A stretch of DNA of 64,000 nucleotides from Bryobacterales bacterium. Its GTDB lineage: Bacteria > Acidobacteriota > Terriglobia > Bryobacterales > Bryobacteraceae. The notes beneath the pieces were generated by a model, which saw only the letters and a list, made by a program, of their open reading frames with translations, had not been told where the DNA came from and ran no database searches. A program made the position numbers and the translations under genes. Shown here piece by piece: positions 1-64,000 of the stretch; the first letter of the stretch is position 1, and every line of letters begins with the position of its first letter. The DNA is taken from positions 1-64,000 of the forward strand of contig JAOAPR010000139.1 of NCBI GenBank assembly GCA_025463005.1, in the 5' to 3' direction.

Positions 1-1306
1 CCACGCCGGTGCAGGTGATGAAGTAGGCGTAGCGCAGCCGCACCTCGCGGCCGGGCGCCAGCCGGAAATACTGCTTGGGCGGATCCTCGCGGAAATCGTC
101 CTGCTCGATATAGATCACTTTGGAGAACGGAACCTGGCGCGTGCCCGTGGACGGATCCTCGGGATTGTTGACCGCCTCCATGTGCTCGACTTGCCCATCC
201 GGATAATTGTCGATCACCACGCGCAGGGGGCGCAGCACCGCCATCACGCGCGCCGCATGGCGGTTCAGATCGTCGCGCACGAAATATTCGAGCAGCGACA
301 ACTCGGTGGTGCCGTTGGTCTTCGAGACTCCGATCCGGCCGCAGAAATTTCGCAGCGCTTCGGGCGTGTAGCCGCGGCGGCGCATTCCGGATATCGTCGG
401 CATGCGCGGATCGTCCCAGCCACTCACCAGCTTGTTCTGCACCAACGCCAGCAGCTTGCGTTTGCTCAGCAGAGTATAGGTCAGGTTTAACCGGTCGAAT
501 TCGATCTGCTGCGGATGATAGATGCCGAGCTGGTCGATGAACCAGTCGTACAGCGGCCGGTGATCTTCAAACTCCAGGGTGCAGATGGAGTGCGTAATGC
601 GCTCGATGGAATCCGACTGCCCGTGCGTAAAGTCGTACATCGGATAGATGGACCACTTGTCGCCAGTGCGGTGATGGGACATGTGCAGAATCCGGTACAG
701 CACCGGATCGCGCATGTTGAGATTGGGCGAGGCCATGTCGATCTTGGCCCGCAAGGTGCGCGCCCCATCGGGAAACTCGCCTTTGCGCATGCGCTCGAAC
801 AGATCCAGATTTTCCTCGACTGATCGATTGCGATAAGGGCTCTCCTGGCCGGGTTCGGTCAGCGTGCCGCGCTGCTGGCGGACCTGGTCGGCTGAAAGAT
901 CGCAGACGTAAGCTTTTCCCTTCTGAATTAGTTTCACGGCCCATTCGTAGAGCTGGTCGAAATAATCCGAAGCGTAGTACAGCCGGTCTTCGAAATCTCC
1001 GCCCAGCCAGCGGACGTCTTCAATAATAGAATCGACGTACTCGGTCTCTTCCTTCGAAGGATTGGTGTCGTCGAACCGCAGATTGCATTTTCCGCCGAAC
1101 TCGCGGGCGAGCCCGAAATTGATGTTGATCGACTTGGCGTGGCCGACGTGCAGATATCCGTTCGGCTCGGGAGGGAAACGGGTTTGCACGCGTCCGCCGT
1201 ACTTATCCGTTCTCAGATCCTCGAGGATAGTGTCCCGGATAAAATTCGACTGGACGGGCGCTCCCGATTCGATGCTTGTCCCGGGATCATCTTTTGGCAT
1301 GGTCAT
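1..1306 (-). CDS. glnS: Glutaminyl-tRNA synthetase, 3' end outside window
   Basis: Charges tRNA-Gln with glutamine in the cytoplasm. Translating the reverse strand from the ATG at 1306 gives a class I synthetase: the HIGH-type signature appears as [13 protein letters not shown], followed by [11 protein letters not shown], and later [11 protein letters not shown], which carries the KMSKS-type loop in its LSKRK form. About 435 codons are present and the reading frame is open at the left edge, so the C-terminal anticodon-binding barrel is cut off. The start is fixed by the neighbour: the gltX stop TAA (1309-1307) is followed immediately by this ATG, so the genes abut and are probably co-transcribed and translationally coupled. 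Direct Gln-tRNA synthesis by GlnRS is known mainly from gamma-proteobacteria, Deinococcus and scattered lineages that acquired it from eukaryote-like sources. Confidence 0.95.
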
Positions 1307-2767
1307 TTAATTCTCTGTCCTTAGTGGGGCAGGCAACATCCGCAACGCTTCATCGATTCTTTTGAGCGTCGTCTCGCGGCCCAGCACTTCCAGCGTCTCA
1401 AACAGCGGCGGCGCCACCTTGCGCCCGCACACCGCTACGCGAATCGGCTGGAACATCTGCCCGGTCTTGACTTTCAGTTCTGCCGCTGCAGCCCGTAAGG
1501 CGGCGTCAAGTGTCTCGTGACGGAACTCAGCGGTTTCGAGGACTTGGCGCGCCCGTTCGAGCACCGTTGCGGCCATGGCCGCATCCCCCTTCTGCGGGAT
1601 CAGCTCGGCGCTGTCGTAGGGCGGTAGAGGATCCAGAAAAAAGATGTCGGCCGTGGTTTTCACGTCGCTCAGCAGCCTGATGCGTTCCTGGATTAGCGGC
1701 GTCACCTGCTTCATCTTGGCTCGATCCGGCGAAAAACCGGCGGCGGCGGCAAACGGCAGCAACTGTTCGGCGAGCTGCTCCTGCGGCATCGTGCGAATAT
1801 GCTCGGCGTTGAACCACACGGCCTTGGGATCAAAGGGATCCTGTTCCGTGAAGTTTACGGTCGCGTTGCTTTGATTGATGCCCTCCAGCGAAAACGCGTC
1901 GACCAGCTCCTGGCGCGACAATACTTCGCGATCGTCCTTGGGCGACCAACCCAATAAACATACGAAGTTGATGAACGCCTGCGGCAGAAATCCGGCATCT
2001 CGATAGGTGGTGACGCTCACCACCGGCCCGTGCTTACGCTTGGAAAGCTTGGACCCATCCGGGGCGATCAGCAGCGGCAGATGCGCGAAGTTCGGCGGTG
2101 TTACACCCAGGGCTTCGAATATCAGGACGTGTTTAAAAGTGTTCGTCAGGTGATCCTGGCCCCGAATGATGTGGCTGATACGTAGGTCGGCGTCGTCGGC
2201 ACAGGATGCCATGTGATAGGTCGGCACGCCGCTGCTCCGCAGCAGGGCGAAGTCCTCGATATCGGCGGTGGCTTTCGACTGCGCGCCGTAAACCAGATCC
2301 TGGAACGTCACTTCGGTACGCGATTCACGCGGCACGCGAAAGCGCAGCACGAATGGCTCCCCTGCCGCCGCACGCCGGTCGCTTTCTTCCTTCGACAACT
2401 CGCGCATAGCGGGGTTGAAGAGCCACTGCCCGTCGGCGTGGGATTTTTCCTCGTCCTCCGACACGGCCGCTGGGGTGAAATCGCGATACGCGAGCCCTTT
2501 GGCGAAAATCGTTTCCGCCGCGCTCCGATGCAGTTCACCGCGTTCAGACTGCCGGTAGAATTCGTCCCAGCTCAAATCCAGCCAGCGCAGCCCTTCATAG
2601 ATCGAATCGAGCGATTCCTGTGTGTTCCGCTCCACGTCGGTGTCGTCTATGCGCAGGATCATCGTTCCACCATTGCGGCGGGCGTATAGCCAGTTAAAAA
2701 TGAACGTCCTGGCACTGCCGATGTGGAGATACCCCGTGGGAGAAGGGGCGAAGCGAACTCGAAGCAT
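1307..2767 (-). CDS. gltX: Glutamyl-tRNA synthetase
   Basis: Cytoplasmic class I aminoacyl-tRNA synthetase that attaches glutamate to tRNA-Glu. The N-terminus reads [18 protein letters not shown], the HIGH motif, and the KMSKS loop is visible as KLSKRKHG about 250 residues in. The length of 486 aa is normal for bacterial GluRS. Two starts are possible: TTG at 2770 or ATG at 2767. The ATG is preferred because a GAAGG sequence lies about 4 nt upstream of it and too close to the TTG. The gene is upstream of and directly adjoining glnS, so both glutamate-family synthetases form one transcription unit. It is divergent from the exported protein gene at 2925. Confidence 0.96.
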
Positions 2768-2894
2768 CAAACCTTCAGGATAACAGCCGACCTGCCGATG
2801 AATAGAAATGGTGCCCGGCGATTAAGATCCGTCCATGCGGTATGAGGTTGGGAACCTTGGGACGGTTTCTCGCGTCGGCTGTGGCAGGCGCCGT

Positions 2895-2900
2895 TATAAT
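2895..2900 (+). promoter_or_regulatory. Possible -10 box for the exported protein gene
   Basis: A perfect TATAAT lies 25 nt before the ATG at 2925 and upstream of a GGAGG ribosome binding site (2916-2920). No convincing -35 hexamer is seen at 16-18 nt spacing, so this is only a candidate. Confidence 0.4.
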
Positions 2901-2924
2901 TGTGCAGAAGCAAACGGAGGCAAC

Positions 2925-3734
2925 ATGATGAAATCGACAAATAAGACACTCTGGACTGCTCTCGCCGGTGGCCTCATACTGGGCGCGCCGGTGTTCGCCC
3001 AGCGGGTGGATACCTTCCGGGCACAGATCCGGGGGGGCGGCGGGGACCGCGGGAAATGCACCATCGAAGTCGACGTGGACGGCGTGGCGGAGGTCGAGAT
3101 CAGGGGCGATGAGGGCCGGATGCGGACACTTTCCGGAAATCCCTCGGTGTGGCGCCGCATGCAGTGCAACCAGCCCCTGCCGTTGAACCCCGGCGAATTC
3201 CATTTCAGCGGCGTGGACGGGCGCGGAAACCAGATCCTGCTGCGCGACCCGGCCAGTAATCGCGGCACCGCGGTGGTGCGAATCGAGGATCCTCAGAGCG
3301 GACGCGAAGGTTACACCTTCGATATCGAATGGAGAGGAGCAGGCGGCAGCGGGTTTCGCGGCGATGGCGGGGTTGATCGCGACCGCGATGGCGCGTACCG
3401 CGGCGACGTCCGTTGGAACGACGAAATTCGCTTTCGCGGGCGCGGCGACGGCTATTTCAAGGATTATCGCGGCCCCGATGACACGCTTTACGATTGCGAA
3501 GTCTCGGTAGACCGCCGCGGCGAGGTCAGCGTCACGTTCCAGACGGCCCGCCGCTCGCGATTGACGTTCAACGGGCGGCTGGAGCGCTTCGATCGCGACT
3601 TCGTGGTGGCGGACATGTCCGGCATGGGAATCCGGGGCTCGATGGAGATCCGGCTGAATGGACACGATCGCGTTAACGATATCTCGATGTCGGCCGCGGG
3701 CCGAGAACGTTTCGAGCTGCGCTGGCACCGATAG
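2925..3734 (+). CDS. Exported protein of unknown function
   Basis: The protein (269 aa) begins with a lysine-containing n-region, a hydrophobic core and an APVFAQ cleavage site, so it is probably exported. The mature part is rich in Arg, Asp and Gly, with a central RGDGGVDRDRDG stretch and alternating short beta-like segments (CTIEVDVDGVAEVEIRG, YDCEVSVDRRGEVSVTF) suggesting two similar beta-rich halves separated by a charged linker. Start chosen at the ATG at 2925 because GGAGG lies 4 nt upstream; an in-frame ATG follows at 2928 and a longer in-frame extension to 2835 would disrupt the signal peptide. The family is not recognised and no enzymatic motif is seen. It converges on the transporter gene with a 3-bp gap. 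Confidence 0.75.
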   Translation: MMKSTNKTLWTALAGGLILGAPVFAQRVDTFRAQIRGGGGDRGKCTIEVDVDGVAEVEIRGDEGRMRTLSGNPSVWRRMQCNQPLPLNPGEFHFSGVDGRGNQILLRDPASNRGTAVVRIEDPQSGREGYTFDIEWRGAGGSGFRGDGGVDRDRDGAYRGDVRWNDEIRFRGRGDGYFKDYRGPDDTLYDCEVSVDRRGEVSVTFQTARRSRLTFNGRLERFDRDFVVADMSGMGIRGSMEIRLNGHDRVNDISMSAAGRERFELRWHR

Positions 3735-3737
3735 GGG

Positions 3738-5174
3738 TTAAAAAATCCCGATCATCCGCCAATAGAACACGCCGGCAATACATGCCAGAATCGCGGACGC
3801 CGCATAAATGTTCGCGACATTAAACAGCTGCATCTTGCTGAACCCCTGCTTCTGGGTGATGCTGTCGCCCATGGCCATCCAGAAGTTCATATAGGTCATC
3901 CAAAACGGGGCCGACGCCAGCAGCAGGGGCGCGGTCAGAACCAGCGGCGGAATTCCAGCCTTGGCCAGCGGTTCCTGAAGCGGCAGAAAGATCAGGGGCA
4001 TGGCGATAAACGCGGTCGGATCGAGGAATCGCAACGCCAGCATCGCCAGCAGAACCACGATCAGCAGCAGCATCGGACTCGAGATCAGACTTCCCACGTG
4101 GGGCAACATGAGTCCCGCCATCCAGTCCGTGATCTTGGTGTCTACGATCACGTTCCCTAGTCCGAAGATCCCGCCCAGGAACAGGAGCAGCGTCCAGGAA
4201 ACGCCCGTCGCGATATCGGCGTCCCGCAAAATTCCGGACAGGGCGAACACGGCCATCGCAAACATGCCGACGGCGAAGGTCGGCAAGGAATGCAGCTTGC
4301 CGTTGGTGGCCCACAGGAAGATCGAAATGCCGACCACCGCCGCAGTGATCATTTCCGGGCGCTTGACGGAACCGAGCGCCGCCAGCCTGGTGCGGGCAAA
4401 CTCGCTCGAGGCGCGCAGCGGAGCTTCCGGCTTGAGGAACAGCTGATTCAACAGCAGAATCAGCCCGCAAAAAATCAGCGTCGGAACCGTCATCACCTGC
4501 GCATAACCGGTCCACGTTATCGGCAGGTGTTTATCGGCGAACATTTTAAGCACAACCGGTCCGTTCAACGATCCGAGCTCGAACGCCAGGCCGGGCACCA
4601 CCGCCATTTCGACTACGGTGATCATGATCAGCGCCGATCCGCGACTGCGTGGAGCGAGTCCCAGCGTCTGCACCATGGCCCAGGCGATCGGCGCCATGAT
4701 GGCCGTGCGGACGGTCATCGACGGAATGCCCAGCGCCAGCACGAATCCGATCACGAAAAAGGCCGACAGGATTCCCGCGTAGCTCCCAGGAAATAACGTC
4801 AGAATATAGTAGGAAAGCCGCTCCGCCAAACCTGTCTTGCGCATGGCAAAGCCATAGAACAGAACCGCCAGCAGCGTCCAGAAGGCCGGATCGGCGAAAC
4901 CGCTCAGGGCCCGAGGCGGCGGAACTTTCACCGCGATCAGCAGCGCCATCATCAGCACCGACGCGACGCCGTTGTTCATCACCTCCGTGGCCCACAGGAC
5001 CACGGTACCCGCAGTAATCGCCAACACCAGTTGTCCCGTTCGCGTCAGCCCCTGTGGCGTGGGCGACAGCGCGATGACCAGGCCGACCACGATCGCGACG
5101 GCCAGCCAGATCCACTTCGTAGTCGAAAGACCGGCGGCCGCGACAGGCGGGGGGGCAGCGACTGGGGTGCTCAT
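3738..5174 (-). CDS. DASS/SLC13-type anion symporter
   Basis: Inner-membrane transporter of 478 aa with about 11-12 hydrophobic segments. The organisation and stretches such as LWATEVMNNGVASVLMMALL, a repeated central hydrophobic block and the C-terminal FWMTYMNFWMAMGDS resemble divalent anion:Na+ symporters of the DASS/SLC13 family, which move dicarboxylates, tricarboxylates or sulfate. The substrate cannot be read from the sequence. An Ala/Pro-rich N-terminal tail precedes the first helix. The next gene upstream on the same strand is a beta-carbonic anhydrase 29 bp away, so the two may be co-transcribed, coupling bicarbonate supply to carboxylate metabolism; that link is inference. Confidence 0.8.
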   Translation of the reverse strand: MSTPVAAPPPVAAAGLSTTKWIWLAVAIVVGLVIALSPTPQGLTRTGQLVLAITAGTVVLWATEVMNNGVASVLMMALLIAVKVPPPRALSGFADPAFWTLLAVLFYGFAMRKTGLAERLSYYILTLFPGSYAGILSAFFVIGFVLALGIPSMTVRTAIMAPIAWAMVQTLGLAPRSRGSALIMITVVEMAVVPGLAFELGSLNGPVVLKMFADKHLPITWTGYAQVMTVPTLIFCGLILLLNQLFLKPEAPLRASSEFARTRLAALGSVKRPEMITAAVVGISIFLWATNGKLHSLPTFAVGMFAMAVFALSGILRDADIATGVSWTLLLFLGGIFGLGNVIVDTKITDWMAGLMLPHVGSLISSPMLLLIVVLLAMLALRFLDPTAFIAMPLIFLPLQEPLAKAGIPPLVLTAPLLLASAPFWMTYMNFWMAMGDSITQKQGFSKMQLFNVANIYAASAILACIAGVFYWRMIGIF

Positions 5175-5203
5175 AAGAAACCTATCCTATCAGGGGTCAA
5201 GGA

Positions 5204-5860
5204 TCAGGAGCGACGCCCAGCACGGAGCGTCGGCTCTGGCCTCTCTAAAGGCACGAAGGCCTGCTGGTCGTTATCGTACGCTGTGACCAAACCCTCGCCG
5301 AGGTCATACACCCAGCCGTGCAGTTGCAGATCGCCCTGCGCCAGCCGGGCCGCGACCAAGGGATGTGTCCGCAGGTTGCCCAGTTGCTCGATCACGTTGC
5401 GCTCCGTCAGCGCCAGCAGGAATTCGGGGCCGCTGTGCGTCGGTTCCTGCGACGCGGCTGCCTTGCGCGCGGGCTGCGCGTAACTCAACCAGGCGCTCAC
5501 GCTGGTCAGCGGTTCCAGGGGTTCCGGATTCATCACGCCTTTCAGGACGCCACAGTCGGTGTGCCCGCACACGATCACGTCAGGGACGCCCAGAACCCCC
5601 ACCGCATATTCAATGGTCGCCGAAACGCCGCCGATGGCATCCGGATAGGGCGGAACGATGTTGCCGACGATCCGGCAGATGAACAGCTCGCCGGGCTTGG
5701 TTTGGGTCAGCATGCAGGGGTCGATGCGCGAATCGGCGCAGGTGATGAAGAGGGCTTGCGGCCGCTGCCCCAGCGCGAGTTTTTGGAACAGGTCGCGGTG
5801 CTTGGGGTAGACGCGCTTCTGGAATCGAAACAAGCCTTTGAGAATACGGTCCACGGACAT
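5204..5860 (-). CDS. Beta-class carbonic anhydrase
   Basis: Interconverts CO2 and bicarbonate. All beta-class zinc-site residues are visible: Cys41 and the Asp43-Arg45 dyad in TCADSRIDP, then His100 and Cys103 in CGHTDCGVLKG. Length 218 aa is typical for a soluble bacterial enzyme; there is no signal peptide. The C-terminal tail RPEPTLRAGRRS is Arg-rich and unremarkable. The start ATG at 5860 gives MSVDRILKGLFRFQKRVYP, the usual N-terminus. It lies directly upstream of the DASS-type transporter gene on the same strand and is divergent from the exported-protein pair at 5937. Confidence 0.95.
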   Translation of the reverse strand: MSVDRILKGLFRFQKRVYPKHRDLFQKLALGQRPQALFITCADSRIDPCMLTQTKPGELFICRIVGNIVPPYPDAIGGVSATIEYAVGVLGVPDVIVCGHTDCGVLKGVMNPEPLEPLTSVSAWLSYAQPARKAAASQEPTHSGPEFLLALTERNVIEQLGNLRTHPLVAARLAQGDLQLHGWVYDLGEGLVTAYDNDQQAFVPLERPEPTLRAGRRS

Positions 5861-5936
5861 CTATTCTACACTCGGGACCTCCGGTTGACTTCGCAAACCC
5901 TTGACTGTACGATCGAAAACGACGTGGAGGGGCCCT

Positions 5937-6935
5937 ATGAGCCATCGCTTTTTCCTGCTCCTGAGCGCGCTTGCGATCGTAACGGCGGTTTCCGCGCAGA
6001 CCGCTCAGCCGGCAGTCGCAGCCAAAGCCGCTGCGGCGAAAAAGTGGACCGCTCCGCGCACCCCTTGGGGCGATCCCGATCTTCAAGGCTGGTTCACCAA
6101 CCTGCAGGAAGACGGCACACCGCTAGAACGCCCGGATCAATTTGCAGGGCGTCAGCTCGAGGACATTAAGGGCGAAGAGCTCGCCGCCATCAAGCGCGAC
6201 GTGCAGAAGCGGACGATCACTACCTTCCAGGGACCTCTCCATGCTCCCGAGAACTGGTGGCAGAACGATCTCAATCTGGTGAAGGGCAGCCAGGCGTGGC
6301 TGATCGTCGATCCTCCAGATGGCAAGATCCCCGCATTAACGCAGGAAGCCAAGGACCGGGCTGCCGCGCGCGCCGCGGCCAGGCGCGCCAGTGGACGCGG
6401 CCCAGCCGACTCCTGGGAAGATCTGACCCTCTACGACCGCTGCATTACACGCGGCCTGCCCGGATCCATGATGCCGGTGATTTACGGCAACTCATATCAG
6501 ATCCTGCAATCGCCCGGGTTCGTTTCCATCCGCTATGAAATGGTCCATGAAACCCGCCTGATTCCTCTGGACGGTCGCCCGCACGCCGGCTCGAGCATTC
6601 GCTCCTATATGGGCGATCCGCGAGGCCACTGGGAAGGCGACACGCTGGTGGTCGAGACTACCAATTTCCGCGACGACGGGACCTATCGCAATGCCAATGG
6701 CGCGACGCTTCGCTTGACCGAGCGCTTCACCCGTATCGCACCCGATAAAGTGAAGTGGTCGGTCACCGTCGAAGATCCCGCCACCTGGACCAAGCCTTGG
6801 ACGTTCTCGATGCCTCTGACCATGGACGACTCGCAGCCGGTGCTCGAATACTCCTGTCACGAGGGCAATTATGGGTTGAGGAACATCCTCAGCGCGGCGC
6901 GCGCGGAAGAGAAGAAGGCGGCTAATGCGAAATAG
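5937..6935 (+). CDS. Exported DUF6152-partner family protein (copy 1)
   Basis: A 332-aa exported protein: the signal peptide FFLLLSALAIVTAVSAQ precedes an Ala/Lys linker and the block APRTPWGDPDLQGWFTN. The C-terminal half carries the motif GHWEGDTLVVETTNF, then LTERFTRI and EDPATWTKPWTF, which recur in the proteins at 8863, 42847, 44272 and 51611. The start ATG has GGAGG at 5926-5930. It overlaps the next gene, a DUF6152-type protein, by 11 bp, so the two are translationally coupled. The family is common in soil Acidobacteriota and Alphaproteobacteria genomes as 'hypothetical protein'; I know of no assigned activity. This copy is the most divergent, with a longer N-terminal half, and here it precedes its DUF6152 partner rather than following it. 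Confidence 0.8.
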   Translation: MSHRFFLLLSALAIVTAVSAQTAQPAVAAKAAAAKKWTAPRTPWGDPDLQGWFTNLQEDGTPLERPDQFAGRQLEDIKGEELAAIKRDVQKRTITTFQGPLHAPENWWQNDLNLVKGSQAWLIVDPPDGKIPALTQEAKDRAAARAAARRASGRGPADSWEDLTLYDRCITRGLPGSMMPVIYGNSYQILQSPGFVSIRYEMVHETRLIPLDGRPHAGSSIRSYMGDPRGHWEGDTLVVETTNFRDDGTYRNANGATLRLTERFTRIAPDKVKWSVTVEDPATWTKPWTFSMPLTMDDSQPVLEYSCHEGNYGLRNILSAARAEEKKAANAK

Positions 6936-7326
6936 AATATTGCTTTTTCTGTTGGCGATTGCGGTCCCCGTATGGGCGCACCATGCGTTCTCTGCGGAGT
7001 TCGATGGCAACAAACCCATCAAGCTGGTGGGCCGCGTCACAAAAATGGAGTGGATCAATCCGCATGCCTGGATCCACATGGATGTGAAAGGCGCCGACGG
7101 GAAGGTGATCAGCTGGATGGTCGAGCTCGGTCCGCCGAATGCGCTGCTCAAGCGCGGCTGGAACAAGAGCTCGCTGCCCGAAGGGACGGAAATTATCGTC
7201 GACGGCTACCAGTCCAAGGTCGGCGAGCTGCGGGTCAATGGCCGGGATCTCACGTTCCCCGACGGCAAGAAGCTGTTCGCCGGATCGTCCGGCACGGGCG
7301 CGCCCGACGAAAGGCCCGAAAAATAA
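6925..7326 (+). CDS. DUF6152-type periplasmic protein (copy 1)
   Basis: Small exported protein (133 aa). A short signal peptide (ILLFLLAIAVPVWA) is followed directly by HHAFSAEFDGNKPIKL, then the conserved WINPHAWIHMDV strand, a WMVELGPP segment and PDGKKLFAGS at the end. If signal peptidase cuts after VWA, the mature protein starts with His-His. Its start lies 11 bp inside the upstream partner gene. The same architecture is present at 8462, 43831 and, fused to a partner domain, at 44272. The function is unknown; a small beta-barrel or OB-like fold is plausible from the alternating strands, but this is inference. Confidence 0.85.
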   Translation: MRNRILLFLLAIAVPVWAHHAFSAEFDGNKPIKLVGRVTKMEWINPHAWIHMDVKGADGKVISWMVELGPPNALLKRGWNKSSLPEGTEIIVDGYQSKVGELRVNGRDLTFPDGKKLFAGSSGTGAPDERPEK

Positions 7327-7363
7327 AGTGGAGCCCGCAGGGGGGCCTTAGCCGGTCGGCAAT

Positions 7364-7376
7364 CTGATACTATCAG
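7364..7376. repeat. Small palindrome upstream of infC
   Basis: CTGATA-C-TATCAG is a perfect 6-bp inverted repeat with a 1-nt centre, between the DUF6152 gene and infC. It may be an operator half-site pair or may be chance; there is no other support. Confidence 0.2.
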
Positions 7377-7411
7377 GTCATGACAGTGTCGCCTGCCATC
7401 TTCAGGCCCAT

Positions 7412-8032
7412 GTGCCGATGATTCCTAGAGGATTTCCCCCGCGCCGTCCCAGAATCCGGGAAAACGTGAATGAGGCGATTCGCGCACGTGAAGTGCGCGC
7501 CGTTTTTCCCGACGGCACAGTAGAAGTTCTGCCCACTCAGCAGGCGATTCGCAAAGCGCAGGACCTGGGCCTCGATCTGATCCTGATCGCTCCCACGGCC
7601 GAGCCGCCCGTCGCCAAAGCCATGGACTACGGTCAATGGCAGTACGAGAACAAAAAGAAACAGCACGAGGCCAAGAGGAAGCAACACATCATTCAGGTGA
7701 AGGAGCTGAAGTTCCGCCCCAACACCGATGATCACGACTACGACTTCAAGAAGAACCACGCGATTCGGTTCCTGCAAGAAGGCAATCGCGTGAAAGCCGT
7801 GGTCCAATTTCGCGGTCGAGAGATCGCGCACACGGATCTGGGCAGAAAGCTCCTGCTGCGGTTCGCTGCGGACCTCTCTCAGTACGGGACGATCGAATCC
7901 CAGCCGCGACTCGAAGGCCGCAATGCGCACGTGCTGCTGAGCCCTGTGAAGGCCGCCGTCCAGCATCCCCCTAAAGAGAAAGAAAAACCCAAGCCGGACG
8001 CGAGCAATGGCACGCCTCCCGCATCCGCTTAG
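7412..8032 (+). CDS. infC: Translation initiation factor IF-3
   Basis: Binds the 30S subunit, prevents 50S joining and checks start-codon pairing. The N-terminal domain (IRENVNEAIRAREVR to AKAMDYGQWQYE) and C-terminal domain (KELKFRPNTDDHDYDFK, IVQFRGRE-type strand, EGRNAHVLL) are complete. An extra Pro/Lys-rich tail (PKEKEKPKPDASNGTPP) extends past the usual end, giving up to 206 aa. The start is ambiguous: GTG at 7412, ATG at 7418 or ATT at 7421. IF-3 genes often use rare ATT-type starts for autoregulation, and no strong Shine-Dalgarno sequence precedes any of the three. The usual neighbours rpmI and rplT are absent; the next gene is a convergent lipoprotein gene 6 bp away. Confidence 0.93.
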   Translation: MPMIPRGFPPRRPRIRENVNEAIRAREVRAVFPDGTVEVLPTQQAIRKAQDLGLDLILIAPTAEPPVAKAMDYGQWQYENKKKQHEAKRKQHIIQVKELKFRPNTDDHDYDFKKNHAIRFLQEGNRVKAVVQFRGREIAHTDLGRKLLLRFAADLSQYGTIESQPRLEGRNAHVLLSPVKAAVQHPPKEKEKPKPDASNGTPPASA

Positions 8033-8038
8033 CTCGCC

Positions 8039-8338
8039 TTACCGCCAGCGGCCGTCCCGATAGTAGTAGCGTCCGCGCCGCGATTCCCACCGTCCGGGAA
8101 CCCATACTGCCCGCGCTCGTGGCGGTCGACTCCAATAGCCCGGAACCCAGGCATAGTTTCCGCCTCGATAACCCCAGTAGCCGTCGATCCAAACAAATCC
8201 CGCACCCGGCGCCAAACCCCGTACCTCGTATCGTACTGGCGGCGGAGGCGTTGACGCGTAATACCCATAGCCGCCGGTAGCGCATCCGGCCAAGGAAAGC
8301 CCGCCAAGGATCGCAACCAACCCCAAAGTCCGCTTCAT
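8039..8338 (-). CDS. WxxGxW-repeat lipoprotein
   Basis: Small (99 aa) predicted lipoprotein: signal peptide with lipobox LAGC (Cys about residue 19), then GGYGYYASTPPPP and three tryptophan repeats of the WxxGxW/WVPG type (WIDGYWGY, WVPGYWSRP, WVPGRWESR), ending with a Tyr/Arg-rich tail. This resembles the YXWGxW/BcpO-related repeat family found in many Proteobacteria and Acidobacteriota. Its role is unknown; such proteins are presumed to sit in the outer-membrane or periplasmic leaflet. It converges with infC across 6 bp. Confidence 0.8.
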   Translation of the reverse strand: MKRTLGLVAILGGLSLAGCATGGYGYYASTPPPPVRYEVRGLAPGAGFVWIDGYWGYRGGNYAWVPGYWSRPPRARAVWVPGRWESRRGRYYYRDGRWR

Positions 8339-8461
8339 AACGCGATCTCCTACTTATTAGAAGGCCGAGGAAGGCGACCCGGTTCCACCCTTAATGGTGT
8401 TTTCATGTGGCCATGCACGCTATTGGTTTCTGTGAAAGAATACGAAACTAGAGGTTATCTG

Positions 8462-8860
8462 ATGGGAGCCAAAGTTTTTGTTCTCGCGGCATCTCTGGGC
8501 GTTCTTGCGACGATTCCGATGATGGCGCATCATTCCTTCGCGTCCGAGTACGACGATAAAAAACCGCTCAAGTTTGAGAATGTCGTGGTGACCAAAGTCG
8601 AATGGACGAATCCCCATGCGCGCTTTTACGTCGATGTAAAAGACGCCAAGGGCAACGTCACTAACTGGAACTTCGAGCTGGCCAGTCCCAATGTGCTGAA
8701 GCGGAACGGCTGGTCGAAGAGCACCTTGAAAGAAGGCGACCGTATCACCGTTCAGGGTTCGGCAGCGAAGGACGGCGCGCTTTTGGGTCACGCCACCACA
8801 GTCGTTTTGCCTGACGGTAAGCGAGTGTTCGCCGGGTCCAACACCGCGGACGGGCAATAG
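8462..8860 (+). CDS. DUF6152-type periplasmic protein (copy 2)
   Basis: Exported 132-aa protein. Signal peptide VFVLAASLGVLATIPMMA, then HHSFASEYDDKKPLKF, the core strand WTNPHARFYVDV, NWNFELASPNVLKRNGW and PDGKRVFAGS. The start ATG at 8462 has AGAGG about 8 nt upstream; a longer in-frame reading to 8405 has no ribosome binding site. It is followed after 2 bp by a GTG-started partner-family gene, so the pair is probably one operon. Compared with copy 1 the gene order is reversed. Predicted mature N-terminus is His-His as in the other copies. Confidence 0.85.
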   Translation: MGAKVFVLAASLGVLATIPMMAHHSFASEYDDKKPLKFENVVVTKVEWTNPHARFYVDVKDAKGNVTNWNFELASPNVLKRNGWSKSTLKEGDRITVQGSAAKDGALLGHATTVVLPDGKRVFAGSNTADGQ

Positions 8861-8862
8861 CC

Positions 8863-9663
8863 GTGAAAAAGCATCTGACCAGCGGGATCATGACAGCGGC
8901 GGCGCTGACAGCCGCCTTGCTTCTGTGGCACATTCCAGCCGAATCCCAAGCACCGGCTGACGCTAAGGCTCCGGCCAAAGGCGGCGCCAAAGGAAAAGCC
9001 AAGGGCAAAGCGCGACCCACCGGCCCCACTCCTCGTCTGGCCGACGGGAAGCCGGATATGTCCGGAGTTTGGAACGGCGGCGGCCCCATCGGCGATATCG
9101 CGCAGGGACTGGTGGCCGGCGAAGAAATTTTGCTGACTCCCTGGGCCAAGAAAATCATGGATTCGCGGCAATCGAAGGATGACCCGGAGGCGAATTGCCT
9201 GCCCACCGGCATCCCGCGAATCGCTCCTTATCCCTGGAGAATCGTGCAAACGCCGACGCACATCTTCTTCCTCTTCGAGGGGAACATCCATAGCTTCCGG
9301 CAGATCTTCATCGACGGCCGTAAGCATCGGGCCGATCTCGATCCCACCTGGTATGGCGATTCCATCGGAAGCTGGGAAGGCGACACCATGGTTGTCGACA
9401 CCATCGGGTTCAACGACAAGTTCTGGTTCGATTTCCGCGGGCACCCGCATTCCGAGGAGCTACACACCATCGAGCGCTACACCCGTACGGATTTGGGGAC
9501 GCTCGAAGTCGAGACCCAGATCATCGACCCCATGGCGTACACGAAACCGTTCAAGATCAAGTTTACGGCGGCTCTCCGGCCGGGCGAAGATCTGATGGAG
9601 TACATCTGTCAGGAAAACCAGCAGGACGCACACCACTTGGTTGGTCCCGCAGGATTACCGTAA
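8863..9663 (+). CDS. Exported DUF6152-partner family protein (copy 2)
   Basis: Exported protein of 266 aa with a GTG start 2 bp after the upstream DUF6152 stop. A signal peptide is followed by a Lys/Gly/Ala-rich linker (GGAKGKAKGKARPTG) and then the family core: DGKPDMSGVWNGGG, DPEANCLPTGIPR, QTPTHIFFLFEGNIH, DGRKHRADLDPTWYGDS, IGSWEGDTMVVDTIGFN, GHPHSEELHTIERY, MAYTKPFKIKF and EYICQENQQDAHH. Invariant His, Glu, Asp and Trp residues within these blocks suggest a conserved binding or active site, but no characterised family was recognised. It is closest to the copy at 51611. Confidence 0.85.
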   Translation: MKKHLTSGIMTAAALTAALLLWHIPAESQAPADAKAPAKGGAKGKAKGKARPTGPTPRLADGKPDMSGVWNGGGPIGDIAQGLVAGEEILLTPWAKKIMDSRQSKDDPEANCLPTGIPRIAPYPWRIVQTPTHIFFLFEGNIHSFRQIFIDGRKHRADLDPTWYGDSIGSWEGDTMVVDTIGFNDKFWFDFRGHPHSEELHTIERYTRTDLGTLEVETQIIDPMAYTKPFKIKFTAALRPGEDLMEYICQENQQDAHHLVGPAGLP

Positions 9664-9670
9664 CCACGTG

Positions 9671-9691
9671 GCACAGGCCTCCAGCCTGTGC
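9671..9691. terminator. Hairpin between convergent genes
   Basis: GCACAGGC-CTCCA-GCCTGTGC forms a perfect 8-bp stem with a 5-nt loop, in the gap between the stop codons of the convergent genes ending at 9663 and 9699. No U-run follows on either strand, so it could be a bidirectional terminator or a REP-like dispersed palindrome. Confidence 0.45.
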
Positions 9692-9698
9692 TGGTTGA

Positions 9699-11246
9699 TT
9701 ACTGTGCTTTACAAGAAAAGTTGGCAGCATCGTTGGTGCTGCCGACGCCCTTGTACACCGCAACCTGCGGATACGCGCACAGCGGACGCGTCATATCCAC
9801 ACGGTTGTTGGCCACGTGTTCGGCAATGATGAGCTCCGGGGCGACGCCCGATTCGCGCCAGCGCTCCATCGCACCCATGTAGTTGAACTGATTGGGACCA
9901 GGGCCATTGCCGCAGTGCCCCATTCCGGGCACCATGAACAGCCGGTACCAGTTGTCCTGCTTCGCGCCCATCTTGGTGAGGACGCTCGAGCGATAGTTGA
10001 TGCTGTTCTCGGGCGAAATCGCGGTGTCAGCCCAGCCGTGATAGGTCAGCAGCTTGCCGCCACGGGCCTTGAATGCGGAGAGATCGGGATTCACGGCGTT
10101 GATGTAGCCGTATTTCTCGTCCACTGCCGCGACGTCCTTGTCCACATCCCAGGTCTTCCAATCCCAGTTAGGATCCTGATGTAAGACTTCGCGATAGCTT
10201 CCGAGCGAGAGCGGCGTGGGTGTGGGACCATTCGCCGCCAGCACAGCCCAGCCTTCTTCGCTGCCCTTGGCGTAACCGGGATACACGAGCGCGCCCTTGG
10301 AAGTCTTGAGCGGCGCGTAGGCCTTCTTCACCGAATCGACCTGCAGTGCGGTCAGGCAATCATTTGAATCGGCACCCTTGCACAGCAGCGTGCCGGGATC
10401 GAAGTTGCACTTGCGCGGGTCGTTGAGGAGGCCGTCTTTCACCCCGTCGGCCGCATCGCACGCCGCCAGCACAGCCTTGGCGACCATATCGGTCTTGGCG
10501 GCGGGCACGGCCGCGCCTGCCTGTCGCACGAACGTCTGCAGAGAGATGTCCCAGGCATGGAGGTGAGTCTGGAAATTGGCCGGCGCGCCGGCGACGATCC
10601 CGTCAAAATCTTCCGGATAGCGCTGCGCTTCCATTAATCCCTGGCGTCCGCCCGTCGAGCAGCCGTTCCAGTAGGAAAGCTTGGGACCACGACCGTAAAA
10701 CGCGGTCATGATGGCCTTGGATTTCACCGTCATCTCATGCACGGCGCGATACGAGAAATCGACGATCTTCTCGGGATGTCCCACGGCGAAGTTAGCGTTG
10801 CCACCCTCGTGGCCGGTATCGGTGGAGGACGTCGCATAGCCTTCCTGCAGCGCATTCGCCAGCGCGGGGTAGCTGATGATTCCAGCCCATCCGCCACCGC
10901 CGACCGCCTCATATTTTCCGTTCCACGCCGCGCCTACGGGGAGCCAGACTTCGATTTTGATATCGGAATCGGCGGAGGGTTTCAGGGTCGCGGTCACGCG
11001 GCAATAAGCCGGCAGGATCTGCTGGGCGACCGGAATCGCGGCAGCGCCTTTCGCCTGCTTGCCTTGCGGAGTCGGCGTTGCGGGACCTGCCGGAGCGCCG
11101 GGATTCTGGAACGGGCCGCCGGCCACGGTCACAGCCATGGTGATGGTGGTGTCGGGCAGTTTGAGCGACTGCAACTGCTCGCAGGGCGTCTGCGCGAAGG
11201 CAACGGATCCCGCCGCCGCAATAAGAAAAATGAGAGCACGGTTCAT
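9699..11246 (-). CDS. Tannase/feruloyl esterase family protein (tandem copy 2)
   Basis: Exported alpha/beta hydrolase of 515 aa, of the family that hydrolyses ester bonds in tannins, feruloyl esters and related aromatic esters. Signal peptide IFLIAAAGSVAFAQ, then the Cys-containing TPCEQLQSL. The nucleophile lies in YWNGCSTGGRQG, and candidate acid and base are Asp in YHGWADTAISP and His in MVPGMGHCG. CNFDPGTLLCKG and paired cysteines suggest disulfides and a calcium-like loop. The start ATG at 11246 has AGGAG upstream. It lies 24 bp downstream of a paralogue on the same strand, so tandem duplication and co-transcription are likely. Actual substrate is not determinable. Confidence 0.88.
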   Translation of the reverse strand: MNRALIFLIAAAGSVAFAQTPCEQLQSLKLPDTTITMAVTVAGGPFQNPGAPAGPATPTPQGKQAKGAAAIPVAQQILPAYCRVTATLKPSADSDIKIEVWLPVGAAWNGKYEAVGGGGWAGIISYPALANALQEGYATSSTDTGHEGGNANFAVGHPEKIVDFSYRAVHEMTVKSKAIMTAFYGRGPKLSYWNGCSTGGRQGLMEAQRYPEDFDGIVAGAPANFQTHLHAWDISLQTFVRQAGAAVPAAKTDMVAKAVLAACDAADGVKDGLLNDPRKCNFDPGTLLCKGADSNDCLTALQVDSVKKAYAPLKTSKGALVYPGYAKGSEEGWAVLAANGPTPTPLSLGSYREVLHQDPNWDWKTWDVDKDVAAVDEKYGYINAVNPDLSAFKARGGKLLTYHGWADTAISPENSINYRSSVLTKMGAKQDNWYRLFMVPGMGHCGNGPGPNQFNYMGAMERWRESGVAPELIIAEHVANNRVDMTRPLCAYPQVAVYKGVGSTNDAANFSCKAQ

Positions 11247-11270
11247 GGGGTTCTCCTAGCTGAAGTTGTC

Positions 11271-12848
11271 TTACTGAGTTTTGCAGCCAAAATTCGCGGC
11301 GTCATTGGTGCTGCCGACGCCCTTGTACACGGCCACCTGCGGATACGCGCACACCGGACGGCTCATGTCCACACGGTTGTTAGCAACATGATTGCCGAGC
11401 AATTGCTCGGGTGGCTGGTTCGATTCGCGCCAGCGCTCCATCGCGCCCATATAGCTGAACTGGTTCGGTCCGGGACCGCCGCCGCAGTGTTGCATCCCCG
11501 GCATCATGTAGAGGCGCACGAAATTGTCCTGCTTGGCCCCCATTTTCTGCAGCACGCTGTTGTAGTAGTTGATGGTGTTGCCGGGAGGGATGGCCGGGTC
11601 GCTCCAGCCGTGATAGAGGATTAATTTCCCGCCATGGGCCTTGAAAGCGTTCAGATCGGGACTGCTGGCGTTGATGAATCCGGCTTTTTCGTTCGCGACG
11701 GCCAGGTCGCGATCGAGGTCAAACGTGTGCCAGTCCCAGTTGGGATCCTGATAGCCCAAAATGCGGATACTATCGAGCCCGCCGCCGGGCTGCGTGCTGG
11801 TTCCGATGGTAGCGAGGCCGGCTTCGCTCCCGAGCTCGTATCCGGTCCACACGATCTGGCCGTTCTTGAGCTTGGTGTCGGCGTAAGTTCGCTTGACGGC
11901 GGCGATCTGCGGCGCGGTGAGGCAAGTATCCGAATCGGCGTCCTTACACAGCAGCGTATCCGGACTGAAGTTGCACTTGCGGGGGTTGTTGAGCAGGCCG
12001 TCTTTTACGCCGTCAAGCGCATCGCACGCCGCGAGCACGGATTTCGCCAGGAAAGCCTGCTTGGCGGGTGTCAGGGCGTGATCTCCGGGAATGTTCATGA
12101 TGTCCATGGACCGTGCGACTCCGGCAGCGTGCAGCATGATGTGATTATTGGCAGGCGCGCCGGCCACGATTCCGTCGAAGTCCTCGGGGAAGCGCTGCGC
12201 TTCCATCAGTGCTTGCCTGCCACCCGTGGAGCAGCCGTTGAAATAGGAAAGCCGCGCCGGGCTGCCGTAAAACGCTTTCACGATTTCCTTGGAGTGGACG
12301 GTCATATCGTGAATCGCCCGATACCCGAAATCTACAATCTTTTCCGGGTGGCCGAGCGCGAATTGCGCGTTGCCTCCCTTGTGGCCGGTGTCGGTGGAAG
12401 CCGTCGCATAGCCTTCTTGGACGGCCGTCGCCATAGCAGCGAAGCTAATCGTCCCGGCCCATCCGCCGCCGCCGACGGCTTCAAACTTGCCGTTCCATCC
12501 AGCGCCCGCGGGCATCCACAGCTCCATTTCGATCTCCGAATCGGGCGAAGGTTTCAAGATCGCGTCGACGCGGCAATAGGCGGGCAGCATTTGCGGAGTT
12601 GCCTGAGCAGCGCCGCCGCCCGCACGTCCGGCCTGCTTAGCTTGCGCTTGTGCGGGAGGTTGCGGTATCGGAACCAGAGCAGGGGCAGCGGCCCCACGAC
12701 CTGGCGCCTGATACGGCCCCGCAGCGACGGATTCTGACACCAGAATGGTGGTGTCTTGGAACTTAAGCGACTTGAGATTATCGCAGGGAGTTTGAGCGAA
12801 AGTGGCGGAAACAGCGCCAAAAAGCACGAGAGCAGCGGTGCGGATCAT
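11271..12848 (-). CDS. Tannase/feruloyl esterase family protein (tandem copy 1)
   Basis: Exported 525-aa paralogue of the downstream gene, with the same layout: signal peptide ALVLFGAVSATFAQ, TPCDNLKSLKF, a Pro/Gln/Ala-rich insert (PIPQPPAQAQAKQAGRAGG) near residues 55-80, nucleophile motif FNGCSTGGRQAL, Asp in YHGWSDPAIPPG and His in MMPGMQHCGGGPG. The C-termini of the two copies are nearly identical (VAYP..AVYKGVGSTNDAANF.CK). AGGAGG lies 8 nt before the ATG. It is the upstream gene of the pair. Divergence outside the catalytic blocks suggests the two may prefer different esters. Confidence 0.88.
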   Translation of the reverse strand: MIRTAALVLFGAVSATFAQTPCDNLKSLKFQDTTILVSESVAAGPYQAPGRGAAAPALVPIPQPPAQAQAKQAGRAGGGAAQATPQMLPAYCRVDAILKPSPDSEIEMELWMPAGAGWNGKFEAVGGGGWAGTISFAAMATAVQEGYATASTDTGHKGGNAQFALGHPEKIVDFGYRAIHDMTVHSKEIVKAFYGSPARLSYFNGCSTGGRQALMEAQRFPEDFDGIVAGAPANNHIMLHAAGVARSMDIMNIPGDHALTPAKQAFLAKSVLAACDALDGVKDGLLNNPRKCNFSPDTLLCKDADSDTCLTAPQIAAVKRTYADTKLKNGQIVWTGYELGSEAGLATIGTSTQPGGGLDSIRILGYQDPNWDWHTFDLDRDLAVANEKAGFINASSPDLNAFKAHGGKLILYHGWSDPAIPPGNTINYYNSVLQKMGAKQDNFVRLYMMPGMQHCGGGPGPNQFSYMGAMERWRESNQPPEQLLGNHVANNRVDMSRPVCAYPQVAVYKGVGSTNDAANFGCKTQ

Positions 12849-12938
12849 GAACAGAGCCTCCTGGTGCCTGACAGCAACTCATTGAGAAACTACCACATGT
12901 AGGGGCGGGATGCCAGGACTCGGGAAGTCTCTACAGCT

Positions 12939-14627
12939 CTATACTAGCCCCGCATCGTGAACGATTTTGCCATCCACGATCGTCAGGACAGAACGGATTT
13001 TCTTGATTTCGACATCGGGCACCGCGAAATAATCGCGATCCAGTACCGCGAGATCGGCCAGCTTGCCTCGTTCGATCGAGCTGACCTTGTCTTCCATGCG
13101 CAGAAACCAACTATTGTTGCGCGTGAACAGGCGAAGCGCCTCGGCACGCGTGAGCTGCTGGTCGCCATTGACGTGGTCGCCGAACGAGTTAACGCCGGTG
13201 GTGGCGAAATAGATGTGCTGCCACGGATTGAGCGGCGCGATGTGGACGCCATCGCCGTGAATGCCCGTCTGGACGCCATGGTCAACGATGGTTCGGAATG
13301 GCGGGCCAGCCACCACCTTTGGATCTGAGGACGTGACCCAGCGGAACGCGCCCATCTCGACCCCGCACCCCAGTGCCTTGAGCCTGGTCAGCAGATCGGC
13401 ATTCACCTGCGGAACGTGGTGCACCACCCATCGCCGCTGCGTGATATCGAACTCGCGGTTGACCGCTTCATAAGCCTCGACCACTTGAGTTAGACCCGCG
13501 AGGTTTTGCACCGCGTTTTCGTTGCGCCAGCCGGCTTGTGCGACCAGCCTTTGAGCTTCTCTCCAGACGGCGCCACTCGCAAGGGGCGCTGCCCACTCGC
13601 CGATCGCACCGGTCCTCATCATGTCGTCGCCAAAGAACTGAAACTGATTCCGGAGACGCTCTTTTAGCTCGGGCAGATTCGGATCGCTCTGGTTCTGGAG
13701 GAAGTTCATTTGCAAGCGGATGATGGTCTTCCCCTCGCGGTGGAGCTCGAGCCAGGGGTCGTACATGCGGTACTGATCGAGATTCGAAAGGATCTGGCTC
13801 GGGTGAAGAGGACCCGGAGTCGGGAACAACACCTGGTCCAGATGCGTGGTCAGCCCGACGCTGGCCGAGTATTTCATCGCATCGACCGTGCTCCGCTTTC
13901 GGTCTGCGAATGTCTGGATCTGGCGCAAGTGGAACAGGGCCGAAGCCGATGGACCACCACCGGTCTGACTGGCGGCAGCGATTGCGCCGTTGGCGGCGAC
14001 GTTCACGAGCTTTATATCCGGGTGCACGGGCGGCGCTGCATCGACGGCATCGAAGAACGCCTTGCCCAGGCTGTTGGTCGCGCAGGGACCGGTAAAGCGT
14101 TCGTACAGGAGCACGGGATGATCGGGAACGGCTTGGTCGAGCTCGGCGAGCGTAGGATGACGATGCTCGGCCCACTGGTTGGGATGCCAGCCGCCCATGG
14201 AGGTGATCCATGCACCGGCGGGCACATCCTTGCGCCGCGCAGCCAGCGCTTCCTGGATCTCGCGAATGGAGGTCGTATTTTCGAGGATGGTGTGATAGCC
14301 GGGACGGTTTGCCAGGCTCACGCTATGGATATGGGGTTCGATCAGCCCTGGCACCACGGTACGGCCGCCGAGATCGATGACTCGGACGCCGGCTCCAGCC
14401 AATGGTGCAGCGTTGACTCCTACGAAGCGGCCGTTGCGAATGGTCACGGAGTTCGCGATGGTGTTGGCCGCATCCATGGTATGAATCCGGCCGTTAACAA
14501 GCACAAGCGTTTCTTCGGCTGCGATGTTCTGGCCCGAAACCGGAACGGCGACTGGCCCCGCCACGATCGTTGCGGCGCCGGCGGCAGCGCCGAGGAACTT
14601 TCGTCGCGACGGTCTTCTCTGATCCAT
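12939..14627 (-). CDS. Tat-exported amidohydrolase (YtcJ-like)
   Basis: A 562-aa metal-dependent hydrolase of the amidohydrolase-3 type. The N-terminus SRRKFLGAAAGAATIVAGP is a twin-arginine signal, so folding and metal loading probably occur before export. The core begins LVNGRIHTMDAANTIANSV, with metal-ligand motif GLIEPHIHS and, downstream, WVVHHVPQVNAD and GIHGDGVHIAP. The C-terminus KLADLAVLDRDYFAVP is typical of YtcJ-like amidohydrolases. Substrate unknown; related proteins are annotated as hydrolases of N-substituted amides or formamides. It sits downstream of the tannase pair on the same strand but is separated from the upstream tannase by 90 bp. Confidence 0.85.
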   Translation of the reverse strand: MDQRRPSRRKFLGAAAGAATIVAGPVAVPVSGQNIAAEETLVLVNGRIHTMDAANTIANSVTIRNGRFVGVNAAPLAGAGVRVIDLGGRTVVPGLIEPHIHSVSLANRPGYHTILENTTSIREIQEALAARRKDVPAGAWITSMGGWHPNQWAEHRHPTLAELDQAVPDHPVLLYERFTGPCATNSLGKAFFDAVDAAPPVHPDIKLVNVAANGAIAAASQTGGGPSASALFHLRQIQTFADRKRSTVDAMKYSASVGLTTHLDQVLFPTPGPLHPSQILSNLDQYRMYDPWLELHREGKTIIRLQMNFLQNQSDPNLPELKERLRNQFQFFGDDMMRTGAIGEWAAPLASGAVWREAQRLVAQAGWRNENAVQNLAGLTQVVEAYEAVNREFDITQRRWVVHHVPQVNADLLTRLKALGCGVEMGAFRWVTSSDPKVVAGPPFRTIVDHGVQTGIHGDGVHIAPLNPWQHIYFATTGVNSFGDHVNGDQQLTRAEALRLFTRNNSWFLRMEDKVSSIERGKLADLAVLDRDYFAVPDVEIKKIRSVLTIVDGKIVHDAGLV

Positions 14628-14794
14628 GGGAAAGCCGGATTATAGCGACCGCCGGACAGGCGTGCAACCATCGGTTCAAAACCACCACGCGGTGAAGAGC
14701 AGCCATCACACGCGTTCCTGAGTCCGAGAGTTTTCAGCGACATAGTTACGGCCCGCCACGTGCATTTTAGCGGACGAGAAAGGACAAAAAGACG

Positions 14795-15160
14795 ATGAGA
14801 ATCTCAAAACTTTCTGCTTGGATCCTGATTCCGGCTGGACTTGCGCTGTCCGGCTCCTCAGCCATGGCGCAGGGTTACTACGGGGATCGATACGACCGGC
14901 AGGATCTGCGTGAAGATCGTCGTGATCTGCGGAAGGATTATGCCCAGGTCGATCGCCTGCGTGCCGATATCTCGCGCGATCAGTACCAGTTGGACCGGGC
15001 TTGGCGGCGGGGAGACAGGAATCAGGCGAGGCGCCTCCAACGCGATATAGATCGCGATCAGCGGAAGCTGGACGCTTTGCTGCGCGACATCTCGCGCGAT
15101 CGTCGCGACGTTCGTCAGGATCAGGGGTATCAGAATTGGGATCGCGGCTACCGGCGCTAG
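14795..15160 (+). CDS. Small exported charged helical protein
   Basis: 121-aa protein: signal peptide ILIPAGLALSGSSAMAQ followed by GYYGDRYDRQDLREDRRDLRKDY and further Asp/Arg-rich helical repeats, with ISRDQYQLD and ISRDRRDVR as spaced copies. It resembles small periplasmic coiled-coil proteins that occur widely in Acidobacteriota, with no known role. A GAAAGGA sequence lies upstream of the ATG. The stop is 9 bp before the GTG of the ABC ATPase gene, so it may be the first gene of that operon, though functional linkage is not evident. Confidence 0.7.
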   Translation: MRISKLSAWILIPAGLALSGSSAMAQGYYGDRYDRQDLREDRRDLRKDYAQVDRLRADISRDQYQLDRAWRRGDRNQARRLQRDIDRDQRKLDALLRDISRDRRDVRQDQGYQNWDRGYRR

Positions 15161-15169
15161 AATGCTGAT

Positions 15170-16069
15170 GTGGCGCCCATCTCCATCCGCGGACTCACGA
15201 AGCGGTATGGAGACGTTCGGGCCGTCAACAACCTCAGCCTGGAGGTGATTCAAGGGGAAATCCTTGGATTTCTCGGGCTCAATGGCGCCGGCAAGACCAC
15301 CACGATTCGCATTCTGCTCGATCTGCTTCGCCCCAATAGCGGCAACGTATCGATCCTGGGGCACGATTGCCAAGTCGATGGGCTCCGCGCCCGGCTGAAT
15401 ATCGGGTATTTGCCCGGAGAGCTCGGAATTTACTCCGATCTCACCGGGCGCGAAGTGCTCGATCTCTTGGCAAAGCTCAGTAACAAAGCCGTCGCCAAGG
15501 CGTGGCGCACCGAGTTGCAGGAGCGCCTGGAATTCCCCGAGAGCGACCTGCGCCGGCCGCTTCGCCAATACAGCACCGGGATGAAGCGCAAGCTCGGGCT
15601 GATTCAAGCGTTTCAATCCGACCCGCTGCTCCTGATTCTGGATGAGCCGACCGAAGGGCTCGATCCGCTGATGCAGGAGTCTTTCTACAAGCTCTTGGTC
15701 GACGTGAAACAGCGCGGTCGAACCGTGTTCATGTCATCGCACGTGCTGTCAGAAGTCGACCGGGTGTGCGACCGGATCGCGCTGATTCGGAAGGGCGAGC
15801 TGGTTCTGCTTTCGACGGTGGAGGTAACCCGGAAGCTGGCGGCGCGGCACGTGCGAGTGCTATTCGCGGAAGACGTGTCCATCGCACCGGTTTTGCCGCC
15901 GGGCAGCGAGGTCATCGAAGCGGGCCCGCGTTCGTGGAACTTGAAAATCGAGGGACCGCTAGGGCCGATGCTGCGAACGATCGCGACATTGCCGGTGCGC
16001 GATATCGAGATCGCCGAAGCGAAGCTCGAAGATGTAATTCTCAAGTACTATCGCGATGGCATTCAATGA
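15170..16069 (+). CDS. ABC transporter ATP-binding protein
   Basis: Cytoplasmic ATPase subunit of 299 aa: Walker A GLNGAGKTTTIR, signature YSTGMKRKLG, Walker B LLILDEPTEGLDP, and the switch His in MSSHVLSEVDRV. The N-terminal ITKRYGDVRAVNNLSLEV-like strand and the C-terminal extension after residue 220 are typical of CcmA/DrrA/NatA-type exporters. The start is GTG at 15170, because upstream ATGs (15162, 15168) are out of frame. Its stop overlaps the start of the permease gene by 4 bp (ATGA). The exported substrate is unknown. Confidence 0.9.
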   Translation: MAPISIRGLTKRYGDVRAVNNLSLEVIQGEILGFLGLNGAGKTTTIRILLDLLRPNSGNVSILGHDCQVDGLRARLNIGYLPGELGIYSDLTGREVLDLLAKLSNKAVAKAWRTELQERLEFPESDLRRPLRQYSTGMKRKLGLIQAFQSDPLLLILDEPTEGLDPLMQESFYKLLVDVKQRGRTVFMSSHVLSEVDRVCDRIALIRKGELVLLSTVEVTRKLAARHVRVLFAEDVSIAPVLPPGSEVIEAGPRSWNLKIEGPLGPMLRTIATLPVRDIEIAEAKLEDVILKYYRDGIQ

Positions 16070-16884
16070 GAAGCGCTGCGCTCCTGCTCGCCTACTCGCT
16101 GAAACGTGTGCGAGCTCTGACGATCACCACAGGGCTTCTGCTGGCGGCACTGCAACTGGTTCTGATCTTTGTCGCCGGTTCGATCCAGAGCTCCGGCGGA
16201 TTTGACCAGCTCAGCGCGCTGCTGCCGCCGTTTGCTCGTCAGCTACTGGGCCCGTCGGCGGCGACGTTCATGTCGTTCTCCGGAATCGTGTGTCTGGGAT
16301 ATTTCGATTTAGCGGTCATGATTGCATTGATCGCCCTGGCAGTCACGCTCGCCACCACGCCGGCATCCGAAGTGGAGATCGGATTCATGGACTTGATCCT
16401 GGCGCGCCCGCTCGCCCGGCACTGGATCATCACCCGGACGATCGTTCTGACAGCGCTGGTTTCGGCCGCTTTGCTGGCCCTAATGGTCGGAGGAACGTGG
16501 GCCGGACTGCAGATGTTCGCGCCGGCAGGCGTCCCGTGGCCGTCGGCGAGGCTCGTCAATTCTCTAGCCATTAACGTGGGGATGCTGACGCTGTGCTGGG
16601 GCGGTGTGGCGATGGCGATCGGCGCAGCGTCGAGCCGTCGCAGCGTGGCCGGCGGCGCAACAGGACTACTGGCCTTGGCGACTTATCTTCTGGACTACGT
16701 CGCGCGATTGTGGCAGCCGGCCGAAAAGGTCGCGTGGCTGTCACCATTCCGGTACTACAATCCGTTTGATCTGATCATCGGAAATCCGCTGCCGATCAAG
16801 AACCTGGTCGTTCTGGGAGCGATCGCAGTGGCGGGATTCGCAGCGGCGTATGTTCTGTTCGCTCGGCGCGACATCTCGCATTAG
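16066..16884 (+). CDS. ABC-2 type transporter permease
   Basis: Inner-membrane subunit of 272 aa with six predicted hydrophobic helices, partner of the ATPase encoded immediately upstream. The first helix is LTITTGLLLAALQLVLIFVAG; ATTPASEVEIGFMDLILARPLARH sits between the second and third helices, as in ABC-2 permeases. The start ATG overlaps the ATPase stop (ATGA), which fixes the start and indicates translational coupling. Likely exports a lipid, drug or peptide; the sequence does not say which. It converges with the bicupin gene across 4 bp. Confidence 0.85.
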   Translation: MRSAALLLAYSLKRVRALTITTGLLLAALQLVLIFVAGSIQSSGGFDQLSALLPPFARQLLGPSAATFMSFSGIVCLGYFDLAVMIALIALAVTLATTPASEVEIGFMDLILARPLARHWIITRTIVLTALVSAALLALMVGGTWAGLQMFAPAGVPWPSARLVNSLAINVGMLTLCWGGVAMAIGAASSRRSVAGGATGLLALATYLLDYVARLWQPAEKVAWLSPFRYYNPFDLIIGNPLPIKNLVVLGAIAVAGFAAAYVLFARRDISH

Positions 16885-16888
16885 GCGG

Positions 16889-17800
16889 TTAATCGGGTGG
16901 CTGGTAGTTGTGCAGGAGATCCTGGTACCCGTTCATCGCCAGCCGGCAGGCCAGCTCGGTTCCACCGAATCGCGCGCGATGCCAGGTTTCCCTGGGCGTG
17001 TAGACGATATCGCCCTGGTCGGCGATGAAAATGGGCAGCGATCCGATCTTGTACTCCATCTTGCCTAGCAGGATGAACCAGAACTCCGACGATTCCAGGT
17101 GGAAATGGCCCCAGTCGGAATCGGGCGCCGGCCTTTGCGTTTTTGGATCGCCGATGATGATGTTGGCCACCGCGCGGTCGTCGGCGATGAATCGCCGCTG
17201 TTTTTCCGTGCCGGCCACAACCGCGTTGAAGTCGATGTAAGGCCTGTTGCCCTGATCGTACTTGCCTTTTCCGCTAATTCGGACTTTGATAAAGTTAAAA
17301 CCTTTGACGGCCGGAGGCTCTACATCAATGGGATACATCGTCTTTGCGCCGGCGATATTTACTTCGAGCCGTAGCGAAGGTTTATCGCCGACTGTTTCCA
17401 TGCTGAAGACGTTTCGGTACGGCACCTGCACCAGGTAGCCCTTCGTGGCGACAAACGGCTCCTGCCCTTCGATACTAAAGCGAATCTGGCCGTCCTGCAC
17501 GATCCACCAGGCGCGCGTATCGGGATGAAACTGGCGAGGAGTCTTGACGCCGGGCGCCATTGAGACATAATCGGCGTGAAGCGAGCTGTCGTCGACGACG
17601 GTCTGGGTCCAGTTCGGCTGGCCTTTATGCTTGGCGAGCAGATCAGCGAGCTTCCAGATGGGTTGGTTGGGCGCGACCCAGGCATTGGGCTGCACGGGCA
17701 GCGGCGCCCAAGCAACGGTTTCGCGCTGCTGAGCGCGCAAGACGGAGAACAACCCGAAGGCCACGACCGCCAGGACCGTAATTTGCTTAAGGAAACGCAT
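16889..17800 (-). CDS. Exported bicupin protein
   Basis: A 303-aa protein with signal peptide ITVLAVVAFGLFSVLRAQ and two cupin-like regions. The first spans roughly residues 75-150 (HADYVSMAPG, FHPDTRAWWIVQDGQIRFSI). The second spans roughly residues 215-290 (WGHFHLESSEFWFILLGKMEY, GDIVYTPRETWHRARF), with His and Glu positioned like cupin metal ligands. The activity is unknown. The start at 17800 gives the MRFLKQITV signal; an in-frame extension to 17845 lacks a ribosome binding site. It is divergent from gamma-glutamyltransferase, with 49 bp between the starts. Confidence 0.75.
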   Translation of the reverse strand: MRFLKQITVLAVVAFGLFSVLRAQQRETVAWAPLPVQPNAWVAPNQPIWKLADLLAKHKGQPNWTQTVVDDSSLHADYVSMAPGVKTPRQFHPDTRAWWIVQDGQIRFSIEGQEPFVATKGYLVQVPYRNVFSMETVGDKPSLRLEVNIAGAKTMYPIDVEPPAVKGFNFIKVRISGKGKYDQGNRPYIDFNAVVAGTEKQRRFIADDRAVANIIIGDPKTQRPAPDSDWGHFHLESSEFWFILLGKMEYKIGSLPIFIADQGDIVYTPRETWHRARFGGTELACRLAMNGYQDLLHNYQPPD

Positions 17801-17849
17801 ATTTATATCCCCGATTACAATATCATCTCGCCGTGATACTGTCATTGGG

Positions 17850-19505
17850 ATGTACCTCCGGGCCTGTTGCGTAGTGCTGCTGAGCGGACTGGCGATGTTC
17901 GGCCAGGCGCGGGATTACGGGCGTTCGATGGTGATCACGCAGCAGGGAATCGCGGCGACCAGCCAGACGTTGGCTTCGCAGGCTGGCGCTCAGATCTTGG
18001 CGAAGGGAGGCTCGGCCGTGGATGCAGCGATCGCCGCGAACGCCGTGCTGGGCGTGGTGGAACCGATGATGGACGGCATCGGCGGTGACCTGTTCGTAAT
18101 CTATTGGGACGCTAAAGCCGGGAAGCTGACGGGACTGAATTCTTCCGGTCCGGCGCCCAAGGGACTGAGCGCCGATTTCCTGACGCGGCAGGGGTTCCAG
18201 ACGATCCCGGTCGGAATCCACAGCGTCACCGTGCCGGGGGCGGTCGATGGGTGGGCCAAGATGCATGAGCGCTTCGGCAAGCTGCCATGGAAGGATCTGT
18301 TCCAGGCTGCGATCGCGTACGCCGAAGAAGGTTTCCCGGTGACTGAGGATGCCCAACGTTACTGGTCCGGATCGGTCGCAGCATTGCGCGCCCAGCCGGA
18401 AACTGCCCGTGTGTTCTTGCCTGGCGGGCGTGCGCCGCGGGTTGGTGAAATCTTTCGCAATCCGGAAATGGCTCGCGCGCTGCGCGTAATAGCGGAAAAG
18501 GGCCGCGACGCATTCTATAAAGGCGAGATCGCTAGCGCGATTCTCAAGACCTCGCGGAGCTTGGGCGGAACCATGACGGCGGAGGACCTTTCCGCATTTT
18601 CAGCCGAGTGGGTGGAGCCGATCTCATCGGAATACCGCGGATGGCGCGTGTACGAGCTACCCCCGAACAGCCAGGGTATCGCTGCGCTGGAGATGCTGAA
18701 CATCATGGAAACTCTGCCCGTTGGCAAGGCTGGCCCGTACACAAGTGACGAGTTGCATCGGCGGATCGAGTCCATGAAGCTGGCTTATTCCGATCTCCGG
18801 TACAACGGCGATCCGCGATTCGCCGATATTCCCGTACGCGGACTTTTGGCGAAAGACTACGCGCGCAAGCGGGCCGCGGCAATTGACCCGAAGAAGGCCA
18901 ACTGCACGGTAGGGGCCGGCGCGCCAACGTTCGGCGAGACTACTTACCTCACAACCGTAGACAAAGATGGAAACATCGCGAGTTGGATCCAGAGCCTGTA
19001 CGATTATTTCGGCTCCGGCGTGACAGTCGACGGCTTGGGTTTCTTGCTGCACGATCGAGGCCAGAATTTTACGCTGACACGCGGGAGTCCGAACGTGTTG
19101 GCGGGCGGTAAGCGTCCTTCGCACACCATCATTCCCGGCTTCATGGAAAACGGCGATCAGCACATCGGGTTCGGCATCATGGGCGGGTCCAATCAAGCCA
19201 TGGCGCACGCGCAATTTGTTTCGAACGTGGTCGACTACGGCATGAACGTGCAGCAGGCGATGGAAGCAGCGCGGTTCCGCAAGAATGGCGCGCCGGGTTG
19301 CGACGTTCGGATCGAGGGGCGAGTGCCTGCCCCGGTGATCCAGGAGCTGAACCAACGGGGTCATCAGGTGCAAGTCGTTCGCGAGTACGATTCGGCCACC
19401 ACTGGGCGCGGGCAGGCGATTTTGTACAACTCGACCACTAAGACCAAGTTCGGTGCATCGGATCCAAGGGCGGACGGGGCGGCAGTGCCGGAGCCGATTC
19501 GGTAA
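17850..19505 (+). CDS. ggt: Gamma-glutamyltransferase
   Basis: Exported N-terminal nucleophile hydrolase that cleaves gamma-glutamyl bonds of glutathione and related peptides and is made as an autoprocessing precursor. The 551-aa protein has signal peptide CCVVLLSGLAMFGQ, then GRSMVITQQGIAATSQTLA. The catalytic/processing Thr is Thr364 in GETTYLTTVDKDGNIAS, giving a large subunit of about 340 residues and a small subunit of about 190. The C-terminal GFGIMGGSNQAMAHAQ is typical. Family name is clear; transferase versus hydrolase activity is not. Confidence 0.93.
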   Translation: MYLRACCVVLLSGLAMFGQARDYGRSMVITQQGIAATSQTLASQAGAQILAKGGSAVDAAIAANAVLGVVEPMMDGIGGDLFVIYWDAKAGKLTGLNSSGPAPKGLSADFLTRQGFQTIPVGIHSVTVPGAVDGWAKMHERFGKLPWKDLFQAAIAYAEEGFPVTEDAQRYWSGSVAALRAQPETARVFLPGGRAPRVGEIFRNPEMARALRVIAEKGRDAFYKGEIASAILKTSRSLGGTMTAEDLSAFSAEWVEPISSEYRGWRVYELPPNSQGIAALEMLNIMETLPVGKAGPYTSDELHRRIESMKLAYSDLRYNGDPRFADIPVRGLLAKDYARKRAAAIDPKKANCTVGAGAPTFGETTYLTTVDKDGNIASWIQSLYDYFGSGVTVDGLGFLLHDRGQNFTLTRGSPNVLAGGKRPSHTIIPGFMENGDQHIGFGIMGGSNQAMAHAQFVSNVVDYGMNVQQAMEAARFRKNGAPGCDVRIEGRVPAPVIQELNQRGHQVQVVREYDSATTGRGQAILYNSTTKTKFGASDPRADGAAVPEPIR

Positions 19506-19576
19506 GGCCAGATAAGAGGGACAGCCAGCGGATTCATCGAAATCGGAGGCAGCCCCCTGGGTACAATAAAGAATCA

Positions 19577-21226
19577 ATGCGCGTAGCTCTGGCGCAGATC
19601 AATCCTACCGTTGGGGATTTCCACGGAAACGTAGACCGGATGACGCGTGCGGTCCGCGATGCGGGCGCTCGCGGGGCCGAAGTGGTTGTTTTCCCGGAGC
19701 TTTCGCTGACCGGCTATCCACCGCGCGACCTGGTCGAAAAACCAAGTTTTCTGGATCGCAACGAGCTTGAGCTGGAGCGATTCGCCAAGGGAATCGCGGA
19801 CCTGGACGTGACCACGATCTGTGGCTATGTGGGCCGTTCTGAATCCGAGGTCGGCAAACGAGCGCTGAACAGCGCGGCGGTGGTGGAACGCGGCCAGATC
19901 GTGTTCCGGCAGCATAAGATGCTACTGCCGACGTACGACGTGTTCGACGAGGCTCGCTATTTTCGGCCGTCGGAGCGCGAGGAGCTGTGCACGCTACGTG
20001 GCCAGCCGGTGGCCCTGACGATTTGCGAAGACGCGTGGAACGATCGCGATTACTGGAAGCAGCGGCTGTACCAGCGCGATCCGGTGGAGGAGCTGTTCAC
20101 CGCCGGCGCCCAGGCCATGATCTGCATCAATGCCTCGCCGTACCACATGAGCAAGCGCCAAATCCGGCGGGGCGTATACCGGTCGGCGGCGCGCCGCTAC
20201 TCGAAACCCGTGGTTTATGTGAACCAGGTGGGCGGCAACGACCAACTGGTGTTCGACGGATCGAGCTTCGCCATGAACGCGGCGGGCGAGGTGATCGCCT
20301 CGGCCCGGTCTTTTGAAGAGGATCTGGTGATGGTGGATCTGGAGACCGGAACCGGCGATCAACACGAGGATTTTTCGGACGAATGCGAAGCGGTCTACCA
20401 GGCGCTGGTGCTGGGAACGCGCGACTACATCCGAAAATGCGGGTTTTCGCGGGTGCTGATCGGACTCTCGGGAGGCATCGATTCTTCGCTGACGGCTGCG
20501 ATTGCCGTGGAAGCGGTAGGACGCGAGAACGTGACGGGTGTGGCGATGCCCGGACCGTATTCCTCGGATCACAGCCTTCGGGACGCCCGCGAGATGGCGG
20601 CGAAGCTGGGCATCCGCTGCGAGATGGCAACCATTACGCCGGCCTACGAGCAGGTGCTTCAGGAGCTGAAGCCTCTATTCGGCGGTCGTGCGGCGGACAC
20701 AACCGAGGAAAACATTCAATCCAGATTGCGCGGCCTGACGCTGATGGCTCTTTCGAATAAAACCGGCGCGCTGGTCCTGACGACGGGCAATAAGAGCGAA
20801 ATCGCAGTGGGCTACTGCACTCTGTATGGAGATATGTGCGGCGGCCTGGCTGTGATCTCAGACGTCCCGAAGACCATGGTGTATTCGCTATCGCGGATCG
20901 CGAACCGGCGGCTGGGGAACGCCATTCCCGAGAGCGTGTTCACGAAGCCGCCCTCGGCCGAGCTTCGTCCCGACCAAAAAGATAGCGATTCGCTGCCGGA
21001 ATACGAGGTACTCGATCAAATCCTGGAAAACTATATTGAGCACAACGCGACATCGCAGCAGATCGCCGAAAAGCTGGCACTGCCGCTGGATTCGGTGCGG
21101 GAGATTGTGAACAAGGTGGATCGCAACGAGTACAAGCGGCAGCAGGCGGCGCCGGGGCTGAAGGTGACCACCAAAGCGTTCGGAATCGGGCGGCGGTTTC
21201 CCATCGCGCAAAGGTATTCGGAATGA
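19577..21226 (+). CDS. nadE: Glutamine-dependent NAD+ synthetase
   Basis: Final step of NAD biosynthesis: amidation of deamido-NAD+ with glutamine as nitrogen donor. The 549-aa protein fuses an N-terminal nitrilase-type glutaminase (catalytic Glu41 in VVFPELSLTGYPPRD, Lys114 in RQHKMLLPTY and Cys150 in LTICEDAWND) with a C-terminal synthetase carrying the PP-loop SGGIDSS near residue 300 and TGNKSEIAVGYCTLYGD. The ATG at 19577 lacks a clear Shine-Dalgarno, but TACAAT (19562-19567) lies 9 nt upstream, which suggests a near-leaderless transcript. The stop overlaps the next gene by 4 bp. Confidence 0.96.
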   Translation: MRVALAQINPTVGDFHGNVDRMTRAVRDAGARGAEVVVFPELSLTGYPPRDLVEKPSFLDRNELELERFAKGIADLDVTTICGYVGRSESEVGKRALNSAAVVERGQIVFRQHKMLLPTYDVFDEARYFRPSEREELCTLRGQPVALTICEDAWNDRDYWKQRLYQRDPVEELFTAGAQAMICINASPYHMSKRQIRRGVYRSAARRYSKPVVYVNQVGGNDQLVFDGSSFAMNAAGEVIASARSFEEDLVMVDLETGTGDQHEDFSDECEAVYQALVLGTRDYIRKCGFSRVLIGLSGGIDSSLTAAIAVEAVGRENVTGVAMPGPYSSDHSLRDAREMAAKLGIRCEMATITPAYEQVLQELKPLFGGRAADTTEENIQSRLRGLTLMALSNKTGALVLTTGNKSEIAVGYCTLYGDMCGGLAVISDVPKTMVYSLSRIANRRLGNAIPESVFTKPPSAELRPDQKDSDSLPEYEVLDQILENYIEHNATSQQIAEKLALPLDSVREIVNKVDRNEYKRQQAAPGLKVTTKAFGIGRRFPIAQRYSE

Positions 21227-23172
21227 AGGTGCTTTCAGCACTTGTTTTAGCACTAGCGTTGTCCGGACAGACATTGCCAGTGAATTGGCGTGTCCAGCCC
21301 GCGGGGACGCAGGTGGCACTCGATTCGCTGCCCTTGAGCGCCGCGGTGTCGCCGGATGGCAAATTTTTGCTGGCGCTGAACGCCGGCAGCCGGCCTTCGA
21401 TCAGCGTGATCGAGACGGCGGGGATGAAAGAGACGGCCCGCGTCGCCGTCGCGGACGCGGGATTGGGATTGGCGTTTTCGCCCGACGGGCGGCGCGTATA
21501 TGCGGGCGGCGGATCGCGAAACGCGGTGCTGGAGTTCACGTTCTCTCCCGCGGGCGAGCTGAAAGCCTCGCGCGAAATTTCCGTGGGGCAACCTGCGTCA
21601 CAAGTTGCGACGACGAATTTTATTGGGGACGTGGCGGTCTCGCCGGACGGGCGGTTGGTTCTCGCGGTCGATCTCTTCCATGACCGCGTGCTGGCGATCA
21701 GCGCGCAATCAGGCCAGATCACCGGCACATTCAAGACGGGACGGCGACCCTACCGTATTCTGTTTCATCCCGACGGGCAGTCGTACTTCGTTTCGAGTTG
21801 GGCCGATGCCTCCGTGTACGAATACAGCCTGCCGTCAGGCACCGAGATGGCGCGCGCCCGTGTGGGTGCGCATCCCACGGATCTGATTTTGAGCAATCGC
21901 AAAATTCCCGACGAGCAGAACAAGTGGCAGTATCGGCTGTTCGTGGCCGCAGCGAACACCAATGACGTGTTCGTGGTGGGTGTGAGCGAAGGCAAAGAGC
22001 TGACGGTGCTCGAAACACTGAACGCCGGATTCAGCGCGCTGGCGCCCGCGGGTATGACGCCGAGCAGCGTGGCGCTGAGCGCCGATCAGACCCGGCTATT
22101 CATCGCCTGTTCCGATGCGAACGCAGTGGCCGTAGCGGACATCTCGGAATCACGCAGCCGCCTGGCTGGATTTATCCCGGCAGGCGCGTACCCGACCGCT
22201 GTGCGCGTTGTGACTGGAGGACGACTCGCGGTTCTGAACGGCCACAGCGGCAATCTAACGGTGATCGACCCTCCCACTGACGATATGCTGCAGGAATACA
22301 CGCGTATGGCGATGGCGCTCACGCCGTATCGCGAGTCGTTTTCGGATTCCCTGCCCGAGCAGCGCTCGTCGATCGAGCACGTGATCTACATATTGATGGA
22401 TGGAGTATCGGGTCCAAACGCCGCCAAGCTTGCGCGCGAGTTCGTGCGACTGGAAAATTTCCATCCGGCCGGCGATACACCCCCTGCCGCTCTCAACTGG
22501 GCTCTAGCGGCCATTGCACCGGACTTTACAGAGAGATTAGCGCCGAGTTTTGCGGCGGGACGCTTGCGCTACAACGGATTTGAAGGCGGCGAGCCTGCCA
22601 ACCTGCCTCCCGCCGGCTATCTGTGGAGCAACGCATTATCGGCGGGCTTATCTGTGCGCAACTATGGTCTGTTCGTCGAGAACAAGCCGACGGCGGGCGC
22701 GGACGGAGTGCAAGTGGCGCGGGTCAAGGATCCTTCGCTGCAGGGCATCACCAATATGAAGTACCGCGACCCGGATCCGCAGGCCTTTCTTGACGATCTG
22801 AAGCAATTCGAAGCTCCTTCTGGGACGACCTCGGGCGGAACCATGCCGAATCTGATCATCGTTCGACTGAGCCGCGATGCCGCGCTCGGTCGCATCGTGG
22901 ACGCTGTATCGAAAAGCCGATTCTGGCCGCAGACCGTGATCTTCGCGATGGACTCATCCGCACAAAAGCCCGCGCTCCTGGCGCTGTCGCCTTACACGCG
23001 CAGGGCAGCGGCAGATCCGACGCCCTATGACCAGTTGTCCGTGCTGCGCACTATCGAACTGATTCTTAATTTACGACCTATGACTGTCTTTGATTTTTCC
23101 GCTCGTTCGCTGGCGGCCGCGTTCGTGTCCACGCCGAACAACGCTCCCTATTCCTCGGAGCAACCCAACTAG
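21223..23172 (+). CDS. Beta-propeller protein with degenerate phosphoesterase-like C-terminus
   Basis: Exported 649-aa protein. After a signal peptide (ALVLALALSGQT), residues about 35-350 contain YVTN/NHL-type propeller blades (VSPDGKFLLALNAGSRPSISV, AFSPDGRRVYAGGG, AVSPDGRLVLAVD). From about residue 380 the order of segments (HVIYILMDGVSGP, AKLAREFVRLENFHPAG, MPNLIIVRLSRDA, LGRIVDAVSKSRFWPQTVIF, ALLALSPYTRRAA, LSVLRTIELILNL) matches the known bifunctional YncE/alkaline-phosphatase family, but the expected metal-binding Asn/Asp/His segments appear replaced or missing. It overlaps nadE by 4 bp (ATGA) and the next gene by 1 bp (TAGTG). Confidence 0.8.
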   Translation: MKVLSALVLALALSGQTLPVNWRVQPAGTQVALDSLPLSAAVSPDGKFLLALNAGSRPSISVIETAGMKETARVAVADAGLGLAFSPDGRRVYAGGGSRNAVLEFTFSPAGELKASREISVGQPASQVATTNFIGDVAVSPDGRLVLAVDLFHDRVLAISAQSGQITGTFKTGRRPYRILFHPDGQSYFVSSWADASVYEYSLPSGTEMARARVGAHPTDLILSNRKIPDEQNKWQYRLFVAAANTNDVFVVGVSEGKELTVLETLNAGFSALAPAGMTPSSVALSADQTRLFIACSDANAVAVADISESRSRLAGFIPAGAYPTAVRVVTGGRLAVLNGHSGNLTVIDPPTDDMLQEYTRMAMALTPYRESFSDSLPEQRSSIEHVIYILMDGVSGPNAAKLAREFVRLENFHPAGDTPPAALNWALAAIAPDFTERLAPSFAAGRLRYNGFEGGEPANLPPAGYLWSNALSAGLSVRNYGLFVENKPTAGADGVQVARVKDPSLQGITNMKYRDPDPQAFLDDLKQFEAPSGTTSGGTMPNLIIVRLSRDAALGRIVDAVSKSRFWPQTVIFAMDSSAQKPALLALSPYTRRAAADPTPYDQLSVLRTIELILNLRPMTVFDFSARSLAAAFVSTPNNAPYSSEQPN

Positions 23173-25115
23173 TGACCTCACTTTGTTTCCTATGGCACAT
23201 GCACCAGCCGTTCTACAAGGATCTGTGGACCGGCCAGTATAAGCTTCCGTGGACGCGGCTGCACGCCTTGAAGGATTACGCCGGGATGGTGCGGGTGCTG
23301 GACGAATTTCCGCGCGTGCGGCAGACGTTCAACCTGGTACCGTCGATGGTGGTCCAGATCGCGGAATATGCTGCCGGGACGGCTTCGGATCCGTTTTTCG
23401 ATTGCGCGGCCATGCCCGCGGAGGCGCTGACTGAGGCCCAGCGAACCTTCGTGCTGCGATATTTCTTTCAGGCCAACGTAGAGAGAATCATCGGCCGCTA
23501 TCCGCGCTATCTGGAGTTATATTATCGGCGGAACGATCCGATGTCGATTCAGGATCTCCGCGATTTGCAGGTTCTGAGCCAGCTCGCGTGGTTCGATGAA
23601 GACGTGCTGGCGCAGGACAAAGAGATACAGGAGCTGATCCGCAAAGGGCGCGATTATACGCTGGCCGATCAGGAGCGGATGGTGCGCAAACAGCGCGAGG
23701 CGCTGGCGGCCGTTCTGCCGGTATACAGGGACTTCGCGGCGCGCGGCCAGATCGAGATTTCGACCACGCCTTTCTACCATCCGATTCTGCCGCTGCTGTG
23801 CGATTCCGACATCGCCGCAGTCTCGCATCCGGGCGTGAACCTGCCGCAACGATTCCAGTATCCGCAGGACGCGCTCACGCAACTCGAACGCGCACGATCG
23901 TACATGCGGGACACGTTGGGCGTGACGCCCGCGGGATTGTGGCCTTCAGAAGGCTCCGTTTCAGACGAGGCTCTGGCCATGGCCGCCGGCTGCGGCTTTA
24001 CGTGGGCCGCCAGCGATAACGGCGTGTTGTCGCGGACGCTGAACAAACCGGCGGGTTGTGAGGAGACTTATCAGCCTTATCTGTGGAAACAAGACGGACG
24101 CGATATAAGTCTGCTGTTCCGCGATCACTACCTTAGCGACCTGATCGGATTCGAATATTCCCGCATGGGTGCGGAAGAGGCGGCGAAGCATTTTCTTTCG
24201 CGGATTCGTGAAAACACCGGCGGAAAAGACGTGATGGTGCCCATCATTCTCGATGGCGAAAACGCCTGGGAATGGTATGAAGCGAACGGCCGCCCCTTTC
24301 TGCGCGCGTTGTACCGGCACATTTCCGAAGATCCGCACCTGGAAGCCACCACGGTTTCGAAGGCGTTGGCGCGCTATGATACAAAACCGCTTCACCACGT
24401 GGCTCCGGGATCGTGGATCAACGCGAATTTCGATATCTGGATTGGGGCGGACGAGGACAATCGGGCCTGGAATCTGCTGCTGGACGCGCGGCGCGTTTAC
24501 GACGAACACGCGGAGCAGACCATGGCAACCCCGCGACTGCTGGCTTATGAGGAACTGCTGATTGCAGAGGGAAGCGACTGGTGCTGGTGGTACGGACCGG
24601 AGCACGGCTCGGAGAATCGTCCGGAATTCGACCAGCTGTACCGGGATCACCTGTCCAATGTCTATCGGGCGCTTGGTCTCGATCCGCCCGGGGTATTGTC
24701 GAGCCCCATTCTGCAAACACAGGAAGGCGAGGTGCACGAACCTCCGTCGAATTCTATTGATGTGACGCTCGACGGCGAAGTGACCTCCGCTTTTGAGTGG
24801 ATGGGCGCGGGACATTACCGGCCGGATTCACGGTCGGGCGCGATGCATGGCGGCCAGGCAGTCGCGCGCGAAATGTTCTATGGGAGCAACGGGACGGAGC
24901 TGTTCGTGAGGCTCGATACAGTGGGCACCGGGAAGCTCGGTATCGAATTCGAGACCGGTCCGGCGAAAGCGCGCGTGGTAGCCGGGCGGATCGTGGAAAT
25001 GGAGGCGCCGCGGAAAGGCGACCGGTTCCGGGTTACCGTCAAGCGTGACGGGCTGCCAACCATGACGCTGCCTGCGGAAGGGTGGATCGAGTTCAAGCAG
25101 ACCGGCGGTTTTTAA
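23172..25115 (+). CDS. Glycoside hydrolase family 57 protein
   Basis: Retaining alpha-glucan-active enzyme of the GH57 family (alpha-amylase, 4-alpha-glucanotransferase or related), 647 aa, with no signal peptide, so probably cytoplasmic glycogen/maltodextrin metabolism. GH57 motifs in order: HMHQPFYKD near the N-terminus, STTPFYHPILPLL, GLWPSEGSVSDEA with the candidate nucleophile Glu near residue 260, and ILDGENAWEWY with the candidate acid Asp near residue 360. A further WYGPEHGSENRPEFD block and a C-terminal beta-rich domain follow. GTG start shares one base with the upstream stop. Upstream are a propeller and nadE, an unusual operon. Confidence 0.9.
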   Translation: MTSLCFLWHMHQPFYKDLWTGQYKLPWTRLHALKDYAGMVRVLDEFPRVRQTFNLVPSMVVQIAEYAAGTASDPFFDCAAMPAEALTEAQRTFVLRYFFQANVERIIGRYPRYLELYYRRNDPMSIQDLRDLQVLSQLAWFDEDVLAQDKEIQELIRKGRDYTLADQERMVRKQREALAAVLPVYRDFAARGQIEISTTPFYHPILPLLCDSDIAAVSHPGVNLPQRFQYPQDALTQLERARSYMRDTLGVTPAGLWPSEGSVSDEALAMAAGCGFTWAASDNGVLSRTLNKPAGCEETYQPYLWKQDGRDISLLFRDHYLSDLIGFEYSRMGAEEAAKHFLSRIRENTGGKDVMVPIILDGENAWEWYEANGRPFLRALYRHISEDPHLEATTVSKALARYDTKPLHHVAPGSWINANFDIWIGADEDNRAWNLLLDARRVYDEHAEQTMATPRLLAYEELLIAEGSDWCWWYGPEHGSENRPEFDQLYRDHLSNVYRALGLDPPGVLSSPILQTQEGEVHEPPSNSIDVTLDGEVTSAFEWMGAGHYRPDSRSGAMHGGQAVAREMFYGSNGTELFVRLDTVGTGKLGIEFETGPAKARVVAGRIVEMEAPRKGDRFRVTVKRDGLPTMTLPAEGWIEFKQTGGF

Positions 25116-25388
25116 CTAGATGAACGCGGTCGTTTTGATCCCCGACACATCGAAGCGTTTGCGGCAGCGCATGTTCTTGCACATGGCTTTATCGTCCAGC
25201 AGGACCATGTAGCTCATGAACTTGGCGAACTTGGCGCGATCGCGCTCGTCGGCGCCGCCGGGCAGGCGGTCGATTTTCTTGCGCACCAGCCACCCCAGCT
25301 CATAGGTGTCCGCGGTCCGGCAGAATGGACAGTTCAAGGTCGCGGGCTTGATCGTTTTTGATTCTTTGTAAAAGGCTTTTTCTTCCAT
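25116..25388 (-). CDS. Small zinc-ribbon-like protein
   Basis: 90-aa soluble protein beginning MEEKAFYKESKTIKPATL, with two Cys pairs: CPFC near residue 22 and CKNMRC near residue 78, suggesting one zinc ribbon. The centre is Lys/Asp/Arg-rich (RKKIDRLPGGADERDRAKF). Start chosen at the ATG at 25388; the open frame extends farther to 25547 but overlaps the opposite-strand zincin gene. Tail-to-tail with GH57 with no gap. Function unknown. Confidence 0.6.
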   Translation of the reverse strand: MEEKAFYKESKTIKPATLNCPFCRTADTYELGWLVRKKIDRLPGGADERDRAKFAKFMSYMVLLDDKAMCKNMRCRKRFDVSGIKTTAFI

Positions 25389-25464
25389 ATTCCTTAGTGA
25401 GCGGGCGGAAGGGTCCGTCGCAGCCTTACTATGATACAGCGCGTAAACTAGAGGACGTATCCAC

Positions 25465-25815
25465 GTGCTCCCTGAAAGTGAATTCGACGATCTGGTAGCG
25501 CGCGCGCTGCGGCGCATCCCGCCGCGCTTCCGTAAGCATCTTCGCAACGTAGCCGTAATTGTCGAAGGTGAGCCACCTCGCCCCGGCCTGCTCGGCTTGT
25601 ATCAGGGCCATCCGCTGACCACGCGCAGCGTGGGCCACAGTTTCACCATGCCCGACCGGATCACCATTTACCAGGGTCCGCACGAGCGGATGGCGCGGAA
25701 TCCGGAGGAACTGGAGCAGATGGTGGCGGATACCGTGTGGCACGAGATCGCACATTATTTCGGCATGGACGAGGCGCGTGTGAGACGGGCGGAGAGAAAG
25801 CGCGGCGTAAGGTGA
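25465..25815 (+). CDS. Zincin-like metallopeptidase, PF06262 type
   Basis: Small (116 aa) cytoplasmic minimal metallopeptidase-fold protein. The zinc signature HEIAHYFGMDE lies near residue 93, and the family pattern of LRNVAVIVEGEP at the start and the GLYQGHP motif is present. Such DUF1025/Zincin_1 proteins are widespread in Acidobacteriota and Actinobacteria; their substrate is unknown. The start is GTG at 25465 with GAGG at 25451-25454. The stop TGA overlaps the GTG of thiE (GTGA), so the two genes are translationally coupled. Confidence 0.85.
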   Translation: MLPESEFDDLVARALRRIPPRFRKHLRNVAVIVEGEPPRPGLLGLYQGHPLTTRSVGHSFTMPDRITIYQGPHERMARNPEELEQMVADTVWHEIAHYFGMDEARVRRAERKRGVR

Positions 25816-26402
25816 TTCGCTGTTACATTACGGATCGTCGAACGCTAGTTTCCGGTTCTCTGCTTGACGCGATCGCCGGGAGTCTTGCTGCTGGTGTCAC
25901 ATGGATCCAAATTCGCGAAAAAGATCTGAGCGGACGCGCGTTATTCGAGCTGTTGGAGGCGGCGGGCAAGCTGCCGAATGCTCATCGCTCGAAGATCCTG
26001 GTCAACGGCCGCGTGGACGTAGCGCTGGCCGCCGGAGCCGATGGCGCGCATCTGCCCGCGAATTCGCCGCCGCCCCGCTGCTGGCGTGCGCTCGCGCCCG
26101 CCGGTTTCCTGATTGGCGTGTCGTGCCACTCGGTGGATGACGTCCGTCAAGCCGAGGCGGAAGGCGCCGATTATGCGCTATTCGGGCCGGTGTTCGCGCC
26201 GCTGTCGAAACCCGTGGGCCTGGAGCCGAGAGGGATTGAAACGTTGGCGCATGCGGCAGCCGTGGTGCGGATTCCGGTGCTCGCGCTAGGTGGCGTTACG
26301 GCCGAGAACACCCCAGCGTGCATCGCCGCAGGCGCGGCAGGCATCGCGGGAATCTCGCTTTTTCAGGGTGCAGCCGCGACCGGAGCTTTGCGGGCTTGGT
26401 AA
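25812..26402 (+). CDS. thiE: Thiamine-phosphate synthase
   Basis: Joins hydroxymethylpyrimidine-PP and thiazole-P to give thiamine phosphate. TIM-barrel protein of 196 aa with family blocks WIQIREKDLSGR, ILVNGRVDVALAAGADGAHLP, IGVSCHSVDDV, YALFGPVFAPLSKP and VLALGGVTAEN. The start GTG at 25812 overlaps the zincin stop by 4 bp and removes a non-homologous N-terminal extension. It is slightly shorter than E. coli ThiE (211 aa) because of a brief N-terminus. TenI-like paralogues look similar, so ThiE versus TenI is not fully certain, but the GPVF..SKP phosphate-loop motif favours ThiE. No other thi genes are nearby. Confidence 0.85.
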   Translation: MIRCYITDRRTLVSGSLLDAIAGSLAAGVTWIQIREKDLSGRALFELLEAAGKLPNAHRSKILVNGRVDVALAAGADGAHLPANSPPPRCWRALAPAGFLIGVSCHSVDDVRQAEAEGADYALFGPVFAPLSKPVGLEPRGIETLAHAAAVVRIPVLALGGVTAENTPACIAAGAAGIAGISLFQGAAATGALRAW

Positions 26403-26412
26403 AATTCGATTC

Positions 26413-27324
26413 GTGACAGGAACTGCGACGAAGCAAGCGTATTCGCGAGCGGAGACGCGGCGTCTTCTCAAGATCACCGAGCGCCAACTCAAGAGCTGGG
26501 AGACCCAAAAGCTGGTCCCGGCTTCCGAAATATACGGATTCAAAGAACTGCTGGCGCTGCGAACGCTGGTGAAGCTCCGCGCCAGCCGCGTGGCCTCCAC
26601 TCAAATCCGGCGCGCGCTGACCGCGCTTGGCGACAAGCTGCGCGGCATCCATGATCCTCTTACCCAACTGAAGATCTACGCCGATGGAAAACGCATCCGC
26701 GTGGATATCGACGGCCGCGCCATGGAGGCTGTATCCGGCCAGCTACTGCTGAATTTTGATCAGGTGGAGCTGAAGCGCCTGCTGGAATTCCGCACCCCTG
26801 AGCACCTCAGCGCTGACCGGACCCGCCGCGCTGCCGCCGAGCACTGGTTCCAGCGAGGTCTGGAATTGGAGCAGACCGGCGCGCCGCTTCCGGAAGTCAT
26901 GGAGGCCTATCAGAAAGCAGTGGAGCTGGATCCGACTTCAGCCGGAGCGCTGGTGAACCTGGGAACCATCCAGTTCAACGCGCGCAACTGGAAGGAGGCG
27001 GAGCGTTATTATCTGGAGGCTCTGCAGGCTGATCCGCTGTACGCGCTCGCACACTTCGATCTGGCGAATTTATACGATGAGCGGGGCGATCGCATCCGTG
27101 CCCTGGAACATTACCAGGCCGCGCTGAAAATTTCGCCCAGCTATGCCGACGCGCATTACAACCTGGCACTGCTGTTTCAGGGATCGAACCAGCCCATGAA
27201 GGCGGTACGGCACTGGACCGAATACCTGAAGCTCGATCCTTCGAGCCACTGGTCGAGCATCGCCCGACGGGAGCTGGCGAAGCTCCGTAAGGCTGCTGTG
27301 GTCCCCACGTCAAAGACCTTGTAG
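26413..27324 (+). CDS. MerR-like HTH protein with TPR domain
   Basis: A 303-aa protein starting at GTG 26413 (MTGTATKQAYSRAETRRLL). Residues 10-75 form a MerR-like winged HTH (YSRAETRRLLKITERQLKSW, PASEIYGFKELLALRTLVKL). A middle region of about 70 residues precedes at least three tetratricopeptide repeats from about residue 150 (AEHWFQRGLELEQTG, AYQKAVELDPTSAGALVNLG, AEAYYLEALQADPLYALAHFD-type, ALEHYQAALKISPSYADAH). This pairing is common in Acidobacteriota and suggests a DNA-binding regulator with a protein-interaction domain; its regulon is unknown. It ends 15 bp inside the convergent MBL gene. Confidence 0.8.
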   Translation: MTGTATKQAYSRAETRRLLKITERQLKSWETQKLVPASEIYGFKELLALRTLVKLRASRVASTQIRRALTALGDKLRGIHDPLTQLKIYADGKRIRVDIDGRAMEAVSGQLLLNFDQVELKRLLEFRTPEHLSADRTRRAAAEHWFQRGLELEQTGAPLPEVMEAYQKAVELDPTSAGALVNLGTIQFNARNWKEAERYYLEALQADPLYALAHFDLANLYDERGDRIRALEHYQAALKISPSYADAHYNLALLFQGSNQPMKAVRHWTEYLKLDPSSHWSSIARRELAKLRKAAVVPTSKTL

Positions 27325-27942
27325 GAAGGGATTGCGCTCTTTCTCGCGTCCGATGGTGGTGTTCGGCCCATGGCCTGGAATCACCACTGCGGCCTCCGGA
27401 AGCGCCAGCAGCTTCTCGTGAATGGAGCGGAGAATCTGGCGCGAATCGCCGCCGGGCAGGTCCGTACGCCCGATACTGTCGCGGAACAGCGTATCGCCGG
27501 CAATCAGCTTGTTCTCGGCCGGAATCCAGATCGAAATGCTGCCCTGAGTGTGCCCGGGCGTGTGAATTATATGGAACTCGGCTTCGCCCAAGGCGAGCCG
27601 ATCGCCCTCGCGCGCTTCATTGTCGATCTCGGTCCGCGAGGGGGGCCGTATTCCCAGCCAGGAGGCCTGGGTATCCAAATGGGCATAGAGTTCGGCGTCG
27701 TTCTGGTTCATGTAGACTGGCGCGCCAGTGAGCGCCTTCAGCTTGGCCGCGCCGCCGATGTGGTCGATATGGGCATGCGTGATTACGATCGCCTTCACCT
27801 TGAGCCCGTGCCGGTCCAGCAGCTCGGTAATGTTCGCGATATCATCGCCCGGGTCGACGACTATCGCCTCGCGGGACTGCTCGTCACCGAAGATCGAGCA
27901 GTTGCATTGCAGCATTCCAACTGGCAGAATCTCGTGAATCAC
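27310..27942 (-). CDS. MBL-fold hydrolase, glyoxalase II-like
   Basis: 210-aa metallo-beta-lactamase-fold enzyme with the binuclear zinc signature THAHIDHIGG near residue 57, HTPGHTQGSISIW, LIAGDTLFRDSIGRTDLPGG and VIPGHGPNT at the end. The set matches the YcbL/Rv2581c type of hydroxyacylglutathione hydrolase-like proteins. The start ATG gives MIHEILPVGMLQCNC, the usual N-terminus for this group. Natural substrate may be a lactoylthiol, but a glutathione-dependent role is unproven here. Convergent with the MerR/TPR gene; the last 15 bp of both overlap. Confidence 0.9.
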   Translation of the reverse strand: MIHEILPVGMLQCNCSIFGDEQSREAIVVDPGDDIANITELLDRHGLKVKAIVITHAHIDHIGGAAKLKALTGAPVYMNQNDAELYAHLDTQASWLGIRPPSRTEIDNEAREGDRLALGEAEFHIIHTPGHTQGSISIWIPAENKLIAGDTLFRDSIGRTDLPGGDSRQILRSIHEKLLALPEAAVVIPGHGPNTTIGREKERNPFLQGL

Positions 27943-27970
27943 ACCCCGATTGTATCGTTGGGGCGAATTG

Positions 27971-27976
27971 TATACT
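27971..27976 (+). promoter_or_regulatory. Possible -10 box, leaderless-like spacing
   Basis: TATACT ends 6 nt before an ATG at 27983. The same spacing is seen at 36970. No good -35 hexamer at optimal spacing. Expected start of transcription would be on or next to the ATG. Confidence 0.3.
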
Positions 27977-27982
27977 CGGGGT

Positions 27983-28183
27983 ATGGATGTGGCGCGTCTG
28001 GCCGGGTATAAGCCGATGGGCTACGTTCCAATCGGTAGAATCCTTGTTGCCAGACGTCAGGAAATTGTGAGCAATCGGGCACTCCCGGCGCACTACTCTG
28101 CATGGCTTGCCAACAGACCGCGCGCAGGACTGCTCATGCCCGCAGCTTTTGCATTCGGCGCCGAATGGATGTTTTTCGCGTGA
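27983..28183 (+). CDS. Doubtful small ORF upstream of ygfZ-like gene
   Basis: 66-codon reading frame (MDVARLAGYKPMGYVPIGRI...) ending in a TGA that overlaps the possible GTG start of the next gene (GTGA at 28180). It has a -10-like TATACT six bases before its ATG, but no recognised domain and no ribosome binding site. Equally likely to be untranslated leader. Confidence 0.25.
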   Translation: MDVARLAGYKPMGYVPIGRILVARRQEIVSNRALPAHYSAWLANRPRAGLLMPAAFAFGAEWMFFA

Positions 28184-29121
28184 GTACCCTAACCAAAACG
28201 GACGGATATACTGCTCTGCGCGAACATGCGGCGTGGCTGGACCTGTCCGGCCGCGGCAAGATTCGCGCTACCGGCGAAGATCGGGGCCGGCTGCTGCACG
28301 CGATGACCACCAACCAGGTGGAAACGCTAAAACCGGGCCAGGGCTGCTACGCTTTTTTCCTGAGCGCTCAGGGCCGCATCCTGGCGGACGTGAACCTGCT
28401 CTGCTTCGAGGATCATTTTCTGCTGGACACCGAGCCCGAAACGCGGACCAAAGTTTACGAACACCTGGACCGCTACATCATCGCCGACGACGTTTCCTTG
28501 CAGGATCAAACCGGCCAGGTCGCCACTCTCGCGATCGAAGGACCGGAGGCGGGCGCGGCATTGGCAAAGCTCGGCGCGCCGCAGCCTACGGAACCCTATT
28601 CATCCGCACCTTGGAGTTACGGAACCGTTGCCCGTCTGGATACCACCGGGAAGGGCGGGTTTTTCCTCATGATCCCGATGGAAGAAAAACAGGCGGTGGC
28701 TTCGCAGCTCACCGGAGCCGGGTTTCCTCCGGCGACCGGCGAAGAGGCCCGCATCGTGCGCATCGAAAGCGGCCGGCCGCGCTATGGCGAGGAGATCACC
28801 GAACGCTACCTGGTCCAGGAGACGAACCAGCTTCGCGCCGTGCATTTCAGCAAGGGCTGCTATCTGGGCCAGGAAATCGTCGAACGAGTTCGCAGCCGCG
28901 CGCAAATCCATCGCGTGCTGCGGCGCCTGGAACTCGACGCCAGCGAGCCGCCTGCCGCGCGGACCAAGCTCAAGTCCGCGGGCGCGGATGCGGCCGAAAT
29001 TGCGAGCGCCGTTTTTTCACCGGCACTCGGCAAGACCGTCGCGCTGGCGTATGTGCGTACGCAGTTTGCGGAGCCGGGGACGACGATAGAGCTGGACGGA
29101 ACCGCAGGACGCGTGCTTTAG
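28165..29121 (+). CDS. YgfZ/GcvT-like folate-binding protein
   Basis: 318-aa cytoplasmic protein of the YgfZ family, which uses a tetrahydrofolate-binding fold to help assemble or maintain Fe-S enzymes. The diagnostic motif is KGCYLGQEIVER, with the redox-active Cys, near residue 233, preceded by EARIVRIESGRPRYGEEIT; the N-terminal ATGEDRGRLLHAMTTNQVE block is also family-typical. Starts at ATG 28165 or GTG 28180; both give family-like N-termini, and neither has a strong ribosome binding site. The C-terminal beta domain is shorter than in E. coli. It converges with the hypothetical gene at 29123 with no room for a terminator. Confidence 0.88.
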   Translation: MDVFRVSTLTKTDGYTALREHAAWLDLSGRGKIRATGEDRGRLLHAMTTNQVETLKPGQGCYAFFLSAQGRILADVNLLCFEDHFLLDTEPETRTKVYEHLDRYIIADDVSLQDQTGQVATLAIEGPEAGAALAKLGAPQPTEPYSSAPWSYGTVARLDTTGKGGFFLMIPMEEKQAVASQLTGAGFPPATGEEARIVRIESGRPRYGEEITERYLVQETNQLRAVHFSKGCYLGQEIVERVRSRAQIHRVLRRLELDASEPPAARTKLKSAGADAAEIASAVFSPALGKTVALAYVRTQFAEPGTTIELDGTAGRVL

Positions 29122-29122
29122 T

Positions 29123-29764
29123 CTAGCGTGACGCTCGTTGAGGCGTCTCGGCTTCCACAGGGAACTCGAATACCTCCGCCGCCGCGTTCACAATCAGCTT
29201 TCCCGAGCCGAGTGGCTTCCCCCCGCTGGGATAAAACACCGCGCCATCGGTGGATTGTCCGGGCGCGAGCTTGGTGGTGACCAGCGCGATCGCCGATGCC
29301 GCCGCCGCGGCTTTCAGCTTAGTGGAACCGATTGCCAGGTAGTCCTGCCGCCGCTCCTCGTAACCGTTGGTGGAGTGTACCTGCGAGTTGCCGAACAGCG
29401 CAGCTTCGTAGGCCGAGATCAGCCGCCCGACATCGCCCCGGCTGGCGTGATCCAGCAGTTGCTTGACGACGCTTCCGGCCGACACCGCTTGAATGCGCTG
29501 GCCGCCGTCACGCTCGAACCGAAAATCTTCCGGTCTGAAGCTCCAGGACGTGGGCGAGCCATTGGAGATCGCCACCTGCAGAATCGTGTAGCCCAGGACT
29601 TTGGTCGGAAGCGGGGCGAACATGATGGTCACGCCGCCGCGCGTAAGTGCTTTGTACTTCAAGCCCCCGGATTCAAAATCCAGGACTTGGGCGCGCAACC
29701 TTGCACTGGAAAGCGTCGCCAGGAACAAGAGCGCCAACACGCGCAGCGGGCTTCGCGATCCCAT
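29123..29764 (-). CDS. Exported protein of unknown function
   Basis: 213-aa protein with signal peptide RVLALLFLATLSSARLRAQ starting at ATG 29764. The mature sequence has VLDFESGGLKYKALTRGGVTIMFA and two further hydrophobic or beta-rich stretches, with KLKAAAAASAIALVTTKLAPGQSTDGAVFYP near residue 155. No known family was recognised; it might be an envelope accessory protein. A longer reading to 29800 has no extra support. It is 40 bp downstream of the MFS transporter gene and on the same strand, so they may be co-transcribed. Confidence 0.65.
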   Translation of the reverse strand: MGSRSPLRVLALLFLATLSSARLRAQVLDFESGGLKYKALTRGGVTIMFAPLPTKVLGYTILQVAISNGSPTSWSFRPEDFRFERDGGQRIQAVSAGSVVKQLLDHASRGDVGRLISAYEAALFGNSQVHSTNGYEERRQDYLAIGSTKLKAAAAASAIALVTTKLAPGQSTDGAVFYPSGGKPLGSGKLIVNAAAEVFEFPVEAETPQRASR

Positions 29765-29804
29765 ACAACTACCATGATAAGCCGAGGACGGCTGCGACAA
29801 CGAA

Positions 29805-31334
29805 TTAATCCTTTTTGGGCTTCCGCATCAGCAAGATCAGTGGAATCATCAACAGGAACATCGCCGTGATCAGCCAGAAGATATCCAGGAACGCCCGCAT
29901 CGCGGCTTGCTGCTGCACCACCCCGAACATGGCTCCGTACGCGCGCTGCTCCGCTAAACCGGGTCCCGAGCCTGCTCCCAGGAACATGGATCTCAGGGAA
30001 CTCACCCATTGTTGCGTCGTCGGATCGCCTTGGGCCACGTGTGCGCCCAGAATGTTGATGTATTTCTGCTGATAGCGGGTGTTGAGCGTGGTTATAATCG
30101 CTATCCCCACGGCTCCGCCCATATTACGCATCAGGTTGAAGAGACTGGTCGCGTTCCCCATGCTCTCGCGCGGCACCCGGCCCATGGAGATAGTCGTCAG
30201 CGGCACGAAGATCAGTCCTAGGCCAAAACCCTGTATGAACTGCGGCCAGAACAGGTCCCAGTAGCCGGCATTCAGGTTCATCTGCGCGAACTGCCAGGTG
30301 GAAGCCGCACCCAGCAGTAGTCCGGTCGCCAGCAGCTTGCGCGGGTCGAAGCGCGGCAGGATCACGCCCACCAGGGGCATGGCGATCATCGATCCCAAGC
30401 CGCGCGGAGCCATGGTCAGCCCGGCTTGTATAGCCGGATATCCCATCAGCGTCTGGAGCCAAATGGGGAGCAGCACGATGCTGCCGTACAGAACGAATCC
30501 CAGTACCGCCATGAGGAACACGCCGGTGCTGTAGCTGGCCACTTTGAAGACGCGGAGGTCCACCACAGGGTGCTCGGCCCGCAGTTCCCGAATCAGGAAC
30601 AAAATGAGGAACACGCCGGCCGTTACCAGCAATCCCACGATGTAGGGCGAGTTGAACCAGTCCATCTGCTGCCCTTTATCGAACGCCAGCTGCAACGACG
30701 CGATCCACACGGCCAGCATCCCGATGCCCCAATAATCGATACTCCTGCCTTCGTCGCGCCGGATGTAGGAAGGATCGAACACGAACCACTGCACCATCAG
30801 AATCGACAGAATACCGACAGGCAGGTTGATGTAGAAGACCCAGCGCCAGCTATAGCTGTCAGTGAGCCAGCCGCCCAGCACCGGACCCAGCACCGGCGCG
30901 GTGACGATTCCCAGGCCCCAGAAGCCCATCGCCTTGCCGCGGCCTTCGGGAGGGAACGCTTCGAGCAGGACGGCCTGCGAGAGAGGCTGCAGTGCGCCGC
31001 CGCACAGCCCTTGAATCACGCGAAAGATCACCAGCAGCGGCAGCGAAGGCGCCGCGCCGCACAAGAAGGACGACACCGTGAATCCCGTCACGCTGGCCAT
31101 CAGCAGGCGCTTGCGGCCGAAGTGGTTCGCGAGCCATCCGGTCATCGGCAGGACGATAGCGTTCGCCACCAGGTACGACGTCAGCACCCAGGTGGCTTCC
31201 TCAATGGTGGCCGAGAGATTTCCGGCGATGTGGGGAAGCGATACGTTGACGACGGTGGTGTCCAGCACCTCCATGAAGGTGCAGAGCATCACGGAGAAGG
31301 CGACAATCCAGGGATTTACGTGACGCTCAGACAC
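29805..31334 (-). CDS. DHA2-family MFS efflux transporter
   Basis: 509-aa inner-membrane protein with about 14 hydrophobic helices, matching the EmrB/QacA drug:H+ antiporter group. Helix 1 carries FMEVLDTTVVNVSLPHIAG, which is the typical DHA2 sequence with an acidic residue, and the loop 2-3 motif is GWLANHFGRKRLL. The antiporter motif region is FRVIQGLCGGALQPLSQA. A partner membrane-fusion protein (EmrA) and outer-membrane channel are not encoded nearby. Substrate likely a lipophilic toxin. Confidence 0.9.
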   Translation of the reverse strand: MSERHVNPWIVAFSVMLCTFMEVLDTTVVNVSLPHIAGNLSATIEEATWVLTSYLVANAIVLPMTGWLANHFGRKRLLMASVTGFTVSSFLCGAAPSLPLLVIFRVIQGLCGGALQPLSQAVLLEAFPPEGRGKAMGFWGLGIVTAPVLGPVLGGWLTDSYSWRWVFYINLPVGILSILMVQWFVFDPSYIRRDEGRSIDYWGIGMLAVWIASLQLAFDKGQQMDWFNSPYIVGLLVTAGVFLILFLIRELRAEHPVVDLRVFKVASYSTGVFLMAVLGFVLYGSIVLLPIWLQTLMGYPAIQAGLTMAPRGLGSMIAMPLVGVILPRFDPRKLLATGLLLGAASTWQFAQMNLNAGYWDLFWPQFIQGFGLGLIFVPLTTISMGRVPRESMGNATSLFNLMRNMGGAVGIAIITTLNTRYQQKYINILGAHVAQGDPTTQQWVSSLRSMFLGAGSGPGLAEQRAYGAMFGVVQQQAAMRAFLDIFWLITAMFLLMIPLILLMRKPKKD

Positions 31335-31374
31335 CGCTGTCTTAAGAGTAGCGCTTCAGGTCAGATTATCGCCG

Positions 31375-32199
31375 TCAAGCTAACGCTCGTTTGACGACTC
31401 CGCGAAACAGCCCCATCAACAGCAGCACCAGGCCGAACGTACAGACGATGGTCGCACCGGTGGGCAGGTCGATTTTCAGTGAGAGATATACACCTAGCAC
31501 CGATACCAGCGTTCCCATGGTCCAGCCGATCGCCAACCGGGGGCCGATGTTTTCGGCATAGAGCATCGCGCCGACGGAAGGAACGATCAGGTAACAAAAC
31601 ACCAGCAGCACCCCGGCGATCGCAACCGAGGAAGTCACCACGAATCCGAACGAAGCGTAAAAGAGGAAATCCCACCAGCGCACGGACAGTCCTTGCTTTT
31701 CGGCTTCCTGGGGATGCATCGAAATCAGCAGGAATTTTTTCCGCAGCAGGAAGTGGAATAATCCGATCCCGCCGTAGAGCAGCGCCGTCTTTCGAACTTC
31801 AGCCCAGGAGACCGTCAGGATGTTGCCCACCAGCATTTCTTTCAGGTGCTCAGTCTGCGCAGTGGATTTGCTCATGGCAAGAATCGCCGCCGCCGAAGCC
31901 ACCGCATAGCAGATTCCGATGATCGCTTCCTGTGGGATCTTGACCTTGTGCGATCGCACCGACGAAAAGACCGCAGCGCCCAGGAACGCGAACGTGAGGC
32001 TCATCCAATATGCACCCGTGCCGTGCGGATCGAAACCGGCCAACACGGCGACGGTGGTGCCGAATGCAGCGATCTGAGCCAGTGACAGATCTACGAAGAT
32101 GACGCCGCGCTCCACCACGTGAACGCCCAGATAGGCATGGATGCCGGTCAGGATCAGGCTCGCCACGAAGGGAGCCGCCAGGAAGGCCAGGATGTCCAT
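31375..32199 (-). CDS. Metal ABC transporter permease (ZnuB/MntB type)
   Basis: 274-aa inner-membrane permease of the ABC-3 family with seven to eight hydrophobic helices. YLGVHVVERGVIFVDLSLAQIAAFG and MLVGNILTVSWAEVR are typical of ZnuB/TroC proteins, and KALYGG-type loops interact with an ATPase. Starts at ATG 32199, 1 bp after the binding-protein gene's stop at 32201, so the two form an operon. The ATPase is missing from the neighbourhood. Confidence 0.88.
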   Translation of the reverse strand: MDILAFLAAPFVASLILTGIHAYLGVHVVERGVIFVDLSLAQIAAFGTTVAVLAGFDPHGTGAYWMSLTFAFLGAAVFSSVRSHKVKIPQEAIIGICYAVASAAAILAMSKSTAQTEHLKEMLVGNILTVSWAEVRKTALLYGGIGLFHFLLRKKFLLISMHPQEAEKQGLSVRWWDFLFYASFGFVVTSSVAIAGVLLVFCYLIVPSVGAMLYAENIGPRLAIGWTMGTLVSVLGVYLSLKIDLPTGATIVCTFGLVLLLMGLFRGVVKRALA

Positions 32200-32200
32200 G

Positions 32201-33118
32201 CTATTTGTACTTTCCGAACGCTGTGGTCAGCAAGTTGATGTCGTAATCGAACAACTGGAAGTACGTCTGGACCTGTTTTTCACCGCCCACCGACGGCAGC
32301 AGCACCAGCGCGGTCCCACCGACCTGTTGCGCGATTGAATTGGGCGTACGCATATCGAAATAAGGCTCCACCAGGATGAGCTTGATGTTCTCCTGCTTCA
32401 TCCGGTTGATCACTTCCAGAGTATGGCTGGGCGTCGGCGGAATGCCCGGCTTGGGCTCGACGTAATCCACCACGTTCAATCCGAAGCGCTTTGAAAAGTT
32501 CGGGAAGGAACGATGGTACGTGATCACTTTCCTGCCCTTGTATGGCGCCATCTGCGCGTCCCAGCGCTTTTCGGCTTCGGTCAGGCGCTGCTCGAAATCC
32601 TTCAGGTGCTGATCGAAATACGCCGCGTCGGCCGGCTGCATCTCGGAGAATTTATCTTTCATCGCGCGGGCAATGCGGCGGCCGTTTTCCGGATCGAGCC
32701 AGTAGTGGGGATTTCCGAGCGGGTGCACATCGCCTTCGGCTCGCGTGATCACGCCGGTTGGAACTTCCAGGATTTCGCAGAACGTCGACAGATCGAGATA
32801 GCCCCTGGAGCCCACTTGGATCTTCGAATTGCCGCTCTGGTTGATCAACGGGGGGAGCCAGCCGATCTCCAGTTGCAGCCCGACCACCGCCAGCAGATCG
32901 GCCTTCTGAAGCTTGAGCAGGAAACTCGGTTTCGGCTCAACGAAGTGCGGGTCCTGATAACCCTTGGCAATGGAATCGATGGAGATATGGTCACCGCCGA
33001 TCTCGCGGCCGATCGCGGCCAAGTCTTCGGTCGATGTGACCACGTTGAGTTTCGACGCGGCCGGACACATTCCTGCCAGCAGTCCCGCGACAATCAGGAT
33101 TCTACGAATAGACATCAT
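32201..33118 (-). CDS. Metal ABC transporter substrate-binding protein (ZnuA type)
   Basis: 305-aa periplasmic cluster A-I binding protein for Zn2+ or Mn2+. Signal peptide ILIVAGLLAGMCPAASK, then STEDLAAIGREIGGDHISID. Candidate metal ligands include His in DPHFVEPKPS, His in GDVHPLGNPHYWLDP, His in ITYHRSFPNFSKRFG and Glu or Asp near the C-terminal lobe. The His-rich loop found between the lobes of many ZnuA proteins is absent. Next gene upstream is a beta-barrel protein at 7 bp, so barrel, binding protein and permease share an operon. Confidence 0.85.
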   Translation of the reverse strand: MMSIRRILIVAGLLAGMCPAASKLNVVTSTEDLAAIGREIGGDHISIDSIAKGYQDPHFVEPKPSFLLKLQKADLLAVVGLQLEIGWLPPLINQSGNSKIQVGSRGYLDLSTFCEILEVPTGVITRAEGDVHPLGNPHYWLDPENGRRIARAMKDKFSEMQPADAAYFDQHLKDFEQRLTEAEKRWDAQMAPYKGRKVITYHRSFPNFSKRFGLNVVDYVEPKPGIPPTPSHTLEVINRMKQENIKLILVEPYFDMRTPNSIAQQVGGTALVLLPSVGGEKQVQTYFQLFDYDINLLTTAFGKYK

Positions 33119-33124
33119 GAGCTC

Positions 33125-34372
33125 CTAAAACGGATGCGCTCCATGCGCTCCGATCGAGAATATGAACTGGAACAGAATCTCGTTGGCGGTCAGCGCTTCC
33201 GCATACCGCGTGCGGCGATACTGGCCGCGCACCTGGCTGAACTCGCTCGGCCAGTAGGTCAACACTGCGGAGCCACCGGTGTCACGATCCAAGGCATTAA
33301 GCGCGCGCTCGGACCAGTCAAATCGGGCGCCCGCAAACCACCGCCGCGCGAACTGGTACTCGGCGGAAACAAAGTAGCCGAACGGAGTCTGCCGCGTGAA
33401 CACCGGCGACCCCGCCACCAGATTCGTTTCGTTGCGATCCCAAATGAACTCCGCCCTTCCGGTGAAGGAATGATAAATCGACCGCCGCAGGGGCTTCCAG
33501 CGCAGCGTTGCGTCGATGCCGTAAAGCTGGCTGAACAAGCCAGGCGCCACCGGCGACGCGCCCCGAGCGTAAGAGACTCCGATATCCACGTTGGTGGATT
33601 CGGAAATATCCCGGTAGCCGCGCAGATGACCCACAGTGCTCAGGTTGTTGGCTCGCCAGGAGTGGAAGACGTTGTCGGAATCGCCGCGAAACACCTGCGC
33701 GGTTCCCTCCACGAATAGACCGCCCGGCGCCGGCAAGATTCGGGATAGCGACAGGCCTGCATCGTTGATGCCGTCCTCGCCACCGACCAGATTCTGCGTG
33801 ACGAGAGGACGATCCACCCAGGGCAGCACGTGATTGTGGAGCGTGTTCACCTTGCCGAAGGCAGCGCGCATTTTGCCGGCGCGGAGATCCAGATGGCCGG
33901 GCAGCGCTGGAAACGTAAGATATCCCTCCTCGAGAGTGACGTTGTGCTCGCCGAAACTGAGAAAGAAATCCGCGCGTGAGTACGGATCGAGAATTGCCTG
34001 AAACGCCACTTCGCTCTCATGCATTTCAAAAGCGGGACTCGGCACCACCGGGTTCTTGCCGCCGGTGCCGATGAAGTCGCCGATCACGGCGATGTCGGGG
34101 TTGAATACCTTCGACGCTGCAGCTTGTGAACCTCCGTAGACAGGGAGGGTTCCTCCGGCCGCCACCGCCGCTGCCGGAGCCTGAGCCGTGGGGGCAACCG
34201 GGACCCCGGCCTCAGGGGCAGCTTTTTGCCCCTTTAGATCCGCAACTTCAGCCTCCAGCGCTTTTATCCGATCTTCCATGGTTTTAAGGCGCTCCAGCAC
34301 TGCGTTGTCTTGAGCGTGCGCAGCACCCACTAACATACTGACGGCCGCGCACAGATGTAGGTGTCGTCTCAT
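33125..34372 (-). CDS. Outer-membrane beta-barrel protein with N-terminal coiled coil
   Basis: 415-aa exported protein. Signal peptide CAAVSMLVGAAHAQ, a short coiled coil (LERLKTMEDRIKALEAEVADLKG, residues about 27-50), a Pro/Ala-rich linker and then amphipathic beta strands to the C-terminal GAHGAHPF, which ends in Phe as outer-membrane barrels do. The barrel carries Gly/Asn/aromatic repeats typical of a porin of the phosphate- or zinc-regulated type. Being first gene of the operon with metal ABC subunits, it may be the outer-membrane entry route for the metal, which is inference. Confidence 0.75.
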   Translation of the reverse strand: MRRHLHLCAAVSMLVGAAHAQDNAVLERLKTMEDRIKALEAEVADLKGQKAAPEAGVPVAPTAQAPAAAVAAGGTLPVYGGSQAAASKVFNPDIAVIGDFIGTGGKNPVVPSPAFEMHESEVAFQAILDPYSRADFFLSFGEHNVTLEEGYLTFPALPGHLDLRAGKMRAAFGKVNTLHNHVLPWVDRPLVTQNLVGGEDGINDAGLSLSRILPAPGGLFVEGTAQVFRGDSDNVFHSWRANNLSTVGHLRGYRDISESTNVDIGVSYARGASPVAPGLFSQLYGIDATLRWKPLRRSIYHSFTGRAEFIWDRNETNLVAGSPVFTRQTPFGYFVSAEYQFARRWFAGARFDWSERALNALDRDTGGSAVLTYWPSEFSQVRGQYRRTRYAEALTANEILFQFIFSIGAHGAHPF

Positions 34373-34474
34373 CCAAAGTCCTCAGGATCTATTATTTGTG
34401 CGGAAACCCATGAAAGGCTAAATCAAACCGCTGAGCGGGACATTTATGGGTATGAGCGGGACACCCTGCGCCAG

Positions 34475-35179
34475 CTACCAGCGCGCCTGCTCACGGATCG
34501 CGCTCGCCAGACGCTTGCTGACCACGGCCTCGAAGCCGTTCGACATCTTCAGGAGCCAGCGCCGGCTGGAGAGCGGGGAAATCTTGCGGATGTGGTCGGT
34601 GTTGATCAGCGTGCCGCGATGGATACGGCGGAAACGCGGGCGCTCGAGTTTTTCTTCCAGTGCTTTGAGCGAGTGGTCCGAGAGATACCGTGGGCCGGTG
34701 GTAATAATGTGCACCAGCTCGCCATCCGCCTGGAACGCGACGATCTCGGCTGGATCCAGCAAGTACAAATCCGTGCTGCGGCGCCCTACGATTTTCTTGG
34801 CACCCGGGGCAGCCGGCAGGCTCTTCAACTGTCGCCGGGCTTTCTCAATGGCCTTTTCCAGCCGTTCCCGGCGCACCGGCTTGAGCAGGTAATCGACCGC
34901 ACCCACTTCGAAAGCCTCCACCGCGTGGCGCTCATAAGCGGTGACAAAAATAATCAGGGGTGTGTGCGCGCCGCGCAGGGAACGCACTACCGCCAACCCA
35001 TCCAGTTCGGGCATTTGCTGATCGAGAAGAACCAGGTCCGGATCCAGGTCCAGGATCCGCTGCAGCGTCTCTTTGCCGGTGGACGCCTCGCCGGCAATCT
35101 CGAGCGACGGCATCGATTCGACATATTCGCGTAGGACCTGGCGTGCCACCGGCTCGTCGTCGGCGATGAGAACTTTCAC
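34475..35179 (-). CDS. LytTR-type response regulator
   Basis: 234-aa cytoplasmic regulator: REC domain with the acidic pair (LIADDEPVARQVL), the phosphoacceptor Asp in LVLLDQQMPELDGL, and the conserved Thr/Lys (FVTAYERHAVEAF, YLLKPVRRE). The C-terminal LytTR DNA-binding domain starts near residue 130 (ELVHIITTGPRYLSDHSLK, RFRRIHRGTLINTDHIRKI). GTG at 35179 overlaps the kinase stop by 4 bp (GTGA) and is preferred over GTG at 35185. It is the partner of the upstream histidine kinase and likely acts on its own operon or exported functions. Confidence 0.9.
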   Translation of the reverse strand: MKVLIADDEPVARQVLREYVESMPSLEIAGEASTGKETLQRILDLDPDLVLLDQQMPELDGLAVVRSLRGAHTPLIIFVTAYERHAVEAFEVGAVDYLLKPVRRERLEKAIEKARRQLKSLPAAPGAKKIVGRRSTDLYLLDPAEIVAFQADGELVHIITTGPRYLSDHSLKALEEKLERPRFRRIHRGTLINTDHIRKISPLSSRRWLLKMSNGFEAVVSKRLASAIREQARW

Positions 35180-36948
35180 CGCCACGCCTCAACCGGCCTG
35201 GGCGAGGCGGCCGGAATGCGAACGCTCACTTCCGAACCGGAGGCGCTGGACTCAATCGTAAGGCGTGCGTCGCCGCCGTAGCACAGCTCCAGTCGTCGCT
35301 CGACGTTTTCTAAACCCACACCGGTGCGGTTGGATTTGGAGAAGCCCGGACCGGTGTCGCGCACCGAGATAACGAGCGATCCGTTCGCATCGATGCCGGC
35401 ATGGATCTGGATCAAGCCGCCGCCGGCCTGAGGCGCGATACCGTGCTTCACCGCGTTCTCCACCAGCGGCTGAATGGAGAGAATCGGGATCGGAACCACC
35501 TGGGCTTCCGGTGTCACGCTGATCTCGAGCTGAAGCTTATCGCCCAGCCGCAGGCGTTCCACGTCCAGATACGCTTTGACGATGTGCATCTCCTCTTCGA
35601 GAGGCACCAGCGTTTTCTTGGTTTCCAAAAAGTAGCGGAAAATGTCGGCCAGATTCAGAACCGTGTCGCGGGCGCCCCGGGCTTCGCGTGGAATGATCCC
35701 GTACAGCGTGTTCAGCGCGTTGAACAGGAAGTGTGGATGAATCTGTGATTGCAGGGCGCGCAGCTCGGCCTGCGCTACCAGCCGCCGCGTTTCGAGGTCG
35801 CGGTGCTGTTCCAACTGCTCGCCTATCACCGCGGCCGCCCGGCCCAGGGCCTGCAAATCTTCGCTCAAGTAGCGGCGCCCGCCCGTTCGTCGACCGAGCC
35901 GCACGTACAGCCATCCGCCCGAGCCGGTCCGCAAAGCCACCACCGCCTCCGCGCCCTGATCTTCCGGCTCCTCCGCTTTGGGGACGAACTCAGCCGGCGC
36001 GCCCATGAACTCGCCCAGGCGTGTCGCGGCGAGGGCCACGTATTCGTCCTCGCTGCGGATAGGAGTTTTCAGATCGCGCAGGAGAGCCTCTTCATTGGGC
36101 CGTCGAAAGATCAGCCGCGTGAGCGCGCGCTGGACGCCGCTGCGGGCCAATGCGAACAGGACCAGAACCAGGCACGCTCCGGCCATAAGCAGCGCTGTGT
36201 GAAACGGCGTATCGGCGGCCGGCAGAAGCCCCAGGCGCCAGGCCTCGACTGCTCCGAACACGAAGACGGCGGCCAGTAGTACGTTCGCCAGGAACCGAAA
36301 GAACGCGTCCAGCAGAACGAAGCGGTAATCCTGCAGCAGCACCAGCAAAGCCAGCGGAATGGCGGCGTGATGAAATGCCAACTCCTGCGACCAGATCTGC
36401 TGCGCGTGGCCGCTGCCCAGATGGACGAAAGACATCGCCAGCAGGAACAGCGACATGGTTCCCACCAGCCGGGAGGTAGTAGCGCGATCGTGCTCCTCGC
36501 GGTAAACGAACACCGCCGCGATCAGCGTAAGAACCCCGAATCCGAGCGTGATCGAGGTCAGAGCCCAGCGGTGATAGCTGGCGTTCTCTCGGAACAGCTC
36601 GGCGATGTGCAGCGCGGTCGCCAATGCGCTGAGCGCATAGCCGCCGCGGACCAGCGGACGGTAACGCCGCTCCAGACACAGGTCGAACAGGACTGCGGGC
36701 AGCAGGCTGAGCACGGAGAAGCCGATTGCGATGGTGATTCGGACGAACAACGTATCCGGCGAATCGCTGCCCAGCACGATCAGGGACGCCAGATTCCACA
36801 CCAGCGCCAGCAGCGCCGCCAGCATGGATTTGACGCCTCCGCCCGGCCGCCGCGCCGCGCGGTCCCGCAGCAGCAGCACCAGAAAAATGCCGAAGATCAG
36901 CACGCCGGCCGAGTGCCCGAGCGTGTTGACCAGCAGGGACTCGTTCAC
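35176..36948 (-). CDS. LytS-type sensor histidine kinase
   Basis: 590-aa membrane sensor kinase. The N-terminal 220 or so residues hold about seven hydrophobic helices (GHSAGVLIFGIFLVLLLRD onward), then a GAF-like region (about 250-370). The His-kinase core has the phosphoacceptor in SQIHPHFLFNALNTLY and an ATP-binding domain with NAVKHGIAPQ and DTGPGFSKSNRTGVGLENVE. This is the LytS/YehU dimerisation type of the HisKA_7TM group. GTG start at 36948 was chosen because it yields the first helix; upstream extension is non-membrane. It shares a 4-bp overlap with the response regulator gene and is divergent from the glycosyltransferase-like gene across 33 bp. Confidence 0.88.
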   Translation of the reverse strand: MNESLLVNTLGHSAGVLIFGIFLVLLLRDRAARRPGGGVKSMLAALLALVWNLASLIVLGSDSPDTLFVRITIAIGFSVLSLLPAVLFDLCLERRYRPLVRGGYALSALATALHIAELFRENASYHRWALTSITLGFGVLTLIAAVFVYREEHDRATTSRLVGTMSLFLLAMSFVHLGSGHAQQIWSQELAFHHAAIPLALLVLLQDYRFVLLDAFFRFLANVLLAAVFVFGAVEAWRLGLLPAADTPFHTALLMAGACLVLVLFALARSGVQRALTRLIFRRPNEEALLRDLKTPIRSEDEYVALAATRLGEFMGAPAEFVPKAEEPEDQGAEAVVALRTGSGGWLYVRLGRRTGGRRYLSEDLQALGRAAAVIGEQLEQHRDLETRRLVAQAELRALQSQIHPHFLFNALNTLYGIIPREARGARDTVLNLADIFRYFLETKKTLVPLEEEMHIVKAYLDVERLRLGDKLQLEISVTPEAQVVPIPILSIQPLVENAVKHGIAPQAGGGLIQIHAGIDANGSLVISVRDTGPGFSKSNRTGVGLENVERRLELCYGGDARLTIESSASGSEVSVRIPAASPRPVEAWR

Positions 36949-36969
36949 GGTCCAATCATATCGAATGGG

Positions 36970-36975
36970 TATAAT
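36970..36975 (+). promoter_or_regulatory. Possible -10 box for the membrane glycosyltransferase gene
   Basis: Perfect TATAAT ending 6 nt before the TTG at 36982, so the transcript would begin at or near the start codon. Weak -35 support (TTCACG, 20 nt away). Confidence 0.4.
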
Positions 36976-36981
36976 CGGCGA

Positions 36982-39024
36982 TTGTCGGTCCGCGTTAAAA
37001 CTGCTCTGTGGCTTACCTGGACGGCGATCGCCGTCGTAATGACCGCCGGGATCGTGCGCTGGCACGTCGAATATTTCCGCAGTCCGGGCCCGCAGTTCTA
37101 TCGCGCAGCGATGATCGGACTGCCGCTGCTAGCGGCGGGGACGCTGGCTTGGGTCTGGCTGCGGACCAAATTTCTATGGCGCTTCGAGCTGGCGGCGATC
37201 GCCGCGATTCCGGTGGCTGCGGCACTGCTGCGCGAACCGCGTGCGACGCTGGTAGTCACAGCTCTCTTCGCAGCGTGCTACTGCGCCGGACGAGCCTTGT
37301 GCGAGCGATGCGGCTGGAGCACGGACGCGCCTGCCGCCGATCTGGTCTTCTCGACTGCGGCCGGATTTGCGCTGCTGAACACCGCGCTGTTCGCAAGCGG
37401 TCTTGCCAGGCTTTGGTATCCGTGGTTCTTCGCAGTGCTGCTGCTGGCGCCGCTCGTGATCTTTCGCCGGAATCTTGGGCGCTTACTCGCCACGCTGCAG
37501 GTGATCTACCGCCGATGGGGCGAGCTGAAGGATCTGCGTCACCCCGCCGCGGGGATTCTGATACCGTTCGCGGCGATTCTTTCCGTTTGTACCACCGTGC
37601 TTATGCTCGCTCCGACGCTGTCCTGGGACGCCATGAAGATGCACCTCCCGCTGGCACAATACTACCTGCAGGTTCATGCGCTCGAGCCGAAACCGGGCCT
37701 TGACTATTCGTTTTTCCCGCAAGCTGCCGAATCGATATTCGCCCTCGCCTGGGCGCTGGGAGGACAGGCCGCCGCCCAGTTAAGCGCGCCAGTGTTCTTT
37801 GCGTTATCGCTGCTGGCGCTTTGGATTTTGGCGCGCGATTGCGGCGCGGAGGCCGACGAGGCACTGGCTGGCGTAGTTCTTGCGGCCTCCCTGCCGGTGC
37901 TGCACTGGGCTGAATCGGTGCCGAAGAACGATGCCGCGCTCACTTTTTTCCTGCTCAGTTCGCTGATCGCTGCCGTGCGCTGGCGCGCCGAATCCGAATT
38001 CAAGTGGGCCCAAGCCGGAGTCCTGTTCCTGGCCTGCGCATTCGCGACCAAGGACGTGGCTTTCCTGGGCGCACTGCCCTTAGGTGGCGTCTTCCTCTAC
38101 GCGGCTTGGCGACAGCCCCGACGCGCGCGGGCGTTCGCCTCCCTGGCCATGATCTTCGTGGTTGTCGCATTGATCTGGAACGTGCGGCGCTTCGCGCTCA
38201 CCGGCAATCCGATTTTTCCACTAGCGCCGGGTCGAAGCATGGTCCCGGGCTGGCCGCCGGATCCGAGCCTCAGCGGAACCATCGTGCGCATGCTTCGGCT
38301 TCCCTGGGATCTGCACTTTCACGGACACGACTTTTCTGAAACCGTGCTGATCGCTCCGCTCGGAATCGCATTCGTTGTCTTCTGGCCCGTGTGGCTGCTG
38401 TCCGGCCGGCGTCTACGCAGTCAAGAACAACTATGTCTCTGGTTCGCGATCACTGCATTACTCCTCTGGGGATGGCTGAGTCCGCTGGTGCGCTACGCGG
38501 TCGCGCCGCTGGCGGTAATCGCGCTGCTAACGGGCGTAAGGTTCGCTCAGTTCGCGCGCGAGTCCCCTGGAATCATACGCGCCAGCCTGGCGGCGGCATG
38601 CCTATGGGTCGTGATACCGGCCGTCTGCGCAAGCATGATTGTCGAAATCAATGCGCCTCAGCTACGGTACTTCGCCGGCGCGATCGGCCGCGACGAGTAC
38701 TTGAAAGAAGGCTTGGTCACGTATGCTTCGCTGGCCTGGCTGCGAGATCACACCGAGCCCTCCGAACGCATCCTGGGTTTGGAGAATTGCTCCGATGTGT
38801 ACGCGCCCCACTTCCCGCGCTACCATTCTGTCTGCGTCTTCCGCCCTTGGACTTCGCCTGAAGTTGAGAATCAACTGCGGACAGCGTCTTTCGATTGGCT
38901 GCTGGCGCCTCCCGGCGACCAGGAAGCGACCTTGGCGGGAGCGCGCGCAACTCGACGTGTGGCGAAGGAAATTTATCGCGATCCGAACTTCGTAATCTAT
39001 CGATTGATACGCGCCGGGAACTAA
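36982..39024 (+). CDS. GT-C-like integral-membrane glycosyltransferase
   Basis: 680-aa inner-membrane protein with about ten to twelve helices, resembling the GT39/ArnT type of polyprenyl-phosphate glycosyltransferases. After helix 5 comes SWDAMKMHLPLAQYYLQVHA, with an Asp and His in the first large periplasmic loop as in GT-C catalytic sites. LHWAESVPKNDAALTFFLLSS follows between later helices. The last 110 residues form a soluble tail (ERILGLENCSDVYAPHFPRY). TTG 36982 is the likely start, since the next ATG (37039) would delete the first helix. Divergent from the LytS kinase; convergent with gnd with a 3-bp gap. Confidence 0.7.
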   Translation: MSVRVKTALWLTWTAIAVVMTAGIVRWHVEYFRSPGPQFYRAAMIGLPLLAAGTLAWVWLRTKFLWRFELAAIAAIPVAAALLREPRATLVVTALFAACYCAGRALCERCGWSTDAPAADLVFSTAAGFALLNTALFASGLARLWYPWFFAVLLLAPLVIFRRNLGRLLATLQVIYRRWGELKDLRHPAAGILIPFAAILSVCTTVLMLAPTLSWDAMKMHLPLAQYYLQVHALEPKPGLDYSFFPQAAESIFALAWALGGQAAAQLSAPVFFALSLLALWILARDCGAEADEALAGVVLAASLPVLHWAESVPKNDAALTFFLLSSLIAAVRWRAESEFKWAQAGVLFLACAFATKDVAFLGALPLGGVFLYAAWRQPRRARAFASLAMIFVVVALIWNVRRFALTGNPIFPLAPGRSMVPGWPPDPSLSGTIVRMLRLPWDLHFHGHDFSETVLIAPLGIAFVVFWPVWLLSGRRLRSQEQLCLWFAITALLLWGWLSPLVRYAVAPLAVIALLTGVRFAQFARESPGIIRASLAAACLWVVIPAVCASMIVEINAPQLRYFAGAIGRDEYLKEGLVTYASLAWLRDHTEPSERILGLENCSDVYAPHFPRYHSVCVFRPWTSPEVENQLRTASFDWLLAPPGDQEATLAGARATRRVAKEIYRDPNFVIYRLIRAGN

Positions 39025-39027
39025 TCT

Positions 39028-39924
<897 letters not shown>

Positions 39925-39979
39925 AGCAACAGTGTATCGAAACGCAGCGTACAGGAACCAAAAATCTTTTTGACAGTAC

Positions 39980-40008
39980 TTGACACGCATAGACGCAGAT
40001 TATATACT
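39980..40008 (+). promoter_or_regulatory. Sigma-70-type promoter of hsp20
   Basis: TTGACA (39980-39985), a 17-nt spacer and TATACT (40003-40008), one mismatch in total from consensus. A second TTGACA sits 11 nt upstream at 39969-39974. Points at the hsp20 ATG 36 nt downstream of the -10 box, with GGAGG at 40029-40033. Confidence 0.75.
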
Positions 40009-40020
40009 GCTGTTGCAGTA
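40005..40020 (+). promoter_or_regulatory. Inverted repeat overlapping the hsp20 -10 box
   Basis: TACTGC-TGTT-GCAGTA, a perfect 6-bp inverted repeat with 4-nt loop, overlaps the -10 box and the predicted start. It could bind a repressor of the small heat shock gene or form a 5'-leader hairpin. The binding protein is unknown; it is not a HrcA-CIRCE sequence. Confidence 0.45.
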
Positions 40021-40043
40021 CGATATATGGAGGAAAAAGGATC

Positions 40044-40484
40044 ATGGCGATCATCAAGTATGCACCTTTTAGCGGTTTCGAGACTTTTCCGGGCCTGAAG
40101 GCCTTTGAGGACACCATGAATCGGTTATTCGTGGAACCGAACGGCCGGCCGTGGGTCCCTCCCGTCGACATTCGGGAGACCGAAAACGAACTGGTGGTGA
40201 AGGCTGACGTCCCCGACGTGAAATTCGAGGACATCGACGTCCGCTTGGAGAATGGTACGCTCACCATTCGCGGCGAGCGGAAGTTCGAGGAAAAGAATGA
40301 GAAGGGCGGCTGGCACCGCGTGGAGCGTTCGTACGGCTCGTTCGAGCGCGTGTTCACGCTGCCGGATTCGGTGAATCCCGAAGACGTAAAGGCTGACTAC
40401 AAAAACGGCACGCTTACGATCACCTTGCCGAAGAAGGAGATCGCCAAGCCGCGACAGGTGAAAGTGCAGGTAAGCAACAACTAA
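40044..40484 (+). CDS. Small heat shock protein, Hsp20/alpha-crystallin family
   Basis: 146-aa ATP-independent chaperone. The alpha-crystallin domain runs from about residue 38 (PPVDIRETENELVVKADVP, VRLENGTLTIRGERK) to GTLTITLPKKE, the C-terminal part. The N-terminus is the variable region for oligomer assembly and the C-terminal tail RQVKVQVSNN lacks a clear IXI motif. It has GGAGG 10 nt before the ATG, a strong promoter and a terminator, so it is a monocistronic gene. Confidence 0.95.
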   Translation: MAIIKYAPFSGFETFPGLKAFEDTMNRLFVEPNGRPWVPPVDIRETENELVVKADVPDVKFEDIDVRLENGTLTIRGERKFEEKNEKGGWHRVERSYGSFERVFTLPDSVNPEDVKADYKNGTLTITLPKKEIAKPRQVKVQVSNN

Positions 40485-40508
40485 ACCTAAGTAGTTGCAG
40501 TTCCTCCT

Positions 40509-40544
40509 GAGACGGGGTCGCGGAACCATTCGCGACCCCGTCTC
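40509..40544 (+). terminator. Strong hairpin after hsp20
   Basis: GAGACGGGGTCGCG / CGCGACCCCGTCTC form a perfect 14-bp stem with an 8-nt loop (gaaccatt), followed by GTCTTCTA. Sits 25 nt after the hsp20 stop. A long U-tract is lacking, but stem stability and position support rho-independent termination. Confidence 0.75.
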
Positions 40545-40582
40545 GTCTTCTATGATGGGATCAGGACAATCAGGTAAGTAAT

Positions 40583-41464
40583 ATGAACGGCGTAAAGACT
40601 GCGATGTTGCTGGGCTTGCTCAGCGGTTTACTGTTGTTCGGCGGTGTTATGGTCGCGGGTAAATCGGGGTTGGAGATCGCCCTGGTGCTTGCCGTCATCA
40701 TGAACTTTGCCGGCTATTTCTTTTCCGACAAGATCGCGCTGATGATGTATTCGGCGCAGCCGGTCACTCCCGAGGAGAATCCGGAAGTCTATCGGCGCGT
40801 TTATCCATTGGTCCAGAGCCTGGTCCAGCGCATGGGCTTGCCGATGCCTAAGTTGTGGCTGATCCCGGATGCCTCGCCCAACGCCTTTGCTACCGGGCGG
40901 AATCCGTCGCATGCCTCGGTCGCATTCACGGCCGGGATTCTGCAGCTCATGAACGATCGCGAGCTCGAAGGCGTCGTTGCTCACGAGCTGGGACACGTCC
41001 TGCATCGCGACATCCTGATTAGCAGCATCGCCGCAATGCTGGCTGCTGCCATCTCGCATCTGGCCTACGTGGCGTTCTTCTTCGGCGGACGCCGTGACGA
41101 TGATGATGAACGCGGCGGCGCGCTGGGCGCTTTGCTGATGGTGTTCCTGGCGCCGATCGCGGCCGGCTTGATTCAGATGGCGATTTCCCGCACCCGCGAG
41201 TACAGCGCCGATGCCGCGGCGGCCAAATATACCGGCTCACCCGACGGCTTGATCAATGGGCTCCGCAAGCTCGAGCAGGGTGTGGAGCGAGTGCCCATGC
41301 AAGATGCTTCGCCGGCCACCGCGCACATGTTCATCCTGAACCCCTTGCGTGGGGACGGCCTGATGCGGCTGTTTTCGACCCATCCCTCCACAGAGGACCG
41401 CATCGCGCGCCTGGAAGTTATGCGCGGAGACGCGTTCCGGCTGTCACCGGCGCGAGCTCATTGA
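40583..41464 (+). CDS. htpX: HtpX-like membrane metalloprotease (M48)
   Basis: 293-aa inner-membrane zinc protease in membrane-protein quality control. Two N-terminal helices (AMLLGLLSGLLLFGGVMVAG, LALVLAVIMNFAGYFF), then HELGHVLHRDIL near residue 134, a second pair of helices (AAMLAAAISHLAYVAFFF and LGALLMVFLAPIAAGLI), and the third zinc ligand Glu in SRTREYSADAAAA. The ATG start gives the standard N-terminus. Its stop overlaps a TTG start of the next gene (TTGA), which suggests coupling. Confidence 0.92.
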   Translation: MNGVKTAMLLGLLSGLLLFGGVMVAGKSGLEIALVLAVIMNFAGYFFSDKIALMMYSAQPVTPEENPEVYRRVYPLVQSLVQRMGLPMPKLWLIPDASPNAFATGRNPSHASVAFTAGILQLMNDRELEGVVAHELGHVLHRDILISSIAAMLAAAISHLAYVAFFFGGRRDDDDERGGALGALLMVFLAPIAAGLIQMAISRTREYSADAAAAKYTGSPDGLINGLRKLEQGVERVPMQDASPATAHMFILNPLRGDGLMRLFSTHPSTEDRIARLEVMRGDAFRLSPARAH

Positions 41465-42618
41465 ATCTCGTCAAAGTCAATCGCAAGGCGGCCGATCGCG
41501 CCGCCAGCGGCCATCCCTGGCTCTTTTCAAGCGACATTACCGATCGAGGGGAAGCCCAGCCCGGTGATGCCGTAGGTGTCGCGGACCCCAAAGGGCGGCT
41601 TATCGGCGTCGCCCATTACAGCTCTACATCGCAAATCGCCCTCCGGCTTCTCACCAACAATCGCGAGCCGGTGGATCGGCCGTTCTTCCTCCGCCGCCTG
41701 ACTCAGGCCCTTGCGCACCGCGAGCGGCTGGTCGCCAACTCCAACGCTTACCGTCTGGTCTTTTCTGAAGCGGACCTTCTTCCGGGGCTGATCGTCGATC
41801 GCTACGGTCCGTACCTGGTGATGCAGACCCTGAGCCAGGGAATGGATCGCGCGCGCGACGTCATCACGCACTGTCTGAACGAGTTGCTGCAACCCGCCGG
41901 CATTCTCGCGCGCAACGATGCCAGCGTTCGCAAGCTGGAAGGTCTGGCGGCCGAGACGCTGGTTCTCTCCGGAGAGATTCCCGAGCGCGTTGCGGTGGAG
42001 ATGAACGGCCTGAAGCTCGAAGCCGACCTGCTGCACGGTCAGAAAACAGGGATCTATCTCGACCAGCGTGAGAACTACGTTGCCGTGGGGCGCCACGCGC
42101 ATGGGCGTGTGCTCGATTGCTTCAGCTCCACGGGCGGATTCGCACTGCACACGGCTCGCCGCGCCGAATCGGTAGAGGCGGTGGAGTCATCCGTTCCTGC
42201 GCTGGCCATCGCCGAGGCGAACGCGCGAGCGAACGGGTTGACTAACGTCCAATTCCGCAAGGCGGACGTCTTCGAATTCCTGGCTGGTCTCGACCGGCGC
42301 TACTCGATGATCATCCTGGATCCACCGGGGTTCGCACGGTCGCGCAAGATGCTGGACGATGCCGCGCGCGGGTACAAAGAGATCAATTTGCGAGCGCTAC
42401 GGCTGCTCGATCCGGGCGGCATTCTGGTGACCTGCTCCTGCTCACACCATGTGAGCGAGGCGATGCTGTTCCAGATTGTCGCGGAAGCGGCGCTCGATGC
42501 CGGTAAAACCATCCGTGTTCTCGAGCGCCGGACGCAGGCCGCGGACCATCCCATCCTCCTGACGGTGCCTGAGACGCTTTATCTCAAGTGCCTGATCCTG
42601 GAAGTTCTGGCTCCCTGA
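41461..42618 (+). CDS. RlmI-like 23S rRNA (cytosine) methyltransferase
   Basis: 385-aa SAM-dependent class I methyltransferase of the RlmI/RlmK-L group. An N-terminal PUA-type domain begins with VNRKAADRAASGHPWLFSSDI. The methyltransferase core (GRVLDCFSSTGGFALHTARR motif I, ILDPPGFARSRK motif IV and the C-terminal LVTCSCSHHVSEAM) holds the catalytic Cys in CSCSHH. TTG 41461 overlaps the htpX stop; ATG alternatives fall well inside the PUA domain. Likely methylates 23S rRNA C1962-type position. Confidence 0.88.
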   Translation: MNLVKVNRKAADRAASGHPWLFSSDITDRGEAQPGDAVGVADPKGRLIGVAHYSSTSQIALRLLTNNREPVDRPFFLRRLTQALAHRERLVANSNAYRLVFSEADLLPGLIVDRYGPYLVMQTLSQGMDRARDVITHCLNELLQPAGILARNDASVRKLEGLAAETLVLSGEIPERVAVEMNGLKLEADLLHGQKTGIYLDQRENYVAVGRHAHGRVLDCFSSTGGFALHTARRAESVEAVESSVPALAIAEANARANGLTNVQFRKADVFEFLAGLDRRYSMIILDPPGFARSRKMLDDAARGYKEINLRALRLLDPGGILVTCSCSHHVSEAMLFQIVAEAALDAGKTIRVLERRTQAADHPILLTVPETLYLKCLILEVLAP

Positions 42619-42662
42619 TCTTGAAATTGCACTGACGGCCGGTACTTTGTTCTATGAAATGA

Positions 42663-42816
42663 TCAGACTGTGAAGCGGCCATAACGGCGACCGTGTGGAG
42701 AGACGGAAAGTGGTATGTTTCGCAGTGTCTCGAAGTCGACATCGCAAGCCAAGGCGAGACCGAAGAGGAAGCTCTCGAAAGTCCGCACAATCGAGGTGGA
42801 GGTTCGGGCGACTTAG
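42663..42816 (+). pseudogene. HicB-like antitoxin remnant
   Basis: Reading the gap shows TVWRDGKWYVSQCLEV, followed by DIASQGETEEEALES, a close match to the start of HicB/UPF0150-type antitoxins. There is no ATG start, and a TGA lies just upstream at 42660-42662. After EALES the frame breaks: a 1-nt shift gives RTIEVEVRAT and a stop at 42814-42816, which resembles the normal C-terminal end of that family, so about 25-30 residues in between appear deleted. No HicA toxin is adjacent. Confidence 0.6.
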
Positions 42817-42846
42817 GCTTCTAGCCGATACGACTAGCCGACACGA

Positions 42847-43776
42847 CTATTGTTCGCCGCGGTACATGTGCTTCGCGTCGCGATTGTTTTCCTGGCACAC
42901 GTATTCATACATCTCGTCGTTGGGATTCCACGGAATCGCCCAGCCGCCCGACCACTTGGCCGTGTAGGCGCCCGGATCGTCGATGGTCGCCACATAGCGC
43001 AACGTATCGTACTCGGGGCGCTCGTAGGTCTCCGTCATTTTGAGATATTCCGTGTGCGGAGGACCTTCCCGGCTGATCCAGAATCGCTGATTGTAGTCGG
43101 TGGTCTCAACCACCAGCTTTTCACCTTCCCAGTGGCCGATCGAATAACCATGAAACGTCGGATCGATGTCCTTGGGCCGCGCGCGGCCGTCCATATACAC
43201 GGTGCGATAGGTGTGCGGCCCGCCGACACCCATGATATAGATCCGCTCGATCTCGGGAATATCGACGATTTCAAAACCGTAGGGCGTGTGATACAGGCGC
43301 GGCCCGCCGGAGGACTTGCAGCGCACATGCGGATCGTCCGCGGTGTTGTTGGCCCGGCGCGATTCATACAGCGCTCGCGCCCAGTCCTGGAAAGGCACGT
43401 CTGCAATGTTCAGATTGACGGGGGCGTTGACCAGGTTGTTGTCGATCCCGCCCCGCCCGTTGTTGAAAAGAGTCGATCCCGCGCCGCCGTTCCAGACACC
43501 CTTTTCTCCAGGTAGAGGGCCTAGCAGCACGTGTCCATCAGGGCCGTGGGGAGTCGGGCGGGATGGCGCTCGTTTGCCGCCCTTGCCCTTGCCTTTGCCG
43601 AACTGGCCCTGCTGGCCCGGATTCTGACCGGGGGGAGGAGGAATAATTCCCTGCCCAACGCCCTGGTCACCTTTGTTCTGCCCACCAGCGTTCTGCCCAA
43701 AGGAGGGCGCGGCAAACGAGAAAATCAGCGCCGCGGTTGCGACTGCGGCCATTCCGAAAATGTAACGGATTCGCAC
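42847..43776 (-). CDS. Exported DUF6152-partner family protein (copy 3)
   Basis: 309-aa exported protein; GTG start at 43776 is supported by AGGAGG at 43783-43788. Signal peptide AALIFSFAAPSFGQ, a Gly/Gln/Pro/Lys linker of about 70 residues (GQGIIPPPPGQNPGQQG), then VLLGPLPGEKGVWNGG, DDPHVRCKSSGGPRLY, EIERIYIMGVGG, DIDPTFHGYSIGHWEGEKLV, GPPHTEYLKMTETYERPEYD, YTAKWSGGWAIPW and YEYVCQENNRDAKHMY. Last gene of a five-gene minus-strand run, downstream of a DUF6152 gene by 54 bp. The His/Asp/Trp/Glu blocks match copies at 8863, 44272 and 51611. Confidence 0.82.
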   Translation of the reverse strand: MRIRYIFGMAAVATAALIFSFAAPSFGQNAGGQNKGDQGVGQGIIPPPPGQNPGQQGQFGKGKGKGGKRAPSRPTPHGPDGHVLLGPLPGEKGVWNGGAGSTLFNNGRGGIDNNLVNAPVNLNIADVPFQDWARALYESRRANNTADDPHVRCKSSGGPRLYHTPYGFEIVDIPEIERIYIMGVGGPHTYRTVYMDGRARPKDIDPTFHGYSIGHWEGEKLVVETTDYNQRFWISREGPPHTEYLKMTETYERPEYDTLRYVATIDDPGAYTAKWSGGWAIPWNPNDEMYEYVCQENNRDAKHMYRGEQ

Positions 43777-43830
43777 TTCGACCCTCCTCACTGCATGAAC
43801 TTGATGGCTCGACCACCGAACCGAAAGAAT

Positions 43831-44232
43831 CTACGGAATCGTGCCTTCGCTGGAAGCGCCGCCCAGCTTCTGCCCTGTGCTGGAAAGCGTCACGGATCGC
43901 GCGTTGCCGTGCTTTCCGCCGTCCTTGGCCAGGGTCCCGCTAACGATGACCTCATCGCCTTCCTTCATCGTGTTCTTCTTCCAGCCACCCCGTTCCAGCA
44001 ACCTGGGAGGACCCATTTCAAACGCCCAGTTAGCGGTCTTGCCGCTGTCGTCCTTCACGTCAATGTAGAAGTAGACGTGCGGATTCATCCAATCGACCTT
44101 GGTGATGACGCCCTTCATCTCGAAAGGCTTCTTGGCGTCATATTCGGCCGCGAAGGAGTGGTGCGCCAGCAGCGGAGCAGCTGCTAGGAGGGCACCCGTT
44201 ACTCCCAAAATCGCCAGTGTGCGCAGTCTCAT
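43831..44232 (-). CDS. DUF6152-type periplasmic protein (copy 3)
   Basis: 133-aa exported protein. Signal peptide AILGVTGALLAAAPLLA is followed by HHSFAAEYDAKKPFEMKG, core strand WMNPHVYFYIDV, ANWAFEMGPPRLLER and VSGTLAKDGGKHGNARS. AAGGAG lies 8 nt before ATG 44232, but only 2 nt before the alternative ATG at 44238, so 44232 is preferred. Sits between the DUF6152-partner fusion gene and partner copy 3; the spacing to each is 39 and 54 bp, consistent with one operon. Confidence 0.85.
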   Translation of the reverse strand: MRLRTLAILGVTGALLAAAPLLAHHSFAAEYDAKKPFEMKGVITKVDWMNPHVYFYIDVKDDSGKTANWAFEMGPPRLLERGGWKKNTMKEGDEVIVSGTLAKDGGKHGNARSVTLSSTGQKLGGASSEGTIP

Positions 44233-44271
44233 GGTCATATCTCCTTAGGGTCTGTACCTGAAGCTCAACTG

Positions 44272-45420
44272 TTAAGGTGTAGCGTGTTTGCCGGATAAGG
44301 ATTCGGTTTCGTGATTGCTCTCGTCACAAAAATATTCTTCTACGTCGGCAGGAACCCACGAAAGGTTGAAGCCGCCGGTCCAGGGCCGTGTGTAAGCCCC
44401 TGGATCGTTTACCGTTACTTCGTATTTTAGCGTGTCGAAGTCGGGCCGGGTGATGCGCTCGGTCAACCGCAGATTTTCGGTATGGGGCAGGCCGCCATTC
44501 GTGAACCAGAAGCGCTCGGTGAACGCCACCGTCTCGGCAATGAGCGTGTCGCCCTCCCATTTCGCCGTCGAATACCCGTAGTACGTGGGAGTTACCTCCT
44601 CGGGCTCGGGGTTCTTGCGCCCGTCCAGCCAGATGAGACGCCAATTCCGATTCCCACCGGCAGACATCACGAAAATCCGCTGCCGGTCGGGCTGCTCGAC
44701 GATCTGCACTCCGTAACGATCCTGAAATTGCCGCGGCCCCCCGGGCGGGAGGCAGTAGGTCATCGGATCATCCTTGAGATCGTTACGCTGGCGATACTCG
44801 TATAGAGCTTTTGCCCAGGGCTGGAATGGAGCCACCTTGCCAGCATCGGCAATGTTGGCCAGCAGACCCTCGTAATTCATGCGAACGTTGCCGGCCGTGT
44901 TCTCGATGAGGCCGCTGGGATTTGCATCGGCCCAAAAACCCTTTCCGCCCGGAACGACGCCCAAACGAACATGCCCGTTCGGCCAGCGCGGAGCTGCCTT
45001 GGACGCTCCGGTACGCGCTTGCGCCAGTTTGATAAACGGCGGGGCAGCGGCTATTTTCTTTCCGCTCGCGAGGGTCAGCGATTTGCCGCTGACTTGTTTG
45101 CTGCCATCGCGGGCCAGGATTCCTTCCGCCGTCACCGTATCGCCAACTTGGACCACACCCCGGGACCAGCCGTTGCCGCTGCGCTTCAGGTCCAGGGTGC
45201 TGTTGTACTCAATGGCCCAATTCGTGAACTTGCCGTTCGACTCACGAACGTCCAGGTACACATAGACGTGAGGATTGGTCCAGTCGAACTTGGTAACCGT
45301 TCCGCGCAAGGTGATGGGCTTTTTGTCGTCGTACTCGGCAGCAATAGAGTGGTGGGCCCATAGGGGAGCCACGATCGAACCCACACATAAGAGTACGTAT
45401 CCAAACGCGCTGCTTCTCAT
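44272..45420 (-). CDS. DUF6152-partner fusion protein
   Basis: 382-aa exported protein that joins the two families elsewhere encoded by separate genes. Residues 1-17 or so are the signal peptide, residues about 20-120 are DUF6152-like (HHSIAAEYDDKKPI, WTNPHVYVYLDV, LTLASGKKI), and residues about 135-380 carry the partner domain (LGVVPGGKGFWADANPS, DDPMTYCLPPGGPRQF, DGRKNPEPEEVTPTYYGY, AKWEGDTLIAETVAF, GLPHTENLRLTERI, AYTRPWTGGFNL, VEEYFCDESNHETES). ATG 45420 shares one base with the stop of the diheme cytochrome gene (TGATG). Confidence 0.88.
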   Translation of the reverse strand: MRSSAFGYVLLCVGSIVAPLWAHHSIAAEYDDKKPITLRGTVTKFDWTNPHVYVYLDVRESNGKFTNWAIEYNSTLDLKRSGNGWSRGVVQVGDTVTAEGILARDGSKQVSGKSLTLASGKKIAAAPPFIKLAQARTGASKAAPRWPNGHVRLGVVPGGKGFWADANPSGLIENTAGNVRMNYEGLLANIADAGKVAPFQPWAKALYEYRQRNDLKDDPMTYCLPPGGPRQFQDRYGVQIVEQPDRQRIFVMSAGGNRNWRLIWLDGRKNPEPEEVTPTYYGYSTAKWEGDTLIAETVAFTERFWFTNGGLPHTENLRLTERITRPDFDTLKYEVTVNDPGAYTRPWTGGFNLSWVPADVEEYFCDESNHETESLSGKHATP

Positions 45421-45902
45421 CACTTGTCCTCTTTTCCCTGCTCCAAGGGAGGCCCGAAATTCTTCTCGAGGTAATCCAGGATCAGGGAAAACTCCTCCTC
45501 TGTCACCGGGGCGCCTTCGAAAATCATGCCTTTAGTCACGTTCTCCCATTGATCCCTGGTGTATGCCTGGCCTTTGAGTCTGGCCAAACCGTGACAGAAA
45601 CTGCAGATCTCTTCCACCAGCTCCTTGCCACGATCCTGGGGTCCGAAGTGCCTGGCCAGATAGCCGACCACGTCCGCGGTTTCTTCCTTGCTGAGTACAA
45701 CTTTGCTGTGAGCGGCATTGCTCCGGACAACGTCCTGCCACTTTTCCCTGCCCCATTTCTTGCCAGTGACGATATCGAGCGAATGACACGTCGTGCAAGC
45801 CGATTCGAGGGTTTTCTTTCCGGGACCGTCGGGCAAAGGCGGCGTGGCGGCAAACACAGCCCCAACCAGGATCGCCGACAACGGTGCGCTTCTTCCCCAC
45901 AT
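45420..45902 (-). CDS. Diheme c-type cytochrome
   Basis: 160-aa exported electron-transfer protein with two c-type heme sites, CTTCH near residue 37 and CSFCH near residue 100, each followed by a likely axial-Met/other-ligand segment. Signal peptide LSAILVGAVFAATPP. It resembles cytochromes of quinohemoprotein and sulfite-oxidation systems, with repeated halves (each heme in a WDxV..L-type helix pair). It overlaps the downstream fusion gene by 1 bp and is 21 bp downstream of the small exported gene at 45924, so it is embedded in the DUF6152 operon. Electron partner unknown. Confidence 0.88.
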   Translation of the reverse strand: MWGRSAPLSAILVGAVFAATPPLPDGPGKKTLESACTTCHSLDIVTGKKWGREKWQDVVRSNAAHSKVVLSKEETADVVGYLARHFGPQDRGKELVEEICSFCHGLARLKGQAYTRDQWENVTKGMIFEGAPVTEEEFSLILDYLEKNFGPPLEQGKEDK

Positions 45903-45923
45903 TTCGGTCCATTCGAAGTGAGA

Positions 45924-46316
45924 CTAGTCGCGGGTAAGTTTGAAATCGCCCTTTTGAGCGCCCGAGGTCCAAGTACCCGTAATGGTGCGGTTGTAAGACC
46001 CGACATTGTCCAGTTTCCCGTCGAACACCATATGCACTGGTTTGCCCGCCTGATCTTTCATATCGGCCTCAAAGTGCACCTGCCACTTGCTTGGATCGAG
46101 AGTAGCAACCTTCAAGGGAATGGCGTTCGCGCCCGGATTGATGTTACCCACCACGTTCTTGGTGTCCCAGTGCATCAAAAAAACGAACTGGGTTCGCTGG
46201 GTAGGGGAGGTCCCATAATCTCCGTGCCAGGATCCCGTGAGAGGGTGTCCTTCCTGGGCCAGCATCATGGCGGAGCCTGCAAACAAACAGGCTAAAACGG
46301 CGGCGACTGGGCGCAT
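45924..46316 (-). CDS. Small exported protein of unknown function
   Basis: 130-aa protein starting at ATG 46316 after AAGGAG. Signal peptide AAVLACLFAGSAMMLAQ, then HPLTGSWHGDYGTSPTQRTQFVFLMHWDTKNVVGNINPG and a C-terminal ITGTWTSGAQKGDFKLTRD. The pattern of GSWxGDY and TGTWxxG strands suggests a lipocalin/beta-barrel-like lid found in many Acidobacteriota 'hypothetical exported' proteins, but no specific fold is assigned. It is the first gene of the five-gene DUF6152 operon (genes ending at 42847). The intergenic region upstream is 214 bp to the divergent receptor gene. Confidence 0.75.
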   Translation of the reverse strand: MRPVAAVLACLFAGSAMMLAQEGHPLTGSWHGDYGTSPTQRTQFVFLMHWDTKNVVGNINPGANAIPLKVATLDPSKWQVHFEADMKDQAGKPVHMVFDGKLDNVGSYNRTITGTWTSGAQKGDFKLTRD

Positions 46317-46459
46317 CTTGTTCTCCTTGGGCACTTTACAGGTCAACATGTTCCGGCAGGATTGTCAAGCGCCGAAAGACCAGCATGCTAGAAAGCAGCC
46401 CATACATTAAACGTTGTTTAGCACGCTTGTATACAATTCCTATTAACCGAAACCGGGTG

Positions 46460-46465
46460 TATACT
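46460..46465 (+). promoter_or_regulatory. Candidate -10 box for the TonB-dependent receptor gene
   Basis: TATACT 66 nt before the ATG at 46531. A weak TTCCTA lies 17 nt upstream as possible -35. No other element in the 214-bp gap. Confidence 0.3.
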
Positions 46466-46530
46466 GTCCGACGGGGCGGGATTTGAAAAGGGAATCCCAA
46501 AGTAGTTTTATATAGTTCCTTGGGGGCATT

Positions 46531-49500
46531 ATGAAGCATTATCTATTATTGTTTGCACTATTTGTTTCAGCAGCTTCGGCTGTATTCGGCCAGGCTGCGG
46601 GCGGGGTCATTACAGGAATCGTCACGGACCAGACCGGCGCGGTGGTCGCCAATGCCGCGGTTGAGGTCAAAAACGCCCAGACCGGCGTTGTATATCCAAC
46701 CGTGACGACCAGCACCGGAAACTATACGCTGCCGCAGTTGCCGGTCGGTTTCTACGAGGTTAGCGTCAAGGTAACCGGGTTTAAAGCGTACACGCACACA
46801 AACCTGGAGCTGACCGCCGGCGCCACCATACGGCAGGATGTGCAGCTTCAAATCGGTTCCACCGGTGAGAACGTCACGGTCAGCGCCGAAGCATCGCTGC
46901 TCAAGACAGAGAACGGCGACCTGGCACACAACATTACCTTCGGAGACCTTAAGGATCTGCCCTTGCTGGGAATCGGCGCGTCCGCTTCCGGCAGTTCCGG
47001 TGTGCGCAATCCGTTTAACACTGTGGTCGCCATTCCCGGCGTGAACTATGCGCCGAATTTCGTGATGATCGTGAACGGTGCGCCCAGCAACTCCGCTGCG
47101 TACCGCGTGGAGGGTCTGGACAACACGAATCACACCGTCAGCTACGCCCTGCAGGAAAATCAGCCCAGTGCGGACGCGATCCAGGAAGTGGCCGTTCAGA
47201 CCAGCAATTACGCTGCGGAATTCGGGCAAGCCGGTGGGGGATTGTTCAACATCACGATGCGGTCGGGCACCAACTCGTATCACGGCAGTGCTTACGACTA
47301 CAACGTGAACGAGGATTACAACGCGGCCTACGCTTTCACCAACGATGGAAGCGGAAACAAAATCCGTCCGCGAGCGCGCCGGAACGACTACGGTGGCACG
47401 CTGGGCGGTCCGGTGTGGATTCCTAAAATCTACAACGGGCGCAATCGCACTTTCTTCTTCTTCAACTGGGAGGAGTATCGGGAGAGCCTTGGTTACTATC
47501 CCAACCTGACGCTTCCCACGGCGGCCTTTCGCACCGGCGACTTCTCGGCCATCGGACCAAACGGCGGAGCGAACTTTAACCGGAGCCTGGGTGTTCCGGC
47601 GACGGCGCTGCCCTCGAAAGACGCCCTGGGTCGCGATATCTTTGCCAATACTATCTACGACCCTACAACGCGAGCGACCGCGGCCAACGGCGCGGGTTAC
47701 GCCAACCCATTCCCGGGTAACGTGATTCCGATCACCTCGTTCAGTCCCGTCGCTGTCGCCGTCCAGAAACTGATTCCGGCAACTACCAACGGAAATTTCA
47801 TCAACAACGCTGTGGGGTCAAACCTGCTTTCGCGAGTCTCCGACATTCCGTCCCTCAAGCTCGATCAGACGGTAGGAAGCAAGGGCCATTTGTCGTTCTA
47901 CTGGTCGACCACAGGGACCGATGCCCAGTACTCGGTTCCCAATGGCAATGCGGATGGCTTGCCGGACATTATCAGCGGAAACCGGGGCACGTTCATCCAC
48001 TCTCTCACGGAGCGCCTGAACTACGATCACACCCTCACTCCTACAATTCTCTTGCACTTGGGCGCCGGCTATTCCCGCATCAAGTTCTTCGACGCCGGAG
48101 CTTTCCAGACGTTTAACTGCGCGCAGATCGGGCTGAGCGGTTGCCAGGTCAGCCAGTATTTCCCGAACATCCCATCGATGGTGGAACCGGGCGCCGGCGG
48201 TGTTGTTGGCGGCATGCAGTTAATGGGCAATGCGCTGGCGCATGCGTTGACTACCACGGAAAGGCCGTCGTTCAACGCAAATGCCACATGGATTCGGGGC
48301 AATCACAGCTTCAAGATCGGCGGAGAAGTGTGGCTCCAGGGGAACATCACCGCGCCTCCCTCGGGGACTAGCATGTATTTCGATACCTGCATCACAACAG
48401 GACTCTCGGCCGGCTGCACCACGGCTTCCACTTCCGTGACGAACATGGGTGCGACCGCTCTTCCACAGGTTGGCTTGAACCTTTCCGGATGGCAGATCGG
48501 ATTCCCGTACGCCAATTTCCTTCTCGGCGCGGGGACCCAGATGACCCAGAAGGCGCCCACCGATCTTCGCATGGGCAAGGCGCAGTGGGCGTTGTTCGTG
48601 CAAGATTCCTGGAAGGTGAACCGCAAGCTGTCGGTGGATTACGGCGTACGCTGGGATCTGGCGACGTTTCCGCACGAACAATACGGCCGATCCGCAACCC
48701 TCGGCCTGATTCCCAACCCGGCCGCCGGCAACCGGATCGGCGCGCCTATCTTCGAGGCGACCTGCAATTGCAGCTTCGGATCGGCTTATCCCTTCGCTAT
48801 CGGGCCTCGGCTGGGCGCGGCTTATCAACTCAATTCGAAGACCGTGCTCAGAGGCGGGTGGGGCTTCGCCTATTCATTCGCACCGGATATAAACGCGGCC
48901 TCTGCGAACCAGGTCGACAACGTGCCGAACGGACCGAATGCATTTATCAATGTCACTTCGCCGGGTGCGCTGCCTCAACCCGTTTGGCCCAACTTGAGTC
49001 CCGGGCAGACTCCGCTCCCGGGCCAGACTCAAGGATTTAACGGGTTCACCTCGCTCGACCGCAACGCAGCTCGTCCGCCGAGGCAGAACCAGTGGAGCAT
49101 CAGCCTCCAACGCGAGATCAATCGGAATCTGGTGGTCGAAGCGTCTTACGTGGCCAACCGAGGTGTGTGGTGGTCCGGGATGGGCCAGCAGAACCTGGGG
49201 CTGCTGAATCAGGTTTCGCCGGCAGTATTCGCCGCTTACGGGCTAAATCCGTATACGAATGCGGCGGACAATCTGCTGCTGAGCCAAACCATATCGAGCC
49301 AGGCAGTGATTTCGCGGGTCGGAGTGATTTCTCCGTACGCGGGATATCCCACCTCCAGCACTTTGGGTAACGCTCTTCGGGCGTTCCCGCAATTCGCGGG
49401 CGCTTCGGGCACCTCGCTCGGTCTCACCAACGTGCCTACCGGGAACACATGGTACGACTCCATGCAGATCAAGGCGACCCACCGGCTTTCGCACGGCCTC

Positions 49501-50259
49501 CAGGCCAACGCGACGTTTACCTGGTCCAAAGCTTTGGTCGCGATCCGCCAGGATATGTTCAATCCGTCTGGCTCATCCAAACAGATCCAGCCGACCGATC
49601 AGCCTTTCCTCTTCAATGCCAGCCTGACCTACACTACGCCCAGCGCTCAGTTCCTGGACAGATTCAAGGGCGCGAATTGGCTGGTGAGGGATTGGACGCT
49701 GGGCGTGTTCTTCGCGGACGGCAGCGGATTCCCGCTGACGCCGCCGAGCGCAACCACCACCAACAACCTGGCCGGAGCCGGAACCAACCAGATGTACCGG
49801 GTTCCAGGTCAGCCCGTGTTCCTGAAAGATCTTAATTGCGGCTGCATCAATCCGTATAACGACGTGGTGTTGAATCCAGCGGCCTGGGCCAATCCGACCA
49901 ACGGCTTGTTTGGCCCACAGACGCTGTATGGCGATTTCCGCTCGGCGCGGCGTCCTCAGGAGAATCTCAACATTGGCCGCAACTTCCGGATCGGCGAGGG
50001 TAAAACCTTCCAGATTCGCGCGGACTTCACGAACATCTTCAACCGCACCCAGATCGGCAACCCGATCACTTCGAATCCGCTGGGCGCGCCAACGACTGGG
50101 AAGGCTCCGAACGGCAGCCCAGCGTTTAACGGCGGTTTCGGCGTGATCAATGACGTAGTAGCGGTGGGCGCAGTCCCGAGCACCACATCGAACGGCATCG
50201 TCGGCCAGTTGTACCAGCAGCCGCGCAGCGGTACTTTAATCGCGCGGTTTACGTTCTAA
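46531..50259 (+). CDS. Oar-like TonB-dependent receptor
   Basis: 1242-aa outer-membrane transporter. Signal peptide LLLFALFVSAASAVFGQ; residues about 25-110 form a carboxypeptidase-regulatory-like beta sandwich (ITGIVTDQTGAVVANAAVEV, GNYTLPQLPVGFYEVSVKVTG). The plug domain follows (VSAEASLLKTENGDLAHNI) and then many beta strands ending in RSGTLIARFTF, with C-terminal Phe. Acidobacteriota carry dozens of these Oar-like receptors, thought to import complex glycans or other large substrates, but ligands are rarely known. No TonB-box or partner hydrolase is adjacent. The repeat array starts 2 bp after its stop. Confidence 0.93.
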   Translation: MKHYLLLFALFVSAASAVFGQAAGGVITGIVTDQTGAVVANAAVEVKNAQTGVVYPTVTTSTGNYTLPQLPVGFYEVSVKVTGFKAYTHTNLELTAGATIRQDVQLQIGSTGENVTVSAEASLLKTENGDLAHNITFGDLKDLPLLGIGASASGSSGVRNPFNTVVAIPGVNYAPNFVMIVNGAPSNSAAYRVEGLDNTNHTVSYALQENQPSADAIQEVAVQTSNYAAEFGQAGGGLFNITMRSGTNSYHGSAYDYNVNEDYNAAYAFTNDGSGNKIRPRARRNDYGGTLGGPVWIPKIYNGRNRTFFFFNWEEYRESLGYYPNLTLPTAAFRTGDFSAIGPNGGANFNRSLGVPATALPSKDALGRDIFANTIYDPTTRATAANGAGYANPFPGNVIPITSFSPVAVAVQKLIPATTNGNFINNAVGSNLLSRVSDIPSLKLDQTVGSKGHLSFYWSTTGTDAQYSVPNGNADGLPDIISGNRGTFIHSLTERLNYDHTLTPTILLHLGAGYSRIKFFDAGAFQTFNCAQIGLSGCQVSQYFPNIPSMVEPGAGGVVGGMQLMGNALAHALTTTERPSFNANATWIRGNHSFKIGGEVWLQGNITAPPSGTSMYFDTCITTGLSAGCTTASTSVTNMGATALPQVGLNLSGWQIGFPYANFLLGAGTQMTQKAPTDLRMGKAQWALFVQDSWKVNRKLSVDYGVRWDLATFPHEQYGRSATLGLIPNPAAGNRIGAPIFEATCNCSFGSAYPFAIGPRLGAAYQLNSKTVLRGGWGFAYSFAPDINAASANQVDNVPNGPNAFINVTSPGALPQPVWPNLSPGQTPLPGQTQGFNGFTSLDRNAARPPRQNQWSISLQREINRNLVVEASYVANRGVWWSGMGQQNLGLLNQVSPAVFAAYGLNPYTNAADNLLLSQTISSQAVISRVGVISPYAGYPTSSTLGNALRAFPQFAGASGTSLGLTNVPTGNTWYDSMQIKATHRLSHGLQANATFTWSKALVAIRQDMFNPSGSSKQIQPTDQPFLFNASLTYTTPSAQFLDRFKGANWLVRDWTLGVFFADGSGFPLTPPSATTTNNLAGAGTNQMYRVPGQPVFLKDLNCGCINPYNDVVLNPAAWANPTNGLFGPQTLYGDFRSARRPQENLNIGRNFRIGEGKTFQIRADFTNIFNRTQIGNPITSNPLGAPTTGKAPNGSPAFNGGFGVINDVVAVGAVPSTTSNGIVGQLYQQPRSGTLIARFTF

Positions 50260-50260
50260 G

Positions 50261-50522
50261 TTCACACGCGCAAAACGGAGCGCGGCGCGATCACTTCCTG
50301 GTCCATCTGGTGGCGCGCGCCGCGCCCTTCGCGCTCTCCTTCACGCGGGCAAAACGGAGCGCGGCGTGATCACTTCCTGGTCCATCCGGGGGGCGCGCCG
50401 CGCCCTTTGCGCTCTCCTTCACACGCGCAAAACGGAGCGCGGCGTGATCACTTCCTGGCCCATCTGGTGGCGCGCGCCGCGCCTTTTGCGGTTTCCTTTC
50501 ACACGCGCAAAACGGAGCGCGA
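50261..50522 (+). repeat. Tandem GC-rich 79-bp repeats with internal hairpins
   Basis: Three near-identical units start at 50261, 50340 and 50418, and a truncated fourth at 50498. Each begins TTCACACGCGCAAAACGG or a close variant and contains GCGCGGCGCG-like and CGCGCCGCGC-like arms that can pair around a 24-nt loop. Unit lengths (79, 78, 80 bp) are not multiples of three and stops occur, so they are not coding. They lie between the receptor stop and the next gene's stop. The arms make this look like a repeat-associated hairpin array rather than CRISPR; no spacers. Confidence 0.8.
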
Positions 50523-50589
50523 GGGCCGCTCGCTGGAGCTCATGGTTCGGTGCAGCACAGAACCGCGACCGGCAGGGAGCAGTCCGTAT

Positions 50590-51663
50590 CTACCGGAAAG
50601 CCGTCTTGACGCGGCGATCCTCTTCGGCTTTGATGCTGGGGCCGTAGAGCTTCTCGAAGAATCCTTCGCGCACCAGCCGCTCGACTGCAGCGTTGTCGAC
50701 CACCCCGCGGAAGTCGAATTTCTTTAGCTGCGCTGCCGATTGCGCGTCTACAGGATGATCGATCATGTAGCGAACAGCGGCTGCGTCAAGATACGGGACG
50801 CGTTCGAAGGTGTTGGTTCGGGCGTAGTGATCGTAGACGCGCGCGATGTCGCCAGGATCGTCATTCTTGTTGTACGCCAGGTAAGCCTTCACCGCGAAGG
50901 CCTTGTCGTCATAAAACCGCTTGATGGCTTCGGCGTGGACCTTGATCATCAGCTCGGGCAGCTTGGGGTCGGCCGCGGCGAAACTCTTCTTGTATAAGTA
51001 GACCGTGGGCGCGTAGATGTCATCGTAATCGCTGGTATTGGCGAGGCTCTTATAGCCCTGCTGCTCCAGCTTGAAATAGATGGGCGCAGTAAGCATGGTA
51101 GCGTCCACCCGGCCGCTTAAGAGCGCCGCAGCCCGGCCGTTCACATCCGTACCCGTGGGAACCCACTGGACGTCCCTGGGACCGAGCCCGAACTTGGACA
51201 GCAACCCAACAGCGTAGTTGTAAGGAGCATCGCCGAGCTGGCTGACGCCAATCGTTTTGCCCTTGAGATCGCGGACACTCGCAATACTGTTCGGCGCCAT
51301 CAGCGCGAACAGGCTCTTCCGGTAGGGGCTGCCGATCATCACCAGAGATCCGTCCTTCGAAGCCGCTTGCATGGCCTGCTCCAGCGGATAGTTGGTCATC
51401 TGCGCTTCGCCACTGACGATCATCGCCACCGCGGCCGGATGCACCGCGAATACAAGTTTGGCCCGCAATCCGTACTTTTCGAAATAGCCGCCTTCCTGGG
51501 CGATATAGAGCGGCCAGGTGGTTCCGGTGCGGGTTGCGAAGTTGATCGTGACGTCGCGTAGTGCGGGTGTCTGGGCTGTAGCCCCGCCTGCCAGCGCCAG
51601 CAGCACGAGTTTAGCGGCGAGTGTCTTTGCCAACGATATGCGATACGTCCTGGTTGTTTTCAT
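50590..51663 (-). CDS. ABC transporter substrate-binding protein, NMT1/SsuA type
   Basis: 357-aa periplasmic binding protein of the nitrate/sulfonate/taurine type. Signal peptide LAAKLVLLALAGGATAQ, TVDINF-like start (RDVTINFATRTGTTWPLYIAQEGGYFEKYGL), then GEAQMTNYPLEQAMQAA, DLKGKTIGVSQLGDAPYNY and SGRVDATMLTAPIYFKLEQQGYK. No ATPase or permease adjoins it. The ATG at 51663 lies inside the upstream partner gene (ends 51611) by 53 bp; TTG 51633 or an internal GTG are alternatives that shorten the signal. Ligand unknown. Confidence 0.82.
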   Translation of the reverse strand: MKTTRTYRISLAKTLAAKLVLLALAGGATAQTPALRDVTINFATRTGTTWPLYIAQEGGYFEKYGLRAKLVFAVHPAAVAMIVSGEAQMTNYPLEQAMQAASKDGSLVMIGSPYRKSLFALMAPNSIASVRDLKGKTIGVSQLGDAPYNYAVGLLSKFGLGPRDVQWVPTGTDVNGRAAALLSGRVDATMLTAPIYFKLEQQGYKSLANTSDYDDIYAPTVYLYKKSFAAADPKLPELMIKVHAEAIKRFYDDKAFAVKAYLAYNKNDDPGDIARVYDHYARTNTFERVPYLDAAAVRYMIDHPVDAQSAAQLKKFDFRGVVDNAAVERLVREGFFEKLYGPSIKAEEDRRVKTAFR

Positions 51664-52354
51664 TGCAGATATATTCGAAAAGCTCGGTATTTGTTTGAAG
51701 CGCGGAGTGGCCGTACATGGTGAACGGCCGGGTATAGGCTCCCGGATCGGTAATGGTGACTTCGAACTCCAGGTGGCCAAGATCGGGGCGGTGGTAACGC
51801 TCTACCACGTGCAACTGTTCGGTGTGCGGATGCCCCGCAAAATCGAACCAGAATTTATCGTTAAACCCGATGGAGTCGACCACCATCGTGTCGCCGTCCC
51901 AGCTCCCGATGGAATCGCCGTACCAGGTGGGATCAAGGTCGGACGGATGCTTGCGCCCTTCGAGGAAGATCTGCCGGAAGGTGTGGATGTTTCCCTCGAA
52001 CAGGAAGAAGAGGTGCGTGGGCGTTTGCACAATTCGCCAGGGATACGGAGCCATGCGAGGCACGCCGGTGGGAAGGCAGTTCGCCTCCGGATCGTCTTTC
52101 GACATCCGCTGGGCAGCAAGCTTTTCGGCCCATGGCTGCAGCGGAAGTTTTTCGCCCTTTTTCAGCGCGCTTTCGATGTTGTAGATGAATGCGCTGTCCG
52201 GACTCCAAATTCCGGAGAGATCCGGTTTTCCCGACGACGTTCGCGGAGCCGGACCCTTGGGGGCAGACGCGCTCAGCCGCTGAGCAGTCTCGATAGCTTC
52301 CCCTTGGCCGAACATCGCGACCCCGGTCAGGAGTATCAAGGCAATTCGCTGCAT
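51611..52354 (-). CDS. Exported DUF6152-partner family protein (copy 5, orphan)
   Basis: 247-aa exported protein. Signal peptide ALILLTGVAMFGQ, then GKPDLSGIWSPDS, DDPEANCLPTGVPRM, FFLFEGNIHTFRQIF, LDPTWYGDSIGSWDGDTMVV, FDFAGHPHTEQLHVV, ITDPGAYTRPFTMY and FEYICNENNQDVSH. It is closest to copy 2 (8863) and, unlike the others, has no DUF6152 gene beside it. Its last 53 bp overlap the start of the SBP gene if ATG 51663 is used. Confidence 0.83.
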   Translation of the reverse strand: MQRIALILLTGVAMFGQGEAIETAQRLSASAPKGPAPRTSSGKPDLSGIWSPDSAFIYNIESALKKGEKLPLQPWAEKLAAQRMSKDDPEANCLPTGVPRMAPYPWRIVQTPTHLFFLFEGNIHTFRQIFLEGRKHPSDLDPTWYGDSIGSWDGDTMVVDSIGFNDKFWFDFAGHPHTEQLHVVERYHRPDLGHLEFEVTITDPGAYTRPFTMYGHSALQTNTELFEYICNENNQDVSHIVGKDTRR

Positions 52355-52438
52355 GGGGCAGGCTGTCCTCCTGGGCCATAGTAACGCAAGGCCCGGAGCA
52401 GTTGCAGTGGACGCCGATTGCGGCCATCCTTGAACTGA

Positions 52439-53542
52439 GTGCAGATCCAGCCTCCGCTGCGTGGTTCGTTCTGGGCCCTGGTCTTATACGACGTCGCGGA
52501 ACAAATTCGCGTGGATAACCTGCGGTCTTTGGCGGGCGCAGAGCCGGCGCCGCGCCGGGAACCCAGATTCAAACACCCGGCGCCGGACTACGTGCGCTTC
52601 GAGCGGGCGCCGGTAGTGGAGCAACTAGGGCTCGTTTCGATGAGCGCCGGCGAAGAGTTTCAGGCACGCATCAAGTATTTCGAGTACGGAGTGGTCAGCG
52701 TCGAATTAAGGCTGGATTTCGAGACGTCTTGGGACGATCTGGTGCGGTTGTCCAGCCGCTGGATTGCGGAGCCGGAAATCGAGAGACGGACGTCCGAGAT
52801 GGTTCGAGGCCATGTGGAGCGCATCAAAGACTCGCTGGTCGACCCCTACGACATCTGGCTGAACGAGGATTACTACATCATTCATGTGAGGGAAACGCCG
52901 GACAATCACGGCCAGCCGCTGCCTGCGACGGCGCTGCTTGCCGAGCACGGGCGGCACGTGGCGCAGATTGTCCGTGGGGAGGCATTGCCCCTATCCCAAT
53001 CGGAACAGAATGACGCTTTGCAGGCTGCTCTCTCTTACCATCCCTGCGACCTGTTGGTGCCGGGATGGGTCGCAGCGTTTGTGTACGATACCGAGGAAGG
53101 CGCGGCCCCCACGATTCAGCTCCTGGAATACGCGAACACCCAATTACTGGAATTTCGACACTATGACGAAGTTCTGACCCGCGTGCTGAATAACGTATAC
53201 CGGATGCTCGAGCGCGGAGGGGGCTTTTTGCGCCGATGGAAGATGGCCGGCGAGGCTGAGCGTCTCAACGCCATGCGCCTGGATGTCCGGGAGCTGGCGG
53301 AGCGGACCGACAATGCGATCAAGTTCCTGAGCGATATGTTTTATGCCCGCGCCTACCGTGTGGCCGCCAGTCGTGTCGGCGTCCCCGACTACCGCAATCT
53401 GGTGGATCAGAAGCTCAGGATCGCAGGCGAGCTCTACGAATTCATGGTGAACGAGTTCCACCAGGCGCGCGCGTTCGTGCTGGAAGCCATGGTGGTGGCG
53501 ATCCTGGTGATCGAGCTAGTCCATTTGTTCGCGGGTCGATGA
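52439..53542 (+). CDS. RMD1/DUF155-like membrane-anchored protein
   Basis: 367-aa protein, GTG start at 52439. The layout, a long soluble region, predicted helices (LAERTDNAIKFLSDMFYARAYRVA, LRIAGELYEFMVNEFHQAR) and a single C-terminal TM helix (FVLEAMVVAILVIELVHLFAG), resembles the RMD1/RMND1/DUF155 family, whose members are membrane-anchored in bacteria, yeast and mitochondria. RMND1 affects mitochondrial translation; bacterial function is unknown. No catalytic motif is clear. Divergent from the partner-family gene at 52354, and convergent with the HAD gene with a 7-bp gap. Confidence 0.5.
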   Translation: MQIQPPLRGSFWALVLYDVAEQIRVDNLRSLAGAEPAPRREPRFKHPAPDYVRFERAPVVEQLGLVSMSAGEEFQARIKYFEYGVVSVELRLDFETSWDDLVRLSSRWIAEPEIERRTSEMVRGHVERIKDSLVDPYDIWLNEDYYIIHVRETPDNHGQPLPATALLAEHGRHVAQIVRGEALPLSQSEQNDALQAALSYHPCDLLVPGWVAAFVYDTEEGAAPTIQLLEYANTQLLEFRHYDEVLTRVLNNVYRMLERGGGFLRRWKMAGEAERLNAMRLDVRELAERTDNAIKFLSDMFYARAYRVAASRVGVPDYRNLVDQKLRIAGELYEFMVNEFHQARAFVLEAMVVAILVIELVHLFAGR

Positions 53543-53549
53543 AACGGTC

Positions 53550-54248
53550 TTATCCCAGTTCCTGGAGATCGGTCGCGATAAGCCGGTCGATCAATTCGGC
53601 GACGCCCGCGCCGTGAGTCGCCTGGGTGACGATCGCGGCGCAGTCTTTGGTCCGCTGCAAAGCATTCGCGACTGCGGCCGAGCATCGGCTGGCGTTGAGC
53701 ATGGCCTCGTCGTTTTCGGCATCCCCGATACTCACCGTCTGATGCAGCGAGAGATCGAGTTCAGCGAGCGCCGCCTTGAGTCCCGTTACCTTATCGACTC
53801 CGAAAGGCAGCACCATCACTGCGCCTTTGTTGAACACAACCTGCAGCTCCAGATCCAGATTTCGAATCACGTCCCGAGCGATGGTCTGAAAGGGTTCCCA
53901 GGTAGCTACGATCACGCGTCCCAGTGAGAGTGGACGGACCTTCCGCTCTCTCAGGGCAACGATAAATTCCGCGGGCGGGGGCTCCGCCAGGAGAACCTCC
54001 TCTCCGGTGGCAGGCCGGTACAGCAGCGCGCCGTTCTCGGCTACCACACGTTCGAAACGCCCGACCTGGGGAAACACCTTCATCAGGTCGCCGAGCTCGC
54101 GACCCGTCACCAGGATGAGCTTCCGGCCGGAATGCCGCAAGCGATCTAGCGCTTCGAGTGTCGGCTGGTCCACTTCCCCGTGCGTGGCCAGGGTTCCGTC
54201 GTAATCGCACGCAAGCGCGTGGTAGCGCACGCGCTCTATAGCCTGCAA
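53550..54248 (-). CDS. HAD-superfamily phosphatase (Cof-like)
   Basis: 232-aa cytoplasmic phosphatase. Motif [14 protein letters not shown] (nucleophile and acid Asp), Motif II Thr in [12 protein letters not shown], Motif III/IV in [13 protein letters not shown] with the metal-binding Asp pair, and a C2-type cap of about 90 residues. This is the Cof/YbjI subgroup, acting on sugar phosphates or similar small substrates. The start lies 13 bp inside the end of pckG, so it is the downstream gene of a two-gene operon. The specific substrate is not evident. Confidence 0.88.
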
Positions 54249-56077
54249 ATGAGCAGTTCGCGCTCGTAGATCATTTCCGGAGGCAGGTGATCGTGGAGCT
54301 CCAGGAACAGTTCTTCGTGCGCCATTACCTCGTTGCGCCAGGCGGCGCGGTCAAAAGCCTGGAGGGCATCGAATTGCTCGCGGGTGAACGAACGCAGGCC
54401 GCTCCATTCGATGTCTTCATAGCGCGGCATCCAGCCAATCGGCGTCTCGCGAGCGAGAGCGCGTCCGTGGGCGCGGTCGACGATCCACTTTAGAACGCGC
54501 ATGTTTTCGCTGAAGCCCGGCCACAGGAACTTGCCTTCGGCATCCTTGCGGAACCAGTTGACATGGAAGATCCGCGGCGTTTCGCTTAAGGATCGCTGCA
54601 TTTTGATCCAGTGCCGGAAATAGTCGCCCATGTGATATCCGCAGAAGGGCAGCATGGCCATAGGATCGCGACGGACCTGGCCCACGCCTCTTTCGGCCGC
54701 TGCAGTGGTTTCAGAACCCATGGTGGCGCCGGTGTAAACACCCGCGCTCCAGTTGAAGGCCTGATACACCAGCGGCATGGTGGTGGCGCGACGGCCGCCA
54801 AAGATCAAAGCGCTGATGGGAACGCCTTCCGGATCTTCCCAGGCGGGATCGATGGTCGGGCATTGCGACGCTGGCGCGGTGAAACGCGAATTAGGGTGCG
54901 CCGCTTTGGCTCCGGTTTCCTTGGCGATCTGCGGAGTCCAGCGGTTGCCCTTCCAGTCGATGCATTCGGCCGGCGGCTCGTCGGTCATGCCTTCCCACCA
55001 CACTCCGCCTTCCGGGGTTAGGGCGACGTTGGTGAAGATCGAATTCCGGGCCAGCGTCTTCATGGCGTTAGGATTCGTCTTCATCGACGTTCCCGGCGCC
55101 ACGCCGAAGAATCCAGCTTCGGGATTGATGGCGCGCAGGCGGCCGTTGGCATCCGGCTTGATCCAGGCGATGTCGTCGCCGACCGTCCAGACCTTCCAGC
55201 CGTCGAATCCCGCGGGCGGGATCAGCATGGAAAAGTTGGTCTTGCCGCAGGCGCTGGGGAACGCGGCCGCCACGTAAGTCTTTTCACCCTTCGGATCCTC
55301 GACGCCCAGGATCAGCATGTGCTCGGCCATCCACCCTTCATCGCGGGCGATGTTGGAGGCGATTCGCAGCGCGAAACACTTTTTTCCTAACAACGCGTTC
55401 CCACCGTACCCGGAACCGTACGACCAGATCTCGCGCGTTTCGGGAAAGTGAACGATGTATTTTTCCTTATTGCAGGGCCACGTGACATCACGATCGCCGG
55501 GTGCCAGCGGCATCCCCACGCTGTGCATGCAGGGCACCACCCGCGTGTCGCGTTTTTCGATCTCGGCGTAAATCGGCATGCCGATACGCGCCATAATCCG
55601 CATGTTCACCACCACATACGGGGAGTCAGTGAGCTGGACGCCGATTTGCGACATGGGCGAGCCGATCGGCCCCATGCTGAACGGCAGAACGTACATGGTC
55701 CGTCCACGCATACAGCCGCTGAAAAGCTCCTTCAGCTTCCGCCGCATCTCCAGCGGATTCACCCAGTTGTTGGTGGGCCCGGCGCTGTCTTTCGAGAGCG
55801 AGCAGATGAACGTGCGATCCTCAACCCGAGCCACATCGCTGGCGTCCGAACGCGCGTAGTAACAACCCGGCCACAGATTCTCGTTCAACTTGATAAAGGT
55901 TCCGCCCTCAACCATTTGGGCGCACAAAAGATCGTATTCTTCCTTGGAGCCATCCACCCAGTGAATGCTTTCAGGCGTGGTAAGTTCGGCCATTTTCTCC
56001 ACCCAACGGAGAAGGTGCTTGTTCTCACTCAACGGCTGCGAAACGTTCCGAGCAGGCTTTGTGGTTACCGTAGACAT
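54236..56077 (-). CDS. pckG: Phosphoenolpyruvate carboxykinase (GTP)
   Basis: 613-aa gluconeogenic enzyme that converts oxaloacetate and GTP to PEP, CO2 and GDP. The GTP-type signature FPSACGKTN (P-loop with reactive Cys) lies about residue 270-280, and [33 protein letters not shown] and [14 protein letters not shown]-like blocks match this family. ATG 56077 was chosen over in-frame upstream extension to 56278, which lacks the normal N-terminus. Followed by a HAD phosphatase that overlaps by 13 bp. GTP-type PEPCK is the usual form in Acidobacteriota. Confidence 0.95.
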
Positions 56078-56190
56078 ACATTTTATTATCGCGCGAACTC
56101 CGCACGCGTCGCGCCTGCGGGCATTCGCTTGCGGGCCCCGCAGAGATGGTAGAATCCTCCCAATACCGTAAACACTTGGGATGCAACCAA

Positions 56191-56379
56191 ATGCGCTTTT
56201 TGTATCAATTTGCGATCTGTAGCTCCGGCCAGGATCTGGTGGAGTATGTACTTTTGCTCGCGCTGATGATAATCGCAACCACAGCTCTGCTGGTGACCGC
56301 GGGTGAGTCCTTAAGCGCAGTGTGGAACGCTCCGATACTTGGGGGCGCCAACTCCCCGGCAGGAATCGATTTGCACTAG
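56191..56379 (+). CDS. Flp/Fap-type type IVb pilin
   Basis: 62-aa prepilin: short basic N-terminus [13 protein letters not shown], cleavage site G-QDLVEY with the conserved Glu5 equivalent, then a single hydrophobic helix [18 protein letters not shown] and a short C-terminus. The prepilin peptidase motif G|QDLVEY fits class IVb Flp pilins made by Tad systems. No tad/cpa genes are within the window; the gene is solitary between pckG and the molybdoenzyme. Start ATG 56191. Confidence 0.75.
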
Positions 56380-56403
56380 CCGTGGGCTAGTCTGTCCACA
56401 CAA

Positions 56404-57585
56404 CTAAGCGATCATTACCTTGCGCTGGAACTGCGAGTTGTCCTCCAGAAAGGTTTTCTTCCTGGACAGCTCGGCCGTGGTGGGTTGGACCACGCCGTTC
56501 ACGTCGGTGGCGCGCGATACCAAAGTGTGCTCGCCCGGGGTCGCGCCGTCCCAACGGTAGGTGAACAGTTTCCACGAAAATTGCGTATTGGCGGGATCGA
56601 GCGTCGCCTTCTGCCACGGGCCGTTGTCGATCTGGACTTCCACGGATTTAAGCGGCGTCCCATCATTCAATACAAAGCCCACCACCTGGTGCGCGCCGCC
56701 GCTCTTCCGAACGCGCGCAATCACGGATTTGAGCTGCATATGGGTGACTTCGGTTTCCACCCACTGGGTCTCCGGATCGTTGTCCTGGCCGGTTCCGCCC
56801 ACACCGCGCAGCGTCCGATACCAGCGTGCCTGATAATTACCGAGGTAGCGATCTTCCTGCAAATGCACTTCCGCGAGCCACTTCACGTTGGCCACACCGT
56901 ACCAGCCGGGCATGACCAGCCGCACCGGGAATCCCTGGTTGAGCGTAAGCGGCTCGCCATTCATCGCGTAAGAAATAAGCGGCTCGGGCTTCAGGGCATG
57001 CTCGAGCGTGATGCTTCTGCCGAACTGCTGGTCAAGCTTGTAGGTCTGCTGGCGGAAGGCGATGTCTGTCGGTCCGTGATCGGCGCCGAAGAAAACTACT
57101 TCCCGAGCCTTGGGGTTGACGCCGAGTTGTTTCAACACGGTGTTTAAGCGGACGCCTGTAAAGCGGCCGCACGACGACAGTCCTTGTATCGCGCGCGGAC
57201 TGTTGCCGGAGCACTCGAAGCCGTGGACCACCTCAGTGGACTTCATGGCTTTCAGATCGGCCAGCGAGAATTCGGCCGGCTTGTTTACCATCCCGGTAAA
57301 CTTCAACTTATACTTGGCCGGATCGATTTCCGGTTTCATGAAATGCTGGGTCGTAAAGAACTGGTCTTTGGGCGTCAGCATGCCGTCGATCTTGCGGATG
57401 TCGAGCTGGCGGGTTGCCGCGCCCGGGACGCCGCCCGGATTGAAATTGTTGGGCAGATCGGTGAACGGAACGTCCGTTTCTCCTTGTGCCAAGGCGGGCA
57501 CAGGCAAATCCTGCAGCAGCGCCAGCAGGCTGGTGGCGGCCAAGCCCCGTCGTAACGTCTCTCTGCGAGTCATCTGATCGGACAT
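56404..57585 (-). CDS. Tat-exported molybdopterin oxidoreductase, SoxC/sulfite oxidase type
   Basis: 393-aa periplasmic Mo enzyme. N-terminal TRRETLRRGLAATSLLALL is a twin-arginine signal, the Mo-coordinating Cys is Cys125 in GFECSGNSP, and the dimerisation domain follows (VKWLAEVHLQED, ending FQRKVMIA). The set resembles sulfite dehydrogenase SoxC or related sulfite oxidases; substrate might be sulfite or an organic sulfur compound. ATG 57585 has AAGGAG 7 nt upstream; a longer frame is not supported. Divergent from the cytochrome-PQQ gene, with 96 bp between, so their transcription may be linked. No sox genes nearby. Confidence 0.88.
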   Translation of the reverse strand: MSDQMTRRETLRRGLAATSLLALLQDLPVPALAQGETDVPFTDLPNNFNPGGVPGAATRQLDIRKIDGMLTPKDQFFTTQHFMKPEIDPAKYKLKFTGMVNKPAEFSLADLKAMKSTEVVHGFECSGNSPRAIQGLSSCGRFTGVRLNTVLKQLGVNPKAREVVFFGADHGPTDIAFRQQTYKLDQQFGRSITLEHALKPEPLISYAMNGEPLTLNQGFPVRLVMPGWYGVANVKWLAEVHLQEDRYLGNYQARWYRTLRGVGGTGQDNDPETQWVETEVTHMQLKSVIARVRKSGGAHQVVGFVLNDGTPLKSVEVQIDNGPWQKATLDPANTQFSWKLFTYRWDGATPGEHTLVSRATDVNGVVQPTTAELSRKKTFLEDNSQFQRKVMIA

Positions 57586-57681
57586 GTGAGGCTCCTTAGG
57601 CTGGAATTGAATTGATAATACCACCGGAGAAGGCAATTCGATCCCCTGCCTGTTATGCTGCATAGGAAGCGAAGCCCAGAT

Positions 57682-59868
57682 ATGAAAAGAAAACATTATT
57701 TGTTGGCAGTTCCGCTGATGACTGCCTGCGCTCTGTTCATCGTCTTGGGCCAACAACCGGCCGCAGGACCGTACACAACAGCGCAAGCCGCCGCGGGCCG
57801 CGCCACCTATCAAGAGCGCTGTGCGAGCTGCCACCTGGAGGACTTAGGCGGACGCTTTGAAGCGCCTCAACTTGCGGGATCCGATTTCATGAGCCAGTGG
57901 GGCGACCGGACCGCGGGCGAGCTGATCTCTTTCATGAAGCTGACCATGCCGCCGGCAAATCCGGCAAGCTTAGACGAGCAGTCGTACGTCAGCATCGCCG
58001 CGTTCCTTCTCGACGCGAATGGGGCGCGACCGGGCGCGCAGCCTCTCACCGCGGCTACCAACGTCGCGATTCGCTCCGTGGCGAACGGCCAGGTCCCGGC
58101 GGCAATCCGGCCCGCTCCGGGACAGGTAGCCGTCGCTGCAAAGGCGCAGCCGGGGGCTCCGAAACAGGCTGGCAAGCAAGCCGGTAAGCAACAGCAACCG
58201 CCGGCCGGGCCACGCGGGATCACCGTGGCCGGTGAGGTGAAGAATTTCGTTCCAGTCACGGAGGCGATGCTACGAAATCCCGATCCCGCTGACTGGCTCA
58301 TGATCCGGCGCGATTACAAAGCTTCCAGCTACTCTTCTCTGAACCAGGTCACCCGGGATAACGTCCAGGACCTGCGCCTGGTGTGGCAATGGGCCATGAA
58401 CGAAGGCGGAACGAATCAGCCGGCTCCGCTGGTTCACAACGGAACCATTTACCTGAACAATACCGGGAACATTCTGCAGGCATTGGACGGCCGCACCGGC
58501 GAGCTGATCTGGGAGCAGCGTTACGGCGGCGCGGCGACGGCCCATTCGATGCGCGGCATCTCGATTTACGGCGATCGTGTGTTTGTTGCCGCGAGCGACG
58601 GACGCATGCTCGCTTTCGATGCGCGCACCGGCGCGAAGATTTGGGAATCGAATGTTGCCGACGCCGCCCAAGGCCAGCGATACAGCGCCAGCAGCGGTCC
58701 TCTGGTCATCAATGGAAAGTTGATACAAGGCCTGGGTCCGAGTTGCATGCGCTACACCGAGGAAAAATGCTTCATTAGCGCTTATGACACAGCCGATGGC
58801 AAGCTGCTCTGGAAGTTCTATACGATCGCGCGCCAGGGCGAGCCGGGAGGCGACACCTGGGGCAACCTGCCGGATCTGTTTCGCGCGGGCGGCGAAGCCT
58901 GGATCACCGGGAGCTACGATCCGGATTTGAATCTCACCTATTGGGGTGTTTCGCAGGCCAAGCCGTGGATGCGCGCCAGCCGTGGATCGGGCAACGGAGC
59001 GAATCTTTACGCCAATAGCACTGTCGCTCTTAATCCCGACACCGGCAAGCTGGCCTGGTATTACGCCCACGTGCCCGGCGAATCCTTCGATATGGACGAG
59101 ACCTTCGAACGGGTTCTGGTGGACGACAGCGGCCAGAGCCTGGTGTTTTCGGTGGGCAAGCACGGGATCCTGTGGAAGCTCGACCGCAAGACCGGAAAGT
59201 ATCTAGGCCACAAGGAAACGGTTTTTCAGAATTACTTCGATTCCTTCGATCCGGTCACAGGCGAACCGCATTATCGCAACGACATCGTGGAGCAGCGCGT
59301 AGGCGAGTGGCTGCCCGGCTGTCCTTCAACCGAGGGCGGGAAAAACTGGCAGGCCATGAGCTACCACCAGCCGACGAATCGTCTGATCCTTCCACTCAGC
59401 CAGAGCTGCATGGAGTACAACCCTCAGAAGATCGAGCAGGTGGCGGGAGGCGGCGGGGGCGGCGCGGGACGGCGCTTTTTCGAGATGCCGGGAGTGAATG
59501 GCAATATCGGCAAGCTGGCCGCCTATGACGTCCGGACTATGCGCGAGGTGTGGAAACTCGAACAGCGCGCGCCGCTGCTAACATCCGTACTGTCGACAGC
59601 CGGCGGCATCGCCTTTGTAGGCGATCTCGACCGCGTCTTCAAAGCCGTGGATGTGAACAATGGGAAAGTGCTGTGGGAAACGCGACTGGCGACCTCGGTC
59701 CAGGGATTCCCCGTTTCCTTCAGCGCCGGCGGGAAGCAGTACATCGCGGTGACCACGGGCCTCGGCGGCGGAAGCCCGCGACAGGTTCCTGAGATCCTGG
59801 CACCCGAAATTCACTACCCGAGCAGCGGCCATGCGCTGTACGTGTTCGCGTTGCCGGAAAAACGATAG
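57682..59868 (+). CDS. Quinohemoprotein: N-terminal cytochrome c and PQQ beta-propeller
   Basis: 728-aa exported oxidoreductase. After the signal peptide, heme c site CASCHLEDL near residue 42 starts a cytochrome domain of about 100 residues; then an Ala/Lys/Gln linker (about 130-190), and a PQQ-dehydrogenase-type eight-blade propeller ([66 protein letters not shown]). Related to alcohol or glucose dehydrogenases but with the cytochrome N-terminal, unusual for classic type II ADH. Substrate unknown. Its stop is 1 bp before the left target repeat of the mobile element. ATG 57682 chosen over 57655. Confidence 0.85.
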
Positions 59869-59877
59869 CGGAGTTAG
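59869..59877 (+). repeat. Left target-site direct repeat of IS1-like element
   Basis: CGGAGTTAG, directly after the TAG stop of the PQQ gene (59866-59868). The exact copy is at 62090-62098. The last G may belong to the element instead, leaving 8 bp. Confidence 0.85.
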
Positions 59878-59893
59878 GTAGTGGGTCAGTTTG
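59877..59893 (+). repeat. Left terminal inverted repeat
   Basis: GGTAGTGGGTCAGTTTG; matches the inverted copy at 62073-62089 with one mismatch and the inverted copy at 60838-60852 perfectly over 15 bp. Confidence 0.85.
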
Positions 59894-59949
59894 GAAAAGA
59901 GTAGGTGACTTGCGAAAACCATGAATCTCAGTAAACGGAGAACTCATGA

Positions 59950-60804
59950 TCAGTTTTCCGATGGTTTTTCCACGTGATCAATCACGAGCGTTTCGACGGG
60001 CCCGCGGGCAGGTTCGAGACGGAGGCCGAGCTGCTCCTCTAAGGCAGTGAACAATGACGGGTCCCCGGAATCCGGTTGTGCCGCGAGTCCGGAGGTGAAG
60101 CGCAGCTGGAAGCTATAGCGGCCCGCAAGCTTGGTTTCGTCGGTTACGGTACGCCCGACCTCGTTGATGATCAGTGTCACCAGTGTAGAGACGGGAATGG
60201 CGGTCGCGTCAATCGATCCGCGACCGGGCCGGAATCGACCCGTGACGCTAGCGTCTTCAGCTTTCATTTTGGAACCGACTTTGGAGACCACCAGCCGGTA
60301 AATGGGCTGAAGCCGGGTTTCGCGGTGAAGCTGTAGTGCGAAGCGATCGGCCAACATCGATTGGAGCATCCGTTGGCTGCGCGATAATCCGGTGGTGCCG
60401 GCGGGGATTGGACCCGCGTCAATATCGAACGTCGCGGATTTCATCCAATCCGGTCCGCCGACGATCTGGTGATCGCGCACTTGGTAGGCGAACTTAAGCA
60501 GAGCCGTGAGGCTGACGCTGGTGGCGCGAAGTTGCGTGCCGGAGTAGTCGATGAGCCCTTTGCTCGGATCGAAGCTGCGGCTCGCGTGGATCGCGGCGAC
60601 GTCGAAGACGAGTGAGTCGCCCTGTGCAAACGCGGAAGGAATGCCTGCAGTGACGAATGCAGCAACAACCACCACCAGATATCGTGCGTTGAAACCCCTG
60701 CACCAAGGCGGCTCGGTGCGTTCAGCTTCGCCGATGGATTCGACGAATATGGGGTGCGCTGGTTCATTGGGATCGCGCCGGCTTGTTTTTGAGCGGTCAG
60801 GCAT
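59950..60804 (-). CDS. TIGR03435-type protein (soil-associated family)
   Basis: 284-aa protein with an N-terminal tail of about 40 residues, a hydrophobic segment (YLVVVVAAFVTAGIPSAFAQ), and the family core LVFDVAAIHASRSFDPS, GTQLRATSVSLTALLKFAYQV, QIVGGPDWMKSATFDIDA, RMLQSMLADRFALQLHRET, PIYRLVVSKVGSKMK, FTALEEQLGLRLEPARGPVETLVIDHVEKPSEN. This is the TIGR03435 family, abundant in Solibacter-like Acidobacteriota, with unknown function. Flanked on both sides by inverted GTAGTGGGTCAGTTT ends, inside the IS1-like element. Confidence 0.85.
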   Translation of the reverse strand: MPDRSKTSRRDPNEPAHPIFVESIGEAERTEPPWCRGFNARYLVVVVAAFVTAGIPSAFAQGDSLVFDVAAIHASRSFDPSKGLIDYSGTQLRATSVSLTALLKFAYQVRDHQIVGGPDWMKSATFDIDAGPIPAGTTGLSRSQRMLQSMLADRFALQLHRETRLQPIYRLVVSKVGSKMKAEDASVTGRFRPGRGSIDATAIPVSTLVTLIINEVGRTVTDETKLAGRYSFQLRFTSGLAAQPDSGDPSLFTALEEQLGLRLEPARGPVETLVIDHVEKPSEN

Positions 60805-60837
60805 GGCTGGTTTCTAGACCAAGTAATTTTAAACTTT

Positions 60838-60852
60838 AAACTGACCCACTAC
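60838..60852 (-). repeat. Internal inverted copy of element end
   Basis: AAACTGACCCACTAC, perfect 15-bp inverse of 59878-59892. With the left end it brackets the TIGR03435 gene (about 975 bp). Confidence 0.8.
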
Positions 60853-60860
60853 TCTCTAGA

Positions 60861-60877
60861 GGTAGTGGGCTACTTTG
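60861..60877 (+). repeat. Internal element-end-like sequence
   Basis: GGTAGTGGGCTACTTTG matches the left end at 13 of 17 positions and lies 8 bp after the end at 60838-60852 (TCTCTAGA between them). It could start a second nested element. Confidence 0.55.
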
Positions 60878-60917
60878 AATTTTGGCTTCAGATATACTCT
60901 CAATCGGAGGCGCTAAA

Positions 60918-61340
60918 TTGAGTCCTAGTCGCCGAACCCTTACCATTCTAGCCGCACTAGTGCTTGCGGCTTTGTGCGCCCTTCCGCAGGCCAGCCGCGA
61001 ACACGACTTCTGGCGGGACATTAAGCGGGCCCTTACGGCACCAGACGGGGATGAGTTTTTCACCAAGATGAAAGATGCTCTGGTTCCAGGGGTGGTCCCC
61101 TACTGGCAGGGCTCTTACATATCAGGCACGTTTGGTGAACACAGCACCGTTGTGCTTGGCATGACAGACTCCGAAACTCCGGAGGTCACCTTGGTAGTTC
61201 GATCCAAAGTGAAAACACCGCCTAAGCGAGGAGCCTTGATTCAATTTGAGGGCGTTGCTTGTCGCTACACAAGAGAGCCATTCATGCTCACCATAGATGC
61301 CACGCGGGTGAGCGGCCTAGATACCGAGGGCGCACGCTAA
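60918..61340 (+). CDS. Exported protein of unknown function in the mobile element
   Basis: 140-aa protein from TTG 60918, with GGAGG 7 nt upstream (60906-60910). Signal peptide RRTLTILAALVLAALCALP followed by DFWRDIKRALTAPDGDEFFTKMKDALVP, then strands STVVLGMTDSETPEVTLVV, KTPPKRGALIQFEGVACRYT and EPFMLTIDATRV, suggesting a small beta-rich (possibly OB-like) domain. No known family recognised. It lies next to the transposase relic and the TIGR03435 gene as element cargo. Confidence 0.65.
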   Translation: MSPSRRTLTILAALVLAALCALPQASREHDFWRDIKRALTAPDGDEFFTKMKDALVPGVVPYWQGSYISGTFGEHSTVVLGMTDSETPEVTLVVRSKVKTPPKRGALIQFEGVACRYTREPFMLTIDATRVSGLDTEGAR

Positions 61341-61346
61341 TTGGCC

Positions 61347-61673
61347 TTACGCCGCTCTTTCTAACTCCCGCTCATCGGCTTCCAGCAACGCAACGAGGTC
61401 CGACACTTCCCACAGCCGATCCGTGACGCCAGCAGCCATGGCGGGTGTCGTGCGAAGTGAGCGGTGGATCTTGATAAAGTTGTACCGTTCTTCTGCTTGG
61501 CCCCAATGAAAGCTCACATCTCATCGACCTGGACACGCTGGCAGGTCAGGTTGCGGAACATCTGGTCCTGAAACTTGAGAGCAACCGCACCGGCCTCCAC
61601 CAGCAGGCTTCAGAACCGTGGGCTTGGAAACACCAGTCATACGGACCGTGGACCGGATAGAACAACCCTCCAC
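61347..61673 (-). pseudogene. Decayed IS1-family transposase
   Basis: Reverse-strand reading gives EGCSIRSTVRMTGVSKPTVLK, then a frameshift, LLVEAGAVALKFQDQMFRNL, TCQRVQVDEM, a stop where IS1-type proteins have Trp (TGA for TGG), AFIGAKQK, and after a deletion of roughly 100 residues EERYNFIKIHRSLRTTPAMA and AGVTDRLWEVSDLVALLEAD, ending TAA at 61347-61349. All segments match IS1-type transposases in order. Much of the DDE core is missing, so the element cannot move itself. A copy of the element end appears at about 61674-61688, immediately before the remaining 5' part. Confidence 0.85.
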
Positions 61674-61861
61674 TTGACCACTACCCCCCGGTAGGTTGTG
61701 GACGGCAGGGAACGCCTGGGCGCGGATACGGGCAGGCTCCGCTTCTCAGGCCTTGAAACCGGGGAAGGCTGGCCAAAAGAGGGGGGGCAAAATAAAGGTT
61801 GAATTTCGCGAAAGATTAGCTACGCTTCGTCAGGGCCAGAATCGGCCCGAAAGAGGATGAC
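61674..61861. other. Intervening DNA in the mobile element
   Basis: Starts with ttgaccactaccccc, an end-like motif in reverse orientation, followed by a G/C-rich stretch (ggtaggttgtggacgg...). Nothing coding is recognised. It probably represents a deletion junction. Confidence 0.4.
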
Positions 61862-62080
61862 ATGGAAGACACAGGAAACGAACAATTTACAACCACAACG
61901 GTACTGGTTTGCCCAATTTGCCGAGGACCCCTGACAAGCTTGCCAAGTTTGCCCGAGGCGATCCGAAAATACGAATGCGGGGAACTGAAGGGCTTCTGCG
62001 GGCGGCATGATTGGCAATATGCGGTATGGTCCATAGAACCAGATAAAATCCAAAGTCAAGACCCTGATATTTCAAACTGA
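61862..62080 (+). CDS. Small Cys-rich protein in the mobile element
   Basis: 72-aa ORF with AGAGG 6 nt before its ATG. The sequence contains CPIC near residue 17, then C and C/H residues in RKYECGELKGFCGRHDWQY, so a four-ligand zinc-binding motif is possible. Tail WSIEPDKIQSQDPDISN overlaps the right inverted end at 62073. Function unknown; it may be a passenger or an artefact of the inserted DNA. Confidence 0.45.
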   Translation: MEDTGNEQFTTTTVLVCPICRGPLTSLPSLPEAIRKYECGELKGFCGRHDWQYAVWSIEPDKIQSQDPDISN

Positions 62081-62089
62081 CACACTACC
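62073..62089 (-). repeat. Right terminal inverted repeat
   Basis: CAAACTGACACACTACC, the inverse of 59877-59893 with one mismatch. Immediately followed by CGGAGTTAG. Confidence 0.85.
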
Positions 62090-62098
62090 CGGAGTTAG
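62090..62098 (+). repeat. Right target-site direct repeat of IS1-like element
   Basis: CGGAGTTAG, identical to 59869-59877. It includes the TBDR stop codon (TTA on plus strand, 62095-62097), so insertion did not disrupt that gene. Confidence 0.85.
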
Positions 62099-64000
62099 AA
62101 CGTAAGGCGCGCAACGATCGTGCCCTGGCGTTCTCCGCTGACGGTGCCGGTCGTGTTGATCGTTCCGAAGCCGCTTACATACCGGCCGTCGGGACCCCGC
62201 GCCGGGATGGTACCCAGAAGGCCGCCTCCGGTGGTACTGGTTCCTGGGTTGGGATTTATGTACGTCCCAACCGTCCCGCCCAGCAGCAGCGACCGATTGA
62301 AAACGTTGTTGAACTCAGCGCGAATCTGAAGTGAGAGGCGCTCCTTAACGCGGAAAACTCGCCCAAAGCTCGCCAGTTCCGACGGACGCCGCTGATACCG
62401 ATAGTCGTTGTAGTAGGCCGCCGATGGGCTGAACTGCCCACTGGGAGTATTGGTCCAGGCGGCGGGGTTCAGCACCTGCGTCTGGCTGGGGTCGTAACAG
62501 TGGCAGTTTATATCCACCAAGTAAGGGTCAACTCCAGGAACCCGCGTCGCATAGGTTCCGCGCAGCAATGTGGCGGAGTTGTTGTTGGTTGGGCTGAGCG
62601 GCGCCTGAATCGGCAACCCGCTGCCGTACTGCAGCACCGCACCAATCGTCCAGTCCCTGACCATGGCGCTGAGCCAGCGGTTCTGATCCAACTTCGGCGT
62701 CGTGTAGTTAGCAGCTAGGGTCATCCAATTTGGGCGCGACGAGTTGGATAGCTGCTTGTTGGTGTCTCGATTGAAAACATCGTTGATAATTCCCAACCCC
62801 GTGTAGTCCTCGGCGCCAAGCTGGAGCTCCTTCGAGCGGGTATAGGTAAATGTGAAGTCCAAGCCATGAGAGAAGCGCTTGGTGCCCTTCAATTGAAGGG
62901 AGTCATACCAGGTCTTGCCGAGCGGTGCGCCAGTTGCGCCCAAACTTGTGAACTGCGGGAAGGGGCGCAGCGATTGCGCCACGGTTTGTGTCAGCGGGAA
63001 GCCGGCATAAGGAACCTTGTTCTGGAACCGTCCCGCCGCCGCGAGGTTCAGCGGCGAAGCAAGAATGGCGCGATCGGCCGCATTGTTCCAATCCAATCCG
63101 TATTGACTCAAAAGGTTTTGCGGTGTGAGCGCGTTGTAGTCCAGCAAGGAAGCCGTTCTCCACCACACCCCGCGATTGCCGACGTAGCTGGCTTCCACCA
63201 CCAGATTCCTGAATACTTCGCGCTGCAAGCCGACGTTATATTGCAACATGCGTGCGGGACGCCCATAGTTCTGATCGACCACCGTTGGGCCGGGTCCAGG
63301 AGTGGCCGACGCCGGAAACAAGTTTGCTCGCAGGTCCGGCCAAATCGGAGTGAGCGGAATACCTTGGCTCAGGATCATGGCAGGATCGCCAAAGCTGGCA
63401 CTAGGCTTGGTCTGGTTGGCGCCTGCGGAGCCCTGTCCGCCTCCCTGAGACGACGAGTAGCTAAGGCCGATCGCCCCCCGCAATACCGTCTTGGAATGGA
63501 TCTGATAGGAGACGCCTATACGGGGCGCATACGCCCAGGGATAGTTTTTAGCGAACCGGCAGTTGCAGGTGGCCTCATAGATGGTCGCGCCCGGATGTCC
63601 ACCTGCCGTGGCATTGGCAAGGGTCGGCGAAAAATCGGGCGAACGTCCGTATTGTTCACGCGGATACGTCATCAGGTCCCACCGGACGCCGTAATCGACC
63701 GTGAGCTTGCGCGTAACCTTCCAGGTGTCCTGGGCGAACCAGGCGTAGAAGCCGCGGCCGCCGCGCGTATTCGTCGGTTGCGCCAGGGTGACGCTGCTGG
63801 GCCGGCCTAGCAGGAGGCTGGCATAGGGGAAGCCGGCGAACAATCCGCCCAGGGCCTGGCCCTGGAAAAAGGAATTGTTGGTCTGATCCTGACTGAACAC
63901 AAAGCTGCCGCTGGTATTGGTATTGGTCACGGTGGGATAGCCGTCAAAGCGCACCTCGCCGCCGAATTTGTAGCTATGATTGCCCTTCACCCAGCTCAGA
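62095..64000 (-). CDS. Oar-like TonB-dependent receptor, 5' end outside window
   Basis: At least 630 C-terminal residues of an outer-membrane receptor; the frame stays open at the right edge. The visible part contains KGNHSYKFGGEVRFDGYP, LVTDYGVRWD-type TKLTVDYGVRWDLMTYPREQYGR, RGVWWRTASLLDYNAL and a C-terminal GERQGTIVARLTF, with terminal Phe, so it is the beta-barrel of the same Oar-like group as the receptor at 46531. It originally converged with the PQQ quinoprotein gene about 5 bp away, before the element inserted. Confidence 0.92.
   Translation of the reverse strand, partial: LSWVKGNHSYKFGGEVRFDGYPTVTNTNTSGSFVFSQDQTNNSFFQGQALGGLFAGFPYASLLLGRPSSVTLAQPTNTRGGRGFYAWFAQDTWKVTRKLTVDYGVRWDLMTYPREQYGRSPDFSPTLANATAGGHPGATIYEATCNCRFAKNYPWAYAPRIGVSYQIHSKTVLRGAIGLSYSSSQGGGQGSAGANQTKPSASFGDPAMILSQGIPLTPIWPDLRANLFPASATPGPGPTVVDQNYGRPARMLQYNVGLQREVFRNLVVEASYVGNRGVWWRTASLLDYNALTPQNLLSQYGLDWNNAADRAILASPLNLAAAGRFQNKVPYAGFPLTQTVAQSLRPFPQFTSLGATGAPLGKTWYDSLQLKGTKRFSHGLDFTFTYTRSKELQLGAEDYTGLGIINDVFNRDTNKQLSNSSRPNWMTLAANYTTPKLDQNRWLSAMVRDWTIGAVLQYGSGLPIQAPLSPTNNNSATLLRGTYATRVPGVDPYLVDINCHCYDPSQTQVLNPAAWTNTPSGQFSPSAAYYNDYRYQRRPSELASFGRVFRVKERLSLQIRAEFNNVFNRSLLLGGTVGTYINPNPGTSTTGGGLLGTIPARGPDGRYVSGFGTINTTGTVSGERQGTIVARLTF

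Follow-up and report, generated by a model that had tools for sequence, protein, structure and literature searches.

The interval 59877-62089 of the window, the 64 000-nt stretch of DNA that was analysed, is read here as a non-autonomous mosaic transposon from a group of transporter insertion sequences related to IS1. From the sequence comparisons, this reading was given a probability of about 0.85. The insertion, found in a soil acidobacterium, is about 2.2 kb long and separates a PQQ gene from a TBDR gene. It encloses a TIGR03435/DUF3738 gene and the remains of a transposase. The relatives that define the group form a set of IS1-related, passenger-carrying elements that is apparently undescribed: no earlier description was found in a literature search, the comparison being made outside ISfinder and the main reviews.

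Borders and interior of the element

The outer ends are inverted and identical at 16 of 18 nucleotides. Both had been placed by the preliminary description, at 59877 and 62073-62089, together with an exact repeat flanking them. The repeat CGGAGTTAG (9 nt) is present at 59869-59877 and at 62090-62098, but the target duplication proper is 8 bp long (CGGAGTTA), since the ninth base (G) already belongs to the left end, which starts with it. The duplications of the relatives are also of 8 bp when lengths of 7-10 bp are compared. The stop codon of the PQQ gene (59866-59868) lies directly 5' of the left duplication copy and that of the TBDR gene (62095-62097) lies inside the right copy. Without the element, the two genes would thus converge with their stop codons 5 bp apart, in agreement with the borders first proposed. 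The features are as follows.

59869-59876, no strand: target duplication, left copy, 8 bp CGGAGTTA, identical to 62090-62097
59877-59894, + strand: outer left terminal inverted repeat GGTAGTGGGTCAGTTTGG; its 17-nt form GGTAGTGGGTCAGTTTG is 59877-59893
59950-60804, - strand: 284-aa ORF, TIGR03435/DUF3738 passenger with a transposon-derived N-terminus (PF12543, E 1.3e-52; TIGR03435, E 3.3e-58)
60707-60805, - strand: start of the 284-aa ORF (about 33 codons), homologous to the accessory gene (GGxKGG protein) by a DNA match to L211
60837-60853, - strand: inner end AGTAGTGGGTCAGTTTA, right end of cassette A, with a changed terminal base at 60853
60861-60877, + strand: inner end GGTAGTGGGCTACTTTG, left end of cassette B
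60882-61340, + strand: 152-aa ORF with a TTG start, presumed passenger of cassette B, no family above cut-off
61350-61673, - strand: IS1-like transposase remnant (HTH, segment in another frame with a stop, C-terminus), found by tblastn with three transposases
61862-62080, + strand: 72-aa ORF, stop codon within the right terminal repeat, no NCBIfam match
62072-62089, - strand: outer right terminal inverted repeat GGTAGTGTGTCAGTTTGA; its 17-nt form GGTAGTGTGTCAGTTTG is 62073-62089
62090-62097, no strand: target duplication, right copy, 8 bp, containing the TBDR stop codon (TTA on the + strand)

Two inner ends, 7 bp apart, had been overlooked. They divide the interval into cassette A (59877-60853), which carries the TIGR03435/DUF3738 gene, and cassette B (60861-62089), which holds the 152-aa ORF, the transposase remnant and the 72-aa ORF. 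The end type of 60861-60877 also bounds the element L208, which has an exact 8-bp repeat, and was found at C163 and C39 too. A screen for 8-bp repeats detected no duplication around either inner pair. The outer pair is therefore taken as the last mover, and the order of assembly given below is for the same reason conjectural.

The transposase remnant (about 61350-61673) spans two frames and one stop. It lacks the catalytic core, about 160 residues being absent in tblastn comparisons with three transposases, so that in the window copy IS ends flank the TIGR03435 gene with no functional transposase between them. The decayed IS1-type transposase noted at the outset was thus recovered, and the view of the element as passenger-carrying, IS1-type and now non-autonomous was upheld by the matched ends, the duplication, the coreless transposase and the TIGR03435 gene inside.

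A group of IS1-related elements with cargo

When up to one mismatch was allowed, the end pattern was found in 63 of 200 family genomes, and a reversed control pattern in three. Seventeen inward-facing pairs enclosing 0.7-4 kb were selected on their ends, irrespective of duplications, from the places listed, with C163 and the window added. Eleven were flanked by an exact 8-bp repeat, four by a repeat with one mismatch (L079, L081, L082, L085) and two by none (L077, L088). Two short elements in genome G063 had exact repeats as well. Later additions were L200, whose ends show 4 mismatches in 18, and L208, both with duplications, and L247, L250 and L254 from other acidobacterial families, also with duplications. 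Alphaproteobacterial plasmids contributed elements with exact 8-bp repeats (L273, L274, L276): on plasmids of Mesorhizobium, Acidiphilium and Hoeflea, a related transposase and other genes lie between such ends. The Methylocapsa plasmid element (L275) has two ends; a duplication was not detected. Duplication lengths of 7-10 bp were compared for the 17 pairs and three plasmid elements, and further elements were screened for 8 bp only.

Altogether, 23 elements of at least 824 bp had 8-bp duplications (19 exact, 4 with one mismatch). A transposase match of at least 267 aa was present in 16, two of these being the query proteins' own elements, and was lacking in seven. The combination that defines a transporter IS, an intact transposase and passengers within one pair of ends, was found in 16 of the 23, the window copy not being among them.

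The transposase of the group is a single ORF of about 274-300 aa with a predicted N-terminal HTH. Nine aligned transposases were 56-69% identical to the first, and all nine matched both PF03400 (IS1; E 0.01, best E 6.4e-11) and PF13610. The L083 transposase scored 31.3 bits against PF03400 (cut-off 24.1), and a PF03400 search of the window's own genome gave one match, at C163, with 21.7 bits, below the cut-off. Two proteins tested against the NCBIfam IS1 equivalog NF033558 reached 55.4 and 58 bits, below its cut-off of 100. IS1595 was considered as a home for the transposase and rejected, no ISXO2/IS1595 domain being detected by Pfam at E 0.1 (L082) or 0.01 (nine members). A predicted structural model (mean pLDDT 79.4) had the ISCth4 transposase as its best match (E 2.3e-5), along with retroviral integrases; five matches only reached E 0.001, with modest TM-scores by query length of about 0.2-0.4 (best 0.39). 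Counting the window genome, the transposase profile was matched in 14 of 23 genus genomes at E 1e-10 or better and in 21 of 149 genomes across the phylum at E 1e-20 or better. One transposase compared with plasmids matched 19 records, nine of them over at least 80% of its length; the best, from Mesorhizobium (57.8% identity), is annotated as an IS1 family transposase.

IS1 itself is shorter than 1 kb, has two ORFs and usually makes 9-bp duplications. In IS1 proper the ORFs are joined by a frameshift and the N-terminus is a zinc finger, and across the IS1 family target duplications range from 8 to 11 bp, mostly 9. The group shares with the family a DDE transposase that contains the IS1 Pfam domain, ends starting with GG and a short target duplication, which is 8 bp wherever it was detected and so within the family range. 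It differs in its single ORF with an HTH N-terminus, its length of 2-4 kb and its passengers. The two frameshift-joined ORFs and the zinc finger, features compared with IS1 proper only, are absent from the group.

Mobile insertion cassettes carry passengers between IS ends. They and transporter IS are concepts already known (PMC3129680). A transporter IS joins a transposase with genes unrelated to transposition (PMC3129680, which cites Siguier et al. 2009 for the IS1595 family), and the group does likewise. Unlike the transporter IS of IS1595, it has transposases with a match to the IS1 domain, and often a small accessory protein. A mobile insertion cassette (PMC3129680) is an IS-related unit without an active transposase of its own, as are the window element, L079 and L081. 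The window element differs from such a cassette in having two joined cassettes and a dead transposase fragment.

Cargo above the family cut-off comprised a HigB-like toxin with an HTH/M78 partner (L082), a PemK-like toxin (L086), a DUF3800 protein (L075) and a proteasome domain (L078). Weaker proteasome-like matches were seen in L075, L076 and L084, and many of the scanned passengers had no family match, or one below cut-off only. An HTH or XRE protein is carried by the annotated Mesorhizobium and Hoeflea elements. A RES/Xre pair near the Acidiphilium element was not counted as cargo, as it lies at or just past the right end (4900 in L274). Cargo similarity and transposase similarity appear to disagree in one case, L082, judged on identities rather than a tree. 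Among those compared, its transposase is closest to that of L083 (68.6%), whose cargo is different, whereas L082 and the Methylocapsa element share 57.4% identity in their cargo (the 161-aa protein of L082) but only 52.5% in their transposases.

Gene fusion, assembly and the target site

At least 14 of the 23 elements (L074, L076, L078, L080-L084, L086, L091, L247, L273, L274 and L276) encode a small protein in which the motif GGxKGG...IAxKAAxARW, or a variant of it, was recognized, in part by eye. That of the Mesorhizobium element is annotated 'histone H1'. The TIGR03435 frame of the window starts MPDRSKTSRRDPNEPAHPIFVESIGEAERTEPP and the accessory gene of the congeneric L211 starts MPDRSKTRPRDPNQLAHRVFLESIGEAEKTEPP. 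At the DNA level the two align over 99 nt with 79.8% identity (E 2e-20), up to the fusion point, where the TIGR03435 part begins; weaker accessory-gene matches were obtained with L076 and L081. The accessory start lies inside its end by 49 bp in the window, 58 bp in L078 and 67 bp in L211. Because of the fusion at the DNA level and the 49-bp spacing, the inner end at 60853 is taken as a true end. The TIGR03435 gene is taken to have replaced the remainder of the accessory gene, in frame, a capture by fusion, and we infer that the accessory start gives the captured gene its expression.

A wider reading is put forward tentatively, with the odds somewhat against it. The group may be an undescribed cross-phylum set of IS1-related gene shuttles of modular build (ends, GGxKGG gene, exchangeable cargo, transposase). 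Cargo would be captured by in-frame fusion to the accessory gene near an end, which would supply the start signals of the element, the TIGR03435 fusion of the window being an example.

In intact relatives, the DDE transposase would act on the GGTAGTG... ends and move the entire 2-4 kb unit with the genes enclosed. For the window element, cassettes A and B would have become neighbours somewhere other than the present site. The joined pair would then have moved as a single unit by its outer ends, an intact relative providing the transposase in trans, and landed between the PQQ gene and the TBDR gene. Open related transposases are present in the same genome (a 342-contig assembly) at C163 and, more distant, at C125 and C75. 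Of 18 positions, 3 differ between the C163 ends and either outer end of the window element, so that mobilization in trans is offered as a supposition.

The order of assembly could also have been another: an element with the outer ends may have inserted first and others inserted or recombined within it later, A and B never having been mobile together. Both outer ends and the inner end of cassette A share one type, and the left end of cassette B is of another. The transposase remnant of cassette B matches a decayed copy at C163 (39 of 45 residues) that adjoins an end of this other type, and stacked ends are present at C163 as well. However, a later simple insertion should have duplicated 8 bp around the inner pair, and none was detected. 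This order was considered rather unlikely. It concerns the order of events only and is compatible with the rest of the preferred reading.

It had been proposed that close relatives be searched for empty sites. In the congeneric genomes G119, G186 and G205, a TBDR orthologue (82-83% protein identity) lies about 50-140 bp from a gene that we take to be SoxC-like, neighbourhoods that were read partly by eye. In the window this SoxC-like gene sits beyond the PQQ gene. The three relatives thus lack the element beside the TBDR gene, but the PQQ gene is missing there too, and the matches listed in the 23 genus genomes did not include the exact PQQ-TBDR site in its empty state; none of 19 loci examined had both genes. 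The arrangement in the three relatives speaks against the element being ancestral at this locus. Among the matches listed, the other 22 genus genomes matched solely the 3' part of the transposase and the accessory start.

Numbers of TIGR03435 genes and the distribution of the ends

It had also been suggested that mobilization by such ends could help to explain the spread of the numerous TIGR03435 genes, in effect as general transposon cargo. Such ends enclose the window gene, and the same genome has another TIGR03435 gene inside an element of a different type (L016), with 43-nt ends (one mismatch) and a 5-bp repeat (GGATT). In Solibacter Ellin6076, mobile elements are reported near divergent paralogues (PMC3174227), TIGR03435 not being named in the part of that source drawn on here. 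Against this, 190 loci yielded 252 distinct TIGR03435 hits, and of these the window gene alone had consensus ends within 2.5 kb. The hits came from a home-made profile; both flanks reached 1 kb for 211 of them and one flank was shorter than 1 kb for 41. Of the 190 loci, 60 were a selection among the TIGR03435 places listed. In the scan of named relatives, which kept 79 of 105, a pair of ends was found at none of the 79 loci and a single weak match (at most 4 mismatches) at four, compared with five in the control. At the loci scanned, the proposed search around the TIGR03435 genes of relatives returned no pair of such ends besides that of the window gene. In its own genome (G000), one of 21 TIGR03435 genes has a pair of these ends. 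The counts by genome were as follows (TIGR03435 genes; end matches, forward plus reverse; transposase matches).

G000: 21; 5; 5
G119: 28; 1; 4
G186: 33; 1; 5
G162: 71; 5; 6
G139: 39; 0; 0
G089: 0; 6; 10
G170: 0; 4; 4
G205: 48; outside the end sample; 2
G204: 0; outside the end sample; 10
G034 (other genus): 6 TIGR03435 genes; 4 end matches
G152 (other genus): 5 TIGR03435 genes; 14 end matches

No positive relation was visible by inspection. G139 combines 39 genes with no ends and G089 six ends with no genes, and the congeneric G089, G170 and G204 have the transposase with no TIGR03435 gene. A general spread as cargo of these transposons is accordingly judged very improbable, and recent carriage by the group as the source of TIGR03435 abundance is contradicted. 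An older spread by such ends, now fully eroded, may have taken place.

A de novo scan of the 252 hits for inverted ends with a direct repeat returned the window gene, L016 and L138. Controls in which right flanks were swapped between loci gave 4, 3, 2, 2 and 1 genes with some match, counted irrespective of strength, and shuffled flanks gave one match per 100 genes. L138 was set aside as chance-like, given the weakness of its repeat and the 1-4 such genes that turn up when flanks are swapped. By these rates (1 per 100 shuffled, 1-4 per 252 swapped), ends plus a repeat on their own could arise by chance in about one of 100 genes. The window case stands above this rate because many genomes, and also plasmids from a different phylum, contain the same ends together with 8-bp repeats. 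A chance origin is therefore the least credible of the alternatives, with hardly any weight left to it.

The ends of L016 presumably resemble a Tn3 end, and short matches to them were found on plasmids, one near integrase genes. Since no Tn3 transposase was found in the window's own genome, L016 is called Tn3-like from its 43-nt ends, the 5-bp repeat and the plasmid end matches. L016 resembles TIMEs, non-autonomous miniature elements derived from Tn3 that generate mosaics (PMC4133298). The window element differs from these in its ends, which are of the IS1 type and not of the Tn3 type. No TIGR03435 relatives were found on plasmids, and no paper in the collection searched mentioned DUF3738 or TIGR03435.

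The outcome for TIGR03435 is a useful negative: this large family is not accounted for by recent carriage on the group. IS1 is usually regarded as among the smallest, cargo-free insertion sequences. Carriage of toxin-antitoxin genes, proteasome-like hydrolases and numerous unknown proteins by IS1-related elements of Acidobacteriota, which have relatives on alphaproteobacterial plasmids, would represent an unannotated route of gene exchange in soil bacteria, and the conserved ends make the group easy to find.

Conserved ends and cargo of the IS1-related group

Read outward, the conserved end of these passenger-carrying transposons contains TCA AAC TGA, which encodes a stop codon (window 62072-62080 and several other elements). 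Open reading frames heading out of an element terminate within this end; they include five of the transposases in an alignment of nine. Genes for proteasome-like Ntn-hydrolases were found as repeated transposon cargo in four genomes (elements L075, L076, L078 and L084) and were only ~26-27% identical in pairs. The end-pattern search gave 39 matches in genome G063, some of them in miniature elements, two of which were examined:

L089 and L090 (G063): miniature elements of 152 and 87 bp, both with exact 8-bp repeats

Stacked ends at C163 and the PQQ gene beside the window element

Ends of this group are stacked on contig C163 of the window's own genome (G000):

L038:4284-7869: stack of six ends
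L038:5690-7869: intact element within the stack

The 8-bp duplication of the intact element directly abuts the end of the adjoining decayed element, suggesting that insertions at C163 were clustered.

The window element is bordered by a PQQ gene:

57655-59868: PQQ gene

Three other genomes of the genus (G119, G186 and G205) have no PQQ gene between their TBDR gene and the SoxC-like gene; the PQQ gene is therefore a newcomer too, or has been lost in these three genomes.

TIGR03435 genes in the genus

A second TIGR03435 gene of the own genome also lies within an element, as its sole gene:

L016:1367-2574 (G000:C131:1995-3202): TIGR03435-carrying element, 1208 bp

Its ends are 43 nt long with one mismatch between them, its 5-bp repeat is GGATT and its flanks make a hairpin-like inverted repeat. 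The element resembles a Tn3-derived miniature element. Its ends were searched for in 22 other genomes of the genus and were not found. TIGR03435 copies ranged from 0 to 71 per genome within this one genus, among the nine genomes examined (G000, G119, G186, G162, G139, G205, G089, G170 and G204).
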